Source: [Chlorobium] sp. 445 (lineage in GTDB: Bacteria; Bacteroidota; Chlorobiia; Chlorobiales; Thermochlorobacteraceae). From it: a DNA stretch of 64,000 bases. How positions within the stretch are numbered: the stretch's first letter is position 1; each line of letters begins with the position of its first letter. The position numbers and the translations under genes were made by a program. The notes beneath the pieces are model-generated. The model was given only the letters and a program-made list of their open reading frames with translations. It was not told the origin of the DNA and searched no databases. The stretch covers positions 1 to 64,000 of the forward strand of contig NSLH01000009.1 in assembly GCA_002763895.1 (NCBI GenBank), in the 5' to 3' direction. Positions 1-64,000 of this stretch are shown here, piece by piece.

Positions 1-1017
1 TTCTGAAATTGCCGATTTTGATTCACTCACGTTGCTCTACAAAGGCGAAGAAAAATTCCTTGCAAATGTGCGCCAGCTTACTTTTGGAGGAGAAAATGCA
101 GAAGCGTACCTATCGTTTGATGAAAAGCAACTCATCTTTCAATCACGCTCAGTCGGACAAGATTGCGACCAGATTTACATCATGAACCTCGATGGTTCAA
201 ACAAGCGCCTTGTGAGCACCGGTAAAGGGCGAACCACGTGTTCATATTTTTTGCCTGATGGAAAAACAATTCTCTATGCGTCTACTCACGCTGCCAGTCC
301 TGACTGTCCGCCACCACCAGATTTTTCAAAAGGCTATACTTGGGCGCTCTACAAAGGTTACGACATTTTTTTGCAGACACCAATGGTGCAAACTTACGCC
401 AAATTACCACTACACCCGGCTACGATGCTGAAGCCACAGTCTCACCCGTAGGCGATAAAATTGTCTTTACTTCCGTTCGTGATGGCGATCTTGAACTCTA
501 CACAATGGACATCGACGGGAGAAATCAAAAGCGACTTACCAATCATATCGGCTACGACGGTGGTGCATTTTTCTCATGGGATGGCAAGAAAATAGTCTTT
601 CGAGCCTCTGCACCTCAGGACAGTGCAGAAATGAAATCTTACTTTGAACTGCTTGAACAAGGTCTGATTCGTCCAAATAAATTAGAGATCTATGTAATTG
701 ACGCAGATGGAAAAAATCGACGTCAGGTTACAAGTAATGGCAAAGCTAATTTCGCGCCCTTCTTTCATCCAAATAATAAGCAAATTATTTTTTCATCTAA
801 CCTTGGTGATACGGTTCGAGGGCGCAATTTCGACTTATACCTTATCAATGAAGATGGCACAGGCCTTACACGCATTACGCGCTGTCCTGATTTTGATGGC
901 TTTCCAATTTTCACACGTGATGGCAAGAAAATTATTTTTGCATCTAACCGCAATGGTAAAATGCGTGGCGAGACTAACGTCTTCATCGCCGACTGGATTT
1001 ACAGAAATGCGCCTTAA
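1..1017 (+). CDS. TolB/PD40-type beta-propeller protein, 5' partial, frameshifted
   Basis: The reading frame is open from base 2, so the gene begins upstream of the window. Repeats of the form L/I-Y-x-M/I-D/N-x-D-G-x-N-x-x-R/Q-L/V-T (for example LYTMDIDGRNQKRLT, IYVIDADGKNRRQVT, LYLINEDGTGLTRIT) are the hallmark of WD40-like PD40 blades in TolB-related periplasmic propellers. The protein runs in one frame to about base 366 and continues in another. Adding one T to the T7 run at 366-372 gives YDIFFADTNGANLRQIT, a normal blade. A periplasmic or envelope location is likely for the family, but the signal peptide is outside the window. Substrate or partner is unknown. No pal or tolQR genes are visible. 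Confidence 0.8.
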
Positions 1018-1153
1018 CTCTAATATATTGCCTATTTCTGTGAAAATATGCTGTGTATTTTATTTTAATACTGCTTATACTAAAAAAGTTTTTGGAAAAG
1101 AAAAAGTTGGCGTCTTCAGTAGAAAATAATACTTTCTTAACCTGCTCTTCAAA

Positions 1154-1780
1154 ATGACACTACTTGTTCTTGCTTATTGGGCTATTGGCATTATTTGTGC
1201 CATATTTTTTCTTAGCGAGGAACTTTTTCCTCAAAAACAAACGCCGCCTGACCGTGACACCGCCACCAAACGAAACCTACTTTTTCTTGCTTCATTTATC
1301 ATTGTTCTAGCGAATATCTATGTTTATTACAACGCAACCAGCAATGGCAATCGCCCCTTTGATCCTGTTACATTTGTCATTTTTGCAATCTTAAATGGCT
1401 CTTGTGAAACTTTTGTCTTTCTTGCAGTCTTTAAGCTTGGTGAAAACATGATGCGTAACTTCACAGATAAATCGCCTTATCTTTTTCTTGGCGGCATCTT
1501 ATTGTTTATGGTTTTTAGCGGATTTATTCATGGCGTCCTTTGGATTAATACTTTGCCGCCACATGTGATACCCATCTCAGAGCTCCCGCCTGATAAAGTT
1601 ATTTTCAAGCAGCTTTTTTTCCCATTCCAAGTTGCGTTAGTCCTGTGCTGGTCAGCGCTATATTTTTTCTTCAAGGATGTTTGGGGAATTGTTGTCCTAC
1701 ACATGATTGTTGATGCAGGCGTCGTGTATTCCATACACTATTCACTCTGGCAAAATACAACGTTTGCATTTTTGAAATAA
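1154..1780 (+). CDS. Integral membrane protein, possibly CPBP/Abi-like
   Basis: About 208 residues with five or six hydrophobic segments (near residues 3-20, 45-60, 74-92, 110-130, 155-173, 178-195). The positions C-E near residue 87, F-S-G-F-I-H near 123 and H-M-I-V-D near 186 resemble the spaced Glu/His/His motifs of CPBP intramembrane proteases. The canonical EExxxR and HxxxN are not exact, so protease activity is not established. It follows the propeller gene by 137 bp and precedes the SDR gene by 12 bp, so it probably shares a transcript with the latter. Function is otherwise unknown. Confidence 0.6.
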   Translation: MTLLVLAYWAIGIICAIFFLSEELFPQKQTPPDRDTATKRNLLFLASFIIVLANIYVYYNATSNGNRPFDPVTFVIFAILNGSCETFVFLAVFKLGENMMRNFTDKSPYLFLGGILLFMVFSGFIHGVLWINTLPPHVIPISELPPDKVIFKQLFFPFQVALVLCWSALYFFFKDVWGIVVLHMIVDAGVVYSIHYSLWQNTTFAFLK

Positions 1781-1792
1781 CTTCTCTACAAA

Positions 1793-2512
1793 ATGAGTAC
1801 TCCAAAATTTCAAGGTAAAGTCTTAGTCGCCGGCGCCACTGGTCGTACTGGTTTGTGGGTTGTCCGCCGACTCTTGCACTACGAGATTTCGACCCGTGCC
1901 TTTGCACGAAAAGCTGATAAACTTGCCGAGTTTAATAACATTGAAGTCGAACTTGGTCACATCCAAAATGAAACAGCGGTGCAGCGATGCGTCAAGGCAT
2001 GTGATGCCGTTATTTGCGCTCTTGGAGCAACCGCTATGCTCGGCGAAAGCTCTCCCGTCCAGGTCGATGGTGACGGCACTATCCGCCTCATTGATGCTGC
2101 GGCTGACGCTGGCGTTAAGCACTTTATTCTCATCAGCTCGATTGCCGTAACAAAACCCTTTCACCCGCTCAATCTTTTCGGTGGTATCCTGTCCCAAAAA
2201 CGCCGCGCAGAACTGCATCTTGAAAAAGTTTTCTCTACAGCAGGACGCACTTTCACGATTATCCGACCAGGCGGCTTGAAAGATGGCGAACCACTTAAGC
2301 ATAAGCTGCAGCTGGATGTGGGTGATAGAATCTCTGGTCTGATTGATCGCAGCGACGTGGCTGAACTAGCTGTGCTCTCGCTCTGGCATCCCAAGACAAA
2401 AAACAATACTTTTGAAGCCATTCGTCTCAACGAAGAATCACAATCCTCGTTACTGCCATACCTCGATGCGTTGCCTACACCAAGTGCTGTACCACAAGCA
2501 AGCCCAGCCTAA
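1793..2512 (+). CDS. Atypical SDR-family NAD(P)-binding protein
   Basis: A 239-residue Rossmann protein. The N-terminal GATGRTG (residues 14-20) is the GxxGxxG dinucleotide-binding loop of atypical SDRs (SDR_a5, NmrA/Tic62-like). ISSIAV (about residue 110) and IIRPGGLKDG (about 160) are further family motifs. There is no YxxxK catalytic pair in the classical place, as usual in this group. Such proteins act as NAD(P)H-dependent reductases, epimerases or redox sensors, and the substrate cannot be told from sequence. The end is a Pro/Ala-rich tail. It lies between a membrane protein (12 bp upstream) and a HAD hydrolase (17 bp downstream), all on the same strand. Confidence 0.75.
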   Translation: MSTPKFQGKVLVAGATGRTGLWVVRRLLHYEISTRAFARKADKLAEFNNIEVELGHIQNETAVQRCVKACDAVICALGATAMLGESSPVQVDGDGTIRLIDAAADAGVKHFILISSIAVTKPFHPLNLFGGILSQKRRAELHLEKVFSTAGRTFTIIRPGGLKDGEPLKHKLQLDVGDRISGLIDRSDVAELAVLSLWHPKTKNNTFEAIRLNEESQSSLLPYLDALPTPSAVPQASPA

Positions 2513-2529
2513 ACCTTAATCTCTCAGCT

Positions 2530-3243
2530 ATGCGCTTCAGTCCCAACGACATCAAAGCTATCATTTTTGACTTGGGGGGCACTCTGCTCCACCTGAGTTA
2601 TCCTTTCTTTCACGATGCCTTTCAGCAGCAGTTCAAAGTTGCGCTCAGCGAAGATGATTTTTTCAAAGCTGTATCGATTGCTACTGACACGCTTAGCCGC
2701 ATCGTCGCTGAAAATAAAGCAACTACTGATGCTTCACGTTTGCCTCTCTTTTTTGAACATCTGCTCGCTGCACTCCCGCTTCCAGAAGAAGCACTCCCTG
2801 ACCGTGCAACATACATTCATGACTTCATCCTACGCGAGCACGCTCGTGATAACCTCTGGCGATACCTTCTGCCAAATACCATCGAGACCCTGCAAACCTT
2901 GCAATCGTCTTACAGACTCGCCATGATTTCTAACTCTGATGGGCGCGCTGAAGCCCTCACCATTCAGCATGGTTTGCGCAATTATCTGGAATTTGTGATT
3001 GATTCACACCACGTTGGTGTGGAAAAACCTGACCCTCGAATTTTTACACTCGCCCTCGAGCGCCTCGAGCTCTCACCACAAGAATGTGTCTATGTCGGTG
3101 ATGTGTATTCGATTGATGTCATTGGTGCAACTTCAGCAGGTCTGCACGCTGTTTTGCTGGATAGAACTCTGACTCCACGCGAAAATTGCCACGTGGTCGC
3201 TTCACTTACGCATTTATCTCAGATATTTTTATTGACCGACTAA
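2530..3243 (+). CDS. HAD-superfamily hydrolase
   Basis: A 237-residue HAD protein with motif I FDLGGTL (residues 14-20), motif II I-S-N-S-D (about 136), the motif III lysine in VEKPDPRIF (about 160) and motif IV YVGDVYSIDVIGA (about 190). The alpha-helical cap lies between motifs I and II, as in subfamily I enzymes. The second motif-I aspartate, used as the general acid by HAD phosphatases, is replaced by Gly (D-L-G-G-T). It may therefore not be a simple phosphatase; HAD groups such as dehalogenases also lack that Asp. Substrate unknown. Co-directional with the SDR gene upstream and mutY 21 bp downstream. Confidence 0.8.
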   Translation: MRFSPNDIKAIIFDLGGTLLHLSYPFFHDAFQQQFKVALSEDDFFKAVSIATDTLSRIVAENKATTDASRLPLFFEHLLAALPLPEEALPDRATYIHDFILREHARDNLWRYLLPNTIETLQTLQSSYRLAMISNSDGRAEALTIQHGLRNYLEFVIDSHHVGVEKPDPRIFTLALERLELSPQECVYVGDVYSIDVIGATSAGLHAVLLDRTLTPRENCHVVASLTHLSQIFLLTD

Positions 3244-3264
3244 GCTCTTTTTTTAGAGTACCTT

Positions 3265-4355
3265 ATGAGTAAAGAGTTTTCAGAAGTCTTAATAGAATGG
3301 TTTTGCAAAAATAAGCGAGATCTACCTTGGCGACACACGCGCAATCCTTACCACATCTGGGTCTCAGAAGTCATGCTGCAGCAAACACAAGTTGCTACTG
3401 TGATTCCCTACTACCGGCGCTTTCTAGAAAAATTTCCAACAATTGAATCACTAGCAAATGCAGATTCTCATGAGCTCATGAAAGCATGGGAAGGGCTTGG
3501 TTACTATGCACGGGCACGCAATTTACAGCATGCGGCAAGGACAATTATGCAAAAGTTTGATGGGATGCTACCGCGCACTCGCGAAGACTTACGCACGCTC
3601 AAAGGCTTCGGCGATTACACTTCTGCCAGCGTTGCAAGCATAGCATTTGGTGAGGATTGCGTAGCAATCGATGGAAATGTACTGCGCGTCTTTGCGCGTT
3701 ACTTTGGTATCCAGAGTGACTTGCGCGAGCACTCAACAAAAGCTCAAATTGAAGCCATAGCAATGCGTTATCTCCCCAAGGGAAATGCAGGCACATTTAA
3801 CGAAGCAGTCATGGAACTTGGAGCAACTGTTTGCCTACCTAAAAACCTGAATGCGTACGCTGCCCTCTCCAATCAGGCTGCTATGCATTCCAGCATGATG
3901 CTGTTAGCAAACTGCCGTTTAAGTCGCGCAAGTCACCTGTGCCACATCATCATATTGCAATTGGCGTTGTGCATCGTGGTAACACCGTGCTAATTGCGCT
4001 GCGTAAAGCCGAAGGACTTTTGGGCAACTTATGGGAATTTCCCGGCGGTAAATTGCGCACTGGTGAATCACTTGAAGCGTGCTGCCGACGCGAAATCGCT
4101 GAAGAAACAGGCTTGAATGTATCAGTTGGCGAAAAGTTTGCAGAGGTGAAACATGCTTACACGCACTTCAAAATTACCCTTCACGCCTTTCACTGTACAT
4201 ATCTTTCAGGTGAGGCCCAAGCAAAATCAAGTCAAGAGGTGCGTTGGGTTCCAATTGATGAGCTGCCAAACTATGCTTTTCCTAAAGCCAATAAAAGCGT
4301 CATTGAGGCTTTACGCAGCGCACCACAGCCTTCTCTCTTCAGTGCAATGCCATAA
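3265..4355 (+). CDS. mutY: A/G-specific adenine glycosylase MutY with C-terminal Nudix domain (frameshifted)
   Basis: Removes adenine mispaired with 8-oxoguanine or guanine in base-excision repair. Visible elements are the catalytic Glu in SEVMLQQTQV, the helix-hairpin-helix LKGFGDYTSA and the catalytic Asp in AIDGNVLRVFARY. The frame breaks at 3846-3847. Adding one C (aaaaacctg to aaaaaccctg) joins the two frames and restores the four [4Fe-4S] ligands with exact C-x6-C-x2-C-x5-C spacing, reading on into the downstream frame that starts HHHIAIGVV. This downstream half holds an intact Nudix box, GKLRTGE-x7-REIAEETGL, which is degenerate in enteric MutY. Full length would be about 364 residues. 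A sequencing error is the likeliest cause of the shift; otherwise this is a pseudogene lacking its cluster. Confidence 0.9.
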
Positions 4356-4372
4356 AAATTTTGTGCTGGCAG

Positions 4373-4642
4373 TTACTTGGTTGCCGCCCACTTACGAATC
4401 TCTGTGCGGAACCACTCATCGGCTTCTGGCGTAAACTTGTAGTTTTCGCGCACATACTCCATTGTTGCTTTTTCAATATCTGTATAAACATTGCCATCTT
4501 TGACTGCCGCTAAGAGCTTTTGGGCATCGCTCAGCGAAATGCGTCCGTCACCACGCCCCTTGACCGATTCCTCTGCCAATTCAATAAGTTTGCGATCATA
4601 TTGTTTGCCATTGATCTCAATGTAATAGGATGCGTCCGCCAT
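4373..4642 (-). CDS. Small conserved EF-hand-like protein of unknown function
   Basis: An 89-residue soluble, acidic-basic mixed protein. Residues 31-38 (RGDGRISL) look like half of an EF-hand or dockerin-type calcium loop, and the C-terminus is Trp-rich (EWFRTEIRKWAATK). The family appears conserved but has no assigned role that I recognise. ATG 4642 is preceded by a GGAAG ribosome-binding site. Its upstream region carries the palindrome-containing 19-mer at 4710-4728, also found before the DUF7009 gene at 11.5 kb, suggesting common control. It is convergent with mutY, with 17 bp between the stop codons. Confidence 0.7.
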   Translation of the reverse strand: MADASYYIEINGKQYDRKLIELAEESVKGRGDGRISLSDAQKLLAAVKDGNVYTDIEKATMEYVRENYKFTPEADEWFRTEIRKWAATK

Positions 4643-4709
4643 AGTGTGTCTTCCTTTCTTTGCGCTTGGTTTGTTGAAGTTCCTAGAATATAGATGTTTA
4701 CCTTTTTTT

Positions 4710-4728
4710 TTTATTGCAATAACAGAAT
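4710..4728. promoter_or_regulatory. 19-bp repeat with perfect palindrome TTATTGCAATAA, copy 1
   Basis: The sequence TTTATTGCAATAACAGAAT is identical at 11522-11540. Its core TTATTGCAATAA (4711-4722) is a perfect 12-bp palindrome, the form expected of an operator for a dimeric regulator. It lies about 70 bp before the start of the 89-residue gene. Operator function is inferred from dyad symmetry, recurrence and position. Confidence 0.45.
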
Positions 4729-4794
4729 TTTTTTTTACCAGAGACTCTTTACAAACGATTTGAAACTTTTTCAGCGCGTCGCTAACTTAAAGAA

Positions 4795-5637
4795 ATGGCT
4801 TACCTTCAAACAAAATTTGCTTTCAGTATGCGATACATCTTTTTCTTCTCGCTGATGCTTTTGGCTACTTCTGCACATGCTCAATTCGGTACTCGCCTTT
4901 CCGCAGATAAGAATGCCACGAACCCAACAGGATTTCCAACAACTACAACAGCTCCTTCTATCCTCTCTCGTGAAGATAAACCTTCACCCAGTGCCGGCTT
5001 TGAGTCCGTGAAACCTACGCCCTACCCTGGACTTGAAACGTCGCAACCAATTCCGATGGTCAATGGTACTCAGTCTCTTCGGTCAGGACAGCGTCTTGGT
5101 ATCACAATGATGACAGGTGCAGGCTATGGTTTTGGCTTAGGCTACGGAATCGGTAGCGCATCGCGCGTAGGCTACAGCTTTCCTTTCGGGCTCTACCTAG
5201 GTATGACTGGATTACTTTCCATCGGCACGGATTTTACATCCGGCACTCCGATGATAATGAGCAATGCCGCATGGCTTAACAACAACTTGCTTGGCGCAGA
5301 ACTCGGCTTTGAAATTCCTGTCAAAATCTTTGGCGGCCAGTTCTTCAGCCGTCCTTATGCTGGCGTAGGATTGCTCTGGTCTAACCTGAACTTCTTCGGT
5401 TTCCCTCAGACCGGCTTCGGCAATCCTATTTATTCACCTTCAGCAAGTATCGCACCCAATAGCATCGCACCTTTCGGTCTGAATGCTGTGTTTTACTCCG
5501 TTGGTAATGTCTTTTACTACCAAATTCCTCAATTCTTCATTTTGCGCAATTTACTTGTCGGCATTGACCTGCGCCATGCATTTGTCGCTGAACGCAATGG
5601 CTTCTTTGCTGTACCTATGATTGGTATGTACTTCTAA
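4795..5637 (+). CDS. Secreted outer-membrane-like protein, Gly-rich
   Basis: About 280 residues. Residues 12-30 (M-R-Y-I-F-F-F...SAHAQ) form a signal peptide with an A-x-A-Q cleavage site; the second ATG at 4828 is an equally good start. A Pro/Thr-rich linker (residues 35-80) precedes a C-terminal region rich in Gly and alternating aromatic residues (GAGYGFGLGYGIG) that ends in Phe (GMYF). This pattern suggests an outer-membrane beta-barrel. No specific family was recognised. It is followed 17 bp later by a strong terminator, and has its own AT-rich upstream region shared with the divergent 89-residue gene. Confidence 0.65.
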   Translation: MAYLQTKFAFSMRYIFFFSLMLLATSAHAQFGTRLSADKNATNPTGFPTTTTAPSILSREDKPSPSAGFESVKPTPYPGLETSQPIPMVNGTQSLRSGQRLGITMMTGAGYGFGLGYGIGSASRVGYSFPFGLYLGMTGLLSIGTDFTSGTPMIMSNAAWLNNNLLGAELGFEIPVKIFGGQFFSRPYAGVGLLWSNLNFFGFPQTGFGNPIYSPSASIAPNSIAPFGLNAVFYSVGNVFYYQIPQFFILRNLLVGIDLRHAFVAERNGFFAVPMIGMYF

Positions 5638-5653
5638 GTTTCTTTTAGAATGC

Positions 5654-5682
5654 AAAAGGCGGACTTCAAATCCGCCTTTTTT
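5654..5682. terminator. Bidirectional rho-independent terminator
   Basis: A 10-bp stem, AAAAGGCGGA / TCCGCCTTTT, with a 7-nt loop (CTTCAAA) and T-tracts on both strands. It sits between the convergent genes ending at 5637 (+) and 5728 (-). Confidence 0.85.
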
Positions 5683-5727
5683 GGTCTACCCTCTTTTGTC
5701 TCTTTTGTACCTTTTGCAGGTTCTGAA

Positions 5728-7454
5728 TCATTTTTCAGCGACATTTGAGCCTTCCATTTCCCATTCCCAGATCTGGTCGAAAGTTGCTACAGGCGTAATG
5801 ATGGCTTTCTTGATACGCTTGCTGACGCCGATTAGCGGCGACGACCACGTTACAATCGTCTCAGGCTGCTCCTCGTAAATAATTCTTTGGTATTCTTTCC
5901 AATACTTTGCAGTATTGAGTATCTCAAGCTCATCTTTAGCCAGATTAATCAACTCATCGACGCGCTTGTTCTGAAAGCAAGTGAAATTGTAAGGTGTTTT
6001 TTCAAGGTCGGAAAAGCGAATTTCGGATGGATCTACATCGGGCGGCGCTACCACAAACCCGCCAATAAAGGCATCAAGCTCACGGGTTCGCATCTTTTCG
6101 CTCATCACATTCGATTCAATCGTCTCGATTTGGCAATCAATGCCTACTTCTTTGATGTTCTTTTGAACTAAGACCGCAAGAAATTCCCGACCTTTATTGC
6201 CCTTGTTAATTGCCAGCTTGAAACTGAACTTTCGCCCATTTTTCTCCAAAATTCCATCACTGCCCTTCTTCCAACCTTCTTCTGCAAGCAAGGCTTTGGC
6301 TTTTTCAACGTCGTATGGATATGGTTTGAGTTCAACATCGATTGCCCAGCGGCAGATTGGCACCACATCTGTAACCGCTAACTCACCATATCCTCTTAAA
6401 AAACCATCAAGATACTCCTGCCGATTAATTGCGTACGTCAGAGCTTGACGCACTTTCTTTGAGCCAAAGAGCGGATGCGGCTGAATTTTCTTGGATTGAT
6501 TGTAAAGGTTTTGGTCGATATTCATCCAGCCAATGTAAAGAAACACCACTTGACCGCGTGGCAAAATTTGCACGTTCGGGTTTTCTTTTTTCATCTTTTC
6601 AGCTTCTTCAGGCGGCACCGCTTGCAGCACATCCGATTCGCCCGTGCGCAGCATTGTCAGGCGCGTCGTGTTTTCTTGAACGACTCGATTCACAATGCGC
6701 TCAATCTTCGGTGGCGCTGGCAAATTGCACGACCTGTTTGCTACAAGCACACACTCCGAGTTCGGTGTCCACTTCTCAACTTTGTAAGGACCGCAGCCAA
6801 TGAGCTTCTCAGGATTGCGGTTAAAATCACTCTTACGGAAGTCTTCACGCTTGACCTCTTTCCAAATGTGCGCCGCAATGAATGGCAAATTTGTGTACTT
6901 GCACATCAAATCAATAGGCATCGGCTTTCGAAAGCGCACAATGAGTGTTGAGTCATTTGGAATCTCAACGGCTTTTTTGAGATCCACTTCACCATTTTTT
7001 TGAGCCAAAAAGTTTTCACTAATAAAATTCTGCCGAATAGATGCGATAACCGTATCTGCATAGAGTTCGTAACTAAATAGCCAGTCACGCGCGGTAACAG
7101 GCTGCCCATCTGTCCATTTGACATCGCGCCGCAGTGTAAAGACAATCTCGCGATTGCCATTGCGTGCTTCCCAGCGTGTGGCAAAAAGTGGCTTATAGGT
7201 GATAAGACCAACGGCTGTATCAAATTCTTCTCGCATCAATTTTGGATAAATCATCTCGCAAAACTCACGCGAATTACTTTCATTTTGAATGATTGGATTG
7301 AGCGTCAAGTCAGCAAGGTAGGTATGCACCAGCGTATTGGGCGGCGCTGCAAACTTTGTTGCCTCTGCAGTCTTGGCGCCAGCACTTTGATTTTCTTTTT
7401 TGCTGCACGCCATTACGCTGAACACCACAAAAAAAGTAAGATAGCGCTTCTCAT
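5728..7454 (-). CDS. Peptide/oligosaccharide-binding lipoprotein of ABC transporter (SBP_bac_5), start frameshifted
   Basis: About 575 residues of the DppA/OppA solute-binding family: WTDGQPVTARDWLFSYE, IGCGPYKVEKW and KKVRQALTYAINRQEYLDG are family-typical. The open frame begins at GTG 7428 with a short piece ending VFSVMAC. Adding one T to the homopolymer at 7429-7435 (minus strand) extends it to ATG 7454 and gives MRSAILLFFVVFSVMACSKK, a complete lipoprotein signal with its lipobox Cys. The protein should be anchored in the periplasm and capture peptides or similar ligands. No permease or ATPase genes adjoin it, so its transporter partners must lie elsewhere. A second, divergent paralogue lies at 61.7 kb. 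Confidence 0.88.
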
Positions 7455-7595
7455 GTTACTGATGTTTGAGCTTGTTTGAGTGACTCTGGTTTTTCACCAG
7501 ATTTTTCTGGTTACTGCAATTCTCTTTTTTGCAACTATTGTAATTTATGCCTTTTTAAACAAGTTTTTGAGCCTAAGTTTTCAACATGGCTTTGA

Positions 7596-7626
7596 CTACG
7601 GTAACATCGTTGGTCTTTCACCGTAG
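7596..7626. repeat. Hairpin in leader of the elaA-like gene
   Basis: A 7-bp inverted repeat, CTACGGT / ACCGTAG, with a 17-nt loop. It ends 23 bp before the start at 7650 and is followed by a T7 run. It might be an attenuator, but could be chance. Confidence 0.25.
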
Positions 7627-7649
7627 CTGCACTTTTTTTCTGAGCCTGT

Positions 7650-8108
7650 ATGCTGCACTGGTCCTTCAAGGCGTTTAGCGACCTGACACCGTTTGAACTC
7701 TACGAGATTCTCAAAGCGCGGCAAGCAGTGTTTATCGTAGAGCAGCATTGCACATACCTTGATGCAGATGATTACGACCAGATATCGTACCATTTGGTTG
7801 GACGCAGTGATGCGGGGGAGTTTTTAGCGTATTGCCGCATTGTACCGCCGCACACGAAATACAACGAACCTTCCATTGGCAGAGTCATGACAACGGCAAA
7901 AGGTCGTGGCAGAGGGTATGGTAAACTGCTTATGGCAGAAGCCCTTTCACGCTTGCACTTACTTTATCCGAACTCACCTATCCGCATCGGGGCTCAACTT
8001 TACTTGGAGCGATTCTACAACGATTTCGGTTTCATACGCTGCTCTGCGCCCTACGATGAAGATGGCATTGCACACATTGAGATGCTTCTTTGCGCAAAAG
8101 ACACTTAG
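7650..8108 (+). CDS. elaA: ElaA-like GNAT N-acetyltransferase
   Basis: A 152-residue protein. LTPFELYEILKARQAVFIVEQ at the N-terminus and GRGRGYGKLLMAEAL (acetyl-CoA pyrophosphate loop, about residue 90) are typical of ElaA, a single-domain GNAT protein. LYLERFYNDFGFI near the C-terminus is the usual GNAT strand-helix end. It is probably a cytosolic acyltransferase; the physiological substrate of ElaA is not established. It is a stand-alone gene between the divergent peptide-binding lipoprotein and the coiled-coil gene. Confidence 0.85.
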   Translation: MLHWSFKAFSDLTPFELYEILKARQAVFIVEQHCTYLDADDYDQISYHLVGRSDAGEFLAYCRIVPPHTKYNEPSIGRVMTTAKGRGRGYGKLLMAEALSRLHLLYPNSPIRIGAQLYLERFYNDFGFIRCSAPYDEDGIAHIEMLLCAKDT

Positions 8109-8161
8109 AAAACAGAGTAACTTTTCACCGTGTATACTTCACTGAAAAAAATTTGGAAACG

Positions 8162-8458
8162 ATGAGCAGCGAGAATGGACAAGACAAGACGAATCGCCTC
8201 CTCGAAGCTATCTTGCTTGCGCTGCAAGACCACGGCACTGCGATTCGCGAGATGCGCACTGATATACGAGTCATCAAGGAAGATATCAGGGCGCTCACGC
8301 GTCGAGTGGAAAATCTTGAAATCGTTGTCGTGGATATGAACTGTCAGCTTGAGAGTGTGGAGCGTCGGCTTGAAAATGTTGATCGACGTCTTGAAAACGT
8401 AGAGCGCGCTCTGCTTGCTTTCACGGCTCTCTTCAAAGATGTACAAGAGCTACGCTAG
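8162..8458 (+). CDS. Short coiled-coil protein
   Basis: A 98-residue, almost entirely helical protein with heptad spacing, including two near-identical heptads (RRLENVD, RRLENVE) near residues 70-84. ATG 8162 was chosen over the longer open frame because upstream residues are not helical. There is no signal or membrane segment. It resembles small helical proteins often found near nucleases or restriction genes, but nothing links it to a system here. After the TAG stop the frame would continue with RIMRLESKVR and then TAA, also coiled-coil-like, so the gene may have lost its last codons to a nonsense change. Confidence 0.55.
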   Translation: MSSENGQDKTNRLLEAILLALQDHGTAIREMRTDIRVIKEDIRALTRRVENLEIVVVDMNCQLESVERRLENVDRRLENVERALLAFTALFKDVQELR

Positions 8459-8577
8459 CGCATCATGCGGTTGGAATCAAAGGTTAGGTAATTCTACTGG
8501 ATAATTCCGACTCAGCATTTTGCTCGCCGCCAGCCCTTCTGCTCAAGCCATACCGCTCGATTTTGGTGCTAAACGCC

Positions 8578-11034
8578 TCACAAGTTTTGTTCTACAAGTT
8601 CAGCTTCACGCTCAACATCTTTCATTGTCCCTTTCGAGGGCGCAAGCGTAATGATGACAAACTTTGAAGTTGGTGTTTGACTTTTTTCTGCGATGCTATT
8701 TACAGGTACGAGCACATTAGCCTCTGGGAAGTAAGTTGCAGTACAGCCACGCGGAATGTTAAAAGGTACAGCTACGAAGTACTTAGCTACGCGCTGCTCT
8801 CCTTCAAAATGACTTGTCAAATCCACAACATCGCCTTGCTTGATACCAGCCTCTTTCATGTCGTCAGGATTCATCAAAATCACGCGCCGAGCTTTGTAAA
8901 TGCCACGATAGCGGTCGTCGAGTCCATAAATCGTTGTGTTGTATTGATCGTGTGAGCGGATAGTCATCATAATGTATTGCCCTTTTTCAAGGCGATGCTC
9001 AGGAATAGCATGTCGGCTAAAATGAGCTTTTTTATCACTTGTATTGAACACGCCTTCGCGCGCGCCATTAGGGAGGTAAAACCCGCTTTTGCTGCGCACA
9101 CGCTCATTATAGCGCTCAAATCCGGGAATCGTTTTTTCAATGAGGTCTCGAATACGGTCGTAATCTTCAACGAGCCACATCCACGGCACTGTGGTTCTCT
9201 CCCCTAGCGTTGCCACCGCAAGGCGCGCTACAATAACTGGCTCGCTGAGCAAATGCTCCGAAGCTGGCGGCAGCGAACCACGCGACGAATGCACAATACC
9301 CATTGAGTTTTCTACACTGACAAACTGCGGCTTTCCACCCTGAATGTCCAGTTCAGTCCGCCCTAAACATGGCAAAATGAGCGCTTCCTCACCCGTGATG
9401 AGATGCGCGCGGTTGAGTTTTGTGGAAACATGCACGGTGAGTTTTGTGCGTCGGAGTGCTTCCGCAGTGTAATTCGTGTCTGGCGTTGCAGAGAGAAAGT
9501 TACCACCCATTGCAAAAAAGACACGCACTTTGCCTTCATACATTGCTTTGATGGCATCTACGACATCATAGCCATGATGATATGGCGGCGTAAAGTTGAA
9601 ATTCTTAGCAAGTCTATCCAAAAAGGCAGGATCTGGTCTTTCATAAATGCCCATGGTTCTATCACCCTGCACATTGCTATGCCCACGCACGGGACAAAGT
9701 CCTGTGCCTGGCTTACCGACCATTCCTCGCAAAAGATGCAAGTTGACAATTTCTTGGATGTTTGCTACAGCATTCTTGTGCTGTGTCAGTCCCATCGCCC
9801 AGCAGGAAATCATACGCTTAGCTTGCATAATGAGCGTGGCTGCTTCTTTAATTTGCTCACGTGCGATGCCGCTTTGCTCTACAATTTTTTCCCAACTTTC
9901 CGCGCGTAGGTCGGCGATAAACTCTTCAAACCCTGTCGTTTGCTCTGCAATGAACTTTTTATCAAAGACTTCTCCTGTACGCTCTTCTTCAGCAAGCATC
10001 TCTTTCATAATTCCCTTCAATAATGCTACATCGCCGTTGATGCGTACCTGCAAAAAGAGTGTAGCCAGTGTGGTCCCTTTACCTAGCACGCCCGAGACTT
10101 CTTGTGGGTGTTTGAAGCGCTGCAGCCCGGCTTCTGGAAGTGGATTGATATGAATGATTTTCGCCCCGTTGCGCACCGCAGATTGAAGTGCGCTAAGCAT
10201 CCGTGGATGGTTTGTGCCCGGATTTTGCCCAATAACAAGAATCAAATCCGCTAAATCAAAGTCGCTGAGTTTAACCGTGCCTTTGCCGATACCTATCGTT
10301 TCTTTGAGTGCAACCCCACTGGATTCATGACACATATTCGAACAATCAGGCAGGTTGTTTGTACCAAACTGGCGCACAAACAGTTGATAGAGAAAGGCTG
10401 CTTCGTTGCTGGTTCGCCCTGAGGTATAAAACACGGCTTCATCGGGCGTACGGCACGCGTTAAGATGTGCAGCAATCATCTTAAAAGCGTCGTCCCAAGA
10501 GATGGGCTCGTAGTGCGATTGCCCTTTGCGCAACACCATCGGGTGCGTGAGTCGTCCTTGCTTACCGAGCCAATAATCCGTTCGTCGTGAAAGTTCAGCC
10601 ACACTGTGTTTTGCAAAAAATTCAGGTCCGATACGCTTCGTCGTCGCTTCCTCTGCTATCGCTTTGGCACCATTTTCACAAAATTCAGCTACAGCGCGGT
10701 GATCATCTGGATCTGGCCATGCACAACCAGGGCAATCAAAACCCTCAACTTGATTTACTTGCAACAGCATTTTCATACCGCGCACCACGCCCATTTCCGT
10801 CACCGTATGCTTCATTGCAGAGGCTACAGCTGGGAGACCACCTGCCACGGTTTTCGCTTTTCTTACAGACAACCGCTCATCGTCAGGCTGCTCTGGCGTG
10901 GTTGCCACAGGCTGCTCTTCTTTTCCCGAAATCCCTGTCTTGACATTAGTGTCCTTATCGTTTGCCGCTTCACTATTTGCCATTAGGCTTTCATGCCGCT
11001 GCTCGCTATTTGCTTCGCCAATTAACGCACTCAT
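8578..11034 (-). CDS. Molybdopterin oxidoreductase alpha subunit, YdeP/FdhF-like
   Basis: An 818-residue protein of the formate-dehydrogenase-like alpha subunit clade (TIGR01701, E. coli YdeP-like). C101-P-G-C104 replaces the usual four-Cys N-terminal cluster motif. NMCHES places Cys235-His236 at the position of the Sec/Cys-His molybdenum site of FdhH. Bis-MGD-binding segments such as LILVIGQNPGTNHPRML and SCWAMGLTQHKN, and a C-terminal molybdopterin-dinucleotide domain (MTIRSHDQYNT, ATYFPEANVLVP), are present. The first 60 residues are a low-complexity extension. The substrate of this clade is unknown. DUF7009 and FdhD, the sulfur-insertion factor, lie upstream on the same strand, which supports a functional Mo/W enzyme. 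Confidence 0.88.
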   Translation of the reverse strand: MSALIGEANSEQRHESLMANSEAANDKDTNVKTGISGKEEQPVATTPEQPDDERLSVRKAKTVAGGLPAVASAMKHTVTEMGVVRGMKMLLQVNQVEGFDCPGCAWPDPDDHRAVAEFCENGAKAIAEEATTKRIGPEFFAKHSVAELSRRTDYWLGKQGRLTHPMVLRKGQSHYEPISWDDAFKMIAAHLNACRTPDEAVFYTSGRTSNEAAFLYQLFVRQFGTNNLPDCSNMCHESSGVALKETIGIGKGTVKLSDFDLADLILVIGQNPGTNHPRMLSALQSAVRNGAKIIHINPLPEAGLQRFKHPQEVSGVLGKGTTLATLFLQVRINGDVALLKGIMKEMLAEEERTGEVFDKKFIAEQTTGFEEFIADLRAESWEKIVEQSGIAREQIKEAATLIMQAKRMISCWAMGLTQHKNAVANIQEIVNLHLLRGMVGKPGTGLCPVRGHSNVQGDRTMGIYERPDPAFLDRLAKNFNFTPPYHHGYDVVDAIKAMYEGKVRVFFAMGGNFLSATPDTNYTAEALRRTKLTVHVSTKLNRAHLITGEEALILPCLGRTELDIQGGKPQFVSVENSMGIVHSSRGSLPPASEHLLSEPVIVARLAVATLGERTTVPWMWLVEDYDRIRDLIEKTIPGFERYNERVRSKSGFYLPNGAREGVFNTSDKKAHFSRHAIPEHRLEKGQYIMMTIRSHDQYNTTIYGLDDRYRGIYKARRVILMNPDDMKEAGIKQGDVVDLTSHFEGEQRVAKYFVAVPFNIPRGCTATYFPEANVLVPVNSIAEKSQTPTSKFVIITLAPSKGTMKDVEREAELVEQNL

Positions 11035-11091
11035 TGTTTGTATTCCAGTTTGAGTTTTGCAACTTTTTTAACTTTAATGTCTTTTCATTTT

Positions 11092-11500
11092 TTAGCTTGC
11101 GCAGTTTGTCGCCTTATGCCCTACTGCTGCATCTGGGTGCGGATAATTATCCGATTCATCTTCATCTGGTCTTACAGTTAAACACTGAAAATCCTTTTCT
11201 ATCAAGAGCTTAAGTGTTTTTCCTTCACCGATAATTTGCTCTCTTTCAAGCCCGATTTGAGCGGAAGTTGCCCAAGATTTCGCCATCTGCTCTGGTAAAA
11301 ACACCGTGATCGTGCAATTCTCATAAGTTGCATAAATCTCAGTTGCGTGCGGATCACTCTGCATCGCATAAGACATTTTTTTGATGTGGCTGAGTACCAA
11401 ACTCCACGGTCTCTTCCACACGCCCTTCTTCAGCAATACGCCTTACTTCGGTTTGCGAGAGCCGTAGGCGCAGCGAGTTCCCTTTGACACGCAGTTTCAT
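11092..11500 (-). CDS. DUF7009-like protein of the Mo-oxidoreductase locus (frameshifted)
   Basis: The frame from ATG 11500 reads MKLRVKGNSLRLRLSQTEV and EEGRVEETVEFG, typical of the DUF7009 family often found beside YdeP and FdhD. It shifts at the A7 run (T7 on the plus strand, 11376-11382). With one A fewer it continues as SYAMQSDPHATEI, WATSAQIGLEREQ and LIEKDFQCL to the stop at 11092. The protein is about 136 residues, soluble, and of unknown function. It lies between fdhD-GNAT and the oxidoreductase gene, 57 bp upstream of the latter, so it is likely an accessory of that enzyme. Its 5' flank carries copy 2 of the palindromic 19-mer. Confidence 0.75.
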
Positions 11501-11521
11501 AAGTTTCTATTTTGTTGTTTG

Positions 11522-11540
11522 TTTATTGCAATAACAGAAT
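11522..11540. promoter_or_regulatory. 19-bp repeat with palindrome TTATTGCAATAA, copy 2
   Basis: Identical to 4710-4728. It lies in the 47-bp gap between the fdhD stop (11548) and the DUF7009 start (11500). This suggests that DUF7009 and the oxidoreductase can be transcribed or regulated separately from fdhD. Confidence 0.45.
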
Positions 11541-11547
11541 AATTCTT

Positions 11548-12954
11548 TTATGAGCTTAACTCTGCAATGAAATACGCCATATCGTCATGTGTTCCCTTCT
11601 CAAGGTGGTCGAAGCGCATCCCAATTTTCTCTAACACCTTGCGCGAGGCTACATTGCTCCAATCTGTCGTTGCGACCACACACTGCACATGCAGTTTCTC
11701 CAGTGCGTAGCGCAGCACGGCTTGACTTGCTTCAGTTGCATAGCCATGTCCCCAAAAACCTGTCTCAATCCCATAGACCAGCTCTACACCCGTGCGGTTC
11801 GGGCTTAACCGTAAGGCACAAAACCCAATACGGCGCTCTTCATCTTTGCGCACCAGTGTCCAAATCCCCAAGCGCTGCTCACGGAAATTCTTTATACTCT
11901 CTTCAATTTGTGCGTGCACAAACTCTCGGGGTACAGGACGGTCGTCAAAAAGATAACGACGAAATGCCCGATCGTTCCAAGTCTCGAAGAAATATGCTTC
12001 ATCTTCTAGACTTACAGGACGCAACTTCAGGTTCGCAGTTTCTAAATCAAACTGTCCGTTAAATTCTGGTGTAATCGGTGCATAGACACTGTCAGAGCGC
12101 ACACGCCATGCACCGCTGTAGATATTAAACCGCTCGCCTCTCAGAAAGCCAATCAGCGTCATATCAAATTCATCAGCCAATTCAACAGCCAGACTTGAAG
12201 GTGCCCCGACAGCTGCCATAATGGGGATTCCTGCCATCAAGGCTTTTTGTACCAGTTCAAAACTTGCGCGTCCGCTCACCAAAACAAGTTCATTATGCAA
12301 GGGCAGGCGTCGCTCCAAAAACGCTGCTCCAATGAGTTTATCCAGCGCATTGTGTCGTCCGACATCTTCACGCAGCATCAGTAAGTTGCCACGAATATCG
12401 AAGAGTGCTGCAGCATGTAATCCACCTGTTTGCTCAAAGACAGCCTGTGCCTTGCGCAAGGTCTCAGGCAAGCGACAGATAATGCTCTTTTCGAAAAATG
12501 GTCGATTTTTCGGAAATACGGTGCACACCGAAGCCTGCACCGATTCAATTGAAACCTTGCCACACACACCGCAACTCGATGCCGTATAGAAGTGCCGCTC
12601 AAGCCGCTTGAAGTCAATTTTGACCTCAGGCTTGAGTTCCACACAAATCACATTGTGGTGTAAGACGCCCTGAATAGGCTTGTCGCTATATGAAATTCGG
12701 CTAATTTGACTGGGGTGTTTGAGAATGCCTTCGGTGAAGAGAAATCCAACTGCCAGTTCTGCATCATGATTAGGGGTACGCATCGTTACAGCGACGCGTT
12801 TTACTTCCTGTTCGCCTTGCACGGCTAAACGGATTTCCAGTGGCTCTTCTACGGCAAGAATATCTTCGGCTAGCGCAATGCCCGCACTGTGCATCTTCTG
12901 CACTTGAACCTTTGCCGTTGCCCTTTGCTGTTCCACATCCACGTCCTTACTCAT
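11548..12954 (-). CDS. fdhD: FdhD sulfurtransferase fused to a GNAT acetyltransferase
   Basis: 468 residues in one uninterrupted frame. Residues 1-285 are FdhD: PNHDAELAVGFLFTEGIL, the C128-G-V-C131 sulfur-relay motif, EDVGRHNALDKLIG and VSGRASFELVQKA. FdhD carries sulfur from a cysteine desulfurase to bis-MGD and is required for activity of formate-dehydrogenase-type enzymes. Residues about 305-468 are a RimJ-like GNAT domain: LRPVSLEDEAYFFETW, GFWGHGYATEASQAVLRYA (acetyl-CoA loop) and NVASRKVLEKIGM. FdhD alone is normally about 270-280 residues. A joining segment of about 20 residues (VYAPITPEFNGQFDL) links the parts. The oxidoreductase it should serve is two genes downstream. Substrate of the acetyltransferase half is unknown. 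Confidence 0.9.
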   Translation of the reverse strand: MSKDVDVEQQRATAKVQVQKMHSAGIALAEDILAVEEPLEIRLAVQGEQEVKRVAVTMRTPNHDAELAVGFLFTEGILKHPSQISRISYSDKPIQGVLHHNVICVELKPEVKIDFKRLERHFYTASSCGVCGKVSIESVQASVCTVFPKNRPFFEKSIICRLPETLRKAQAVFEQTGGLHAAALFDIRGNLLMLREDVGRHNALDKLIGAAFLERRLPLHNELVLVSGRASFELVQKALMAGIPIMAAVGAPSSLAVELADEFDMTLIGFLRGERFNIYSGAWRVRSDSVYAPITPEFNGQFDLETANLKLRPVSLEDEAYFFETWNDRAFRRYLFDDRPVPREFVHAQIEESIKNFREQRLGIWTLVRKDEERRIGFCALRLSPNRTGVELVYGIETGFWGHGYATEASQAVLRYALEKLHVQCVVATTDWSNVASRKVLEKIGMRFDHLEKGTHDDMAYFIAELSS

Positions 12955-13116
12955 TGTCTTGCCTTGGATAGAACTAAACTAAATATCTGAAATTGCATGG
13001 CAGCTTAGAAAGTTCCCTAAATATAATTGCATCCCGAGGCACAACAATACCCTGCGCCTTGCTGCTCTACTTAACTTCGTTCCTAAAAGCAACGGCAGCT
13101 GCTTTACAAAAAACTG

Positions 13117-14043
13117 TCACTCGTGTGACTTATGCATCAAATCTTTCAGGTCTGGTTTGCCTGCATCTACCCAAGCAGAATACCACACCGACGCCACGCG
13201 CTCAATGGTTTGCTCAAACCGACGCTCAACCATATCGCCTAATGCCTCTTTGAAGCGCTCATAGTAGAGTGGCGTATAGATTTCACGCTCTCGCCCATTT
13301 TTGTCCGTCACCATCGTGCGGATCTCTTCAGGCTTTAAGCCTTCCTTAGCTTTGAGATCGCATTTTAATACCGAATCGACCATCAGATAACTTTCCAAAA
13401 CCCACTTAAAACTCTCTTCGGTTTTATCGGCAATATACTTTGCGCGGGGTGCAGATTCATTTTTTGCTTCATAGTGCCGCATGTACCGCTCTGGAATTTC
13501 TGATTCCCACCGTGCATGCAAGCCTTTCTGTCCTGTCAGCTGTCCATCATAATTTTCAGTGGCATGCAGCGGTACATGTGCATCAGCAACGTAATGTCCT
13601 ACATTTACTGCAAAGTAAAGAATTCTATCGAGGTTTTTTGCTTTGAAAGCACGCGTGAGGCTATCGCTAAACGCCACAATTCGCCATGGCAAGACCCCGT
13701 TGGCACGCACTGTGTCAAGTGTGTATTTCTTGACTGCTTCTTCAAAGCGTCGTGGCAATTCAGGAAATGGATAACTTCCGTAGCGATCAATGTCGATAAA
13801 GTGTTGCTCAGCTTCCGTCGGATCAATTCGGCGACGATCATCAGCATCAATCGCGTGCTCAATGAGAAATGTTGAGTACTCTTTGAAAAAATCTGCAACA
13901 GGTTCGGGCATCGCCTGCACAGCCCGTCGGTGAATTTGCTTATGCGCCCAAAAGCCCCAACCAATTGATTCATTGGCTGGCACGAGCACCGAAAGTAAAA
14001 GTGCTAGAGCCACGATTAGGTGCATCCAGAACACATCTCTCAT
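13117..14043 (-). CDS. Secreted S1/P1-nuclease / zinc phospholipase C-like protein
   Basis: A 308-residue protein with an N-terminal hydrophobic signal (residues 5-25) followed by W-G-F-W-A-H-K, the Trp/His start typical of mature P1-type zinc enzymes. VGHYVADAHVPLHATEN (about 150-166) and H-A-R-W-E-S-E provide the clustered His/Asp residues that bind the trinuclear zinc site. Members are exported hydrolases of nucleic acids or phospholipids; which applies is not clear here. It has its own Bacteroidota-type promoter element at 14077-14084, 33 bp before the start. Confidence 0.8.
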   Translation of the reverse strand: MRDVFWMHLIVALALLLSVLVPANESIGWGFWAHKQIHRRAVQAMPEPVADFFKEYSTFLIEHAIDADDRRRIDPTEAEQHFIDIDRYGSYPFPELPRRFEEAVKKYTLDTVRANGVLPWRIVAFSDSLTRAFKAKNLDRILYFAVNVGHYVADAHVPLHATENYDGQLTGQKGLHARWESEIPERYMRHYEAKNESAPRAKYIADKTEESFKWVLESYLMVDSVLKCDLKAKEGLKPEEIRTMVTDKNGREREIYTPLYYERFKEALGDMVERRFEQTIERVASVWYSAWVDAGKPDLKDLMHKSHE

Positions 14044-14076
14044 GGTTAATTTGAGTTAAGTTGGTTAGACTGCACG

Positions 14077-14084
14077 CAAAGTTA
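14077..14084 (-). promoter_or_regulatory. Bacteroidota-type -7 element (TAACTTTG)
   Basis: Minus-strand TAACTTTG matches TAnnTTTG and ends 33 bp before the phospholipase/nuclease start at 14043. A -33 element is not evident. Confidence 0.4.
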
Positions 14085-14184
14085 TGCAAATTTTCTTTGT
14101 TGCTTTCTTTCAACGTGTGGCTTTTGTAGGAGTGCTGGATGTGGCAGATGCAGTGTGGTATGCTTCCCTAAGCGGAATGAACTT

Positions 14185-15282
14185 TTAGGCACTTTGCAGC
14201 GTCGCCAGTTTAATTTTCTTTCCCGTGCTCGTACTGGTTGCAAGTTGCCCACATGCAGCGTCAATATCTCTACCACGACTGCGTCGAAGTGTTACGGTTA
14301 GGTTCGCCTCAGACAATCTACGCAGGAACATTTCCTTGCGCTCTTCTGTGCTGCGCTTGTAGTCCATGTTAGCAATTGGATTGTAATCTATCAGATTGAT
14401 TTTTGAGGGAAAACTGCGGGCAAACTTAATGAGTGCCGCTACATCCTCTTCACCATCATTGATGCCATTGAGTAAGAGATATTCAAGAAATACTGGCTTC
14501 TTTTTGACTTGTGCATAACGCTGCAGGGCTTGTTTGAGATCTTTGAGTGGATAGACATTTGTAATCGGCATCATCTCGCGCCGTTTTTCCTCAATGGCTG
14601 AATGCAGCGAGAGTGCAAGCCGAAACTTTTCAGGGCTTTCTGTCAGGCGTTCAATGCCGGGCACAATCCCAACAGTCGAGACCGTAATGTGACGCTCTCC
14701 GATTTTGAATTGATAGCGGTCATGCGCAAGAATTTCAATCGCTTCCATCACCCGTTCGAGGTTCAGCATTGGCTCGCCCATACCCATAAACACCACATTT
14801 GAAATGCGCTTACCGTAACGCGCTTTAGCCATCTGCATTGCGCCCAAGACTTGGTCGGTGATTTCTCCAATCGTGAGGTTGCGTGAAAAACCCATGTAGC
14901 CTGTAGCGCAGAACTTGCATGCTAGTGCACAGCCTACTTGCGAGGACACGCACACCGTCATTCGCTCGCGCCCTTCGCGTAAATCAGGAATGAGTACAGT
15001 CTCAATGCGTGCTCCATCGGAGAGTTCATAGAGCAGTTTGATGGTCTGCGCATTCTCACGCTCTGCCGAACTTACATCCAGCACAGGGTGCAAGCGCGAG
15101 ATAAAAAATTCATGGGCAAGTTTCTCTCTCAAGGCCTTGGGAAGAGTAGTCATCTGAGCAATATCCGTTACATCCTGCGAATGCAAAGCGTGCCGAATCT
15201 GTTCGGCTCGATACCCCGGCTCACCAAGTGCTGCTAACCGCGATTTGAGCTCGTTCAGACTTAATGATTTAAGATCTTGCAT
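14185..15282 (-). CDS. rlmN: Dual-specificity 23S rRNA/tRNA adenine-C2 methyltransferase RlmN
   Basis: A radical-SAM methyltransferase for A2503 of 23S rRNA and A37 of some tRNAs, about 365 residues. CALACKFCATG gives the CxxxCxxC [4Fe-4S] motif. GMGEPMLN and LSLHSAIEEKRREMMPI are family signatures. The C-terminal GRDIDAACGQLA holds the methyl-carrying Cys. ATG 15282 is preferred to 15303 because AGGGGAA lies at a suitable distance before it. Downstream sequence has no coupled gene; tRNA-Gln and a terminator lie upstream on the same strand. Confidence 0.95.
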   Translation of the reverse strand: MQDLKSLSLNELKSRLAALGEPGYRAEQIRHALHSQDVTDIAQMTTLPKALREKLAHEFFISRLHPVLDVSSAERENAQTIKLLYELSDGARIETVLIPDLREGRERMTVCVSSQVGCALACKFCATGYMGFSRNLTIGEITDQVLGAMQMAKARYGKRISNVVFMGMGEPMLNLERVMEAIEILAHDRYQFKIGERHITVSTVGIVPGIERLTESPEKFRLALSLHSAIEEKRREMMPITNVYPLKDLKQALQRYAQVKKKPVFLEYLLLNGINDGEEDVAALIKFARSFPSKINLIDYNPIANMDYKRSTEERKEMFLRRLSEANLTVTLRRSRGRDIDAACGQLATSTSTGKKIKLATLQSA

Positions 15283-15354
15283 CGCTTTTGCTTCCCCTTG
15301 CATTTTACTTTCTGCTCCCTCTATGCTTTATGCCCTCGCTTCAGCACGCTTGAA

Positions 15355-15386
15355 ATGAAAATCGCCTGTCCGTCCTGGCAGGCGAT
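15355..15386 (-). terminator. Terminator after tRNA-Gln
   Basis: The minus strand has ATCGCCTG...CAGGCGAT (8-bp stem, 10-nt loop) followed by TTTCATTTC, just downstream of the tRNA. Confidence 0.7.
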
Positions 15387-15396
15387 ACTGGAGTTG

Positions 15397-15468
15397 TTGG
15401 GGTACCAGGATTCGAACCTGGGAATGTCGGCTCCAAAGGCCGATGCCTTACCGCTTGGCGATACCCCA
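15397..15468 (-). tRNA. tRNA-Gln (anticodon TTG)
   Basis: A 72-nt cloverleaf. The acceptor stem TGGGGTA pairs with TACCCCA, with discriminator A. The anticodon stem TCGGC/GCCGA holds loop CTTTGGA (anticodon TTG), and the T-arm contains GTTCGAATC. The 3' CCA is not encoded. Confidence 0.95.
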
Positions 15469-15480
15469 TCGTTAAAATAC

Positions 15481-15578
15481 GCCTCGTCTCTAAGTTCAAG
15501 TCCTCCATTGGACTGTTGTGCAAGTAGAGAGTTAGATTGGATTTTCGCTTCACCCTGCGAATGAGGTTGAGACGAGGC
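15481..15578. other. Candidate structured RNA element beside tRNA-Gln
   Basis: A perfect 10-bp inverted repeat (GCCTCGTCTC / GAGACGAGGC) closes a 78-nt interior. The interior holds hairpins AGTCC-TCCATT-GGACT and TTCGC-TTCACCCT-GCGAA, giving a multibranch fold. It ends 12 bp from the tRNA gene. It has no tRNA, SRP or known riboswitch signature that I can recognise. The strand is not determined, though minus would match its neighbours. Confidence 0.35.
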
Positions 15579-15672
15579 TATTTCCAAACCTACTTGTGCG
15601 AAAATAGCAAAACTTCTTGCTTTCTGCAAGACAAGTTGCCTTTCTTTGTGCTGCAATTACGGCAACTTTACT

Positions 15673-16569
15673 CTAGGCTTTTTCTGCAAAGATGATGACA
15701 CGTGGTGAGCTGTCGGGGTCAAACAGCGCACCATCATAATCACCTAAGATACCGACAATGCAAAATCCCACTGCGCTTAATTGCTCTATCAGCTCTGTGT
15801 GGCTGTAGAGCCTGACAGACTCCATAAAGCGCTTGAGCTTGCCATTCTCCACGAGCGTGATTACCTTCTTTATGGAATCTCCTACGATCTTTCGCTCTTC
15901 ACTGACATAAATTCCATCTAGCATCCGCTTCGTGAGCGGCTTGTAATTTTTACGCACATAGGTTGCATTGAAAAAATCCAACACATAGATTCCACCACTT
16001 TTCAGCGCACGATACACGTTTTCAAGCACACGCTTGTCATCATCAGGCTCCTCAAAGTAGCCGAAACTTGTAAAGAGTTGAACCACCAGATCATAGTCTT
16101 GACTAAAGTCAATCTCTCGCATATCCTTTTGCAAGAAAGTGAGCTTGACATGGTGCTGCTCAGCCAAGCGACGCGCTTCTTGTAAGAGCATTGGTGAAAG
16201 GTCGTTTGCTGTTACGCTACAACCTTTTTCAGCAAACGCTACAGCATGCCGACCGGCACCGCAAGCAATGTCAAGCACCTTCGGCGAAGCACACCGCGCT
16301 TGAATGGTTGAGTAGCGCAAAATTGTCTCTACCGTTTTCTCTGCTTCTTTGAAATTTCGATGTTCGTAGAGCTTGAGGTAGATTGGACTGTTGAACCAGA
16401 GCGCAAACCACTCGCTGGTCTCAACTGGCACACGCTCTAGTGTTGCGTCTTGTTGTGCCGCAAGCAGGTCTTGTTGCGTTGGCAACAGATGTGTCTGTGA
16501 TAAGGACTGATCGTGTAGTAGTGGCTGCTCTTTCAATGTTTTTATCATCTTTGTTAAAAGTTTGACCAT
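15673..16569 (-). CDS. Class I SAM-dependent methyltransferase
   Basis: A 298-residue protein. VLDIACGAGRHAVAFA (motif I, about residues 98-113), ANDLSPMLLQEA, LQKDMREIDF, LVVQLFTSFGYF and LKSGGIYVLDFF are the successive SAM-fold motifs of small-molecule methyltransferases. The first 60 residues are poorly conserved and the true start may be further in. The substrate is not predictable. A terminator at 16620-16648 separates it from the metal-uptake operon upstream. Confidence 0.8.
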   Translation of the reverse strand: MVKLLTKMIKTLKEQPLLHDQSLSQTHLLPTQQDLLAAQQDATLERVPVETSEWFALWFNSPIYLKLYEHRNFKEAEKTVETILRYSTIQARCASPKVLDIACGAGRHAVAFAEKGCSVTANDLSPMLLQEARRLAEQHHVKLTFLQKDMREIDFSQDYDLVVQLFTSFGYFEEPDDDKRVLENVYRALKSGGIYVLDFFNATYVRKNYKPLTKRMLDGIYVSEERKIVGDSIKKVITLVENGKLKRFMESVRLYSHTELIEQLSAVGFCIVGILGDYDGALFDPDSSPRVIIFAEKA

Positions 16570-16619
16570 AGAAACCCTGCATGCTTACATGGCGTTCCTT
16601 GCGATTTATTCTTCGAGCT

Positions 16620-16648
16620 AAAAAGCCTACACGAGTATGCAGGCTTTT
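16620..16648. terminator. Terminator of the metal-uptake operon
   Basis: An 8-bp stem, AAAAGCCT / AGGCTTTT, around a 12-nt loop, with T-tracts on both strands. It lies 35 bp after the lipoprotein stop at 16683. Confidence 0.75.
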
Positions 16649-16682
16649 CATCAGGCTTTACACAGAGCACGTTATACGATAC

Positions 16683-17267
16683 TTACTGTGCGATGTTTAC
16701 AGGGAAGGTCGCATCAATATCCGTTTCAGGTCCAGGCTGCAAAGCGGGGGTTTTACGTACCGATGAAGAATAGTGGTAAAGTATGACGCGCAATGTTCCA
16801 CTTGTAGCTGCTCCGCTGCTCACTTGAGCACGAAAACGCAATCCTATTTCCAGATCGTTTCTATCACGGTCAGTGCGTGTAATAGTTAGGCGTCCTTGTG
16901 CACCGCCGCCTACTGTGTAAGTAAAGAGATGCTCATCACCTTCTTCTTCGATCTCTTCAGTTTTGTCTTCCGGTGGAACTTTGCTCTCGTCCAAGACCTC
17001 TACTTCACCGTCGTAGGTTACCCCGGCGCGCAGATTCAAGGGTGTAATTACAGGTGGATTACCGCCTGGTCCATCCAAATCACGCCACACCGCTTCTATG
17101 GTCCTCCCCTCTGCTGGCGTCAGTTTGAGCTTTAGCGTTGTAATCTTTTCCTGTTCATTTGTATCAACAGGGTTATCTTGGCGACAACCTACGGTTGTAA
17201 CCAGCATAATTGCTACAAGAAAAAGACTTAGGATATTGCGAGCAGTGTATAACTTCATTTTTGACAT
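16683..17267 (-). CDS. Lipoprotein of the TonB-receptor/MerC operon
   Basis: A 194-residue protein with lipoprotein signal (LFLVAIMLVTTVGC, lipidated Cys at about residue 28). The mature part is acidic and beta-rich and ends with GPETDIDATFPVNIAQ, a pattern I associate with small lipoproteins encoded after TonB receptors and MerC-domain proteins in Bacteroidota. MKLYTARN at 17258 is an alternative start. It is the last gene of a three-gene operon, 47 bp after the receptor. Its role is probably as an outer-membrane accessory in metal capture; that is inference from context. Confidence 0.65.
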   Translation of the reverse strand: MSKMKLYTARNILSLFLVAIMLVTTVGCRQDNPVDTNEQEKITTLKLKLTPAEGRTIEAVWRDLDGPGGNPPVITPLNLRAGVTYDGEVEVLDESKVPPEDKTEEIEEEGDEHLFTYTVGGGAQGRLTITRTDRDRNDLEIGLRFRAQVSSGAATSGTLRVILYHYSSSVRKTPALQPGPETDIDATFPVNIAQ

Positions 17268-17314
17268 ACTTTATAAGTTTGATTGTTAGAGAAAGTTAAA
17301 GTTCAAAGAACAAG

Positions 17315-19782
17315 TTACTTGCCTGATATTGCTCCAAAGTTCATGCTTAGGCGCAAAATGATGTTCCGCCCTGCATCATCAGCAAAGAATCGGAACCGGC
17401 TCAGATAATCACGATAACGTTGGTCAAGCACATTTTGTGCAGTCAGCCTTATTGCCGTCTCTTGGTTAAAGATTTTTAATTCAGTACCGAGGCTTAGGTT
17501 AAGCAATCCATACCCTGCTGGCGGGCGTGTGAGGTTTTCGACATAAAACCTGTAGGCTTCTTCATCAGAAACTGCTGGCGGCAAACTGTTCGGCACTTCA
17601 AGTCGTGGGTATTGGTCTTGAATGCGTACTAGCGTGGTAGAAATTTCTAAGTAGGTTTTTTCTAAACTCAAGATGCTGGGCAAATCTACATGGCAGCCGA
17701 TAATGGCTCTGTCGGATGGCATGTTAATCAGCGGCTCGCGCTGCGCTTCATTCCAAGCACGCACTGCGGATAGTGAGGCAAACGCACGCACAATTTCCGA
17801 CACCTCCCACTCAAAAAAGCCATCAATGCCGTATAGCAGCGCATTAGCCTGTCGATACTCAAATCCGGGAAAGGCACCACGAATCGTGATGACTGGCTCA
17901 ACCGTCGGGAAAAGATAAATGAAGTTTGAAATTGCGTTACGGTAAAGCGAGAGTTCCAAACGCGTTCTTGCGCCAATATGCCGCAGCGTCGCATCAAGGT
18001 TGAAACTGCGTTCTATTTGCAGATTCGGGTCGCCAGTTTCATACTGCGCCGTGCCATGATGCACACCATCACTGTAGAGTTCGTTGATGCTGGGCGCTCG
18101 CCATGCAGTTGCAGCTTGCGCACTAATTGACCACTCTGGTGCAAATTGATAGATGACACCCACTGCCCCCGTAACCGTCTGAAAGTTCTGTTGACTTTGA
18201 ATCACTCCACTTGCTAACTGACGTGCAATCCGCGAACTGCCATAGGGAGTGGCGCGCTGCCAGCGTAAGTCGTAGCGTACTCCAGCATGAACAGTCCAAT
18301 CGTCTTTTACCCATTCTTCTCGCCAGAATATGCCACCTGTTACTGCGCTGAAGTTTGGAATGAGTCCAGTAAGCCCAAAGTTTTTGTTAGACTGAACTAG
18401 TGCCGCTACACCTAGTGCCCCAACGAAGTTTGCAATCGGATAATGATTGAGTTTTGCTTCAGCAGTGTGCGTGTAGAGCGTCAGGTCAAAGGCAGGAATC
18501 TCACGTCGACTCGGATCTGTGCCCAGTGGCACATGCGCATCAAACTCTTGTCTGATGTTTTGTTGATAGCCGTAATTGAGTTGAAGATTGCCTAAGCTAC
18601 CGAGTTTCAATTTTGCACGCAGCGAGAGCAAATCATGTGTAATGCGCTGGCGCGGAAAGTCAATACGAAAAGAAAACGGCTCTGTGATAATCGGTTGCGT
18701 ACGCTGCATGCTTCGTACCAGATCGGTTACATTGCCAATGTGCGCACTTTTAAGCACCCCAAGTTCTGTCGCAAATCGACTGTAGTAGGCGGTAACCTCG
18801 CCCCAGTCACCTGCAATACCCGCCATCGCTGAAGCGTTCAATTCTGTGAATCCTGTGTTGGTCAGAAAGTATTGCGGTGTAGCCGCATCACCAGCGCGAC
18901 GGTAACTTACTTGGGCGCGCCAACCCACTGCCTCACCAATTGCACTTTCAAGCAACGCTGAGAGTGCTCCTTGTGCATTATTGCCAAAGGCATTGAGCGT
19001 AAGTTCTCCACCCAAAGCATGATTTTTGGTAAAGGACGTGGCTCGACACGAACGACACCGCCAATTGCATCTGCACCATACTCGACACTGGCAGCGCCCT
19101 TTACGACTTCAATTTTTGCTGCGGCAAAGGGATCAATCTCTGGCGCATGTTCAGCACCCCATTGCTGACCCTCCTGCCTTACCCCTGCATTGAGTACCAC
19201 CACACGCTGGCTATGTAGCCCACGTACCACTGGCTTTGCAATCGAGGGTCCCGTTTGCAACACTGTTACCCCCGGCAACTCATGCAAGGTCTCTCCAAGC
19301 GTCTGCCCACGATGCTTATCAAGGTCTGCTTTCTCCATGCGTGCAATGGACTGCACCGCTTGACGCAACACATCTTTCTCCCGCTCCGATGTAACCGTAA
19401 TTTCCTCTTTCTTGACATTGAGCAGACTTAGCCTGAAATTGAGCTCCTGATTTTCCATCACCCGCACAGCTACAGTTTGAGACTCATAGCTTACTGCGCT
19501 GCACTGTAGCTCATAGTCTCCCAATGGCAAATTCTCAATACGGTACTTCCCTTCAAGATTGGTCAGTGCCCCAAAGCGCGTGCCCAAAATTTTAATTGAT
19601 GCACCCACAATAGCTTCGCCAGTCTCTCTATCGCGCACCGAACCTGAAAGCGATACAGTCTGCGCATTTACCACTCCCGTCAAGGCTGAGAAAAGCACTA
19701 CACAACAGACAAGCCGCTGCACTACATCATTGCGCTTGCACATGGTTTGCATTTGAGACCTTTCCAAAAAATTTGGATTCAA
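17315..19782 (-). CDS. TonB-dependent outer-membrane receptor, probable metal uptake (frameshifted)
   Basis: Signal peptide (LFSALTGVVNAQ), then a carboxypeptidase-regulatory-like domain (GSVRDRETGEAIVGASI...), a plug domain (LHELPGVTVLQTGPSIAKPVVRG split over residues 160-190, GAASVEYGADAIGG) and a 22-strand-type barrel ending NIILRLSMNFG. The frame breaks at the T5 run 19023-19027 (plus strand). One extra A on the minus strand turns P-L-P-K into P-L-P-K-N-H-A-L-G-G-E-L, matching homologues, and joins the halves into about 823 residues. It overlaps the MerC-domain gene by 4 bp (ATGA), indicating translational coupling. The partners point to zinc or a similar metal as cargo, not vitamin B12, although cobT is nearby. 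Confidence 0.85.
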
Positions 19783-20186
19783 TGCTCACACGACTCACTT
19801 TGGCATGCTCTTTTGCTTAGTCGCCAATTAGCCACATGCGCTAGCGCCACAACTGATGCACCAATCGGGGTCAACGTGTCTTCAACGGTTTCACTTACCC
19901 AGCCTGAATGGGCTAGAAAAATCATACCAAAGCCAAGCACCAGCACAACTACCGCCGCCAGGTTACGATGATGCTGAAAGCCATGCCACAGCGCAGAGAC
20001 ACCCACCACCAACCCAAGCGCTATTATGCTCATCTCAACTATGGGATTTGCCAAAAACTCCAGTCCCACCAGCGGCAACAGCGTAAGCACAAATGGCAAT
20101 GCGGCGCAGTGCACTGCACACAGCATTGAGGTTGAGAAACCAATGGCGTCAAGGTTAATAGATTCAAGTTTGATGATACGCTTCAT
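19779..20186 (-). CDS. MerC-domain membrane protein
   Basis: A 135-residue protein with about four membrane segments. NLDAIGFSTSMLCAVHCAALP carries the CAVHC motif of MerC-type metal-binding membrane proteins, followed by LLPLVGLEFL. ATG 20186 was chosen because AAAGGAGAGG precedes it and the family starts close to the NLDAIG segment. It is the first gene of the operon with the TonB receptor and the lipoprotein. In Bacteroidota this trio is typically a Zur-type zinc-starvation unit, so inner-membrane metal handling is likely. Two TGCAA-based dyads lie upstream. Confidence 0.85.
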   Translation of the reverse strand: MKRIIKLESINLDAIGFSTSMLCAVHCAALPFVLTLLPLVGLEFLANPIVEMSIIALGLVVGVSALWHGFQHHRNLAAVVVLVLGFGMIFLAHSGWVSETVEDTLTPIGASVVALAHVANWRLSKRACQSESCEH

Positions 20187-20255
20187 GCCCCCTCTCCTTT
20201 TTTTCATCAAATTTTGCGTCCATAGAACAATTGTCAAAGACTCGCGCAGTTGTCA

Positions 20256-20294
20256 TTGCATCTGCAAATGGGTCGTAATTGCAAGCGAGTTGCA
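20256..20294 (-). promoter_or_regulatory. Candidate metal-regulator operator: two TGCAA dyads
   Basis: TTGCATCTGCAA (20256-20267) and TGCAA-GCGAG-TTGCA (20280-20294) are two inverted repeats sharing the same half-site, 70-110 bp before the MerC-gene start. A Zur/Fur-type regulator is the obvious candidate, but the site does not match a consensus I can name. Confidence 0.3.
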
Positions 20295-20362
20295 TTTTTT
20301 GATTCTCTAAAAAATTACCCTCCAAAAAGTTTTTAGCGTGCTCTCTTAAACACCAAAACTCA

Positions 20363-20551
20363 TTAGCCTTTCTTGATTTCTTGTTCAAGAAACTTTATAT
20401 CATCCTGTCCATTTGGAATCTTGACAAGTTTTTCTGAAAAGCGCCACTGTCCGGTTTTCGGCGACTTGGTTGAATAAACCAACTTAACGGCTTTGAAGCC
20501 AAGTTCTACTTTTTTCTTGCTTGCCGCTGTTTTTGCTTCTTTTTTCGCCAT
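20363..20551 (-). CDS. Small basic conserved protein
   Basis: A 62-residue, Lys-rich soluble protein (MAKKEAKTAASKKKVELGFK..., TKSPKTGQWRFSEKLVKIP). No family recognised. The Lys/Ala start resembles small nucleic-acid-binding or ribosome-associated proteins, but that is only composition. It is co-directional with the metal-uptake operon and cobT and separated from both by more than 140 bp. Confidence 0.55.
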   Translation of the reverse strand: MAKKEAKTAASKKKVELGFKAVKLVYSTKSPKTGQWRFSEKLVKIPNGQDDIKFLEQEIKKG

Positions 20552-20699
20552 ACTTTAGAGTTTAGCTTGTTTATGGAAAGGCTCAAAATTTACGCATTTT
20601 TTTGACTTTCACATAGTCCTTTGCGCAAATGTGTTTTCATTTACTTACAAATTTACTTACAATTTTTCTGATACCCCTGCACTTTCAAAGGTCGCCATC

Positions 20700-21683
20700 T
20701 CACAGAGCAATTTTTGCAGCGGCATCGAGAATGTGCATTGCCAGCGCAGCCCCAGTGCCTTCACCCAGACGCATATTCAGTGCCAAGATTGGCTCTGCTT
20801 TCAGGTGTTGCAATACATCTTGATGCGCACCCTCCGCTGAGAGATGTCCAAAGAAACAGACATCAGACACCTCTGGATTTGCTTTCAGAGCAACGAGTGC
20901 TGCCGCTGTTGCAATAAAGCCATCAATCACTATCGGCAGACGGTATTGCGATGCTGCGAAAATCGCGCCTGTCATTGCCGCAATTTCGTATCCGCCAACC
21001 GCTGCTAGCCATTCAAGCGCCGTTTTGCATGTTGAGCCATGTCGATCTAACGCCGTGCACACGGCTGCAATTTTGCGTCTTAAGCCTTCATCATCTACAC
21101 CTGTACCTCTGCCACAGACTTTTTGCGGTGGCAACGCCAGCAATGCCGCACAAAGTGCCGCTGCCGATGTGGTATTGCCAATTCCCATTTCGCCGATACC
21201 CAAGAGCTCGAAGCCTTCTTGCTTTGCGCGCTCTACTTCACTTTTGCCTAGTGCAAGCGCTGCGTCAAGTTCCTCTTTGGTCATAGCTGGCTCTGTTGTA
21301 AAGTCACGCGTGCCACTTTGCACCGGTTCATTACGAAAATTTGACGCTTGCACATTTGATAAATCCCCATTTACCCCTGCGTTGATAACGCGCAAATCAA
21401 TCCCACCGTGCCTTGCCAGTACATTGATTGCGGCGCCGCCTCTCAGAAAGTTGAGCACCATTTGCGCCGTAACCTCTTCAGGATAAGCACTCACCCCTCG
21501 CTTTGCAACACCATGACTGCCGGCAAAAACCAAAATTCTTTTTCTTCCCACACTGGGTGAAAGCGTGTTTTGAAGCGTAGCCAGACGCACCGCCATTTTC
21601 TCTAAGTCGCCTAGCGAGCCTTGGGGCTTTGTCTTGTAATCAAATTTTTTTTGAGCTAACTCGGCTAAATTTTTTTGTAACAT
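20700..21683 (-). CDS. cobT: Nicotinate-nucleotide:dimethylbenzimidazole phosphoribosyltransferase CobT
   Basis: Makes alpha-ribazole phosphate for the lower ligand of cobalamin. It is a cytosolic enzyme of about 327 residues from ATG 21683, which lies 12 bp after the stop of the upstream hydrolase; the open frame could reach 21740 but would then overlap it. KPQGSLGDLE, FAGSHGVAKRGVSAYP, LLGIGEMGIGNTTSAAAL, GRGTGVDDEGL and the catalytic Glu in RLGEGTGAALA are all present. No other cobalamin gene is in the window. Confidence 0.95.
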   Translation of the reverse strand: MLQKNLAELAQKKFDYKTKPQGSLGDLEKMAVRLATLQNTLSPSVGRKRILVFAGSHGVAKRGVSAYPEEVTAQMVLNFLRGGAAINVLARHGGIDLRVINAGVNGDLSNVQASNFRNEPVQSGTRDFTTEPAMTKEELDAALALGKSEVERAKQEGFELLGIGEMGIGNTTSAAALCAALLALPPQKVCGRGTGVDDEGLRRKIAAVCTALDRHGSTCKTALEWLAAVGGYEIAAMTGAIFAASQYRLPIVIDGFIATAAALVALKANPEVSDVCFFGHLSAEGAHQDVLQHLKAEPILALNMRLGEGTGAALAMHILDAAAKIAL

Positions 21684-21694
21684 ACGCTTATGTG

Positions 21695-22450
21695 TTATGA
21701 TTTTAGAGTTCTTTTGAGAAAGTCCAGCGTATTTTTCCAAGCATCCTCTGCATCAGTTTTGTTATACCCTCTTGTGTTATTTGGGTTCATAAACGCATGT
21801 CCAGAGTTAGTATAGATTTTTAGCTCCACACTCTGACCAAGTTCTTTGAGTGCTGCTTCAAAAGCCTTGACGTTTTCAACAGGGATGCCTCTATCCTGCG
21901 CACCAAAAATGCCCAGCACACTGGCTTTGACAGCGCGCAGCTCGTTTTTGTCGCCGCTTACACGTCCGTAGTTAATAACGCAAGCCGTGAGTTTTTCGCC
22001 TAACTCCTTTGCTGCCAGCAGCGAATACGACCCACCCATACACCAGCCAATCGTTCCAACTTTAGCAATATCGACTTCAGGTAAAGTTTTCAAGTAGTCA
22101 TAAGCGCTCTTCAAATCCATTGTGGCACGGTCTTTCGGTAATCCGTTCATTAGTGCGCCGGCTTCATCCGGTTTTGAGGCAACTTTTCCACGATAGAGAT
22201 CTACAGCTAACACCACGTAGCCTTCGCTCGCCAAAGCATTTGCCATATCTTTTATCCAATCGTTCAAGCCCCACCACTCATGAATCATAATGACAGCGGG
22301 ATACTTGCCTTTCTCTTCAGGCATAGCTAAATAAGCAGAAACATCATCGCTGCCCGACTTATAGGTAACAGTTTTTGATACCACTTTTGCTTGAAGTGGA
22401 ATTGCTGCTATAAGCAGTACAAGCAGGAGCAAAAAGGCTCGTCTGTGCAT
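21695..22450 (-). CDS. Secreted dienelactone hydrolase family protein
   Basis: About 251 residues from ATG 22450, beginning with a signal peptide (RRAFLLLLVLLIAAIPLQAK). The alpha/beta-hydrolase triad is intact: nucleophile Cys in GWCMGGSY, Asp in GAQDRGIP and His in NSGHAFMN. DLH-family enzymes hydrolyse lactones or esters; the natural substrate is unknown and a periplasmic location is predicted. It follows a paralogue that lacks Cys and His by 8 bp, and precedes cobT by 12 bp, so the three genes are probably co-transcribed. Confidence 0.88.
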   Translation of the reverse strand: MHRRAFLLLLVLLIAAIPLQAKVVSKTVTYKSGSDDVSAYLAMPEEKGKYPAVIMIHEWWGLNDWIKDMANALASEGYVVLAVDLYRGKVASKPDEAGALMNGLPKDRATMDLKSAYDYLKTLPEVDIAKVGTIGWCMGGSYSLLAAKELGEKLTACVINYGRVSGDKNELRAVKASVLGIFGAQDRGIPVENVKAFEAALKELGQSVELKIYTNSGHAFMNPNNTRGYNKTDAEDAWKNTLDFLKRTLKS

Positions 22451-22457
22451 GATGAAT

Positions 22458-23209
22458 TTATGGTTTGGGTCTACTTTGCAAGTGTGTTTTGAGAAAGCGT
22501 ATCGTGCGTGCCCACGCATCAGCTGCACTTTCAGCGTGATAGCTATCGGTTGTCGGACGTAGAAAGCCAAAAGCAGCTCCAGGATAGACTTTCACATCTA
22601 CGGCTTTGTTATGCGCTTTTAGCATCTGTGTAAATCGTAAAACGCTTGTTTGGTCTATGCCTACATCGTTTTCGCCAAAGTGCGCCATAACAGGGCAGAC
22701 AAGGTTTTTATTTTTTCTGTCTCAGTAGGTAACGCTGCATAATTTACGACTAAAGCCGCAATATCTCGCCCTGCTCTATTTGCAACAAAATCTAAGGCGA
22801 AAGTGCCTCCCATTGCCACGCCCACCATGCCTACGCGCTGGACTTTCAAATCTTCTTTGAGAAACTTCACCGCTGCCGCCATGCTCTGCTGCGCTTCTGA
22901 TTCAGGCAAAGCGCGCTCGAGTTCATGGGCTTCCATAAAATCTTGCGGCACTCTCGTGCGATACAAATCCACCGCCAACACGTTGAAGCCTTCGCACGCC
23001 AGCAAATCGCACAGCGACTTTGTCCAAGAGTCTAAACCGTAATTATCGTGCAAGAACACCACCGCTGCTGCCGAGTGCACTTTTGGCATTGCAAGATAGC
23101 CTAATGTGCAACTTTCCCTTTCTTGTGCATAGACTACCTCAAACCCCAAGCCAATGCAAAGCCCCCAGATGAGCATTAAGGTTATCAAATTGTGAAGATA
23201 TTGCTGCAT
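22458..23209 (-). CDS. Dienelactone-hydrolase paralogue lacking catalytic Cys and His (frameshifted)
   Basis: Same family as the next gene, with signal peptide (LITLMLIWGLCIGLGFEVVYAQ). The first frame reaches E-K-I-K at about 22715. One added A in the runs at 22705-22716 (plus-strand T5/T6) restores N-L-V-C-P-V-M-A-H-F-G and the C-terminal part. The nucleophile position is Ala (GVAMGGTF instead of GWCMGG) and the His position is Ala (PGAAFGF instead of SGHAFMN), while Asp is kept (GENDVG). It is therefore likely a non-catalytic homologue or one with another chemistry. About 250 residues. Confidence 0.8.
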
Positions 23210-23265
23210 TGTTTTTACTTTTTTATTTTTACACTCCATTGCACCACTGCGCGCTGAAAAAAAAT

Positions 23266-23460
23266 ATGAAACGCATACTTTTTGCTGTTGTCATCGGCTG
23301 CTTTGCACTTTTTGCTGTAACCAGCTCTTCAAATGCTTTTATCTTCAAGAGCGATAACCCTGCGCTGGTTTCCGACTCAACTGAAAAGAAATCAGAAGAA
23401 AAACCAGACATGAGCAAGAAAGCAAAGAAAAAGACCAAGAAGAAAGAAAAAGAAGGCTAA
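23266..23460 (+). CDS. Tiny secreted Lys-rich peptide
   Basis: 64 residues. Residues 1-22 form a clear signal peptide (MKRILFAVVIGCFALFAVTS); the rest is short and ends in a run of Lys/Glu (KKAKKKTKKKEKEG). It is divergent from the dienelactone-hydrolase genes with 56 bp between starts, and is followed by its own terminator. No family recognised. The gene call rests on signal peptide, position and terminator. Confidence 0.5.
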   Translation: MKRILFAVVIGCFALFAVTSSSNAFIFKSDNPALVSDSTEKKSEEKPDMSKKAKKKTKKKEKEG

Positions 23461-23482
23461 CGCTCTTAGCTTTTGATTTTGC

Positions 23483-23525
23483 AGCGCTCAATGCTATGTT
23501 TTGCACTTGGGCGCTTTTCTTTTTT
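23483..23525 (+). terminator. Rho-independent terminator
   Basis: A 9-bp stem, AGCGCTCAA / TTGGGCGCT (one G-U), with a 15-nt loop and then TTTCTTTTTT. It follows the small Lys-rich gene. Confidence 0.75.
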
Positions 23526-23551
23526 ACATTATTTGACATTCACTCTGCGTT

Positions 23552-24052
23552 ATGCTTACAGCTCAATTGCTCATTCAATCGCTGGGCTTACAACCGCATC
23601 CAGAGGGCGGATTTTTTCGTGAAGTTTATCGCTCCAGCGAATTTCTGCCACACCATGCGTTGCCAGAACGCTTTTCAGGAGATCGATGCTTTGCTACCTC
23701 AATTTATTTTCTTTTGCGCAGTTCAGATTTTTCTGCTCTCCACCGCATACGTTCAGATGAAATTTGGCACTTTTATGAGGGCTCACCGCTACAGCTCTAT
23801 GTGATTACGCCCGATGGCATGCTACAGACGCATAGGCTTGGTCGTCATCTTATGGATGGTGAAGTATTTCAGGCTGTTGTACCTGCAGGCTGTTGGTTTG
23901 GTGCAAAAGTTACTGCACCAGATTCGTTTGCGCTGGTTGGCTGCAGCGTTGCGCCCGGTTTTGATTTTGCTGATTTTGAACTTGCCCAGCGTCAGATACT
24001 TATGGCAAGCTATCCACAGCACCAGCACATAATTGAAGAACTCACGCACTAA
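23552..24052 (+). CDS. Cupin family protein (DUF985)
   Basis: A 166-residue protein with the DUF985/cupin_5 pattern: LGLQPHPEGGFFREVYRS, S-I-Y-F-L-L, H-R-I-R-S-D-E-I-W-H-F-Y-E-G (metal-binding His/Glu), VVPAGCWFGAK and GCSVAPGFDFADFEL. The fold suggests a metal-dependent enzyme or sugar/ligand binder; no activity is assigned to the family with certainty. It lies directly upstream (70 bp) of bchF on the same strand and may be the first gene of the bacteriochlorophyll transcript. Confidence 0.85.
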   Translation: MLTAQLLIQSLGLQPHPEGGFFREVYRSSEFLPHHALPERFSGDRCFATSIYFLLRSSDFSALHRIRSDEIWHFYEGSPLQLYVITPDGMLQTHRLGRHLMDGEVFQAVVPAGCWFGAKVTAPDSFALVGCSVAPGFDFADFELAQRQILMASYPQHQHIIEELTH

Positions 24053-24122
24053 GTTTTGCAAGTCGTGTCGTGTTGTATTAGATTTACTCTTAGTATTACT
24101 TGAGAAAGGAGAGACATTTTTT

Positions 24123-24593
24123 ATGCCTCGCTACACACCAGAGCAATTACGTATTCGTAACTCTTCAATTTGGACCAAAGTTCAGTTCATCTTAGCTCCG
24201 ATTCAATTTGTTGTCTTCATTGTCGGCTTTGTCATTACATTGCTCTATTATCAAGGTATCATTCATGATTTTTCGCTTGTTACGATTGGGGTTTTGGTCA
24301 AGACGCTTTTTTTAGTGCTGCTTTTTGTTACGGGCGCCATCTGGGAAAAGGAAGTTTTCGGCATCTGGGTTTATTCACCAGAGTTTTTTTGGGAAGATGT
24401 AGGTAGCACAATTGCCATCATTGTTCATTTCTCATACTTTGTCTTGGCTTATTTCAACTATTCAACTGATGTTTTGATTTGGTCAGCTTTCGCTGCATAT
24501 TTGAGTTATGTGATCAATGCGCTGCAATATCTTGTGCGTGTCTGGCTAGAAAAACGCAATGAGCGGCGCTTGAAAGCCCAAGGTCTGGTTTAA
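24123..24593 (+). CDS. bchF: 3-vinyl (bacterio)chlorophyllide hydratase BchF
   Basis: Hydrates the C3-vinyl group of (bacterio)chlorophyllide a in bacteriochlorophyll synthesis. 156 residues, the usual BchF size. MPRYTPEQLRIRNSS-WTKVQ-ILAP is the characteristic N-terminus, followed by about four membrane segments and E-K-E-V-F-G-I-W-V-Y-S-P-E-F-F-W-E-D in the middle. ATG 24123 is supported by a strong GAAAGGAGA about 10 bases upstream; a longer open frame from 24033 overlaps the cupin gene. It is followed by a double hairpin and then bchC. Confidence 0.93.
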   Translation: MPRYTPEQLRIRNSSIWTKVQFILAPIQFVVFIVGFVITLLYYQGIIHDFSLVTIGVLVKTLFLVLLFVTGAIWEKEVFGIWVYSPEFFWEDVGSTIAIIVHFSYFVLAYFNYSTDVLIWSAFAAYLSYVINALQYLVRVWLEKRNERRLKAQGLV

Positions 24594-24627
24594 TGTCAGG
24601 CTGTCCTGACACTTGGCAGACCAAGTG
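24594..24627 (+). repeat. Two back-to-back hairpins between bchF and bchC
   Basis: TGTCAGG-CTGT-CCTGACA (24594-24611) and CACTTGG-CAGA-CCAAGTG (24610-24627) are two perfect 7-bp stems with 4-nt loops, overlapping by two bases. They start immediately after the bchF stop. No T-tract follows, so they are more likely an mRNA processing or stability element than a terminator. Confidence 0.6.
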
Positions 24628-24670
24628 CAAAAGAAGTTTTTAGAAGTAAAAGTAGTAAAGGAGAATAGCT

Positions 24671-25636
24671 ATGAAGTCGAAGGCGGTTGTTTTCACTGCG
24701 CCTGAGCATCTGGAGTTGCGCGACGTCAATTTGCGCGATCTTGAGCCCAGTGACGTCTTAGTAGAGACTTTTTGGACCTCCATCAGTGCTGGCACAGAGA
24801 AAATGCTGTTCATGGGGCGCTTGCCCAAAATGCAGATGACCGAATACCCCGTCATTCCCGGCTATGAAACTGTTGGTAAAGTTATCAAAATTGGCAGCAA
24901 CGTCCCTGAGGAATACTTAGGTAAGTTTGTCTATGTGTCAGGTTCCTTTGGCTACACTGATGTCAATGCTGCGTTTGGTGGTGCCTCGCAGTATGTGGTC
25001 TCACCCTACCACAAAACCACACGCCTCGATATGCTTGAGGATGTTTCGTTAGGACTTGCACTCCCACTTGCCGCTACTGCCTTGCACATTGTTGATTTAG
25101 CCGCAGTAACCGATAAACGCATCCTCGTGCTTGGTGAAGGCGCCGTAGGGCTGCTGGTTTGCGACTTTGCAAAACTCTTCAACGCAGACTTGGTTGCTGC
25201 CACTGACCTAAGCGATTTTCGGCTTTCCAAATCATCTGCACATTTGCGCATCAATGTCGCCCATACTTCGCTCGAAGACGCCTTAGGCTCTATGCTCTTT
25301 GATGTCGTGATTGATTGCACTGGCTCAATGAAAGCGATTGAAGATAGCCTTAGGTTTCTCAAAATGAATGGAACACTTGTTCTTGGCGGCTACTATGAGC
25401 GCATTGATTTGGCCTATCACTTCGCGTTTATGAAAGAAATCAAAATTTTAGCCGCTAAGCAATGGGCACTTGGTGACTTAGACCGTACGCTTGCGATTAT
25501 GGCTAATAAAGTGATTGATTTTAAGCGCATCTTTACGCACTACAGCTCCGCATGGAATGGTCTCGCAAAGGCATATGAAACAGCATTCTACGACAGCAAT
25601 TGCCTTAAGCTCGCACTTTCTTGGAAGCCCGAATAA
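24671..25636 (+). CDS. bchC: Bacteriochlorophyllide 3-hydroxyethyl dehydrogenase BchC
   Basis: Oxidises the 3-(1-hydroxyethyl) group to 3-acetyl, completing bacteriochlorophyllide a. 321 residues of the medium-chain dehydrogenase fold: SISAGTEKMLFMGRLP (about residue 37), the N-terminal catalytic domain with IPGYETVGKV, VYVSGSFGYTDVNAAFGGA, and a Rossmann domain with LVLGEGAVGLLV (about 153). These are BchC signatures. A strong AAAGGAG site precedes ATG 24671. It lies between bchF and a YciI-like gene 12 bp downstream, then bchX. Confidence 0.95.
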   Translation: MKSKAVVFTAPEHLELRDVNLRDLEPSDVLVETFWTSISAGTEKMLFMGRLPKMQMTEYPVIPGYETVGKVIKIGSNVPEEYLGKFVYVSGSFGYTDVNAAFGGASQYVVSPYHKTTRLDMLEDVSLGLALPLAATALHIVDLAAVTDKRILVLGEGAVGLLVCDFAKLFNADLVAATDLSDFRLSKSSAHLRINVAHTSLEDALGSMLFDVVIDCTGSMKAIEDSLRFLKMNGTLVLGGYYERIDLAYHFAFMKEIKILAAKQWALGDLDRTLAIMANKVIDFKRIFTHYSSAWNGLAKAYETAFYDSNCLKLALSWKPE

Positions 25637-25648
25637 AATCTAGCAAAG

Positions 25649-25939
25649 ATGTTTGTTGTGCTTTATACATACTCGAAAGCTCTTGAAGAGGTCGATGTCT
25701 TTCGCAGTGCACATCTAGCCTTTTTGGACAAGGAATATGCCGCAGGGCATTTTGTTGTCTCGGGTCGGCAAAATCCACCTACAGGCGGCGTCTTGATTTC
25801 ACATCTTGCGTCGCGTGAGCAGCTCGAAGATATCGTGCGCCAAGACCCATACATTCTCAATGGCGTGGCTACTTACCAAGTCATTGAGTTCTTGCCTGCC
25901 AAATATGCAGCAGGCTTTGAGGTATTCTTGAAGCAATAA
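25649..25939 (+). CDS. YciI-like protein inside the bacteriochlorophyll operon
   Basis: A 96-residue ferredoxin-like fold protein of the YciI/YCII family: A-H-L-A-F-L-D (His/Asp of the putative active site, about residues 22-28), VVSGRQNPPTGGVLI and V-R-Q-D-P-Y. YciI proteins are small dimers of mostly unknown activity, related to dienelactone-type or muconolactone-type isomerases. It is tightly packed, 12 bp after bchC and 33 bp before bchX, so it is co-expressed with pigment synthesis. A role in tetrapyrrole modification or in protecting the reductase is possible but unproven. Confidence 0.85.
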   Translation: MFVVLYTYSKALEEVDVFRSAHLAFLDKEYAAGHFVVSGRQNPPTGGVLISHLASREQLEDIVRQDPYILNGVATYQVIEFLPAKYAAGFEVFLKQ

Positions 25940-25972
25940 ACAGTCTTAACTTGTTGAAAAAAGGAGAAAACT

Positions 25973-27376
25973 ATGCCAGCGCGTAGCATTGCGATTTACG
26001 GTAAAGGCGGTATCGGCAAAAGCTTTATCACCACGAACTTGACGGCCATGTTTGCGCTGATGAACAAGCGCGTGTTGCAAATCGGATGCGATCCGAAGCA
26101 CGACTCTACAACCTCACTTTTTGGCGGTATTTCTCTCCCCACAGTTACGGAAGTCTTTGGTCAGAAGACTCAAACGCACGAAAAAGTCCAACTCGAGGAT
26201 ATTGTCTTCAAGCGGCAGTTAGACGGCTTTCCACAACCTGTTTTTGGTATTGAACTTGGCGGTCCAGAAGTTGGGCGCGGCTGCGGTGGACGTGGCATTA
26301 TCTCTGGCTTTGATGTCTTGGAACGGCTTGGGCTTTTCAGATGGGATTTGGATGTTATTCTAATGGATTTTCTTGGCGATGTGGTCTGCGGCGGTTTTGC
26401 CACACCACTTGCACGCTCGTTGTGCGAAGAAGTCATTCTGGTCGTCTCTAATGACCGACAATCAATTTTTGCCGCAAACAACATTTGCATGGCAAATAAT
26501 TATTTCAAGACCGTTGGTGGCAGTTCTCGCTTACTTGGCTTGATTGTCAACCGTGATGATGGCAGTGGCATCGCAGAGCGCTATGCGAAAGCGGCAGGCA
26601 TCAACATTATTATGAATCTGCCTTATAGTTCAGCCGCACGCGATATTGCCGATTCATTTGACGTGGCAATTCGCCTGCCAGAGATTCAAGAAAAGTTTGC
26701 TGACCTTTGCCAGCGCATCTGGAACCGTGAAATTCCATACTGTGAAGCGCGCGGCTTGAGCTACAACGAGTTCATGTCACTCTTTGGAGAGGTTGATACA
26801 CGCAAACCTGAACCTGCACACCTAAGCGATCTTAAACTTGCTACAAACCTTAACCTTGATGCTCACGCACTTGTCAATGCAGGCGAAAGTGCCGCTTCTG
26901 CAATGAGCAACTCTCAGAAACCGATTCCGATTGATTTATCGAACTTGCCGCCTGAGCGCAATCAACTCGGCGATAAAGTCGCTATCGGTTCTAATGCCGA
27001 TTCGCTGCCGCAAACCGACGAATTTATCGCTCCAGCTTCTCGTCCAACAAAACTTCCACCTATGGCTGCCAAGCGTTATGGTGCTATCAAGCCTGTTTTG
27101 TCTCAAACCTCTCAACCCAAACGGGCACCCAAAACAGATCATGAGCGTCTGCTTGCCTGCATCGAAAAGTTGCCACGCGTTGAGCGCGACCTTATCACAC
27201 TCTATGAAATCAAGCACAAAAGTATTGACGAGATTTCCATCGAGCAGCATCTTGATAGACAAGAAATTGAAGCGTACTTAAGCAATGCGCGCCAACATTT
27301 AAAGGAACTTTTTTCAGCGAAGACGTGCATTAAATTTCGGCTTAGCATACTTTCCTTTGAAGTCAAACATTTTTAA
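25973..27376 (+). CDS. bchX: Chlorophyllide reductase Fe protein BchX with C-terminal sigma-region-4-like extension
   Basis: The nitrogenase-Fe-protein-like ATPase that drives BchYZ to reduce the C7=C8 bond of chlorophyllide. The P-loop GKGGIGKS (residues 10-17), IGCDPKHDST (38-46) and the two [4Fe-4S] cysteines, Cys104 (GRGCGGRG) and Cys139 (DVVCGGFA), are intact. YCEARGLSYNEFMSLFGEVD (256-275) ends the usual core; purple-bacterial BchX is about 330 residues, this one 467. After a Pro/Ser-rich linker, residues 389-448 match sigma-70 region 4: IEKLPRVERDLITLYE, then S-I-D-E-I-S and YLSNARQHLKELF. bchY and bchZ are not in the window. A strong AAAAAAGGAG site precedes the start. The TPR gene begins 3 bp downstream. 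Confidence 0.93.
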   Translation: MPARSIAIYGKGGIGKSFITTNLTAMFALMNKRVLQIGCDPKHDSTTSLFGGISLPTVTEVFGQKTQTHEKVQLEDIVFKRQLDGFPQPVFGIELGGPEVGRGCGGRGIISGFDVLERLGLFRWDLDVILMDFLGDVVCGGFATPLARSLCEEVILVVSNDRQSIFAANNICMANNYFKTVGGSSRLLGLIVNRDDGSGIAERYAKAAGINIIMNLPYSSAARDIADSFDVAIRLPEIQEKFADLCQRIWNREIPYCEARGLSYNEFMSLFGEVDTRKPEPAHLSDLKLATNLNLDAHALVNAGESAASAMSNSQKPIPIDLSNLPPERNQLGDKVAIGSNADSLPQTDEFIAPASRPTKLPPMAAKRYGAIKPVLSQTSQPKRAPKTDHERLLACIEKLPRVERDLITLYEIKHKSIDEISIEQHLDRQEIEAYLSNARQHLKELFSAKTCIKFRLSILSFEVKHF

Positions 27377-27379
27377 GCG

Positions 27380-27919
27380 ATGCAGCAATACGACGATACC
27401 CTAAAGCAACTTGTTAGCCAGTCACTTAAAGACTCTGAAGAACTTGCCGCACTTGAGCGCCAGTGCACTGAGCAGCCTGAAGATATCCAAGCACACTATA
27501 CTCTTGCTGAAGCGTTTGCTGCACGCAGTCGATTTGCTGAAGCCTCTCGTGCTTACCGTGCTATCCTTGAGCTTAAACCTGATTTTGAACCTGCTCTTAT
27601 CGGCTTGGGTATCGCTGAACTTCAACTTGGCAATTTCGAGCAAGCTATCGCTGCACTCTCAAAGGCTGCAGAACTTAATCCTCATTCTGCGGAAATTCAG
27701 TTCTACTTAGGCAACGCCTTCGATGATGCTGGCAAGAACGATGACGCAATGCGCGCCTTTCAAAATGCACTTGCACTTCAACCTAATTTCGAAGAAGCCC
27801 ATCTTGCTCTCGGCTTTCTTCACTACCGCACTGGGAACCGACACGGTGTGCACGAGCAATACCATCGCCTTCAATCGCTGAATAGTCCGCTGGCTGAACA
27901 ACTTTCTCACCTTTTGTAA
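27380..27919 (+). CDS. TPR protein following bchX
   Basis: A 179-residue, cytosolic, all-helical protein with at least four tetratricopeptide repeats (for example A-Y-R-A-I-L-E-L-K-P-D-F, AIAALSKAAELNPHS, AMRAFQNALALQPNF). There is no signal peptide. It starts 3 bp after the bchX stop, so translation is probably coupled. TPR domains mediate protein-protein contacts; a scaffold for the pigment enzymes is a reasonable guess but not shown. Confidence 0.8.
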   Translation: MQQYDDTLKQLVSQSLKDSEELAALERQCTEQPEDIQAHYTLAEAFAARSRFAEASRAYRAILELKPDFEPALIGLGIAELQLGNFEQAIAALSKAAELNPHSAEIQFYLGNAFDDAGKNDDAMRAFQNALALQPNFEEAHLALGFLHYRTGNRHGVHEQYHRLQSLNSPLAEQLSHLL

Positions 27920-27930
27920 TTGTGTCTCAG

Positions 27931-28504
27931 ATGAAGTTAGCAAAGTCGTGTTTCGTTATACTCTCTGCGCTCTTTGCACTCTCATGTAACGACCCCAAAG
28001 CCAAAGCACGAGAGGATATCCAGAATTTGCAGGAGACCGTAAAATACACTCCGAACAATCCGAAACTCTTTACGCGCCTTGGAGCGGCATATGCTTCACT
28101 CGGAGAGTATGAAAAAGCCATTGGCGCCTTTCAAAAAGCTATTGAACTCAATCCGACCGATACCTCCACATTGGTAACGCTCGGTGTGATGGCTTTTCAG
28201 CTCGAGCGTTATGCAGATGCACTTTGGGCTTTTGAGAAACTTGCTGCGCTCACCCCGCAAAGTTTTGATGCTCACCGCAACATTGGCAATGTCTATGTCA
28301 AGATGAAAAAATTCCGTGAAGCCATTGCTCCCTACCAACGTGCACTCGCCTTAGATTCACTCAATGCCGAAGCATATTTCAGTCTTGGTGTGTGTTACTA
28401 TGAACTTGGTGAGCGTGATTCTGCTATGATGTGCTACGAGCGCATCAAAGATAAAAAACGCTTATCTTGCTGGCGCCTTGCAACGCAAACTTGCCCCGAA
28501 ATAA
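27931..28504 (+). CDS. TPR lipoprotein (3' frameshift)
   Basis: Lipoprotein signal FVILSALFALSC from ATG 27931, followed by tetratricopeptide repeats (A-I-G-A-F-Q-K-A-I-E-L-N-P-T-D, AIAPYQRALALDSLNAEA). Near the end the frame departs into a non-TPR tail running to 28620. With one A removed from the A6 run at 28453-28458 it reads IKDKNAYLAGALQRKLAPK and stops at 28504. The corrected end is preferred because it completes the last helix and frees a promoter-like element at 28586. Predicted envelope scaffold protein of about 191 residues. Confidence 0.75.
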
Positions 28505-28585
28505 CCTTCACTTGGTCACGCTCTGCACAGGGCACTTCAAAAAGAAATCATCGATTAGCCCCTGAAAAAGGCATGCACTTTTTTG

Positions 28586-28593
28586 TATCTTTG
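28586..28593 (+). promoter_or_regulatory. Bacteroidota-type -7 element (TATCTTTG)
   Basis: Ends 32 bp before the UDP-glucose dehydrogenase start at 28626, in the gap created by the corrected TPR gene end. Confidence 0.45.
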
Positions 28594-28625
28594 GCATTTC
28601 AAAAAAAACTTAGACTCTAACGCAC

Positions 28626-29945
28626 ATGTTCAAAATTTCTGTCGTTGGCACGGGGTATGTTGGACTTGTAGCGGGCACTTGCTTTGCTGAAACAGGCAAT
28701 GAAGTTATCTGCGTCGACACCAATGAAGAGAAAGTCAAGCAGCTTTCTGCTGGTAAGATTACAATTTTTGAGCCCGGCTTAGAAGTGCTCTTCAAACGCA
28801 ACCTGCGCGAAGGTCGATTGCGTTTTACGACAAGCCTTGCTGATGCGGTCCAAGCCACTGATCTTATTTTTCTTGCCCTGCCTACACCGCAAGGTGAAGA
28901 TGGCTCTGCCGATTTAAGGTATGTGCTTGGTGTAGCTCATGAGATCGGCAAGCTCATTCGGTCTTACAAAATCATTGTGGATAAATCTACGGTACCTGTT
29001 GGCACTGCAGAAAAAGTACGTGCTGTAATTGCTGAAAACGCCAAGTGTGAGTTTGATGTGGTCAGTAACCCTGAATTTTTGCGCGAAGGTGTGGCTGTTG
29101 ATGACTTTCTTAAGCCAGAGCGCGTAATTATTGGCAGTTCATCACCACGTGCAATTGAGGTCATGAAGCAACTCTATGAGCCCTTTGTCAGGCAAGGCAA
29201 CCCTATTCTTGTGATGGATGAACGCAGCGCAGAACTCACCAAATATGCTGCTAATGCCATGCTTGCGCTGAAAATTTCATTTATGAATGAAATCTCAAAT
29301 CTCTGCGATAGAGTTGGCGCTAATGTTGATGCAGTGCGGCGCGGCATTGGTACCGATTCGCGCATCGGCAAGCAATTTCTTTATGCCGGTGTCGGCTATG
29401 GCGGCAGTTGCTTTCCCAAAGATGTTAAAGCGCTTATCAAAACCGCAGAAGAATATGGCTATGACTTGAAAATTATGAAATCCGTTGAGCAGGTCAATGA
29501 CTTGCAAAAGCGCATTTTGATTGAAAAAATTGAAAAGCATTTTGGCGGCGCACAAAACCTCAAAGGCAAGAGATTTGCGCTTTGGGGACTTTCCTTCAAG
29601 CCGAACACCGATGACATTCGCGAGGCACCATCGCTTGTTATCATTGATGAACTTTTGAAGCGTGGTGCCAGCATCGCTGCCTTTGACCCCGAAGCTATGG
29701 ACAATGCACGCAGAATTTATGAAGGTAAAATTACTTTTGTCGCAAAAGACTATGACGCACTCGTAGATGCTGATGCGCTGATTATTGTTACCGAATGGAA
29801 CGAATTTCGCAACCCTGACTTCCAAAAGATTAAATCTTACCTGCGTGGTAAAGTCATTTTCGATGGACGCAATGTATATGATCCACACAAAATCAAGCAG
29901 TTAGGCTTTGAGTATTACAGCATTGGTCGTCCTATTGTGGACTGA
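28626..29945 (+). CDS. ugd: UDP-glucose 6-dehydrogenase
   Basis: Oxidises UDP-glucose to UDP-glucuronate for polysaccharide precursors, using NAD. 439 residues. The NAD-binding VVGTGYVGLVAGTCFAETG (residues 5-23), STVPVGTA, SNPEFLREGVAVDDFLKPER split across 140-160, catalytic Cys in GYGGSCFPKDV (about 260) and the C-terminal domain FKPNTDDIREAPSLVII are complete. It probably starts a new transcript from the element at 28586, and is 68 bp upstream of comM. Confidence 0.95.
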   Translation: MFKISVVGTGYVGLVAGTCFAETGNEVICVDTNEEKVKQLSAGKITIFEPGLEVLFKRNLREGRLRFTTSLADAVQATDLIFLALPTPQGEDGSADLRYVLGVAHEIGKLIRSYKIIVDKSTVPVGTAEKVRAVIAENAKCEFDVVSNPEFLREGVAVDDFLKPERVIIGSSSPRAIEVMKQLYEPFVRQGNPILVMDERSAELTKYAANAMLALKISFMNEISNLCDRVGANVDAVRRGIGTDSRIGKQFLYAGVGYGGSCFPKDVKALIKTAEEYGYDLKIMKSVEQVNDLQKRILIEKIEKHFGGAQNLKGKRFALWGLSFKPNTDDIREAPSLVIIDELLKRGASIAAFDPEAMDNARRIYEGKITFVAKDYDALVDADALIIVTEWNEFRNPDFQKIKSYLRGKVIFDGRNVYDPHKIKQLGFEYYSIGRPIVD

Positions 29946-30013
29946 GCGTATTTTGCAGTATGCACGCATACCTTGCGCCATTTGCAACTTTTCATCATCT
30001 ACGCACGCGTGAT

Positions 30014-31575
30014 ATGCTCTCGCAACTTTCATCGGCGGCGGCGCTGGGCGTTGATGCCATTAAAATCGATATTGAGACGAACTTAGATAGTGGCTTGCCA
30101 TCGTTCATCGTGGTTGGCTTGCCCGATAGCGCTATCAAGGAAAGCCGTGAGCGCGTGTTGACTGCATTGAAAAATTCAGGGTTTAGTGTACCGCCCAGAA
30201 AAATCACGGTCAATCTTGCACCTGCAGATGTGCGTAAAGAAGGTACAGCATTTGATTTGCCTATTGCGATTGGTGTGCTAGCTTGCATGGGCGTCGTTAG
30301 TTTAGAGGTGCTCAAGGGTGTACTTTTGCTTGGTGAACTTGCGCTCGATGGCGCCTTACGCCGTGTCTCTGGTGCACTTCCTATCGCGGTGATGGCGGCA
30401 CGCGACAATTTTTCACGCATGATTGTGCCAAAAGAAAAAACGCCAATGAAGCTGCTGTGGCTGCCGCCGCACTCTCCTCTAGCTTGCGCATCTATGGCGT
30501 CTCTTCACTCAAAGAGACAATTGATTTACTCAACGAACCCGATCGCTTTGCACCAACTTCGATTAACCTTGACGATTACCTTACCTCACGAGCGACATAC
30601 AGTGTTGATTTTGCAGACATTAAAGGGCAGCAAGATGCAAAACTTGCCATGGAAATTGCGGCAGCAGGTGGACATAACATCATCATGATTGGTCCACCCG
30701 GCAGCGGGAAAACCATGCTTGCCAAAGCCCTACCCAGCATTCTGCCGCCTATGCTTTTTGAAGAAGCCTTAGAGACCACAAAAATTTATTCTGTCGCTGG
30801 ACTTTTACCACCGGGCGCTGCACTTCTCACACAGCGTCCCTTTCGCAGTCCACATCATACCAGCAGCAGTGTGGCTCTCATAGGTGGCGGCAATCAAGCT
30901 AAGCCCGGTGAAGTTAGTCTTGCGCATAATGGCGTACTTTTCTTAGACGAACTGCCTGAATTTGCTCGAGCTACGCTTGAAGTGATGCGTCAACCGCTCG
31001 AAGATCGTGAAGTAACGGTCTCACGTGCTGCGCTTTCTATCAAGTATCCTGCAAGTTTTATGCTTGTTGCTGCCATGAATCCCAGCCCTGCAGGTGCACT
31101 GCGCGACGAAAATGGGAACCTGACAGCCACGCCGCAACAGATTCAGCGATATCTTTCTAGAATTTCAGGACCGCTTTTGGATCGCATTGACATTCACATT
31201 GATGTACCAAAGGTCGATCATCGTGCCCTGCTTTCAAAAGAATCCGGTGAACGTTCTGAAGTTATTCGTGAGCGTGTCATCAAAGCGCGAGAAATTCAGC
31301 AGCGGCGATTCAAAGACTATCATGCACAATCCATATTTTGCAATGCACAGATGAATACCAAGCTCATTAAAGAGTTTTGTGCGCTCGATGAAAAAAGTGA
31401 ACAGCGCCTGCTTGACAGCATGAAGCGCTTAAATCTTTCAGCGCGCGCGCATGATCGCATTCTAAAAGTCAGCCGCACGATTGCCGATCTTGATGGCTCG
31501 CCGCGCATAGAGATGAAACACCTCATTCAAGCCATTCAATATCGCAGCCTTGATAGAGAATTTTGGAATGTTTGA
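30014..31575 (+). CDS. comM: ComM/YifB Mg-chelatase-like AAA ATPase (frameshifted)
   Basis: A hexameric helicase promoting branch migration during integration of DNA taken up by transformation. The N-terminal domain starts at ATG 30014 (MLSQLSSAAALGVDAI..., GLPDSAIKESRERV, VNLAPADVRKEGTAFDLPIA). The frame breaks at the A6 run 30435-30440; adding one A (or removing two) gives NANEAAVAAAL and the downstream AAA domain. That part has Walker A GPPGSGKTM, RPFRSPHHTSSSVALIGGG, FLDELPEFARATLEVMRQPL and the arginine-finger region SGPLLDRIDIHI. About 520 residues when joined. It does not belong to the magnesium-chelatase BchI enzymes despite the nearby bch genes. Confidence 0.9.
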
Positions 31576-31584
31576 TATCCAAGG

Positions 31585-34326
31585 ATGAGGCAGTCACATA
31601 AAGATTCTTTGACAGCAGCAAGCATTAAGGAAACAATTCTGAACTCAAAAATCAATCACTTTCTCGTGAAATCATTCTTTCTACTTCTCTTTACCGTTCT
31701 TTTTACGCCTCCACTTTCGGCGCAGGTCTACACGTTCTTTGAGAACCGTGCGATTACACCAGCTTCGATTCGCGCTTATCCACAAAGCCAGACACGCCAA
31801 ATACTCTCACTTGTCGGTAAGTGGAAAGTCAAACTGCCCAGCGGTCTTGAAAGTGAAATCAATGTGCCGTCCGCCTTTAGTTTTTCAGGCAAAGTTACCT
31901 TTGAAAAAGTTATGATGCTGCCGAAAGCATTTGAATCCCGTGCTCTGATGCTCGTCAGTGAAGGCATGGGCACACGCTGCGAGATTTTTTTTAATGATCA
32001 GTTTGTTGGGGCTCAGACCGTTGGCGGTGCGCCTTTCAAGATAGACATTCCCAGCGAAATGTTGCGATTTGGCGCAGAGAATACCCTCAAAATCATTTGT
32101 GACAGCCGCCTCAATGTGCCCAACGCTTTTCCACTCAGTCCCCAAGCCTATGACAAGCAAAATTTCGCAGGGCTTTTCCGCAATCTCTATCTTGTTGCCA
32201 CTTCACCGATTCGTTTTGATGATGTTGATTTCCGCTATCACGTCTCTGATACCCTAATCATGCCGCTTCAAAGAACACCAGCAGCGCTTCCTGATACACA
32301 AGTTACCGTCAAGCTCGACCTTACGGTAAGCGTTAAACAGTTTGACTTGCGTGGCTATAGCCTTGCCGTGGATTCTATAGGCAGAAAGCGTGTTGTGGCT
32401 TATGGTCAACTCTTCCTCGATACGCTGAAAGTCAGCGACAAAGTTCAGCTTGCACAATTCGATGCTGCAAGCAACCAAGTAATTCGTGCTCCATCATCTT
32501 TCCAGATTCTCAATGCGAAACTCTGGCAACCAACGTCACCTACACGCTACAGCTTGCACCTTGAACTTCTCACTTCAACTGGCGATACGCTCGACGACCT
32601 GACTTTCTTGCTTGGCTTCAGAACAGTTGGATTTGCCTCAGGTAACTTTCAACTCAACCGCAAACCCTTTTTGCTCAAAGGATTGCATGTGAGCGAAGAA
32701 ACAGAGCAAACAGCTAATGTGCTCTCACCTGATGATATTCTGCGTGATCTTATGCTGATTCGTAGTGCTGGTGTTAACGCCATCTGCTTGACTGAACTGC
32801 CTAATCCGATTTGGTATCACTTCTGCGATAGTCTTGGTCTTTTGTTGTTCATTCAACTGCCTGTACGCAACGCGCCTTCACGCCTGCTGGTGCAACCCGG
32901 CTTTTTGCAGCAGTCTGAACTTGCTCTGCAAGAGAGCATTTTACGCTCAAAATTCCACCCCTCGGTGATTGGCTACGGTCTTGGGGAAGGCATAGATTTG
33001 GCTGATACACCTGAAGCTTACTTGAAAGGACTTTCAAATCTTGTCAGAACAAACACACAAGGGCTTGTGTATTTTACCGCAAAATCCTTGCAACCCAGCC
33101 CTTATTGGCAATACTCCGATTTCATTGCCTTTTCTGACTTCAATGGCTCTTTTGATGCATTCAAGAATAAGTTTGATTTTGCTAAAACTTTGGCGAACAC
33201 CGAAAAACCGATTTTAATTGCTCACTACGGTGCCCTTGCTGAGACAGACAACCATAACGGCTACAGCGACCCACGTTCGCTTGAACATCAAGCTAAGTTT
33301 CTTTTAGATCGCTTTCGTCTGTTAGAAGAAGCCTATCAACAAAGTCAGCCTGTCTCAGGTGGGTTTGTCTATACCTTTTGCGACTATCATCTTGCTATTG
33401 CACCAGTTCTTGGCAGCGATGCGCGCGATCCCTATCTTGCAACTTTTGGTCTTCTCACGCTCGGGCGCGAAAAGAAAATCAGCTTTCAGATGCTCAAGTC
33501 GCTCTACCTTGGCGAGCGCGTCTATAACCCACCAATTGGCAGCCCAAAGAGCGACTTTTCACCTTCACTTATTCTTGCCAGTATCTTTCTGACTGCTTTG
33601 CTCGTCTATCTCATCAATGGCAATAGGCGCTTGCAGGAAAACTTGCAGCGCGCACTAGTGCGCCCCATAAACCTTTACATGGACATTCGTGACCAGCGCC
33701 TTTACTCTGCTTTCGACCCCATTACTTTACTTTTACTGTTGTCGCTGATTTGGGCATCTATTCTTGCTGCCTTTCTATACAGTTTGCGCACGAATGCTGA
33801 TTTGGACTTTTGGCTTTCGCATTTTATTCGTGCTGCTCTGCTCAAAGAAAGCATCAACTATCTTGCACTGCACCCACATTTTGCTATTCTCATCTTCGCA
33901 CTTGTCTTTCTTATTTTCTCTCTGCTCTTGCCACTGCTTAGCAAATTCCTCATCGGGCTCGTCAAACGCACAAGAGTAACTTATCTGCAACTGCTTCATG
34001 TTTGGACATGGGCATCAGCACCATGGATCATACTGGTCTTTGCTGCAGCTTTTATCGATCGTCTAGAAAACAATGCATTTAATTTCGTCGTGCTCTTTCT
34101 TTGTATCCTTCTTTTCCTTATTGCATTTAGCCGCTTCCTACGCGGTATCGCCGTCGTTGCAGAAGTCAATCGTGTTGTCGTCTGGCTCACAGGCTTTCTG
34201 CTGCTTGTGCTCAGTCTTAGTGTCTTGTTCTATCTTTCAGATACTTTTTATCACACATCTGCGTATTTGCAGTATCAATATCATGGACTCAAAGAGGGAC
34301 TCAAAATTATTTCTACACAATTGTAA
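31585..34326 (+). CDS. GH2-fold protein fused to a polytopic membrane domain
   Basis: A 913-residue protein with a signal-like segment at residues 28-46. Residues 75-205 form a GH2 sugar-binding jelly-roll (LVGKWKVKLPSG, GMGTRCEIFFND), 230-345 an Ig-like domain and 350-640 a GH2 TIM barrel (FQLNRKPFLLKGLHVSEET, IRSAGVNAICLTELPNPIWY). The acid/base Glu is present at 468 (GYGLGEG), but the nucleophile position is His547 (KPILIAHYGA, where GH2 enzymes have E-Y/F-G). Six hydrophobic helices follow (about 660-680, 712-735, 765-790, 808-825, 832-850, 865-885). It is likely a periplasm-facing glycan-binding or altered hydrolase anchored in the inner membrane. Ten bp after comM. Confidence 0.75.
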   Translation: MRQSHKDSLTAASIKETILNSKINHFLVKSFFLLLFTVLFTPPLSAQVYTFFENRAITPASIRAYPQSQTRQILSLVGKWKVKLPSGLESEINVPSAFSFSGKVTFEKVMMLPKAFESRALMLVSEGMGTRCEIFFNDQFVGAQTVGGAPFKIDIPSEMLRFGAENTLKIICDSRLNVPNAFPLSPQAYDKQNFAGLFRNLYLVATSPIRFDDVDFRYHVSDTLIMPLQRTPAALPDTQVTVKLDLTVSVKQFDLRGYSLAVDSIGRKRVVAYGQLFLDTLKVSDKVQLAQFDAASNQVIRAPSSFQILNAKLWQPTSPTRYSLHLELLTSTGDTLDDLTFLLGFRTVGFASGNFQLNRKPFLLKGLHVSEETEQTANVLSPDDILRDLMLIRSAGVNAICLTELPNPIWYHFCDSLGLLLFIQLPVRNAPSRLLVQPGFLQQSELALQESILRSKFHPSVIGYGLGEGIDLADTPEAYLKGLSNLVRTNTQGLVYFTAKSLQPSPYWQYSDFIAFSDFNGSFDAFKNKFDFAKTLANTEKPILIAHYGALAETDNHNGYSDPRSLEHQAKFLLDRFRLLEEAYQQSQPVSGGFVYTFCDYHLAIAPVLGSDARDPYLATFGLLTLGREKKISFQMLKSLYLGERVYNPPIGSPKSDFSPSLILASIFLTALLVYLINGNRRLQENLQRALVRPINLYMDIRDQRLYSAFDPITLLLLLSLIWASILAAFLYSLRTNADLDFWLSHFIRAALLKESINYLALHPHFAILIFALVFLIFSLLLPLLSKFLIGLVKRTRVTYLQLLHVWTWASAPWIILVFAAAFIDRLENNAFNFVVLFLCILLFLIAFSRFLRGIAVVAEVNRVVVWLTGFLLLVLSLSVLFYLSDTFYHTSAYLQYQYHGLKEGLKIISTQL

Positions 34327-34373
34327 GCCATTTCATTACACACTATCAACCATAACTTGTCTTCTCAGTCTCA

Positions 34374-37300
34374 ATGTACCTTTCACGTTTAGAAGTTTTC
34401 GGCTTTAAGAGTTTTGCGCAGCGCGTCAGTTTGAAATTCGATAGCGGTCTGACCGCCATCGTCGGTCCAAACGGCTGTGGCAAAACCAACATTGTCGATG
34501 CAATTCGCTGGGTGCTTGGCGAGCAAAAAACTAGTGTCTTGCGCTCCGACAAAATGGAGAATGTGATTTTTAATGGTACAAAAACACGCAAGCCGCTAGG
34601 TATGTCAGAAGTCTCCATTACGATTGAAAACACGCGAAACATTTTGCCCACCGAGTACAGCGAAGTAACCATCACGCGTCGGCTCTACCGCAATGGCGAA
34701 AGTGAATATCTGCTCAACAAAGTGCCTTGTCGCCTTAAAGACATCACAGACCTTTTTACCGACACTGGCATGGGCAGCGATGCCTACTCGGTCATTGAGC
34801 TGAAGATGATTGAGCAGATTCTTTCTGAGAATGCTGATGAACGGCGCAAACTCTTTGAGGAAGCTGCAGGGGTTACCAAATACAAGCAGCGCCGAAAACA
34901 AACCTTCAAAAAGTTAGAGACAACCTCACAAGATTTAGCAAGGGTTCAAGACATTATTTTGGAAGTTGAAAAGAAAGTCGCTTCACTTGAGCGCCAAGCT
35001 AAGAAAGCCGAGCAAGCACGTCAGGCACGCGAGGAATTGCGCCAGCTTGAAATTGCTATTGCCGAGCGCGAACTTGCCCAGATTGCTCGACTAACCCAGC
35101 CGCTTGCCGAACGCCTTGCCAAAGAAGAGCAAGAAAAACTTGTCCTCAGCACTCAAATCGATACCCTTGATGCCGATATTCAAGCCAAATCGCTTGCTCT
35201 CATTGATCTTGAAAAAGCCCTGAGTGCAGCACAGAAAGACGCTAATCAAAAAACTGAACTGATTACTGCTACTGAAAAACAGATTCTCTCCAACGAAGAG
35301 CGGCAAAAATTGCTCTTGCAGACGCTCTCCCGCGCTGAAGCTGAACTTGAGAGCATTCGCACCAAACTCTCAGAACTTGGCACGCGAAAACTGTCGCTGC
35401 AAGAAGATTTGCGTCTTAAAGAGTTAGACTTGCGCAATCACCATGAAGCCTTCGAGCAATCGCGAGCCGCATTTGCTGTAGCCGAACAGGAACTGCGCGC
35501 ACAGCGCCAGTTGCTCGAGCAAAAACGCACATCAATTGCTGAGCTATCCAAGAAAATTAGTGCCCTGACGCTTGAACGCCAATCGCTGCACAATCGCATT
35601 GAAAATCTCGATGCACAGCGCACTCAAAGCCATACACGCCGAAACGACCTGGAAGAAAAAATCACAGAGCGATGCTCGCAAATAGAAACGCTCAAACTTG
35701 AACTTGAGCACGAACGCCAGGTGCTGAGCGCACGTCAAACCGCTCTCGCCGACGCTAAAGCACATCGCGCACAGCTGCAGGCTGAACTTGAACATGAGAA
35801 AGAACACTTACTGCGCCTTCGCACCGACCGTGATGCTAAACACACTCGTCTGACATTTCTGCAATCGCTTTTGGACAGTTATGAAGGCTTGCCCGAAGGC
35901 GTCAAGTTCTTAGACTTGGAACAAAACAAACGCTTTGGTCTGGGCAGTTTGGCTGACCTTGTCTCAATAGATGAGGAGTACAAACTTGCACTGGCTGCCG
36001 CTCTTGGCGAAGCGCAAAGCCTCTACATTTCGCCTACAACCGACGATGCGCTGCAAGCCATTAGCGCACTTAAAACTGCAGCTAAAGGCAAACTCACCTT
36101 TACAGTGTTAGATAGACTCTCAGCGCCTGCGTTGCCCGATTTTTCAAACATAAGCAATGTTACACGCCTTATTGACATGGTGCGTATTGCACCCGAACTT
36201 CGCCCTGTTTTGGAACTTCTGATTGGACATGTGATTGTCGCTCCTGACTTAGAGCGTGCTGTGCAACTTGGCAACAGCTATCTGCATCTTGAAGTTGTTA
36301 CACTCTCTGGTGAAAAATTCAGTGCCCGTGGGTTCATTCGTGGCGGAAGTGTCAAAGCGTCTGAAGGACTTCGCATTGGCAAACGCGAGGAAATGGAACG
36401 GCTGCTTATAGAAACTGAGGCACTTCAAGTGCAGATCCGCTCCACCGAACAGCGCATCAACGACTTGCAACGCGCCATTTCTGACATCACACTCTCCGAG
36501 CTTGAGCAAGAAATTCGCCGCTCTGAACAGAGACTGCTAGAACTTGAAAAACGGCTGTCGCAAGCTGATTTTGAGCGCACTTCGTTTGAGAAAGAAATTG
36601 TGGAACTGACCGAACGCGTAGCCCTGCTCGATAGCGAAAAAGAGCAACTTGCGCGTGCCTTAGCCTCGCTGCAACCCGAACTTGATACAATGGAATCGCA
36701 CCTTCAAGCCCTCAACCTTGAACTCAATGAGCATCTGCGCGTTATTGAACTTTCCGAACAACATGTTCAAACCCAAAATGCAGCGCTGCAAGAAAAAAAC
36801 TTGCAACTCAAAGAGTTTGAATTTGCTGTCGAGAAACTGCGCGCTGCAGTGCACAGCGTGGAAAATGAACAAAACGCCAGTATGCGTCAGCAACAAAAAT
36901 TGCTCACTGAAACTCAACAAAGTCAAGACGAGATTTTTCGGCTTCGCAGTGAACTTGACACAATGAACGACAATTTGCACCGACTTTACACTGAGCGCGA
37001 CGTGCTGCAGAACCGCTGCCACACTCTCGAGGGCGAAGTTTCCACGCTTAAAGGCGAACTTGCTCAAAGTGAATCCAAACTGCGCGACCTTTCACGCCAG
37101 CGCGAAGTGCTCTCACAACTCATTCTGGAATTTCAACAGCAACTCTCTCAACATTCGCTTCGCGCCGAACATATTCGCACAGTCATCAAAACTGAGTTCG
37201 ATGTAGAACTCACACAAAAAGAGTTTGCTGAAACTGATGACTTTCAGATGCACGCCGCACAAGAACGCGCCACACAGCTCAAACAAAAACTGCGCTCGCT

Positions 37301-37910
37301 CGGACTTGTCAACGAACTGGCACTTCAAGAGTACGAAGAAGAAAAAAAGCGTCTTGATTTTCTTGTCTCTCAGCGCGACGATCTGCTCAAAGCTGAAAGA
37401 CAATTGCACGACACCATCGCTGAAATCAATAAAACCGCCGCTGAACTCTTCAACACGACTTTTCAAGCGATTCGTCAAAACTTCATCAACATTTTCCGCG
37501 AACTCTTCAATGAAGGCGATGAGGCAGACCTGATCTTGGAAGATGCGCCCGACCCACTGGAAGCCAATATCGAGATTATCGCTAAACCAAAGGGCAAACG
37601 TCCACAGGCAATCACCTTACTTTCTGGCGGCGAAAAAACCTTGACCGCAACAGCTCTGCTCTTTGCGATTTATCTTGTCAAGCCCAGTCCGTTCTGCATT
37701 CTCGATGAAGTCGATGCCCCACTCGACGACGCCAACATCGACCGCTTTGTCAAACTGCTCCAAAAATTTGCAACGGATACACAGTTCATTATTGTTACAC
37801 ACAATAAGCGTACCATGGAAGCTGCGCGCACACTCTATGGCGTTACAATGGAAGAAGAAGGCGTCTCAAAACTTGTTGCCGTACGCTTTAATGATACGCA
37901 GACAACCTAA
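34374..37910 (+). CDS. smc: Chromosome segregation ATPase SMC
   Basis: 1178 residues, the normal SMC length. Walker A GPNGCGKTNIVDAIRWVLGE (about 32-51), two long coiled coils, a hinge at about 500-665 (YEGLPEGVKFL...RGFIRGGSV), the ABC signature LLSGGEKTLTATALL (about 1080) and Walker B FCILDEVDAPLDDAN (about 1106) are in order. It condenses and segregates DNA with ScpA and ScpB, which are not in this window. Many antisense open frames across it are shadows of the coiled-coil codons. Confidence 0.97.
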   Translation: MYLSRLEVFGFKSFAQRVSLKFDSGLTAIVGPNGCGKTNIVDAIRWVLGEQKTSVLRSDKMENVIFNGTKTRKPLGMSEVSITIENTRNILPTEYSEVTITRRLYRNGESEYLLNKVPCRLKDITDLFTDTGMGSDAYSVIELKMIEQILSENADERRKLFEEAAGVTKYKQRRKQTFKKLETTSQDLARVQDIILEVEKKVASLERQAKKAEQARQAREELRQLEIAIAERELAQIARLTQPLAERLAKEEQEKLVLSTQIDTLDADIQAKSLALIDLEKALSAAQKDANQKTELITATEKQILSNEERQKLLLQTLSRAEAELESIRTKLSELGTRKLSLQEDLRLKELDLRNHHEAFEQSRAAFAVAEQELRAQRQLLEQKRTSIAELSKKISALTLERQSLHNRIENLDAQRTQSHTRRNDLEEKITERCSQIETLKLELEHERQVLSARQTALADAKAHRAQLQAELEHEKEHLLRLRTDRDAKHTRLTFLQSLLDSYEGLPEGVKFLDLEQNKRFGLGSLADLVSIDEEYKLALAAALGEAQSLYISPTTDDALQAISALKTAAKGKLTFTVLDRLSAPALPDFSNISNVTRLIDMVRIAPELRPVLELLIGHVIVAPDLERAVQLGNSYLHLEVVTLSGEKFSARGFIRGGSVKASEGLRIGKREEMERLLIETEALQVQIRSTEQRINDLQRAISDITLSELEQEIRRSEQRLLELEKRLSQADFERTSFEKEIVELTERVALLDSEKEQLARALASLQPELDTMESHLQALNLELNEHLRVIELSEQHVQTQNAALQEKNLQLKEFEFAVEKLRAAVHSVENEQNASMRQQQKLLTETQQSQDEIFRLRSELDTMNDNLHRLYTERDVLQNRCHTLEGEVSTLKGELAQSESKLRDLSRQREVLSQLILEFQQQLSQHSLRAEHIRTVIKTEFDVELTQKEFAETDDFQMHAAQERATQLKQKLRSLGLVNELALQEYEEEKKRLDFLVSQRDDLLKAERQLHDTIAEINKTAAELFNTTFQAIRQNFINIFRELFNEGDEADLILEDAPDPLEANIEIIAKPKGKRPQAITLLSGGEKTLTATALLFAIYLVKPSPFCILDEVDAPLDDANIDRFVKLLQKFATDTQFIIVTHNKRTMEAARTLYGVTMEEEGVSKLVAVRFNDTQTT

Positions 37911-37927
37911 TTTTGGCTCACTGCCAC

Positions 37928-38611
37928 ATGCACAAACTTGTTTTGTTTGATATTGATGGCACTCTGCTCAAAGTAGAGGGCATTAGTCGCAATGCGCTAA
38001 TTGATTCACTCCGAAGTGTTTATGGTACTTCAGGTTCTGCACAGACACACGATTTTGCAGGCAAACTCGACAGCGTCATCATCTCTGAAGTGATGCGTGC
38101 TGCTGGACTAAGCGATGAAGACATCAAGCGCGGCTTTCAAGCTGTCAAACAAACTTACATTCGACTCTTCAAAGAACGCGTTACGCCTGCACATATTAAA
38201 ATGATGGTAGGTGTTGTTGAATTGCTCGAATGCCTGCAACGCTATGACGTTAGTCTTGGCTTGCTTACTGGTAACTTTGAGGAATCGGGACGGCACAAAG
38301 TCGCCTTGCAAAATCTCAATCACTACTTTCCTTTCGGTGCATTTGCCGATGATGCCGAGACACGCAACGCACTGCCGCCCATCGCCGTCGAGCGTGCATT
38401 TGCTTACACTGGCAAACGCTTCAAAGCTAAAGAAGTGGTCATCATTGGCGATACCCCGCATGATGTCAATTGTGCAAAAGTGCTCGACTCAAAAGCTATT
38501 GCTGTTGCCACTGGCTTCTACACCGAGTCGCAACTCCAAGCCTATTCACCCGATTATGTCTTTGCTAATCTTGCTGATACTGAAACCGTCTTAGACGCAA
38601 TCCTCTCGTAA
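37928..38611 (+). CDS. HAD-superfamily phosphatase
   Basis: 227 residues. Motif I LFDIDGTLL is canonical with both Asp residues; motif II G-L-L-T-G-N-F; the Lys-containing motif III and motif IV IIGDTPHDVNCAK follow. The helical cap between motifs I and II is of the phosphoglycolate-phosphatase type. ATG 37928 (MHKLVLFDIDG) is preferred. Its stop overlaps the aroA start (TAATG at 38609), so the two are translationally coupled; a link to shikimate synthesis is not otherwise shown. Confidence 0.85.
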   Translation: MHKLVLFDIDGTLLKVEGISRNALIDSLRSVYGTSGSAQTHDFAGKLDSVIISEVMRAAGLSDEDIKRGFQAVKQTYIRLFKERVTPAHIKMMVGVVELLECLQRYDVSLGLLTGNFEESGRHKVALQNLNHYFPFGAFADDAETRNALPPIAVERAFAYTGKRFKAKEVVIIGDTPHDVNCAKVLDSKAIAVATGFYTESQLQAYSPDYVFANLADTETVLDAILS

Positions 38612-39918
38612 TGACTTCTGAGAAACTGTTCGTACGTGGTACTCTTGAGACTCTACCGCCAGATAAATCTATTTCGCACCGCGCCGCACTGATTGCGGCA
38701 TTAGCCAAGGGTACATCGCGCCTTGAGAATTTCTCTGGTGGCTTGGATAATCAAACCACACTTAACGCCCTGCGCGCACTCGGCATTGCGTGTGAGCAAA
38801 CGCTTCATTCAGACGGGCGACGTGAGGTTGTCATACACGCGCAGGGGCTATGGAGTTTTAAGCCCTCGGCTGCACCGATTGACTGCCATAACTCTGGCTC
38901 CACCATGCGCATGCTCTCTGGGATTCTTGCCGCACAGCCTTTTTCTACAACACTTCTTGGCGATGCTTCGCTGATGAAACGCCCGATGCGTCGCATTGCA
39001 GAGCCGCTCTCCCAAATGGGCGCCAAAATTGAGCTTTCACCTGCGCACACCGCGCCAATTCACATTCAAGGCTCAACCGCCCTGCGTCCAATTTCCTATG
39101 CCTCGCCCATCGCTTCTGCGCAAGTGAAGTCTGCCATCATCTTCGCTGCACTGCACGCTGATGGCACAAGTGAAGTCATTGAACCTGCATGCTCTCGCAA
39201 TCACACGGAATTGATGCTTGGCTTAGAGAGTCAAACGCTGAGCGATGGACGCTACAAAGTCTATATTCGTGGCGCTCGAGAAATTGCAGCGCAAGATTTT
39301 GTCATTCCAGCAGACCCTTCTGCGGCTTGTTTTATCATCGCTTTTGCGCTGCTTGCGCGCCACTCCGACCTTGTTTTGAAAAACATTTGTCTGAATCCTA
39401 CACGCACGGCATACCTCGACCTGCTTCGTGCATCTGGTGCAGATTTGAGACTCGAAAATGTAAGACACTTCGGCGGCGAACGTCTTGGCGATATTGTGAT
39501 TTCAAATGCTGCACTTTCTTTGCCACTTATGCTTTCAGGACAGGCACTTGTCGCCAATGTCATTGATGAAATTCCCATGCTTGCCGTGCTTTCAGCGCTG
39601 GCAACAGAGCGATTTTCTCTTTCCGACGCTGCAGAACTTCGCACGAAAGAATCAGACCGTATTGCTGCACTTGTGCTCAATTTGCGCGCACTTGGTTTTA
39701 CTTGTGAGGAATACCCCGATGGCTTCTGCGTACATGGCCGTGAGCGCATTCCCACACGTCCTGTTCGCATCGAGACCTTTGGCGACCACCGCATCGCCAT
39801 GAGTTTTCACATTGCATCTTATTTTGCTGCCACCCCACTTGAACTCTCTGAGCAGGCTTCTATCGCAGTGTCCTTTCCAAACTTTTTCCAAATCCTTGAT
39901 GCTCTGACACGCATATAA
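38611..39918 (+). CDS. aroA: 3-phosphoshikimate 1-carboxyvinyltransferase AroA
   Basis: EPSP synthase, sixth step of the shikimate pathway, joining PEP and shikimate-3-phosphate. 435 residues. PDKSISHRAALIAALAKG (N-terminal substrate loop), NSGSTMRMLSGILA (PEP loop; the residue after N-S-G-S is Thr), KSAIIFAALHADG, LRTKESDRIAAL and FGDHRIAMSFHIA are conserved. Coupled to the upstream HAD gene. Confidence 0.95.
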   Translation: MTSEKLFVRGTLETLPPDKSISHRAALIAALAKGTSRLENFSGGLDNQTTLNALRALGIACEQTLHSDGRREVVIHAQGLWSFKPSAAPIDCHNSGSTMRMLSGILAAQPFSTTLLGDASLMKRPMRRIAEPLSQMGAKIELSPAHTAPIHIQGSTALRPISYASPIASAQVKSAIIFAALHADGTSEVIEPACSRNHTELMLGLESQTLSDGRYKVYIRGAREIAAQDFVIPADPSAACFIIAFALLARHSDLVLKNICLNPTRTAYLDLLRASGADLRLENVRHFGGERLGDIVISNAALSLPLMLSGQALVANVIDEIPMLAVLSALATERFSLSDAAELRTKESDRIAALVLNLRALGFTCEEYPDGFCVHGRERIPTRPVRIETFGDHRIAMSFHIASYFAATPLELSEQASIAVSFPNFFQILDALTRI

Positions 39919-39996
39919 AACTTTGTTTTGAACGAACACAGAAATGCTTTAGATTTCTACTGCTAAACTAAACCTGCATAAAACCTGCATTAGAGT

Positions 39997-40530
39997 ATGT
40001 TGTACAATCGTCTTATTCGCCTGATTGAAAATCACGCGGAATCCCTCACCAAATCTTGGATTCAAGAAGTCAAAACTAATGAAGCGACAAAAAGTTATCG
40101 CAACTTCTCGGATGCGTCGCTGCACGATTCCGTCTATAACATCTATAGCCGCTTAGGCTATTGGCTCAAAAAAGAGGAATCTACACTCGAAGACATTGCC
40201 GAGTATTTCGTCATGCTCGGTCGGGAGCGCGCCCAGCAAGGCTTCAAACTCAGTGAGGTGATTTATTCAATTATTCTTGCACGCGTTGAGCTTTGGAACT
40301 ATGTGAGCAATCAAGGCGTGTTTGAGGACAGTCTGGAACTGCAGCGTGCTTTAGAATTTTCTCAACGCATCAATTATTTCTACGACAAAGCCATTTACTT
40401 TTCAACCGTCGGCTTTGAAAACGTCAGTGAGGATGCCGCCTCAATGCAGCGAAAAGGCAATTTGTTTGAGGCTTTCTTTAGCGCCTTTCGAATTTCACCA
40501 ACTGCCGGTGTCACACAGCAAAAAGCTTAG
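39997..40530 (+). CDS. Stand-alone RsbRD-like N-terminal domain protein
   Basis: A 177-residue helical protein matching the RsbRD N-terminal (globin-like sensor) domain: R-L-I-R-L-I-E-N-H-A-E-S-L-T-K-S-W, GRERAQQGFKLSEVIYSIIL and F-Y-D-K-A-I-Y-F. In stressosome proteins this sensor is joined to a C-terminal STAS domain, which is absent here. It may be a free sensor or regulator. It is flanked by aroA (79 bp) and ppc (77 bp) and may be separately transcribed. Confidence 0.75.
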   Translation: MLYNRLIRLIENHAESLTKSWIQEVKTNEATKSYRNFSDASLHDSVYNIYSRLGYWLKKEESTLEDIAEYFVMLGRERAQQGFKLSEVIYSIILARVELWNYVSNQGVFEDSLELQRALEFSQRINYFYDKAIYFSTVGFENVSEDAASMQRKGNLFEAFFSAFRISPTAGVTQQKA

Positions 40531-40607
40531 ATAACCCAGATTTGCTACCCTGTAGGCGTTGTTTCTTTTTAGTGTTTTTGTGCTAAACATTAATTTCTGA
40601 CGTATCA

Positions 40608-43439
40608 ATGGAGAGCAGCGGTATCAAGGTATCTGTCCCACAAGAAGCACTTGCCTCAGCGGTAGATGAGTTCTTGCAGCGCGATGTTAAACTGCTTGGC
40701 AATCTTCTCGGGCAAACACTTGTTGAGCAAGAAAGTGCCTCGTTTTTAGAGTTAGAAGAAAAGGTGCGTTTGCTTTGCAAGGAGATTCGCCTTGAGAAGA
40801 AAGACAATCTGCGCACTGAGCTGATGCGCCTTTTAGAATCTCTCACGGTCGAAGAAGCAGGCAACTTGGTGCGTGCATTCGGTACATTTTTTCATCTCAC
40901 CAATGTGGCTGACCAAGTCCATCAAGCTCGTCGTGATACCGAAACACTCCGACAACTTGCTGACTCTGGTAAAGAACCTGTGCTTGAAGGTTCAATCTAC
41001 GAGGTCATCGAACGCTTCAAGCACAGTGGCATCAGTGCCGATGACCTTCAAGCCCTGCTCTCTAAGCTCTCAATTGAGCCCACACTGACCGCACACCCTA
41101 CTGAAGCCGCACGCCAAAGTGTACTGCTCAAACGCCGCAATATCGCTTCACTTTTGGAACGGCTCAGTCAACCTAATCTGACCCCCAATGAGCGCAATGA
41201 CACGATTGATGAACTTGCTGCTATTATCACCGCACTGTGGCAAACCGACAATGTGCGTGAAGGTAGCCTGACCGTCTTTGAAGAAGTGCGTAACCAACTT
41301 TACTACTTAGAAAACATCTTTTGGGATACTTTACCTAAACTTTATGCCGACCTTGAAAAGGCGCTATCCAAATTTTATCCCGATTATACTTTTCACATTC
41401 CGCCCTTTTTGCGTATCCGCTCTTGGACAGGTGGCGACCGTGATGGTCATCCATTTGTCACGCATGAGGTAACGCGCAATACGCTGCGCTTTCTTAAATC
41501 GGAAGTCCTAAAGAAATACATTGCCAGTATTGAAGCAGCCGTAATTGAACTAAGCAGTTCACTCAACCGTGTTCAAGTCTCCGCAGAATTGAAGTCCTCT
41601 ATTGCGCGCGATGAGCAGGCGTATGGACGCAACGCAATTGAAGCTGGTTGGGCTGGCAGAAACTTCAATGAGCCCTACCGCATTAAACTGCGCTATATCT
41701 CTTACAGGCTTTCTCAAACTCTCGCCTCTCTGGATGCTGAGCACATGCTGACAGGAGCGTATCACAGTGAGGAAGAATTTTTAGACGATTTGCGCGTTGT
41801 CGAGCGCAGCCTTATTGCAAACAAAGGTAAGCGCATTGCCGAGGCACAAGTGCGCAAACTGATTCGCCGTCTTGAAGTTTTCGGCTTTTCTTTCTTCATC
41901 CTTGACATTCGTCAACACAGCAGCAAGCACACTCAAGCACTCGATGAGATTGTCTCCAGCTTGCGCCTTTTGCCAAAGCGGTACTCAGAAATGAGCGAGA
42001 TGGAAAAACGCGCATGGCTCTCGCAAGAGATTCAAACGCGCCGTCCACTTGTGCCTTACAAACTTGGCTTTTCTGAAGAGACCAATGAAGTGATACGCAC
42101 GTTCCGTCAAATTCGCCGCTCGCTTGAATCTATTAGCCGCCGCGCAATTGATACTTACATCATCAGTATGACCGCAGAAGTTAGCCATGTCTTGGAAGTG
42201 ATGCTCTTTGCTAAAGAAGCTGCCTTAATTCGCCACACTGATAGCGATGAATTCCAAAGCGACCTGAATATCGTGCCGCTCTTTGAGACGATTAGCGACC
42301 TGCAACACGCCGATGACTTCATGCGCCAACTCTTTGAGATGCCAGTCTACCAAAAACAACTGCGCGCACGCAGTATGCTACAAGAAGTCATGATTGGCTA
42401 TTCAGACTCGAGTAAAGACGGTGGCTTGCTGGCTTCGAACTGGGAACTCTACAACGCCCAAATTCGCCTTAAAGCCTGCGCGGAACGCTACGGGGTTAAA
42501 CTCAAACTGTTCCATGGACGTGGTGGCACTGTTGGGCGTGGTGGTGGTGCACCTGTTCATCAAGCTATTCTAGCGCAACCTAAAGGCACCATCGATGGCA
42601 GAATTAAACTCACTGAGCAAGGCGAAATCATATCCTCTAAATACGCTACGCCCCACATTGCGACACGCAATTTGGAACTTACCACCACCGCGGTCATGAT
42701 TGCCTCCCTCGATGCCATGCATGAACCAGACCCTAAACCTGAGTGGCTGCATGTTATGTCAGAAATGTCCGCCGCCGCGTTTAAAGCCTACCGCGCCTTC
42801 GTCTATGACAATCCCCGCTTTGCAGAGTATTTCTATGAAGCCACACCAATTGAAATCATTAGCGAAATGAAAATTGGCTCTCGCCCCTCGCGCCGGCGTG
42901 GTGCAGGACGCATCGAAGATCTTCGTGCCATTCCTTGGGTCTTTGCTTGGACACAAAGCCGCGCAACTCTGCCCAGTTGGCTCAGCGTCAGCGATGGCTT
43001 CGACGCTGTACTTGCTAACGGAACACCCATGACCCTGCTTCAAGAAATGTATGAGGACTGGCGATTCTTCAGAACCCTGATTGATAGTATGCAAATGTCG
43101 CTTTCTAAGTGCGATATTCGCGTCGCAGAAGAATATTCCAAGCTCGTCAGCGATGCCGCTTTGGGCAGAGAAATTTTTCACGCTATTGAAACGCGCTTCT
43201 ACCACACGATTGATCTTATCTGCAAAATCACCTCTCAGCAAACGCTTTTAGAAAACAACCCTACACTTCGTCGCTCACTGCGCGCCCGTGAGCCCTACAT
43301 CGACCCACTGAGTTACATCCAAGTCATTGCCATGAAGAAATATCGCTCTTGCGACAACGAAGAGATGCGAAAAAAATTGCTTGCAGTTCTGCGTGATTCC
43401 GTCAATTCCGTTGCCGCAGGCATTCGCAATACAGGCTAA
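40608..43439 (+). CDS. ppc: Phosphoenolpyruvate carboxylase
   Basis: Carboxylates PEP to oxaloacetate, the anaplerotic CO2-fixing reaction. 943 residues. LTAHPTEAARQSVL (catalytic His), the WTGGDRDGHPFVTHEVTR segment, IGYSDSSKDGGLLASNW (catalytic Lys/Arg region), FHGRGGTVGRGGGAP and the invariant C-terminus AAGIRNTG are intact. Probably supplies C4 acids to the citric acid cycle, and complements the isocitrate dehydrogenase at 47.8 kb. Confidence 0.97.
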   Translation: MESSGIKVSVPQEALASAVDEFLQRDVKLLGNLLGQTLVEQESASFLELEEKVRLLCKEIRLEKKDNLRTELMRLLESLTVEEAGNLVRAFGTFFHLTNVADQVHQARRDTETLRQLADSGKEPVLEGSIYEVIERFKHSGISADDLQALLSKLSIEPTLTAHPTEAARQSVLLKRRNIASLLERLSQPNLTPNERNDTIDELAAIITALWQTDNVREGSLTVFEEVRNQLYYLENIFWDTLPKLYADLEKALSKFYPDYTFHIPPFLRIRSWTGGDRDGHPFVTHEVTRNTLRFLKSEVLKKYIASIEAAVIELSSSLNRVQVSAELKSSIARDEQAYGRNAIEAGWAGRNFNEPYRIKLRYISYRLSQTLASLDAEHMLTGAYHSEEEFLDDLRVVERSLIANKGKRIAEAQVRKLIRRLEVFGFSFFILDIRQHSSKHTQALDEIVSSLRLLPKRYSEMSEMEKRAWLSQEIQTRRPLVPYKLGFSEETNEVIRTFRQIRRSLESISRRAIDTYIISMTAEVSHVLEVMLFAKEAALIRHTDSDEFQSDLNIVPLFETISDLQHADDFMRQLFEMPVYQKQLRARSMLQEVMIGYSDSSKDGGLLASNWELYNAQIRLKACAERYGVKLKLFHGRGGTVGRGGGAPVHQAILAQPKGTIDGRIKLTEQGEIISSKYATPHIATRNLELTTTAVMIASLDAMHEPDPKPEWLHVMSEMSAAAFKAYRAFVYDNPRFAEYFYEATPIEIISEMKIGSRPSRRRGAGRIEDLRAIPWVFAWTQSRATLPSWLSVSDGFDAVLANGTPMTLLQEMYEDWRFFRTLIDSMQMSLSKCDIRVAEEYSKLVSDAALGREIFHAIETRFYHTIDLICKITSQQTLLENNPTLRRSLRAREPYIDPLSYIQVIAMKKYRSCDNEEMRKKLLAVLRDSVNSVAAGIRNTG

Positions 43440-43575
43440 TGGATTCTCATTCGGCTTGCTCACTACGCTCAAATCCATGCCGCGTCACAGTATGATATTG
43501 CTTTTAAGCGAAACTTTTGCACGTTAAGTTTTGTAAGAAGTAAAAAGCCCTTATGAACTTTTTCTTGGAGGTTGT

Positions 43576-44363
43576 ATGATGCGCGTGCCTTTGCTCTTCG
43601 TTTCCCTGCTTTTGATGAGCAGTCTTACAGGCTGTTATACCAAGTTTTTTGCTGACGACGATCCGCGTCTTTCTCGCAACATGCGTGCTCCTGAAACCCA
43701 AGTAGAAACCATAGAAGACTCAAATGGCGACCTAACCGTGATTATTCAAGAGTATCTTTCGCCACACATGCCTCTGCCTGCCTCACCCTTCTTAGGTGCT
43801 TGGGGCTACACACCATTCTGGTCTGATCCTTGGTTTGACCGGTTCTTTGTCTCTCCTTGGTCCTTTGCTGGTTTTGGCTGGTCATCACCATACTGGGCAT
43901 GGCATGGCGGCTGGGGCTGGTCATCACCATACTGGGCGTGGGGTTATCCTGTTGGACCTTGGCTTCAAGTTCCCGTTGTTATTGCACCTGCTACACCTGT
44001 TGCAGGCACGCCGCGTAACTTTGGTCGCATCCGCCACAGTTCAACTTTACCTAGTACAGTTGCACCCGCAGCTGTACCTGTTGCTTCTCCTCAAGGCAAT
44101 GCATCACGCTCATCTTCTGAATCGGCATCAGATAAGCGCAATGCAGTCCGACGCCCTGTAAGTCCGGGCTATTACACTTTGCCGTGGATAAATTCTGAAG
44201 GGACCTCATCAACACGACGTCCATCTTCTTCTTCAGTTCGCGCTCAACTGTCTCGAGCAGTTCAAGCCCTTCATCGGTGAGTTCACCAAGTCCTGGCAGT
44301 TCCTCGTCATCGCGCTCGGCTTCATCGAGTTCAGGGACGCGCAGCTCTGGCAGAAACCGCTAA
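43576..44363 (+). CDS. Ser-tailed lipoprotein 1 with Trp/Tyr-rich core (3' frameshift)
   Basis: Lipoprotein signal FVSLLLMSSLTGC (Cys20) after a GGAGG ribosome site. The core is Trp/Tyr/Gly-rich with a tandem 13-residue repeat, GWSSPYWAWHGGW (about 101-126). The open frame stops at 44280. With one base added near 44224-44235 (TCTTCTTCTTC) the frame becomes a long Ser-rich tail ending RSSGRNR at 44363. The next gene also ends in RSSGRIRE, which supports the corrected frame. No enzymatic family was recognised. Likely outer-membrane anchored, forming a unit with the next lipoprotein and the FadL-like porin. Confidence 0.65.
43876..43937 (+). repeat. Tandem 39-bp repeat inside lipoprotein 1
   Basis: GGCTGGTCATCACCATACTG followed by GGC occurs identically at 43876-43898 and 43915-43937, giving the duplicated peptide GWSSPYWAW. 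Recent duplication within the gene. Confidence 0.85.
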
Positions 44364-44381
44364 ACCTTGTGATACGAAGTT

Positions 44382-45074
44382 ATGCGTTGCACCTTAGTTG
44401 CCACTCTACTCCTTGTCATAGCTTTGCTTTCAGGTTGTGCCACTTATACGATGCTTTCACATCCTGAGGTAGAAGTCTACGACGAACATCTTGAGAAATA
44501 TATTTTTGAAGAAGTTACACTGGCTTCGAACTGCCGAAACTGTCACGCCAATCAGCCCAGCAAGTTTGATGTGTATCGTCATCTTTTGCGCACGTCGGGC
44601 AGCACCACCAGCATCGAGAAAATCGATTTACTTCAAACCCGCGCTATGCCTGAACTGCGTGGTTATGAAAATTATCTTCATTCTGACTTAGGCAGTTACT
44701 ATTACGCTGCGTGGTGGTTCAATCCTGTGATTGTAGAGTCTGGTTTCTATGGCGTAAGTACTTCGCCCGCTGCTGCATCTACACCTGAGCGTATCCGTCA
44801 AAGTTATCGGCGTTCTTTCGGTCGTGCGATGCAAAGTTCAGCACCGCATTCCGGGGCGCAACCCGCTGCACGCACGACCCCAGCATCATCTCCTGCCTCT
44901 GCTACGACTGCTGCCAGCGGTGCACAACCTTCTGAGCCTTCTTCATCTGGGCAAAACACACGCTCCTCTTCTGAGGCTGGCTCGTCGAGCAAAGAAAATC
45001 ACGGGTCTCGACAAAGTAGTGGCGAATCGAAGTCAGAGTCTACACCACGCTCTTCTGGACGCATTCGTGAGTAA
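44382..45074 (+). CDS. Ser-tailed lipoprotein 2 with CxxCH motif
   Basis: 230 residues. Lipoprotein signal LLLVIALLSGC (Cys19). Residues 50-56 read N-C-R-N-C-H-A, a perfect CxxCH heme-c attachment motif, in a region without other c-type cytochrome landmarks except Met residues further on. The last 80 residues are Ser/Ala/Pro-rich and end RSSGRIRE. If the heme is attached this would be a small surface cytochrome; the motif could also bind zinc. It starts 18 bp after lipoprotein 1 and precedes the FadL-like porin, all on one strand. Confidence 0.7.
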   Translation: MRCTLVATLLLVIALLSGCATYTMLSHPEVEVYDEHLEKYIFEEVTLASNCRNCHANQPSKFDVYRHLLRTSGSTTSIEKIDLLQTRAMPELRGYENYLHSDLGSYYYAAWWFNPVIVESGFYGVSTSPAAASTPERIRQSYRRSFGRAMQSSAPHSGAQPAARTTPASSPASATTAASGAQPSEPSSSGQNTRSSSEAGSSSKENHGSRQSSGESKSESTPRSSGRIRE

Positions 45075-45143
45075 TACACTGGTTCGTCGTGCTTGTGGCA
45101 TTAACAACGCTTTTCTCTCAACTCTAAACCACAACGTTAGGCT

Positions 45144-46622
45144 ATGACGTCTCGCCTCATTTTGCTGCCATTTTTGTTACTTTTTTGTGCTTCAACGCTG
45201 CGAGCTCAAAATGAAATCGACGCCGTGCGCCAAGCGCAACATGGTCATGGCATTGGGGCACGAGCCATTGCTATTGGACCGGCATACAGCGCCATTTCCG
45301 ACGACTACGCCGCCGTTTTCTTCAACCCCGCTGGACTTGGACAAATCAAGCGTTTTGAGGCAACGCTCGGCTTCGACTTTTTCCAATACAGCGCCGATGC
45401 GCTTTACCTTGATGTCAGCAACAATGCTACAAATTCAGGCAATGCGCTCAACAGCATCGGTCTTGTTGTGCCTTTTCCGACCTACCAAGGCAGTTTTGTC
45501 GTTGCTGCAGGCTACAACCGACTAAGAAACTTCCGTGCCGCACAAAATGCCACTGCCTTCAATCCATCAGGCAGCATTAGCGATTGGTTTCTTTCTTTTA
45601 CCCCCCGTTTCGATTCGCAGCAACGTATTTTACTTGACGACGTGGGCGCGCTTGCATTTAATCATTTCCTTATCAACGATAGAAATGGACAGTATGTCGA
45701 TCCACTTATCAATCGTGGTCAGGTTCTGCAGCGTTCTAACTTGCTCGAAGATGGTGGCGCCAATGCGTTTTCAATTTCTGCCGCAATCGAAGTTGCACCC
45801 GCGCTCTTTGTTGGCGCTACACTCAATCTCATGAACTCGCGCTACAGCTTCATGCGCAACTTCACCGAGAGCGACGAAAATAACATCTACCCCAATTTCC
45901 TTTCCCTGACACTTTCTGAAGAGTTTGAAACCGAAGCCTCCGGCTGGAATATCAAAGCTGGACTGCTTTATCGCACTGATAAAAACTGGCGGGTTGGTCT
46001 CACACTCGAAACGCCGTTGTTACTTGAATTGAAAGATAGATTCACTACGAGCTTGCAAACACGCTATGAACGCCCACCTGATGGCGCAACCCGCGCAGTC
46101 TTTAATGATGCACTTCCCGCAAGCAACATAGAATATCGCTTGCAAACACCTTGGGTCTTTGGAATTAGCCTTTCATTCGAAGACTCGTTCTTCACGCTGG
46201 GAACAGAATTTAACTACCGTGATTGGACGCAGCTTTCTTACAGCAGTGCTGCTATCTCATTTGCTGACATCAACCGTGTTATCGCATCGGAATTACAAGG
46301 TGCATTTGGAGCATCAGTTGGACTTGAAGCACGCCCCCTATTGCTGCCGCTGCGCTTGCGCGTGGGCTACACAATTCAACAGACACCGTTCCGCTACCGA
46401 CTTTCAGACAATCCAAATGAGCGCATCAGCACCTCACTTGCAGATGCACGACAAACCTTGAGTTTTGGTGCAGGTTTTCTTTTTCAGCAAACACTCTCCA
46501 TCGACATCGCCTACCTTCTCTCCACGCAAAATCTGCAAGGCAGATTGTACAGCGGCTCTCGCGTGGTGAATGAAACCGTTCGCAATAGCAATATCGTCTT
46601 TACAGCAAGTTTTAGATTTTGA
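45144..46622 (+). CDS. FadL/OmpP1-like outer-membrane transporter
   Basis: 492 residues with signal peptide LLPFLLLFCASTLRAQ. GIGARAIAIGPAYSAISDDYAAVFFNPAGLG near residues 36-66 is the FadL-family hatch/plug signature. The remainder shows alternating beta-strands and ends in Phe (FTASFRF), as expected of a 14-strand barrel. FadL homologues move hydrophobic molecules across the outer membrane. It is clustered with the two Ser-tailed lipoproteins. Confidence 0.88.
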   Translation: MTSRLILLPFLLLFCASTLRAQNEIDAVRQAQHGHGIGARAIAIGPAYSAISDDYAAVFFNPAGLGQIKRFEATLGFDFFQYSADALYLDVSNNATNSGNALNSIGLVVPFPTYQGSFVVAAGYNRLRNFRAAQNATAFNPSGSISDWFLSFTPRFDSQQRILLDDVGALAFNHFLINDRNGQYVDPLINRGQVLQRSNLLEDGGANAFSISAAIEVAPALFVGATLNLMNSRYSFMRNFTESDENNIYPNFLSLTLSEEFETEASGWNIKAGLLYRTDKNWRVGLTLETPLLLELKDRFTTSLQTRYERPPDGATRAVFNDALPASNIEYRLQTPWVFGISLSFEDSFFTLGTEFNYRDWTQLSYSSAAISFADINRVIASELQGAFGASVGLEARPLLLPLRLRVGYTIQQTPFRYRLSDNPNERISTSLADARQTLSFGAGFLFQQTLSIDIAYLLSTQNLQGRLYSGSRVVNETVRNSNIVFTASFRF

Positions 46623-46712
46623 AGAAGCCTTCAGGATGGGCAACCTGCATCACTCAAACAGGATAGGCAAACGAACAGTATGGTATGAACAGAAGGCGTG
46701 AGAAATTTTCTG

Positions 46713-46785
<73 letters not shown>

Positions 46786-46802
46786 CTGTCTATACGCTGC
46801 AC

Positions 46803-47183
46803 TTACTTGCCAGAGTCACTTGGCTGCGCAGCAGGGGCCTCGTCTTTTGGTAAAGACCCAGTCGATGGCAGCGAGGGCAACGTTGGCGCTGTCTTTGGCG
46901 CACTCTTCTGAATGATACTTTCCTGCGGTGTCTCTTCTTTGCCTAAGCGTGTCGTAAATTCCGCCGCGACACACAGCAACATAAAAATAACCGCAAGGTA
47001 AGTTGTCGTACGGCTTAGAATGTCGGCTGTACGGCGCACCCCTAACACTTGTGTTGCCCCCATTCCAATGCCAAAAGCACTAGCTAAGCCTGAACCCTTG
47101 CTGCTTTGCAAGAGTACCACCAAAATCAATAAGATTGAAACAATCATTGCTGCTACAACGACAATAACATGCGCAATATGCAT
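46803..47183 (-). CDS. secG: Preprotein translocase subunit SecG
   Basis: 126 residues with two membrane segments (about 5-25 and 58-75) separated by the conserved LLQSSKGSGLASAFGIG. It has a Pro/Ser-rich cytoplasmic tail longer than in enterics, as is common in this phylum. It is a non-essential stabiliser of SecYEG. tRNA-Lys lies just downstream and may be processed from the same transcript. Confidence 0.9.
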   Translation of the reverse strand: MHIAHVIVVVAAMIVSILLILVVLLQSSKGSGLASAFGIGMGATQVLGVRRTADILSRTTTYLAVIFMLLCVAAEFTTRLGKEETPQESIIQKSAPKTAPTLPSLPSTGSLPKDEAPAAQPSDSGK

Positions 47184-47289
47184 ACCTTTATACTTTTGCT
47201 TTTTTGCCTTTTGGCTCTTTTGAATTGCTTAAATTTTTTTGAGACCTAAAATTTAATATACGAATTTAAATTTGTCAAAAAGTTTTGCG

Positions 47290-47520
47290 ATGTCAGAATT
47301 CGGTAAATTGTTGATGGGGCTTGGCGCACTTCTGCTTCTTCTTGGTGCCGCATTTTACTTTGCGCCAAAAATTTCTGCATTCAACTGGCTGGGTCGCTTG
47401 CCACTTGACTTCAAAATTGAGCGAGAAAATTTTAGCTTTTATTTTCCGCTTGGCACATCTATTCTGATTTCGCTTTTACTTTCTGCTATCCTTTATCTTT
47501 GGCGCAAGTTTTCAGAGTAA
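47290..47520 (+). CDS. DUF2905 small membrane protein
   Basis: 76 residues with two transmembrane helices (about 7-25 and 55-70) flanking WLGRLPLDFKIERENFSFYFP, the DUF2905 signature. Function unknown. ATG 47290 is chosen because the protein family begins with M-x-E-F-G-K. Divergent from secG. Confidence 0.8.
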   Translation: MSEFGKLLMGLGALLLLLGAAFYFAPKISAFNWLGRLPLDFKIERENFSFYFPLGTSILISLLLSAILYLWRKFSE

Positions 47521-47525
47521 ACTGC

Positions 47526-47546
47526 CGCAGACCTTTGCAGTCTGCG
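47526..47546 (+). terminator. Hairpin after DUF2905 gene
   Basis: CGCAGAC-CTTTGCA-GTCTGCG, a perfect 7-bp stem 6 bp after the stop. There is no T-tract, so termination is uncertain. Confidence 0.35.
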
Positions 47547-47649
47547 CTCGCTGCTCGTTGAGCATAAATCCATGCGCTCGAGCTTACTTCCACGAAAAAA
47601 GTCTTGCGCCTCGTCATAGTAGAGCATTAAGGTTTGTTATCGAGTTTGT

Positions 47650-47657
47650 TATCTTTG
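47650..47657 (+). promoter_or_regulatory. Bacteroidota-type -7 element (TATCTTTG)
   Basis: TATCTTTGCA lies 102 bp before the isocitrate-dehydrogenase-type gene, implying a long leader. The rest of the 239-bp gap (47521-47759) holds only the hairpin at 47526. Confidence 0.35.
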
Positions 47658-47759
47658 CATTGACAGAATTTGCTCGTCTGCCTTAATTCTAAGCGTTCTA
47701 AACGCTACTTCACCCTGTACATTTCAACTGTTTCATGCAACCTCAAAAACTTGCTTTGT

Positions 47760-48761
47760 ATGTCGCACACCATCACACTTTTGCCTGGCGATGGCATCGG
47801 TCCTGAAATCACGCATGCTGTCAAGCGCATCATTGCTGCGACGGGCGTTAAAATTGAATGGGAAGAATATCTTGCTGGCAAAGCCGCAGTTGAAAAATAT
47901 GGCGACCCGCTGCCGCAAGCAGTACTTGACTCAATTCTGCGCAATAAAGTTGCTCTGAAAGGACCGCTGACCACGGAAGTGGGAAAGGGCTTCAAGTCTG
48001 TCAATGTGCAACTGCGCAAAACGCTGAATCTTTACGCCAACTTGCGTCCTGTCAAGACACTGCCCGGTGCTGGCGCAAAGTATGAAGGGGTTGATATTGT
48101 CGTTGTGCGCGAAAATACTGAAAGCCTTTATGCCGGCATTGAGAATGAAATTGCTCCGGGCGTTATTCAAGCCTCGAAGGTGATTACACGCGAAGCCTCA
48201 ACGCGCATTGCAAAATTTGCCTTTGAATACGCACGCACGCATCATCGCAAAAAAGTCAGCGCTATTCACAAAGCCAACATTATGAAACTTGCCGATGGGC
48301 TTTTTCTCAAATGCTGCCAAGAGGTTAGCCAAGATTATCCCGAGCTTCAATACGACGAAGTCATCGTAGACAATTGCTGCATGCAACTTGTACTCAATCC
48401 ACAGCGTTTCGATGTCATGGTACTTGAAAATCTCTACGGCGATATTGTCTCGGATTTGTGCGCTGGACTTGTAGGTGGATTAGGTGTCGTGCCTGGCGCA
48501 AACATTGGCACCGAAGCCAGTGTCTTTGAGGCTGTGCATGGCTCTGCGCCCGACATTGCAGGTAAAGGTATCGCAAACCCAACAGCGATGCTGCTTTCAG
48601 CCGTCATGATGCTGCAACACATTAACGAACATCATGCAGCAGAACGCATTACCAGCGCAATTTATCGTGTGATGGGAGAAGGCAAAGTGCGCACGCCCGA
48701 TCTCAAAGGCCATGCTACCACAGAGCAATACGCCGATGAACTGATTAAGTATATCATATAG
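47760..48761 (+). CDS. NAD-dependent isocitrate dehydrogenase-type decarboxylating dehydrogenase
   Basis: 333 residues from ATG 47760 (MSHTITLLPGDGIGPEIT). SVNVQLRKTLNLYANLRPVK (substrate serine/arginines), VRENTESLYAGIEN, KANIMKLADGLFL, VDNCCMQLVL and ATTEQYADELI mark the IDH3-like branch of the isocitrate/isopropylmalate family, not LeuB. It converts isocitrate to 2-oxoglutarate. The open frame extends upstream but those residues are not family-like. Cofactor NAD is inferred from the subfamily. Preceded by a promoter-like element. Confidence 0.85.
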   Translation: MSHTITLLPGDGIGPEITHAVKRIIAATGVKIEWEEYLAGKAAVEKYGDPLPQAVLDSILRNKVALKGPLTTEVGKGFKSVNVQLRKTLNLYANLRPVKTLPGAGAKYEGVDIVVVRENTESLYAGIENEIAPGVIQASKVITREASTRIAKFAFEYARTHHRKKVSAIHKANIMKLADGLFLKCCQEVSQDYPELQYDEVIVDNCCMQLVLNPQRFDVMVLENLYGDIVSDLCAGLVGGLGVVPGANIGTEASVFEAVHGSAPDIAGKGIANPTAMLLSAVMMLQHINEHHAAERITSAIYRVMGEGKVRTPDLKGHATTEQYADELIKYII

Positions 48762-48809
48762 TTTTAGAAAGAAATCACTTGATTGTTCAGAGCATACTTT
48801 ACGAGCATA

Positions 48810-48817
48810 TATTTTTG
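48810..48817 (+). promoter_or_regulatory. Bacteroidota-type -7 element (TATTTTTG)
   Basis: Ends 23 bp before the ABC ATPase start at 48841. The surrounding region is AT-rich, so chance occurrence is more likely than for the others. Confidence 0.3.
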
Positions 48818-48840
48818 ATGTCTGCACTAATTTCATCAGT

Positions 48841-49557
48841 ATGTCTACAGTTCTTCTTGCCGAACATTTAACGAAAACCTACCGCTGTGGTGAAGGGTCT
48901 CTTACCGTTCTAAATGATGTTTCATTCGAGCTCAATGAAGGTGATTCCTGCGCAATCGTAGGTCCTTCGGGCAGCGGCAAAACCACTCTGCTTGGCATTT
49001 GTGCTGGTCTTGACCGACAAACTTCTGGTTCAATTACGCTTTGTGGCACTGTGCTCGATGTGCTCAGTGAAGATGAGCGAGCGCGTGTGCGCAATCAATT
49101 TGTCGGCTTTGTCTTCCAAAGTTTTCAACTTATCCCTACACTGACAGCGCTAGAAAATGTGATGGTGCCGATGGAATTGCGTGGTGAAAAACGGGCGCGG
49201 CGCGATGCAATAGAGCTTCTGGAGCGCGTCGGCTTAGGGCATCGCCTCTCACACTACCCTGCGCAACTCTCTGGCGGTGAGCAGCAGCGTGTCGCCATTG
49301 CTCGCTCATTTATCAACCGTCCCAAAATCCTTTTTGCAGATGAACCGACAGGTAACCTTGATGCAGAGACCAGCGAAAAAATTGAGCAACTGCTCTTCGA
49401 ACTCAACCATGATAAAGGCACAACGCTTGTTGTGGTAACACATAATCTCGAACTTGCCCAAAAAACGCAGCGCATTCTCCGCTTGAAAGGTGGCTCAGTC
49501 ATTAGCGATGAACGCCTTGTGCACTCTGCAGCACCGACCAGTCTTGACGCTTCCTAA
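48841..49557 (+). CDS. ABC transporter ATPase, LolD/YbbA type
   Basis: 238 residues. Walker A GPSGSGKTTLL (about 41-51), Q-loop FQSFQLIPTLTALENV, signature LSGGEQQRVAIARSF, Walker B ILFADEPTGNLD and switch His (VVTHN). The spacing and LTALENVMVPMEL place it in the LolD/MacB/YbbA exporter group. The permease gene starts 22 bp downstream, giving a two-gene transporter. Envelope lipid, lipoprotein or hydrophobic-compound handling is typical of the group. Confidence 0.9.
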   Translation: MSTVLLAEHLTKTYRCGEGSLTVLNDVSFELNEGDSCAIVGPSGSGKTTLLGICAGLDRQTSGSITLCGTVLDVLSEDERARVRNQFVGFVFQSFQLIPTLTALENVMVPMELRGEKRARRDAIELLERVGLGHRLSHYPAQLSGGEQQRVAIARSFINRPKILFADEPTGNLDAETSEKIEQLLFELNHDKGTTLVVVTHNLELAQKTQRILRLKGGSVISDERLVHSAAPTSLDAS

Positions 49558-49579
49558 AGTACTTAACACTATAGCCACG

Positions 49580-52114
49580 ATGCTCTTCGATGCATTTGTT
49601 TGGAAAATGGCGTGGCGCGATAGCCGCACACATCGTCGCAAGTTGCTGTTTTTTATGTCGTCCATTGTGCTGGGCACAGCCGCACTTGTTGCTATTACCG
49701 CACTTGGTGAAAACTTGCAACGCGCTGTTGCACAGCAAGCTAAATCGCTTTTAGGGGCAGACTTGCAATTTGAATCACGCCAAGCATTTTCTCCGACGCT
49801 CGAGCACCTTCTTGATTCACTTGGTGAGCATTCACGCGAAGTGAGCTTTTCATCTATGGCGTATTTCACCAAGAGCGGCAACACGCGTTTTTCTCAAGTG
49901 CGTGCGCTGCAGGGCAAATTTCCATACTATGGGGCGCTCATCACAGAACCCGACAGCGCCGCACATTCTTTTCGCAAGGGCTTTCAAGCGTTAGTCGATG
50001 AAGCCTTGATGATTCAGTTTGGCGCTGAGGTTAGCGACACACTCAAACTTGGCGAGGCTTATTTTACAATCGCTGGTGCCCTAAAAGAAGTCGCAGGTGA
50101 AGCAGTCGTAACTGCACTGGTTGGACCGCGCATCTACATTCCGCTTGAGACTTTAGCAGATACCAAACTCATTCAATATGGCAGCAGAGCAACCTACAAA
50201 GCTTATTTCAAATTTCCGCCCGAAAAAGATCTCACAGCTCTGACGACCCTGCTTCGTCCAACACTTGAAAAAGAGCAAGTCTCGCTTGTCACTGCCGAAT
50301 CGCGTCAAGCTGCACTGGGTCGCTCAGTCGAAAATCTCTATCGGTTTCTAAATCTCGTGGGGTTTATTGCCCTTCTGCTCGGCAGCGTTGGTGTAGCCAG
50401 TGCTGTGAATGTTTATGTAAAGCAAAAACTCGGCACCATCGCTGTGATGCGCTGTCTGGGTGCAAGCACTGCACAAACCTTTTTTATTTACCTTATTCAA
50501 GCCGCTGTCATGGGACTGATTGGCTCCTCACTTGGTGCTTTTTTAGGGATTGGCGTGCAACTTCTTTTGCCCTCTATTCTGGGTGATTTTTTGCCCGTCA
50601 AAATTGAATTTGCCTTTTCACCTAAAGCCATGCTGCAAGGATTGGGCATTGGTCTTGGCATGTCGCTGGCATTTGCACTCTTACCTTTGCTTCGCATTCG
50701 CAAGATATCGCCACTGTTGGTATTGCGCGCGGCATTTGAAGATACTGCCGTCCCTAAAGATGCTTTACGCTGGCTTGTCTATCTTTTTATTTCGGGCTGC
50801 ATTTTACTTTTCTCTATCTCACAGACCGTCTCACTGCGCACGGGTTGGATAACAGGTGTCTTTTTTGCCCTATCTATTGGCGCCTCATTTGGACTTCTTG
50901 TACTTGTCGCACATTTGCTTATGCGTGCAACACGCACGTTTTTTCCTTCTTCATGGAGTTATGTCTGGCGTCAAGGTTTAGCTAACCTTTATCGACCTAA
51001 CAACCAAACTTTAGTTCTTATTGTATCGCTTGGACTTGGCACTTTTCTTATTTCCACTATTTATCTTTCCCAAATTACTTTGTTAGGCGAAGTTTCAATT
51101 GTTGGCATGGGTAAAAAACAGCCCAATATGGTCATGTTTGATATCCAGCCCGATCAAAAGGAGGGCGTAGAAGAACTTGTTCAATCCTTTCAGATGCCTG
51201 TTTTACAAACCATTCCTGTTGTTACCATGCGCCTTTACTCGCTCAACGGCAAGGAACTACAACGCGATACAACGATTTCAGAAAATTCTTTTTTACGCGC
51301 TGAATTTCGCGCTACCTACCGTGATTCACTACTTGAGACCGAGCAGTTAGTTGCAGGACACTTCTTTGGCAAAGTGCACTCGCCTCATGACTCTGTGCTG
51401 ATTTCTGTATCTGATTTCTTCGCTCAAAGTCAAGGGCTGAAATTAGGTGATGAACTGGTCTTTGATGTCCAAGGTGTGCTCATCAAAACTTACATCGGGA
51501 GCATCCGCCGCGTGGATTTTCGTCGTGTCCAGCCTGCTTTTACGTTGCTTTTTCCTGATGGCGTGCTTAACGACGCTCCACAGTTTTATGCGCTTGTTAC
51601 GCGCACGCCTTCCACTACAGTTTCCGCAAAAGTCCAGCAAGCCGTTGTGCAGTCTTTTGCTAATGTCTCAATCATTGACCTTGAGCTCATCATCAGTACT
51701 ATTGATAAGATTCTCGACAAAATTTCTTTAGTGATTCGCTTTATGTCGCTTTTTAGCATTGTTACAGGCTTAACGGTGTTAGTTGGGGCAGTACTCACCA
51801 GCCGCTATCAGCGCATGAAGGAAAGTGTTTTACTGCGCACGCTTGGTGCAAGTCAGAAACAGGTTGTGCAGATTATGGTGGTCGAGTATGTGTTTTTAGG
51901 TAGCTTTGCAGCGTTCTCCGGCTTTGGACTTGCACTTCTTGGCAGTTGGGCACTAGCATATTTCGTCTTTGAGACGGTATTTTTGCCCTCGATCTTTCCC
52001 CTTGTTGTTGGCTATTTTGTGGTTGTCGGTCTTATCGTTCTTATTGGTGTTCTTATCAGTCGCGATGTGGTTACCAAGCCGCCGCTTGAAATTTTACGCC
52101 TTGAAGCTCAATAA
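49580..52114 (+). CDS. FtsX-like ABC permease, YbbP type
   Basis: About 844 residues from ATG 49580 (MLFDAFVWKMAWRDSRTHRR). An N-terminal helix (FFMSSIVLGTAALVAI) is followed by a periplasmic domain, then FtsX modules (VGFIALLLGSVGVASAVNVYVKQK...MRCLGAS, about residues 255-310) and a second, C-terminal set (GLTVLVGAVLTSRYQR...LLRTLGASQKQ). Two FtsX halves with extra central helices is the YbbP architecture. It works with the ATPase just upstream. Substrate unknown. Confidence 0.88.
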   Translation: MLFDAFVWKMAWRDSRTHRRKLLFFMSSIVLGTAALVAITALGENLQRAVAQQAKSLLGADLQFESRQAFSPTLEHLLDSLGEHSREVSFSSMAYFTKSGNTRFSQVRALQGKFPYYGALITEPDSAAHSFRKGFQALVDEALMIQFGAEVSDTLKLGEAYFTIAGALKEVAGEAVVTALVGPRIYIPLETLADTKLIQYGSRATYKAYFKFPPEKDLTALTTLLRPTLEKEQVSLVTAESRQAALGRSVENLYRFLNLVGFIALLLGSVGVASAVNVYVKQKLGTIAVMRCLGASTAQTFFIYLIQAAVMGLIGSSLGAFLGIGVQLLLPSILGDFLPVKIEFAFSPKAMLQGLGIGLGMSLAFALLPLLRIRKISPLLVLRAAFEDTAVPKDALRWLVYLFISGCILLFSISQTVSLRTGWITGVFFALSIGASFGLLVLVAHLLMRATRTFFPSSWSYVWRQGLANLYRPNNQTLVLIVSLGLGTFLISTIYLSQITLLGEVSIVGMGKKQPNMVMFDIQPDQKEGVEELVQSFQMPVLQTIPVVTMRLYSLNGKELQRDTTISENSFLRAEFRATYRDSLLETEQLVAGHFFGKVHSPHDSVLISVSDFFAQSQGLKLGDELVFDVQGVLIKTYIGSIRRVDFRRVQPAFTLLFPDGVLNDAPQFYALVTRTPSTTVSAKVQQAVVQSFANVSIIDLELIISTIDKILDKISLVIRFMSLFSIVTGLTVLVGAVLTSRYQRMKESVLLRTLGASQKQVVQIMVVEYVFLGSFAAFSGFGLALLGSWALAYFVFETVFLPSIFPLVVGYFVVVGLIVLIGVLISRDVVTKPPLEILRLEAQ

Positions 52115-52168
52115 GCAGATGAGTTTTCTTTGTTTTCACTTCTTTTGCGCTTCACTCTTGAGCTTCAA
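52101..52168. repeat. 10-bp inverted repeat at convergent gene ends
   Basis: TTGAAGCTCA (52101-52110) and TGAGCTTCAA (52159-52168) bracket the 50-bp gap between the permease and sbcD-like stops. They could form a shared 3' structure; with a 48-nt spacer this is weak. Confidence 0.3.
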
Positions 52169-53417
52169 ACTACTTGGTTTAATTCGTGCTCCAGTTCATC
52201 AAACTTTGAGAGCAGTTTATCTTTTTTTGGCACAAGATCTTTTCGAGCGTCAATATAGCGTGAGAAGGCTTCACGCATGGTTGAAGCACGCGCAATAGCT
52301 CGGCGGCTACTATCTTCCACACTTTTTTCTTGATGAACATTGAATTCAATCGTCGAGAGATTGAAGCACGAAAGCGCCTTTTTAATTTCTACGAGGTCGA
52401 CAAGGCGCTGCTGATTTTTCTTACACTCAATATTGATACGCACAATCGCGTCTTTTGTATCGCAGCAACTTAGGGTACTGAGAATTTCTTGCATCACTTC
52501 ATGGTCACCTTTTTCCTTGATATTGATTTTGATGGTTTGCATTGGGCGTGCAGGGGTTTGCACATGGCGATAAGTTGCGCGCTTGTGCTCATCAAACTCT
52601 ACGATGACAAATCCTTTCGGGTCTTTTTCTTCAGAGAATGTGATACGTTCAATGCTCCCTGAATACACCACTGGCGGCTCGCCATGCTCCACTGCCCCTT
52701 CGTTCAAATCTTGGTGCTTGTGAATATGACCTAAAGCCACGTAACTAAACTCTCGCTTGGCTAAGGCTGCAACATTGAATATCGGGTCTCTACTTTTGAT
52801 TCGCTCTGAGCCTTCGGAAATGATTGCATCAGCTACATGTATATGCGCAGCAAGAATGGCAGGATAGGGTAAATTTTTATTTCGGATTTTTTCGGCTTCA
52901 TTTTCAATAAAATTAGCGTAGTATTCGTGCACCAACGCGTTCAACTCTTCTGGTGTTTTGCCAAGGTTTTCTTTTTGTCCCGCAAGCATGTTTTCGCGCG
53001 GGCCAAGGTAACCCGACAATCCTAATTTTTCCAGATTTTGTCTCAAAGTCTTTACTATGCGGTCTTGAAAAAGATAGACTTTGTCGTGCAGGTCGGGGAA
53101 AATCTGCAAGGCATTGACTCTTCCTGCTGTATTTGAGTAGTCGTGGTTGCCTATGACAAATACCGTTGGAATACCTTTATCGAGCAGCGGTCTCAAAGCG
53201 CATGCGAAAATTCGCTGTTCAGTCGGTGTCGGCTGTGGTTCTTTGTAGGCGTCGCCGCAAAAGAGAAAGAGGTCGATTTCTTCTTCGAGTGCCTTTTGAA
53301 CCATAAATCAAGGCACTTTTGCACATCCAGCCAGCGCGAATTGAGCCCTGACTTTGCGTCGTGCCGACCATGAGTTTCATATCCGACGTGAATATCTGCG
53401 GTGTGCAAAATTTTCAT
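52165..53417 (-). CDS. sbcD: SbcD/Mre11-like DNA exonuclease (frameshifted)
   Basis: Calcineurin-fold nuclease, about 417 residues when joined. MKILHTADIHVG (D-x-H), FLFCGDAYKEPQ, VIGNHDYSNT, A-A-H-I-H-V-A and ALGHIHKHQ supply the metal ligands. The start frame from 53417 breaks near 53305. One more T on the minus strand (plus-strand AAA at 53305-53307) gives C-L-D-F-M-V-Q-K-A-L-E and continues. SbcD normally partners the SMC-like ATPase SbcC, whose gene is not next to it here (an ABC permease converges instead). The C-terminal 120 residues match the SbcD capping-domain region only loosely. Confidence 0.85.
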
Positions 53418-53426
53418 AGTCTCTCA

Positions 53427-53852
53427 TCACGGATTAGTGTTTGACGAAGTATTAGCGTTACTTTCCTGCTCTCTGTGTGCAGAGATATAACATGCTTCAG
53501 CGCAGCCAAAGAGTTTGTAACGATTTTCAGCTACAGTATCATAGAGTGCATCAGAAAATTCAACTTTCCAGAGTGGGCTTGTTAATTTAAGCAGCGGAAA
53601 TTTTTCAGAGAGTTTTTCAATTGCAGCCGAGCGCTGATAGACTCTGCCCTGCTCATCAATCACATGTAAGCTCGAGCGCAACGCTTCTTTTTTCAAGGCA
53701 AATTGTGCAATAAGGTCATCGGCATGTTGAAATGGCACAAACTCCATTCGGTAGTGCTCACCGTCTTGATTCATCGTTTCAAGCCAGCGCACAAGGCGAA
53801 TACAAAGGTTGCAATATCCATCGTAAAGTAAAATCGGTCTTGGTATCAGCAT
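53427..53852 (-). CDS. DCC-family thiol-disulfide protein (DUF393)
   Basis: 141 residues. LLYDGYCNLCIRLVRW carries the D-x-x-C-x-x-C motif (DGYCNLC) that names the family. V-P-F-Q-H-A-D-D and W-K-V-E-F-S-D-A-L-Y-D follow as usual. It is a predicted small thioredoxin-like redox protein; physiological partner unknown. Co-directional with the SbcD-like gene (9 bp) and the DUF4292 gene. Confidence 0.85.
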   Translation of the reverse strand: MLIPRPILLYDGYCNLCIRLVRWLETMNQDGEHYRMEFVPFQHADDLIAQFALKKEALRSSLHVIDEQGRVYQRSAAIEKLSEKFPLLKLTSPLWKVEFSDALYDTVAENRYKLFGCAEACYISAHREQESNANTSSNTNP

Positions 53853-53892
53853 AAACTTTTCGTTTGGGTTTGCGCTGCCACGCTATCACTTC

Positions 53893-54770
53893 TCATCTTG
53901 AAAAGAGCAGCACGTCTTCAATGCGGCGCATCAAGGCAAAGCGTGGCATAGTGAAATTTACTACAAAATTTGAATCATTAAGCATGCGCGAGGCATAGGT
54001 AATCCTCATGCGCCGTATGATTGGTGTCTTGGGGCTCTCATGCTCCTGCGGGTACTCAAACGTTTCCACCACGGTTCGCTTGGGCAGCAGTACTGCTGTC
54101 TTGCCGCTTTGAACAGGTTCTGGATCTTCAAAGATAGTTTGAAGTTGCACGCGTTTGGCGGTATCGAGTTGTGCAAGTGCTCGCACGCATGCTGTTGCTG
54201 AATCAATTTGCACAACTTGAAATCCTTCCTTGCCACGAAGCGTGTAGATGATTGCATCATTTTCTCTCGTTACACTTTCAAGTGCATGCAGTGGCACGGT
54301 CAGTTCAGGTACGCCAAGAAACACATTAGCGGCATCTTTGAAGGTTGCGCCAATGCCTGTTGCGCGTCGCAAGTTTTCAGGACTGTTTTGCCCAATCAGG
54401 AGTGTATTTTGGAGTGGAATATACACAAACACGCTGTCGGTGCGCAGCAGGGTCTGTGCTGCCACAATACCCAAAAATGCTGTTACCACAATCTGAATAC
54501 TTTCGTTGCGTTTTGCTTTGATGACGCATCCAAGCGACTGACGCAATTCTGGCGCATCAATTTCTACATTGCCATAGCCTCGAGTGTCTGCACGCTCTGC
54601 GCCATGCGTGCAGCTTGCTCATAGAGTTGGATGAGTGAAGAATCTAATGTCAGTGTATGTTTGATGTGTTCTGGCGCGGATGTGGATTTTTCTGGGTGCT
54701 GTGTTGCACAACTCAGGGCTAAGCAGCTCAGCGTTGTAAGCAGCGCAAGCAGGGCGGATTTCATCATCAT
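53893..54770 (-). CDS. DUF4292 / LolB-like lipoprotein (frameshifted)
   Basis: The N-terminal piece has lipoprotein signal LLTTLSCLALSC and ends ...QSVQTLEA. The frame then changes near 54575, where one added T on the minus strand reads YGNVEIDAPELRQSLGCVIKA. The C-terminal part has the DUF4292 pattern (IQIVVTAFLGIVAAQTLLRT, VFVYIPLQNTLLIG). DUF4292 proteins of the Bacteroidota-Chlorobi group resemble LolA/LolB lipoprotein carriers, so a role in lipoprotein placement is plausible. About 292 residues. It begins one base after the ferredoxin stop. Confidence 0.7.
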
Positions 54771-55079
54771 TCATTTATCTAAGACGACACTCAAATCACT
54801 TTGTGGGGCAATTTGGCACGCTAAGCGTTCTTGTGAGTTTAACAATTTTTGCGCCAGGAACTCTTTTTCAGCGCGCGTCAGTGGCGGTAAGTGCTCTGCC
54901 CCCCTTGTAACCTGCACGCGACAGGTTGTGCAAAGCCCTATTCCACCGCATGCGCCACCAATTTGCACACCTTCATCGAGCGCCAGGTCTTGCAGTGAAC
55001 GCTGCGTTACATTCTCGGTTTCAATTGTTACACACTTTTCTTTTCCATTGCCATATCGCACCGTAATCTCAATTCTCAT
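54771..55079 (-). CDS. Plant-type [2Fe-2S] ferredoxin
   Basis: 102 residues. GGACGGIGLCTTCRV gives C-x5-C-x2-C, and the fourth ligand is in R-L-A-C-Q, the standard [2Fe-2S] ferredoxin pattern. It is a small cytosolic electron carrier; donor and acceptor are unknown. It is 21 bp after the SRPBCC gene and directly abuts the DUF4292 gene. Confidence 0.9.
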   Translation of the reverse strand: MRIEITVRYGNGKEKCVTIETENVTQRSLQDLALDEGVQIGGACGGIGLCTTCRVQVTRGAEHLPPLTRAEKEFLAQKLLNSQERLACQIAPQSDLSVVLDK

Positions 55080-55100
55080 TTCAATCTTGCTTTGTCTTTA

Positions 55101-55643
55101 CTAGTCTCCCTTTTTCATTTTCTCATAGAGTGCATTCACACTTTTGTACACAAACGTGTCAGCAATTGTCTGCATTCGGTTTTTCATCTGACTGCACATA
55201 AAGGCTTGTCCCATAAACGCCCCCAAGGGGTGAAAATCTGTTCCTGACGCGCGTCGGAGCCGAATGTGCAAATGCATTCTGACCAGTGTGTGCGGATTGC
55301 TGGTTGAGCTATGCTCTGCATGTTCAAATGTTAGTTTGCACATCATCCAATCGTGCGCATCTTGGTCTGGCGTATAGTGCGTAAAGACAGCGCCGTTTCT
55401 GCAAAATTCGGTTGGGATACTTATGTGCAATGTTGGTGCAAGTGGCATGTCAACATCATACTGCCATTCATAGAGTGGTAAGCCACTGTTGCTTTTGCCA
55501 ATTAGCTTGACGGCGCGCACCGATGGCATATACTCTTCAAATGTCTTTGGTTGCGACAGGAATTGCATGAGGGATTCTTTCTCAATTGGGACGTCATACA
55601 CTGTGTTGACTTCCGCGTCGATAGAGAAGCTCTCTGCGCTCAT
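55101..55643 (-). CDS. SRPBCC/START-like protein
   Basis: 180 residues with the helix-grip pattern: V-N-T-V-Y-D-V-P-I-E near the start, SQPKTFEEYMPSVRAVKLIG, and a long C-terminal helix (MKNRMQTIADTFVYKSVNAL). It resembles DUF1997-type or polyketide-cyclase-like proteins that bind hydrophobic ligands. There is no signal peptide. Ligand unknown; it precedes the ferredoxin gene by 21 bp. Confidence 0.65.
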   Translation of the reverse strand: MSAESFSIDAEVNTVYDVPIEKESLMQFLSQPKTFEEYMPSVRAVKLIGKSNSGLPLYEWQYDVDMPLAPTLHISIPTEFCRNGAVFTHYTPDQDAHDWMMCKLTFEHAEHSSTSNPHTLVRMHLHIRLRRASGTDFHPLGAFMGQAFMCSQMKNRMQTIADTFVYKSVNALYEKMKKGD

Positions 55644-55693
55644 TTTGGTAACGTTTATGTTGAGATAAATATAGCAAAGGTTATGTAACTCCT

Positions 55694-56662
55694 TCAGGGC
55701 TCAAGCAAAACTTTTCCAATGGTTTTACGCTCTTCAAGCAGTTGGTGGGCATCTTTGGCTTGGTTCAGCGGTAAGCGTGCATAGATAAATAGCTTTAATG
55801 CACCGTTTTGAATCCAGGAGAAAATTTCATGAGCTCGCCACAAGAGTTCCTCACGTGTAGCGGTGTAGTGTGCTAGCGCAGGGCGAGTCATAAATAGCGA
55901 TCCTCTTTGACTCAGTAGAAGTGGGCTGAACGGCGGAATCAAGCCACTTGCATTGCCAAATGAGACGAACATTCCTCGTGGTTTAAGTACGCTCAAGCTC
56001 CCTTCAAATGTATCTCTGCCTACGGAATCATACACGACATCTACGCCTTCGTTTGCCGTGAGCCTTCTGGTTTCAGACACAAAGTCTTGCGTGGAATATA
56101 TGATGACCTCATCTGCCCCTGCTTTTTTTGCTTGTGCGGCTTTTTCTTCGGTGGAGACCGTGGCGATAACACGTGCACTGCGCATTTTTGCAAGTTGAAC
56201 TAGCAGCAATCCTACGCCGCCTGCTGCAGCATGAATCAGTGCGGTATCGGTTTGTTTTAGTGGGTAGGTCGTTGTGGCAAGATAGTGTGCGGTCATACCT
56301 TGTAGCATTGCTGCGGCGCCTTGCTCAAACGAGAGTGATTGAGGCAATTGCACCAATTGCGCTTCTGGCACAGCATGATACTCTGCATAGGTACCGAGTC
56401 GACCTGTATAGGCAACACGGTCGCCTTCTTTCACAAGAGTTACATTTTCTCCGATAGCTTCTACGACGCCAGCGCCCTCCATCCCCAGAATAAACGGTAA
56501 GGTTTGTGGATACAGCCCTGTACGATGATAAACATCAATGTAATTGACGCCGATTGCATGCAACCTAACCAGTGCTTCGTTTGCTTTGAGGGACGGCACG
56601 GGACGCTCTTGACATTTTAATTCTCCTACGCCGCCATACTTTTCTACCACGATAGCTCTCAT
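55694..56662 (-). CDS. Quinone oxidoreductase-like (zeta-crystallin type) NADPH dehydrogenase
   Basis: 322 residues, zinc-free medium-chain reductase. [58 protein letters not shown]-type loop (here I-H-A-A-A-G-G-V-G), [13 protein letters not shown] and [10 protein letters not shown] are Qor signatures. It reduces quinones or enones with NADPH. Its ATG overlaps the stop of bcp (ATGA), so they are coupled; both act against oxidants or electrophiles. Confidence 0.9.
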
Positions 56663-57131
56663 TTCTTTTTTTCTGAAAGCAGTTTTAGTAATTCTTCAGC
56701 GTGTGTTTCGGGCTTGACTTTCGGGAAGACATGCTCAATTTTTCCATTTTCATCAATGAGGTAAGTTACTCGATTCGTACCCATATATTTTTTTCCGTAG
56801 AGACTTTTTTCGCCCCAAGCGCCATAATCTTGTACAATTTTTTCTCAGTGTCTGCTAAAAGTCGGAACGGCAAATTGTATTTTTCTGCAAACTTTTTATG
56901 TTTTTTTTCATCGTCGATGCTCACTCCTAGCACTTCCACATTTAGTTCTTTGAATTTTGCGAAATTATCGCGAAACGCACATGCTTCTTTCGTGCAGCCT
57001 GGCGTATCATCTTTCGGATAAAAATACAGAATAACTTTTTTGCCTCTAAAATTTTCTAATGCGACTGGTTCGCCGTTTTGGTCAGTAGTCTTAAAACTTG
57101 GCGCTATTGCACCTACTTCTAAAAGTGCCAT
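56659..57131 (-). CDS. bcp: Thioredoxin-dependent peroxiredoxin Bcp (frameshifted)
   Basis: Atypical 2-Cys peroxiredoxin reducing organic peroxides. [19 protein letters not shown] contains the peroxidatic Cys and the second Cys five residues on. The frame breaks at the T6 run 56838-56843 (plus). One more A on the minus strand reads [17 protein letters not shown], the expected Bcp sequence, and ends [11 protein letters not shown] at 56659. Corrected length is about 158 residues, the family norm. It overlaps the quinone reductase gene by 4 bp. Confidence 0.92.
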
Positions 57132-57146
57132 GGGATAGGTTGTTTT

Positions 57147-58862
57147 TTAATTCTGCTTAAACTGCACGTTTTTCCACTGCTTAAATAAATCTTTGACTTT
57201 ATTGCGTTGATATTTTCCTGTTGAAGTTACTGGAATTTCATTGCTGAAGAGCACGACTTTTGGACATTTGTTGAATGGCAATTTTTCAGCACACTTTTTA
57301 ATAATTTCCTCGCCTGTGAGTGTTGCGCCATCTTTAAGTTGAACCAGTGCGCCGACCTCTTCGCCATACCAATCGTTTTCAAATCCTACAGCAATTGCCG
57401 CTTTAACGCCCTCGATGCTACAAAGCACTTCGTCAATTTCAAATGGTGAGATATTAACACCGCCACGAATAATTAGTTCTTTAATTCGCCCTGTAATGAA
57501 AAAGAATTTTCTACCTTTTTCATCGGTTTTGAAAAATCCTTCATCGCCGCTGTGAAACCAACCTTTTTCAAATGCCTTAACATTTGCTTCTTCATTTTGA
57601 TAATAGCCTTTCATGACATTATGTCCACGAATAACGATTTCACCGCGCCATCCTTCACGTACTTTTTCGCCACGGTTATTAAAAATTGCCATTTCGTTTG
57701 GCGGTATCGGCACACCAATAGAGGGGAAGCCAAACTCGCTGAGCCACTTTTGATGCTCTTCTTCGCTCAAATCTAGTGGTAAGAAGCAAGAATAGCAGGT
57801 TGTTTCCGATAAGCCATAGCCATGAATAATTTTCAAGCCGTAGCGCTTCTCGAATGCCATTGCAAGTTCTACCGTGAGCGGTCCAGCGCCGCAAATAAAA
57901 TGGCTAAAATGCATCAGGTTGTACTTAGAAAGATCAATGTTTGCATGCAATAGAAATTGCAACAAAGTTGGCACCACGCTCACGATTTTTACTTTTTCCG
58001 TTGCAATGCGCTCAAAAAATGTCTCCGTCTGAAATTTTTGATTTAATACAACAGCACCGCCGTAATACAGCGGGGTTATCAGCGTAACGACTATGCCATT
58101 AACATGATGAATCGGCAAGACACACATCATGACATCGCCCTCTTTTAAGCCGTGCCATGTCGCAATGGCATCAGCATCGACCAGCAAGTTATACTGCGTG
58201 AGCACGACGCCTTTAGGCAATCCTGTCGTACCGCTGGTGTAGACAATGAGTGCTTCGGTTTCAAGGTCAGCGTAGGTGGCACGTGTTTCATCTACAGTTT
58301 CTCTTGGCTTAGCGCGTGTGTCAATAATTTGAGCTTGTCCAAACTCGTCTGGGAAGGCAGAAATGGTTTGCTCAAAATCGCTTGAGGCAAGAAGAGTCAG
58401 GTCAAGCCCTAAGTTTTGAATCATTGGCAAGTATTCATCGCGTACAAACGCCAGTTGCACACCTGCATTTTCCAGAATGTACTTAATGCGCTCTGGGGTT
58501 TCGCCAACATTGATGGGCACAACCGTCATACCCGCGCACCATGCGGCAAAATACTGTACCACGGTATCAATATGGTTGTGCGACACTGTTGCCACACGGC
58601 TTTCTTCAATCAAGCCTTGCGCACGCAAGTAGTTTGCCGTTTGAAAGACTTTGCGCTGAAATTCTTCGTATGTGTAGCGCATCGCTACGCCACCACTGGC
58701 ATAAAACGTAATGAAGATGTCGTTGCGATATCGCTTTGTTTGCTCCGTGAGCAGTTCAAGGATATTGCTGTATTTGACCAAGTAGTTTGTCGGCAAGTAA
58801 GTTTGTCCGTCAATGATGACGGCATGCGACATATGGGTATTGAAAATCAGGTCTTTGTTCAT
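57147..58862 (-). CDS. AMP-forming acyl-CoA synthetase/ligase
   Basis: 571 residues of the ANL superfamily. YTSGTTGLPKGV (A3), IHGYGLSETTC (A5), GWFHSGDEG (A7), ITGRIKELIIRGGVNISP (A8) and the catalytic Lys in TSTGKYQRNKV (A10) are all present. It activates a carboxylic acid as acyl-AMP, then passes it to CoA or a carrier; the chain specificity is not readable. It has its own promoter-like element 32 bp upstream and is divergent from an SDR gene. Confidence 0.9.
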   Translation of the reverse strand: MNKDLIFNTHMSHAVIIDGQTYLPTNYLVKYSNILELLTEQTKRYRNDIFITFYASGGVAMRYTYEEFQRKVFQTANYLRAQGLIEESRVATVSHNHIDTVVQYFAAWCAGMTVVPINVGETPERIKYILENAGVQLAFVRDEYLPMIQNLGLDLTLLASSDFEQTISAFPDEFGQAQIIDTRAKPRETVDETRATYADLETEALIVYTSGTTGLPKGVVLTQYNLLVDADAIATWHGLKEGDVMMCVLPIHHVNGIVVTLITPLYYGGAVVLNQKFQTETFFERIATEKVKIVSVVPTLLQFLLHANIDLSKYNLMHFSHFICGAGPLTVELAMAFEKRYGLKIIHGYGLSETTCYSCFLPLDLSEEEHQKWLSEFGFPSIGVPIPPNEMAIFNNRGEKVREGWRGEIVIRGHNVMKGYYQNEEANVKAFEKGWFHSGDEGFFKTDEKGRKFFFITGRIKELIIRGGVNISPFEIDEVLCSIEGVKAAIAVGFENDWYGEEVGALVQLKDGATLTGEEIIKKCAEKLPFNKCPKVVLFSNEIPVTSTGKYQRNKVKDLFKQWKNVQFKQN

Positions 58863-58894
58863 TGCTCGTCATGTAGTTTTGCCAGCTGTTTTTT

Positions 58895-58902
58895 CAAAAA
58901 TA
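58895..58902 (-). promoter_or_regulatory. Bacteroidota-type -7 element (TATTTTTG)
   Basis: The minus-strand element ends 32 bp before the acyl-CoA synthetase start at 58862. It lies in a 128-bp divergent intergenic region. Confidence 0.4.
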
Positions 58903-58961
58903 CGTGATGTACGTCATTTTCAAGGGATAAGTTCTGCTACCGAAAAGTGCAGTAAGACCAT

Positions 58962-58969
58962 TATATTTG
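58962..58969 (+). promoter_or_regulatory. Bacteroidota-type -7 element (TATATTTG)
   Basis: TATATTTGCA ends 21 bp before the SDR start at 58991. Confidence 0.45.
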
Positions 58970-58990
58970 CACTTCAGAAAACTTCGATTC

Positions 58991-59758
58991 ATGTCGCTCA
59001 AAGATAAAGTTGTTCTTATCACAGGTGCGAGCGCCGGTATTGGGCGAGCTACAGCTCAAGTTTTTGCGCGTGAAGGCGCATCACTGGCGCTCGGTGCGCG
59101 GCGCAAGGACAGACTGGAGGCACTTGCCTCTGACCTTCATCATCACTATGGCGTTCGGGTTCTACCTCTCACCCTTGATGTAACTCGTGCTGAGAGTTGC
59201 TCAGCCTTTATCAATGAATCTATTAAAGCTTTTGGCAAGATCGATGTGCTCATCAACAATGCTGGTCTGGCACGCGGCGTCGACAAAATCTCTGATGTCA
59301 AAGAAGTGGATATGCGTGAAGTGTTTGAAACGAATGTCTATGGTCTGTTGCGGCTCTCTCAACTGGCGCTAAGAGAGATGCTACCACGAAACAGCGGACA
59401 CATCATCAACTTGGGCAGTGTAGCTGGTCATATGCCTTATGAAGGTGGCAGCGTCTATTGTGCCTCAAAATTTAGTGTCAGAGCTATTTCTGAAGTCTTG
59501 CGCCTCGAGTTGCTTGGGACTAACATCCGTGTCAGCCTGATTTCTCCCGGACTTGTTGAAACTGAATTCAGCCTCGTGCGTTACCGTGGCGATAGCGATA
59601 AAGCAGGACAAGTCTATCGTGGTATGACGCCGCTCACAGGAGAGGATATTGCAGAGTGTGTTTTGTTTGTTGCATCGCGTCCTGCACATGTAGACATTGA
59701 TGAAATCGTTGTGCGTCCAGTTGCACAAGCTGGATTGAAAGTGCATCGCGCACCATGA
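58991..59758 (+). CDS. Classical SDR oxidoreductase, YdfG-like
   Basis: 255 residues. The NADP-binding TGASAGIG (about residues 12-19), NNAGLARG (about 89), catalytic Ser in INLGSVAGHMPYEGG and the Y-x-x-x-K pair in VYCASKFSVRA are intact. The C-terminal EDIAECVLFVASRPAHVDIDE is characteristic of the YdfG/serine-3-dehydrogenase group. It is probably an NADP-dependent 3-hydroxyacid dehydrogenase. Confidence 0.9.
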   Translation: MSLKDKVVLITGASAGIGRATAQVFAREGASLALGARRKDRLEALASDLHHHYGVRVLPLTLDVTRAESCSAFINESIKAFGKIDVLINNAGLARGVDKISDVKEVDMREVFETNVYGLLRLSQLALREMLPRNSGHIINLGSVAGHMPYEGGSVYCASKFSVRAISEVLRLELLGTNIRVSLISPGLVETEFSLVRYRGDSDKAGQVYRGMTPLTGEDIAECVLFVASRPAHVDIDEIVVRPVAQAGLKVHRAP

Positions 59759-59783
59759 ATTTTCCTTAACCATAATTGCCGAC

Positions 59784-60542
59784 ATGCCAACTTATCTCAA
59801 AACGCTGTTGCTGTGCGGCTTGTTGTCCTTTTCGGCTTTGCCGCTTTATGCGCAAGTGCTTGGCGAAGCCAGCTCAGACGACATCCGCGAACGCCCACGT
59901 GAAATTTCTTTTCGCAGCATTGAAGTGGGCATCACGCCGTTTGCATCACTGCAACCGCTTTCGAGCAATACCGCTCAGTTGCCCTTTGTCATCACGCGCG
60001 CGACACTCTCAGCACTGGCGCGATTAGACAACGCGATGCTTTACATTGACTACTCGGTTGGTAACATCACAAACTTTCCTGACGCTGTTACGCTGGTGAG
60101 CGGCGGTGCAAAGTTTGACTTTGACTTTTTTTTCGTGCCTCCTACACTCGATGCACTGCGACCGCTTATTAGTTTTGCCACGGTCGCCGACCTTGTTGCC
60201 GCCTCAACCACACCAAGCCCTCAAACCGCAGGAACAAATAACCTGAGTTTAGCTACAGTCGGTATTGGGGCAGGCTTAGGTGCATCGTATCAAAGCAAAA
60301 CTTGGATTACACAAGCCAAAGTAGAAGGCTATATTGCAATTGCTTCTCAAGGTTTTAGTCCTGTCGTTGGGTTTGGGAGCGGTATCGTAGGTGATGCCAC
60401 TGTTCAATTTCCGTATCTGCTCGGAAATATAGGCTTAGCGTTCACTTATCGCTTTCGTACCAGCGCCATGAATTTTGCGACAAACCCGCAATTCAGCTAT
60501 GGATTTCTCTCGCACACCTTAACGGCGGGAATTACTTTTTAA
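59784..60542 (+). CDS. Secreted outer-membrane-like protein
   Basis: 252 residues with signal peptide LLLCGLLSFSALPLYAQ. The mature part has alternating hydrophobic/polar strands, Gly-rich turns (GIGAGLGASYQSK) and ends in Phe (TAGITF), fitting a small beta-barrel. Family not recognised. It lies between the SDR gene and a small conserved gene, on the same strand. Confidence 0.65.
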   Translation: MPTYLKTLLLCGLLSFSALPLYAQVLGEASSDDIRERPREISFRSIEVGITPFASLQPLSSNTAQLPFVITRATLSALARLDNAMLYIDYSVGNITNFPDAVTLVSGGAKFDFDFFFVPPTLDALRPLISFATVADLVAASTTPSPQTAGTNNLSLATVGIGAGLGASYQSKTWITQAKVEGYIAIASQGFSPVVGFGSGIVGDATVQFPYLLGNIGLAFTYRFRTSAMNFATNPQFSYGFLSHTLTAGITF

Positions 60543-60571
60543 CTAATCCTGTTAGCCACTGCAAATCTTCA

Positions 60572-60856
60572 ATGAGAAAGCAAGATATTCTTCAAGAACT
60601 CGAAGATATTGCCAAGAAACTTGGTTACCGTGTCCGTTACGAAAAGGGTAATTTTGTTGGTGGAGATTGTCGCGTGCATGAAGAAAAAATTTTAGTCGTC
60701 AATAAATTTTTGCCGATTGAAGGACGCATCTCGACGATTGCAAGAGCACTCTCGCGCATCGGGGTTGGCAATATCTTCATTACACCGCAAGTGCGAAAAC
60801 TCATTGACGATGAAGTGTCCACCCAAAAAAGTGAGTTACCGCGTTCGACAACATGA
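60572..60856 (+). CDS. Small conserved protein of unknown function
   Basis: 94 residues. ILQELEDIAKKLGYRVRYEKG, FVGGDCRVHEEKILVVNK and a C-terminal helix form a pattern I believe is shared across Bacteroidota-Chlorobi genomes, without an assigned role. No signal peptide or membrane segment. It is 12 bp before the metallo-hydrolase gene and probably co-transcribed. Confidence 0.65.
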   Translation: MRKQDILQELEDIAKKLGYRVRYEKGNFVGGDCRVHEEKILVVNKFLPIEGRISTIARALSRIGVGNIFITPQVRKLIDDEVSTQKSELPRSTT

Positions 60857-60868
60857 TTGCTTAACCTT

Positions 60869-61642
60869 ATGAAAGTTACACTTTTGGGTTCAGGTACATC
60901 GCAAGGCATTCCTGTACCACTCTGCCAATGCCGTGTGTGCACCTCAACCGACCCTCGCGATAAACGCTTGCGCTGTTCCGCACTTGTTGAAACCGCTGGA
61001 CTTTCTATTCTCATTGATACTTCGATTGACTTTCGCCAACAAATGCTGCGCAGCCGCGTGCAGCGCATTGATGCCGTTTTGCAAACCCATCATCATTTTG
61101 ATCACCTTTTTGGATTAGATGATATTCGCGCCTTCAGTACGGCGCAACAAGCCGCAATTGATTTTTACACATCCCCACAATGCGAGCCTGAAGTCATGCG
61201 CCGATTCGGCTATGCGTTCAGTGAACAAAATCTTAAATGGGGCTTGCCTGCACTGACGATGCATGTGGTTGACGCCCCGTTCGTGATTGAAAAACATGGC
61301 AAGCGCGTCGAAGTTACTCCGATTGACGTCGGACATGGCAAAATCATGATCTATGGCTACCGCATCGGCAACTTCGCATACTTGACAGATTGCAAAACTC
61401 TGCCTGAACATTCCTACGAACGCTTGTATCATCTGGATGTCTTGCTGATTGATTGTCTTCGGCTCACACCACACCCGACGCATGCTTGTCTTTCCGAAAC
61501 ACTCTCTTACATTGAACGCATTCAGCCGCGCCGAGCCGTACTCATCCATATGAGCCACGAAGTCGGACACGCTGAACTTGAAGCCATGCTGCCTGAACAC
61601 ATCCGCGTCGGCTATGATGAAATGGAAATCATCATAGACTGA
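60869..61642 (+). CDS. Metallo-beta-lactamase-fold hydrolase, PhnP-like
   Basis: 257 residues. MKVTLLGSGTSQGIPVPLC starts the fold. C-Q-C-R-V-C-T near the N-terminus resembles the extra zinc cysteines of PhnP-like phosphodiesterases. THHHFDHLFGLDD is the HxHxDH metal motif. Y-L-T-D-C-K and H-M-S-H-E provide the later ligands. Substrates of such proteins are cyclic phosphodiesters or nucleotides; the exact one is unknown. Confidence 0.88.
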   Translation: MKVTLLGSGTSQGIPVPLCQCRVCTSTDPRDKRLRCSALVETAGLSILIDTSIDFRQQMLRSRVQRIDAVLQTHHHFDHLFGLDDIRAFSTAQQAAIDFYTSPQCEPEVMRRFGYAFSEQNLKWGLPALTMHVVDAPFVIEKHGKRVEVTPIDVGHGKIMIYGYRIGNFAYLTDCKTLPEHSYERLYHLDVLLIDCLRLTPHPTHACLSETLSYIERIQPRRAVLIHMSHEVGHAELEAMLPEHIRVGYDEMEIIID

Positions 61643-61690
61643 ACACTTCCCGCATCTGCTCTACAGGGTGCCTAGATTGCTCTAAGGTTG

Positions 61691-61698
61691 TATCTTTG
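61691..61698 (+). promoter_or_regulatory. Bacteroidota-type -7 element (TATCTTTG)
   Basis: TATCTTTGCA ends 31 bp before the peptide-binding lipoprotein start at 61730. Confidence 0.45.
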
Positions 61699-61729
61699 CA
61701 TAAGTCAATCACAACGTTTGCAAATTTTA

Positions 61730-63573
61730 ATGAAGATTTTTATTCTGCTCTCCTTTGCGTTCTGTACGCTTTTCTGGCTCTCATGCAGCAAGCCAAAAGA
61801 GACCAAACCCGCTGAAAAGGTTTATGAATACCGTATTGCATCTGGCGGCAAAGTCTATGGTGGACCTTATGCCTATGCAGAACTGCAACCGCTGACCACA
61901 CTCGATCCTGTGCAACTTATCGAGAATGTCTCGCAACACGCTGCGCATCAACTCTATGACTTACTGATTGATCTTGATCCCACAACCCTCTCGCCCGTGC
62001 CCGAACTGGCAGAGAGTTGGGAGATTTCTGACGACGGGCTGTTTTATACCTTCACGCTGCGCGACAGTGTTTTTTTCCACAACGACCGCTGCTTTCCACA
62101 AGGCGTAGGACGCAAACTGACCGCAGCGGATGTTAAGTACTCTTTTGAGCGGGTTTGTCATCCTGCCACTCAGACCAAAGGATTCTGGGTCTTTCGTGAT
62201 AGAGTTGAGGGTGCCACAGAATTTTACGAAGAGCAGCTCTTGGCGCGCGCGAAAATCGCCAACCTAAACTTTTCGGTGTCCGTGGCTTTGAAGTGCTCAG
62301 TGATCGCCGTTTCCGAATTCGCCTCACTCAACCTTTTGCTCCTTTTTTGATGACACTGGCTTCAGCCTTTTGCTATATCATTCCACGTGAAGCCGTCGAT
62401 TACTACGGTCCCAACTTCACCAAGCACCCTGTTGGCACCGGTCCATTTATGTTTGAAGAATTCGGAGCAGATTTTCTCAAACTCAAACGTAACCCGCGCT
62501 ACTGGCAAAAAGATATGCACGGCAACACACTGCCCTACCTTGACGAAATCACACTTTATTTTTCGCGCAGTGCAACTGAACAGCTTGCAGCGTTGCAACG
62601 CGGAGAAATTTTAGAGATAAGTCGCTTCTCCAGCGACATTCGCCAGCAAGTTTTACTTCATGATACACTTGCACCTGACTATCAAGAGCGCTTCAGACTT
62701 TTCTCGACGCCCTCGCTCTCAGTGCAATTTTGCGGGATGAATTGTGCACTTCCTCCCTTCAACGATGTACGTGTGCGCCAAGCGTTTTCTCTTGCACTTA
62801 ATCGCACAGAGCTTTCTAAACTCGTTATCACCCCTGATGAGATACAAGCTAGCAAATATGCTGCTACGCGCGGTTTAGTGCCCCCTGCGCTCGCCGCCTA
62901 TGATACGACTCGAGATCAAATCTTCACCAAGCCTCTCAGAGGCGATAAAGCCAAATCGAGCAACCTTCTCAAACTTGAAGTCTTTAACCCAGACAAAGCG
63001 CGTGCCTTGCTTGCTAGCGCCGGCTATCCAGATGGCAAAGGGTTTCCCACACTCCCGCTCTATTATGATTCTACAAACACTCGCAACCGCCGCCTTGCTG
63101 AATTTATCCAGACATCGCTGAAGCAGCATCTGAATATCACGATTCACCTTGCGCCACTTTCGTGGTCGGAGCATTTAGCGAAGTGTGAATCCGGTCGTGT
63201 CGCATTTTTCCTCTTAGGGTGGGTCGCCGATTATCCTGAACCAGAAAATTTTCTCAATCTGCTCTATGGCAAGTTTGTCCCTGCTGATACCAGCGCCATC
63301 AGTTATCCGAATATGCCGCGCTATCGCAATCCAAATTTTGATGCGCTCTTTGAACAAGCCTTGCTAACGCTTAACGACTCTTTGCGCTACCGCCTTTATG
63401 CAGAAACTGAAGCACTTGCCCTTAACGATGCCCCACTGTTGCTGCTTGTCTATGACCGTGATGAAAAACTGCTTTCAAAAGATGTTCAAGGCTATGCGCT
63501 GAATGCTATGGATCGGCGCGACCTCAAGTATGTTTGGCTCAACCGTGCCTCTTCATCTGCTGCGATGCAGTAA
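61730..63573 (+). CDS. Peptide-binding lipoprotein of ABC transporter, second paralogue (frameshifted)
   Basis: SBP_bac_5 family, about 614 residues joined. Lipoprotein signal LLSFAFCTLFWLSC, then LAESWEISDDGLFYTFTLRD, RKLTAADVKYSFERV and, after the break, HPVGTGPFMFEEF, VRVRQAFSLALNRTELSKL and DYPEPENFLNLLYG. The frame breaks at the A4 run 62252-62255; one more A reads AKNRQPKLFGVRGFEVLSD. It captures peptides or related solutes in the periplasm. No permease or ATPase adjoins it. It is only distantly similar to the paralogue at 5.7-7.5 kb. Confidence 0.87.
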
Positions 63574-63623
63574 GCACATGTTAAAAAATCGTTGCAGTCT
63601 GCTGCTGAATTCTTTCTGATTGT

Positions 63624-63631
63624 TACCTTTG
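63624..63631 (+). promoter_or_regulatory. Bacteroidota-type -7 element (TACCTTTG)
   Basis: Ends 31 bp before the TPR gene start at 63663. Confidence 0.4.
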
Positions 63632-63662
63632 ATTGTCTTTTTTATCTCTTCATGATTAGCGC

Positions 63663-64000
63663 ATGCGTACGTGCTGGTTTGTCTTTGCCTGTCTGTGGCT
63701 TTGGGTTTGCCCCTCTCTTTTGCGCGCTCAAGAGCTCTCCGACCGCGAAGTTCTTTTGCTTTTGCAAGAAGGTGTAGAGCACTTAACACGCAAAGAATAT
63801 TCTGCTGCAATTAACTTTTTCAACGAGGTTTTGAGACATAGACCACACAACAGCATTGCGCTTGTCAATCGTGGCATTGCCAAAGCAAGGCTGGGCAATT
63901 ATGATGGTGCAATTTTAGATTACTCGGCTGCTCTGCAAGTCGACTCGACCGACTTACGCACTTACTATAATCGTGGCAGAGCGTATATGGAACTCAAACA
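63663..64000 (+). CDS. Secreted TPR protein, 3' partial
   Basis: The frame from ATG 63663 is open to the window end. MRTCWFVFACLWLWVCPSLL-R-A-Q is a signal peptide, followed by tetratricopeptide repeats (YSAAINFFNEVLRHRPHNS, ALVNRGIAKARLGNYDGAI, YSAALQVDSTDL). At least 112 residues are seen. Periplasmic or outer-membrane protein-interaction role likely. The start choice rests on the signal peptide and the promoter-like element 31 bp before it. Confidence 0.8.
   Translation, partial: MRTCWFVFACLWLWVCPSLLRAQELSDREVLLLLQEGVEHLTRKEYSAAINFFNEVLRHRPHNSIALVNRGIAKARLGNYDGAILDYSAALQVDSTDLRTYYNRGRAYMELK

Follow-up and report, generated by a model that had tools for sequence, protein, structure and literature searches.

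A probable GH2-fold pseudoenzyme on a six-helix membrane domain, encoded directly 5' of smc in most examined relatives

What does a protein do that carries the fold of a glycoside hydrolase of family 2 (GH2) on a C-terminal membrane domain, and does its place directly 5' of smc, the gene of the chromosome segregation ATPase, bear on the answer? The question is raised by an open frame of 913 codons (31585-34326, plus strand) in the 64,000-nucleotide stretch of [Chlorobium] sp. 445 DNA analysed here, which we call the window. Its features are these:

31585-34326, plus strand: whole open frame, GH2-fold probable pseudoenzyme with C-terminal membrane domain (ORF, Pfam)
31666-34326, plus strand: probable real gene, from a GTG start at residue 28 of the frame (GTG common to L001, L003 and L004)
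31666-31722, plus strand: predicted signal peptide (hydropathy peak 26-44; likely cleavage before Gln47)
31795-32199, plus strand: GH2 sugar-binding-like domain, residues 71-205 (Pfam PF02837, under its curated cut-off)
32425-32622, plus strand: GH2 Ig-like domain, residues 281-346 (Pfam PF00703)
32638-33390, plus strand: GH2 TIM barrel, residues 352-602 (Pfam PF02836; HHalign)
32986-32991, plus strand: Glu468-Gly469, replacing the catalytic Asn-Glu (MAFFT and HHalign alignments)
33223-33225, plus strand: His547, replacing the nucleophile Glu (MAFFT and HHalign alignments)
33559-33615, plus strand: membrane helix 1, residues 659-677 (hydropathy)
33616-33702, plus strand: basic juxtamembrane segment, residues 678-706, family consensus RRFRE..RAL.RPYNFFADIRDQRI (conservation, charge)
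33721-34230, plus strand: helices 2-6, Yip1-like bundle, residues 713-882 (hydropathy; Yip1 matches in the family, the window's own part being without a Pfam match)
34374-37910, plus strand: smc, chromosome segregation ATPase, next gene 3' after a gap of 47 bp (NCBIfam TIGR02168)

Translation probably begins at GTG 31666 rather than at ATG 31585, because a GTG stands at residue 28 in each of the three closest relatives examined (L001, L003 and L004), two of which, L003 and L004, have frames that open shortly upstream of it. In the family alignment described below, the predicted signal-peptide cleavage region has Gln at position 47 in 57 of 82 proteins and Ala at 46 in 38. The gene upstream (29960-31575), which we read as ComM/magnesium-chelatase-like, is split in the window over two frames of 242 and 372 aa, and in three relatives forms one stop-to-stop frame of 531-551 aa; the split may reflect sequencing error or decay.

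The three Pfam GH2 domains stand in GH2 order: Glyco_hydro_2_N (1.2e-04; 22.5 bits, under its cut-off of 28), Glyco_hydro_2 (2.1e-06; 28.9 bits, cut-off 23) and Glyco_hydro_2_C (1.3e-10; 41.4 bits, cut-off 21). The best solved GH2 enzyme matches the window protein at 1.3e-18, and HHalign of the family against Escherichia coli UidA and LacZ plus 20 GH2 enzymes gives probability 100 over 520 columns. The NCBIfam GH2 models score far under their cut-offs (best 89.7 bits, versus 950). Apart from the N-terminal peak at 26-44, hydropathy peaks lie at 659-677, 713-731, 767-785, 806-824, 834-852 and 864-882, so that the architecture read by the initial annotation, GH2 domains followed by six membrane helices, stands. 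An AlphaFold2 model of the full protein, built from a two-sequence alignment (window and L001), reached pLDDT 35 and pTM 0.22.

The GH2-membrane fusion proved to be a family. We searched 296 genomes of the window's own phylum in GTDB, Bacteroidota, and aligned 82 full-length proteins (of at least 790 residues), namely the window protein, L001 and 80 from the searched genomes; left out of the 82 were L081 (cut by a contig end, with smc following), L083 (in two frames) and the short relatives L085 and L086, and L002 is the window itself. Some match was found in 147 of the 296 genomes, many being ordinary GH2 enzymes, and the family was present in 83. The relative in Candidatus Thermochlorobacter aerophilum is 70% identical to the window protein, and among 56 aligned relatives identity falls as low as 21%. 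Within the window's own genome a protein query at E up to 10 returned no match besides the query itself, and a scan of genome contigs confirmed one locus out of 30 stretches with short peptide matches. Literature searches listed no paper with a title or opening abstract text on the GH2-membrane fusion or its smc linkage.

At the active site the initial annotation was half right. Both alignment methods (MAFFT with LacZ and UidA, and HHalign) place His547 opposite the nucleophile Glu (LacZ E537, UidA E504), as had been proposed. Glu468, which had been read as the retained acid/base residue, pairs with the NE-motif Asn of GH2 enzymes (LacZ N460), and it is Gly469 that stands opposite the acid/base catalytic Glu; the earlier reading was one residue off, and both catalytic Glu are therefore gone from the window protein. 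Glu553, named beforehand as a possible occupant of the nucleophile position, lies opposite a UidA Leu in HHalign and is Glu in 18 of the 82 relatives, which at the level of sequence alignment rules it out as the real nucleophile. At the positions of LacZ H357, R388, H391 and W568 the window protein shows Ser, Cys, a gap and Tyr, respectively; the equivalent of D201 is retained as Asp190.

Across the 82 proteins the acid/base Glu is found in 7, the nucleophile Glu in 27 and both together in none. Controls were 20 GH2 enzymes picked from the weak GH2 matches of the 296-genome search: all 20 have the nucleophile Glu and the NE motif, with the acid/base Glu in register in the joint alignment for 14, the other six reading ASLNES out of register. 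The equivalents of LacZ H391 and W568, present in 20 of 20 controls, occur in 6 and 18 members of the family, and that of R388, absent from the window, in 73. Few of the 82 have His at 547 (five) or Glu at 468 (nine), and neither at 469 nor at 547 is any replacement residue conserved. On a quick LG+G4 tree (43 of its 82 rows have unlike composition, and it draws 17 of its 79 inner branches as open), the nucleophile Glu changes at least nine times and the acid/base Glu six times, which argues for repeated loss or change rather than a single event.

We conclude from these alignments, that is, from several residues and a control set, that the protein is very probably a pseudoenzyme, a catalytically dead GH2 fold. 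The suggestion that it is no standard beta-glycosidase thus extends to the whole family, which otherwise resembles the GH2 enzymes in domain order but has lost the catalytic Glu pair and several residues of the pocket, and which adds a six-helix membrane domain; an enzyme with another mechanism, also suggested, finds little support when no substitute residue is conserved, and an enzyme of sugar catabolism is disfavoured on the catalytic residues. Heparanase 2 belongs to another fold family and another setting than the window protein, and we know of no membrane bundle or smc linkage in pseudoglycosidases such as heparanase 2. The likeness (PMC12406646) is that of a glycosidase-related protein that has lost catalysis.

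The membrane part is a constant of the family, with six C-terminal hydropathy peaks in 68 of the 82 proteins, five in 3 and seven in 11, which bears out the description of the window protein as membrane-tethered. A profile of this part matches 91 of the 296 genomes, some of which hold distant or short relatives, with a single match in each except one (two pieces). Two short relatives (L199:6088-8046 and L200:6117-7823) combine a TIM barrel with the membrane part and lack the two N-terminal GH2 domains.

In character the membrane part looks Yip1-like. Yip1 domains are five-helix bundles with a cytosolic N-terminus, and in the window protein five hydropathy peaks come after a positively charged segment. 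With E allowed up to 1, 60 of the 82 C-terminal parts match Yip1 (Pfam PF04893), the best of them at 7.4e-10, and in a 41-genome search one member scores over the curated cut-off, but the window's own C-terminal part has no Pfam match at E up to 1, Yip1 included. Comparison of the family's membrane profile with 18 Yip1 proteins was weak (E 4e-4, probability 35), only modestly above background: among the controls, the reversed profile gave 0.29, and a second membrane family gave 0.17 when compared with this family and 0.015 when compared with Yip1, to which it is unrelated. Unlike Yip1 domain proteins, the family has this part fused to a GH2 fold.

The best conserved part of the family is not the active site but the basic segment between helices 1 and 2 (residues 678-706), which ranks first among 17 compared regions with a mean top-residue frequency of 0.70, versus 0.40 in the TIM barrel. 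Its mean net charge is +3.9, and since positively charged segments face the cytosol (the positive-inside rule), the segment is predicted to be cytosolic and the GH2 part periplasmic. The motif is equally conserved in 23 relatives without smc beside them and so is not tied to the smc neighbourhood.

The gene 3' of the window's GH2-fold gene is smc (TIGR02168, 1035.6 bits, cut-off 567.35), and this pairing, on which the initial annotation was silent, is the main new fact of the analysis and may be what matters most. In 59 of the 82 cases (the window and 58 of 81 others) smc lies 3' on the same strand. The 58 measured gene-smc junctions have a median gap of 9 bp, with 47 of them at or below 30 bp and 54 at or below 100 bp; ten touch or overlap, and four measure 159-377 bp. 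A single change on the tree suffices for the smc-linked state, where shuffling gives a mean of 20.2 changes, and the 23 rows without linkage fall together in a fully supported group; smc linkage is a single inherited state and not many independent gains. Common ancestry accounts for the starting linked state, not for its retention.

Reduced relatives sit in the same place. Genome G164 retains just the membrane module, with the RPFNFFADIRDGR motif and still 5' of smc, and in genome G018 the start of smc is overlapped by a shorter TIM-barrel relative; the 14 kb examined for the short relatives L199 and L200 contains no smc. The stand-alone membrane module at L196:5821-6702 (294 aa) carries the RPFNFFADIRDGR motif directly 5' of smc, with no GH2 domain in frame. 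In genome G180 a 2081-aa open frame suggested a GH2-Yip1-SMC gene fusion, which is ruled out by an in-frame TGA that parts two genes; at L072:3100-3120 the GH2 frame and smc lie in one frame with that single TGA between them and the smc start right behind.

SMC does not need the protein in general: of 30 sampled genomes that lack the full-length gene, 23 still give an SMC match, and the other seven give none at E up to 1e-60. Where the gene is lacking smc has other neighbours, for example what we take from its sequence to be a dihydropteroate-synthase-like gene in two family f3 genomes. In the unlinked clade, at least 10 of 22 loci have genes 5' of smc that we likewise read as MreC-like. In L174-L177, L179, L180, L182, L186, L190 and L194, smc often lies about 0.5-0.7 kb behind the MreC-like gene. 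ScpA is encoded in the window's genome, on a different contig.

The most likely reading, which we propose tentatively, is of a protein anchored in the inner membrane whose GH2 domain no longer catalyses but binds something in the envelope, and which is functionally tied to SMC. The signal peptide would send the GH2 part to the periplasm, where it would most likely bind an envelope glycan or protein rather than cut it; membrane helix 1 would return the chain to the cytosol, and the basic segment and the Yip1-like bundle would come next. With its gene directly 5' of smc in most examined relatives, often close enough for coupled translation, the protein may be co-transcribed with smc and would serve on the envelope side as an anchor or sensor, coupled through its amount or its state to SMC and hence to chromosome organisation or division. 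Within this proposal a glycan-sensor role is possible, and partnership with SMC is plausible, a genuine functional link being something that we would entertain without counting on it. It is genomic context throughout from which this role is assigned. That the protein spans the envelope, its dead glycosidase fold reading or anchoring to the periplasm, and, at the cytosolic membrane face, acts on the SMC condensin, by whatever physical or regulatory contact, we consider unlikely.

The protein might instead help to assemble the envelope, as a factor for the type IX secretion system (T9SS) or for LPS, with smc a mere operon neighbour; its dead GH2 domain would then recognise an LPS-type glycan in the periplasm, and the membrane part would hold it near the export machinery. 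Taken singly we find this doubtful, yet it comes out nearly as likely as the tie to SMC because the juxtamembrane motif is equally conserved in the unlinked clade and because of the sprA and lpx neighbours. The gene of the T9SS outer-membrane translocon, sprA, adjoins the family gene in 13 of the 23 unlinked relatives (divergently in the six examined at 20 kb), but in none of the 59 linked relatives within flanks of about 1.5 kb; in one linked genome (G087) it is some kb off within the 20-kb locus. All 83 family-bearing genomes have a SprA match, versus 228 of 296 overall, and both SprA and the gene are missing from the 20 genomes listed for family f3 in the same order. This co-occurrence is confounded by common ancestry; moreover, 145 of the 228 SprA-positive genomes are without the full-length gene. 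Among 42 loci of about 20 kb (14.6 kb for L001), lpxB lies 3' in 18, lpxK in 16 and an LmtA-like methyltransferase gene in 14, with one more upstream. These genes are often located 3' of smc, but they are several kb distant and less constant than smc itself.

It is likewise rather doubtful that adjacency to smc reflects housekeeping co-expression and nothing else, the protein serving an unrelated envelope function. Such a view would account for a motif conserved without the linkage and for a clade of 23 whose protein looks unaltered although the link was lost: over positions 60-899, no column has more than 80% of one residue in the linked group and more than 80% of another in the unlinked group. 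Against it, the tree shows a single change at the smc junction and many at either outer flank. Within 28 linked loci the upstream neighbour changed 13 times and the gene after smc 10 times, counts that may be inflated by the simplicity of the gene caller, which also chose the 28 as those that it scored linked, with smc as the downstream gene by definition, and which scored L120 as unlinked though its genome (L064) is linked, so that linkage in that scoring takes two changes and not one.

Least of all do we expect an active glycosidase with an altered mechanism, in which His547 or Glu468 would do the chemistry: the nucleophile Glu of 27 members, the Arg388 equivalent of 73 and the window's Asp201 equivalent could be cited for it, but those two residues are shared by just 5 and 9 of the 82 proteins, the window's pocket has lost four LacZ residues (H357, R388, H391 and W568), and no substitute is conserved, which makes it highly improbable.

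By domain matching this family reads as beta-glycosidase in 83 of the 296 genomes, and annotations and CAZyme counts may be misled accordingly. The relation of bacterial SMC complexes to the cell envelope is little understood. If the proposed tie to SMC is true, then across much of the phylum the protein would couple the state of the envelope to the organisation of the chromosome, and a membrane-spanning protein kept beside smc over great divergence would offer a direct handle on the relation between SMC and the envelope.
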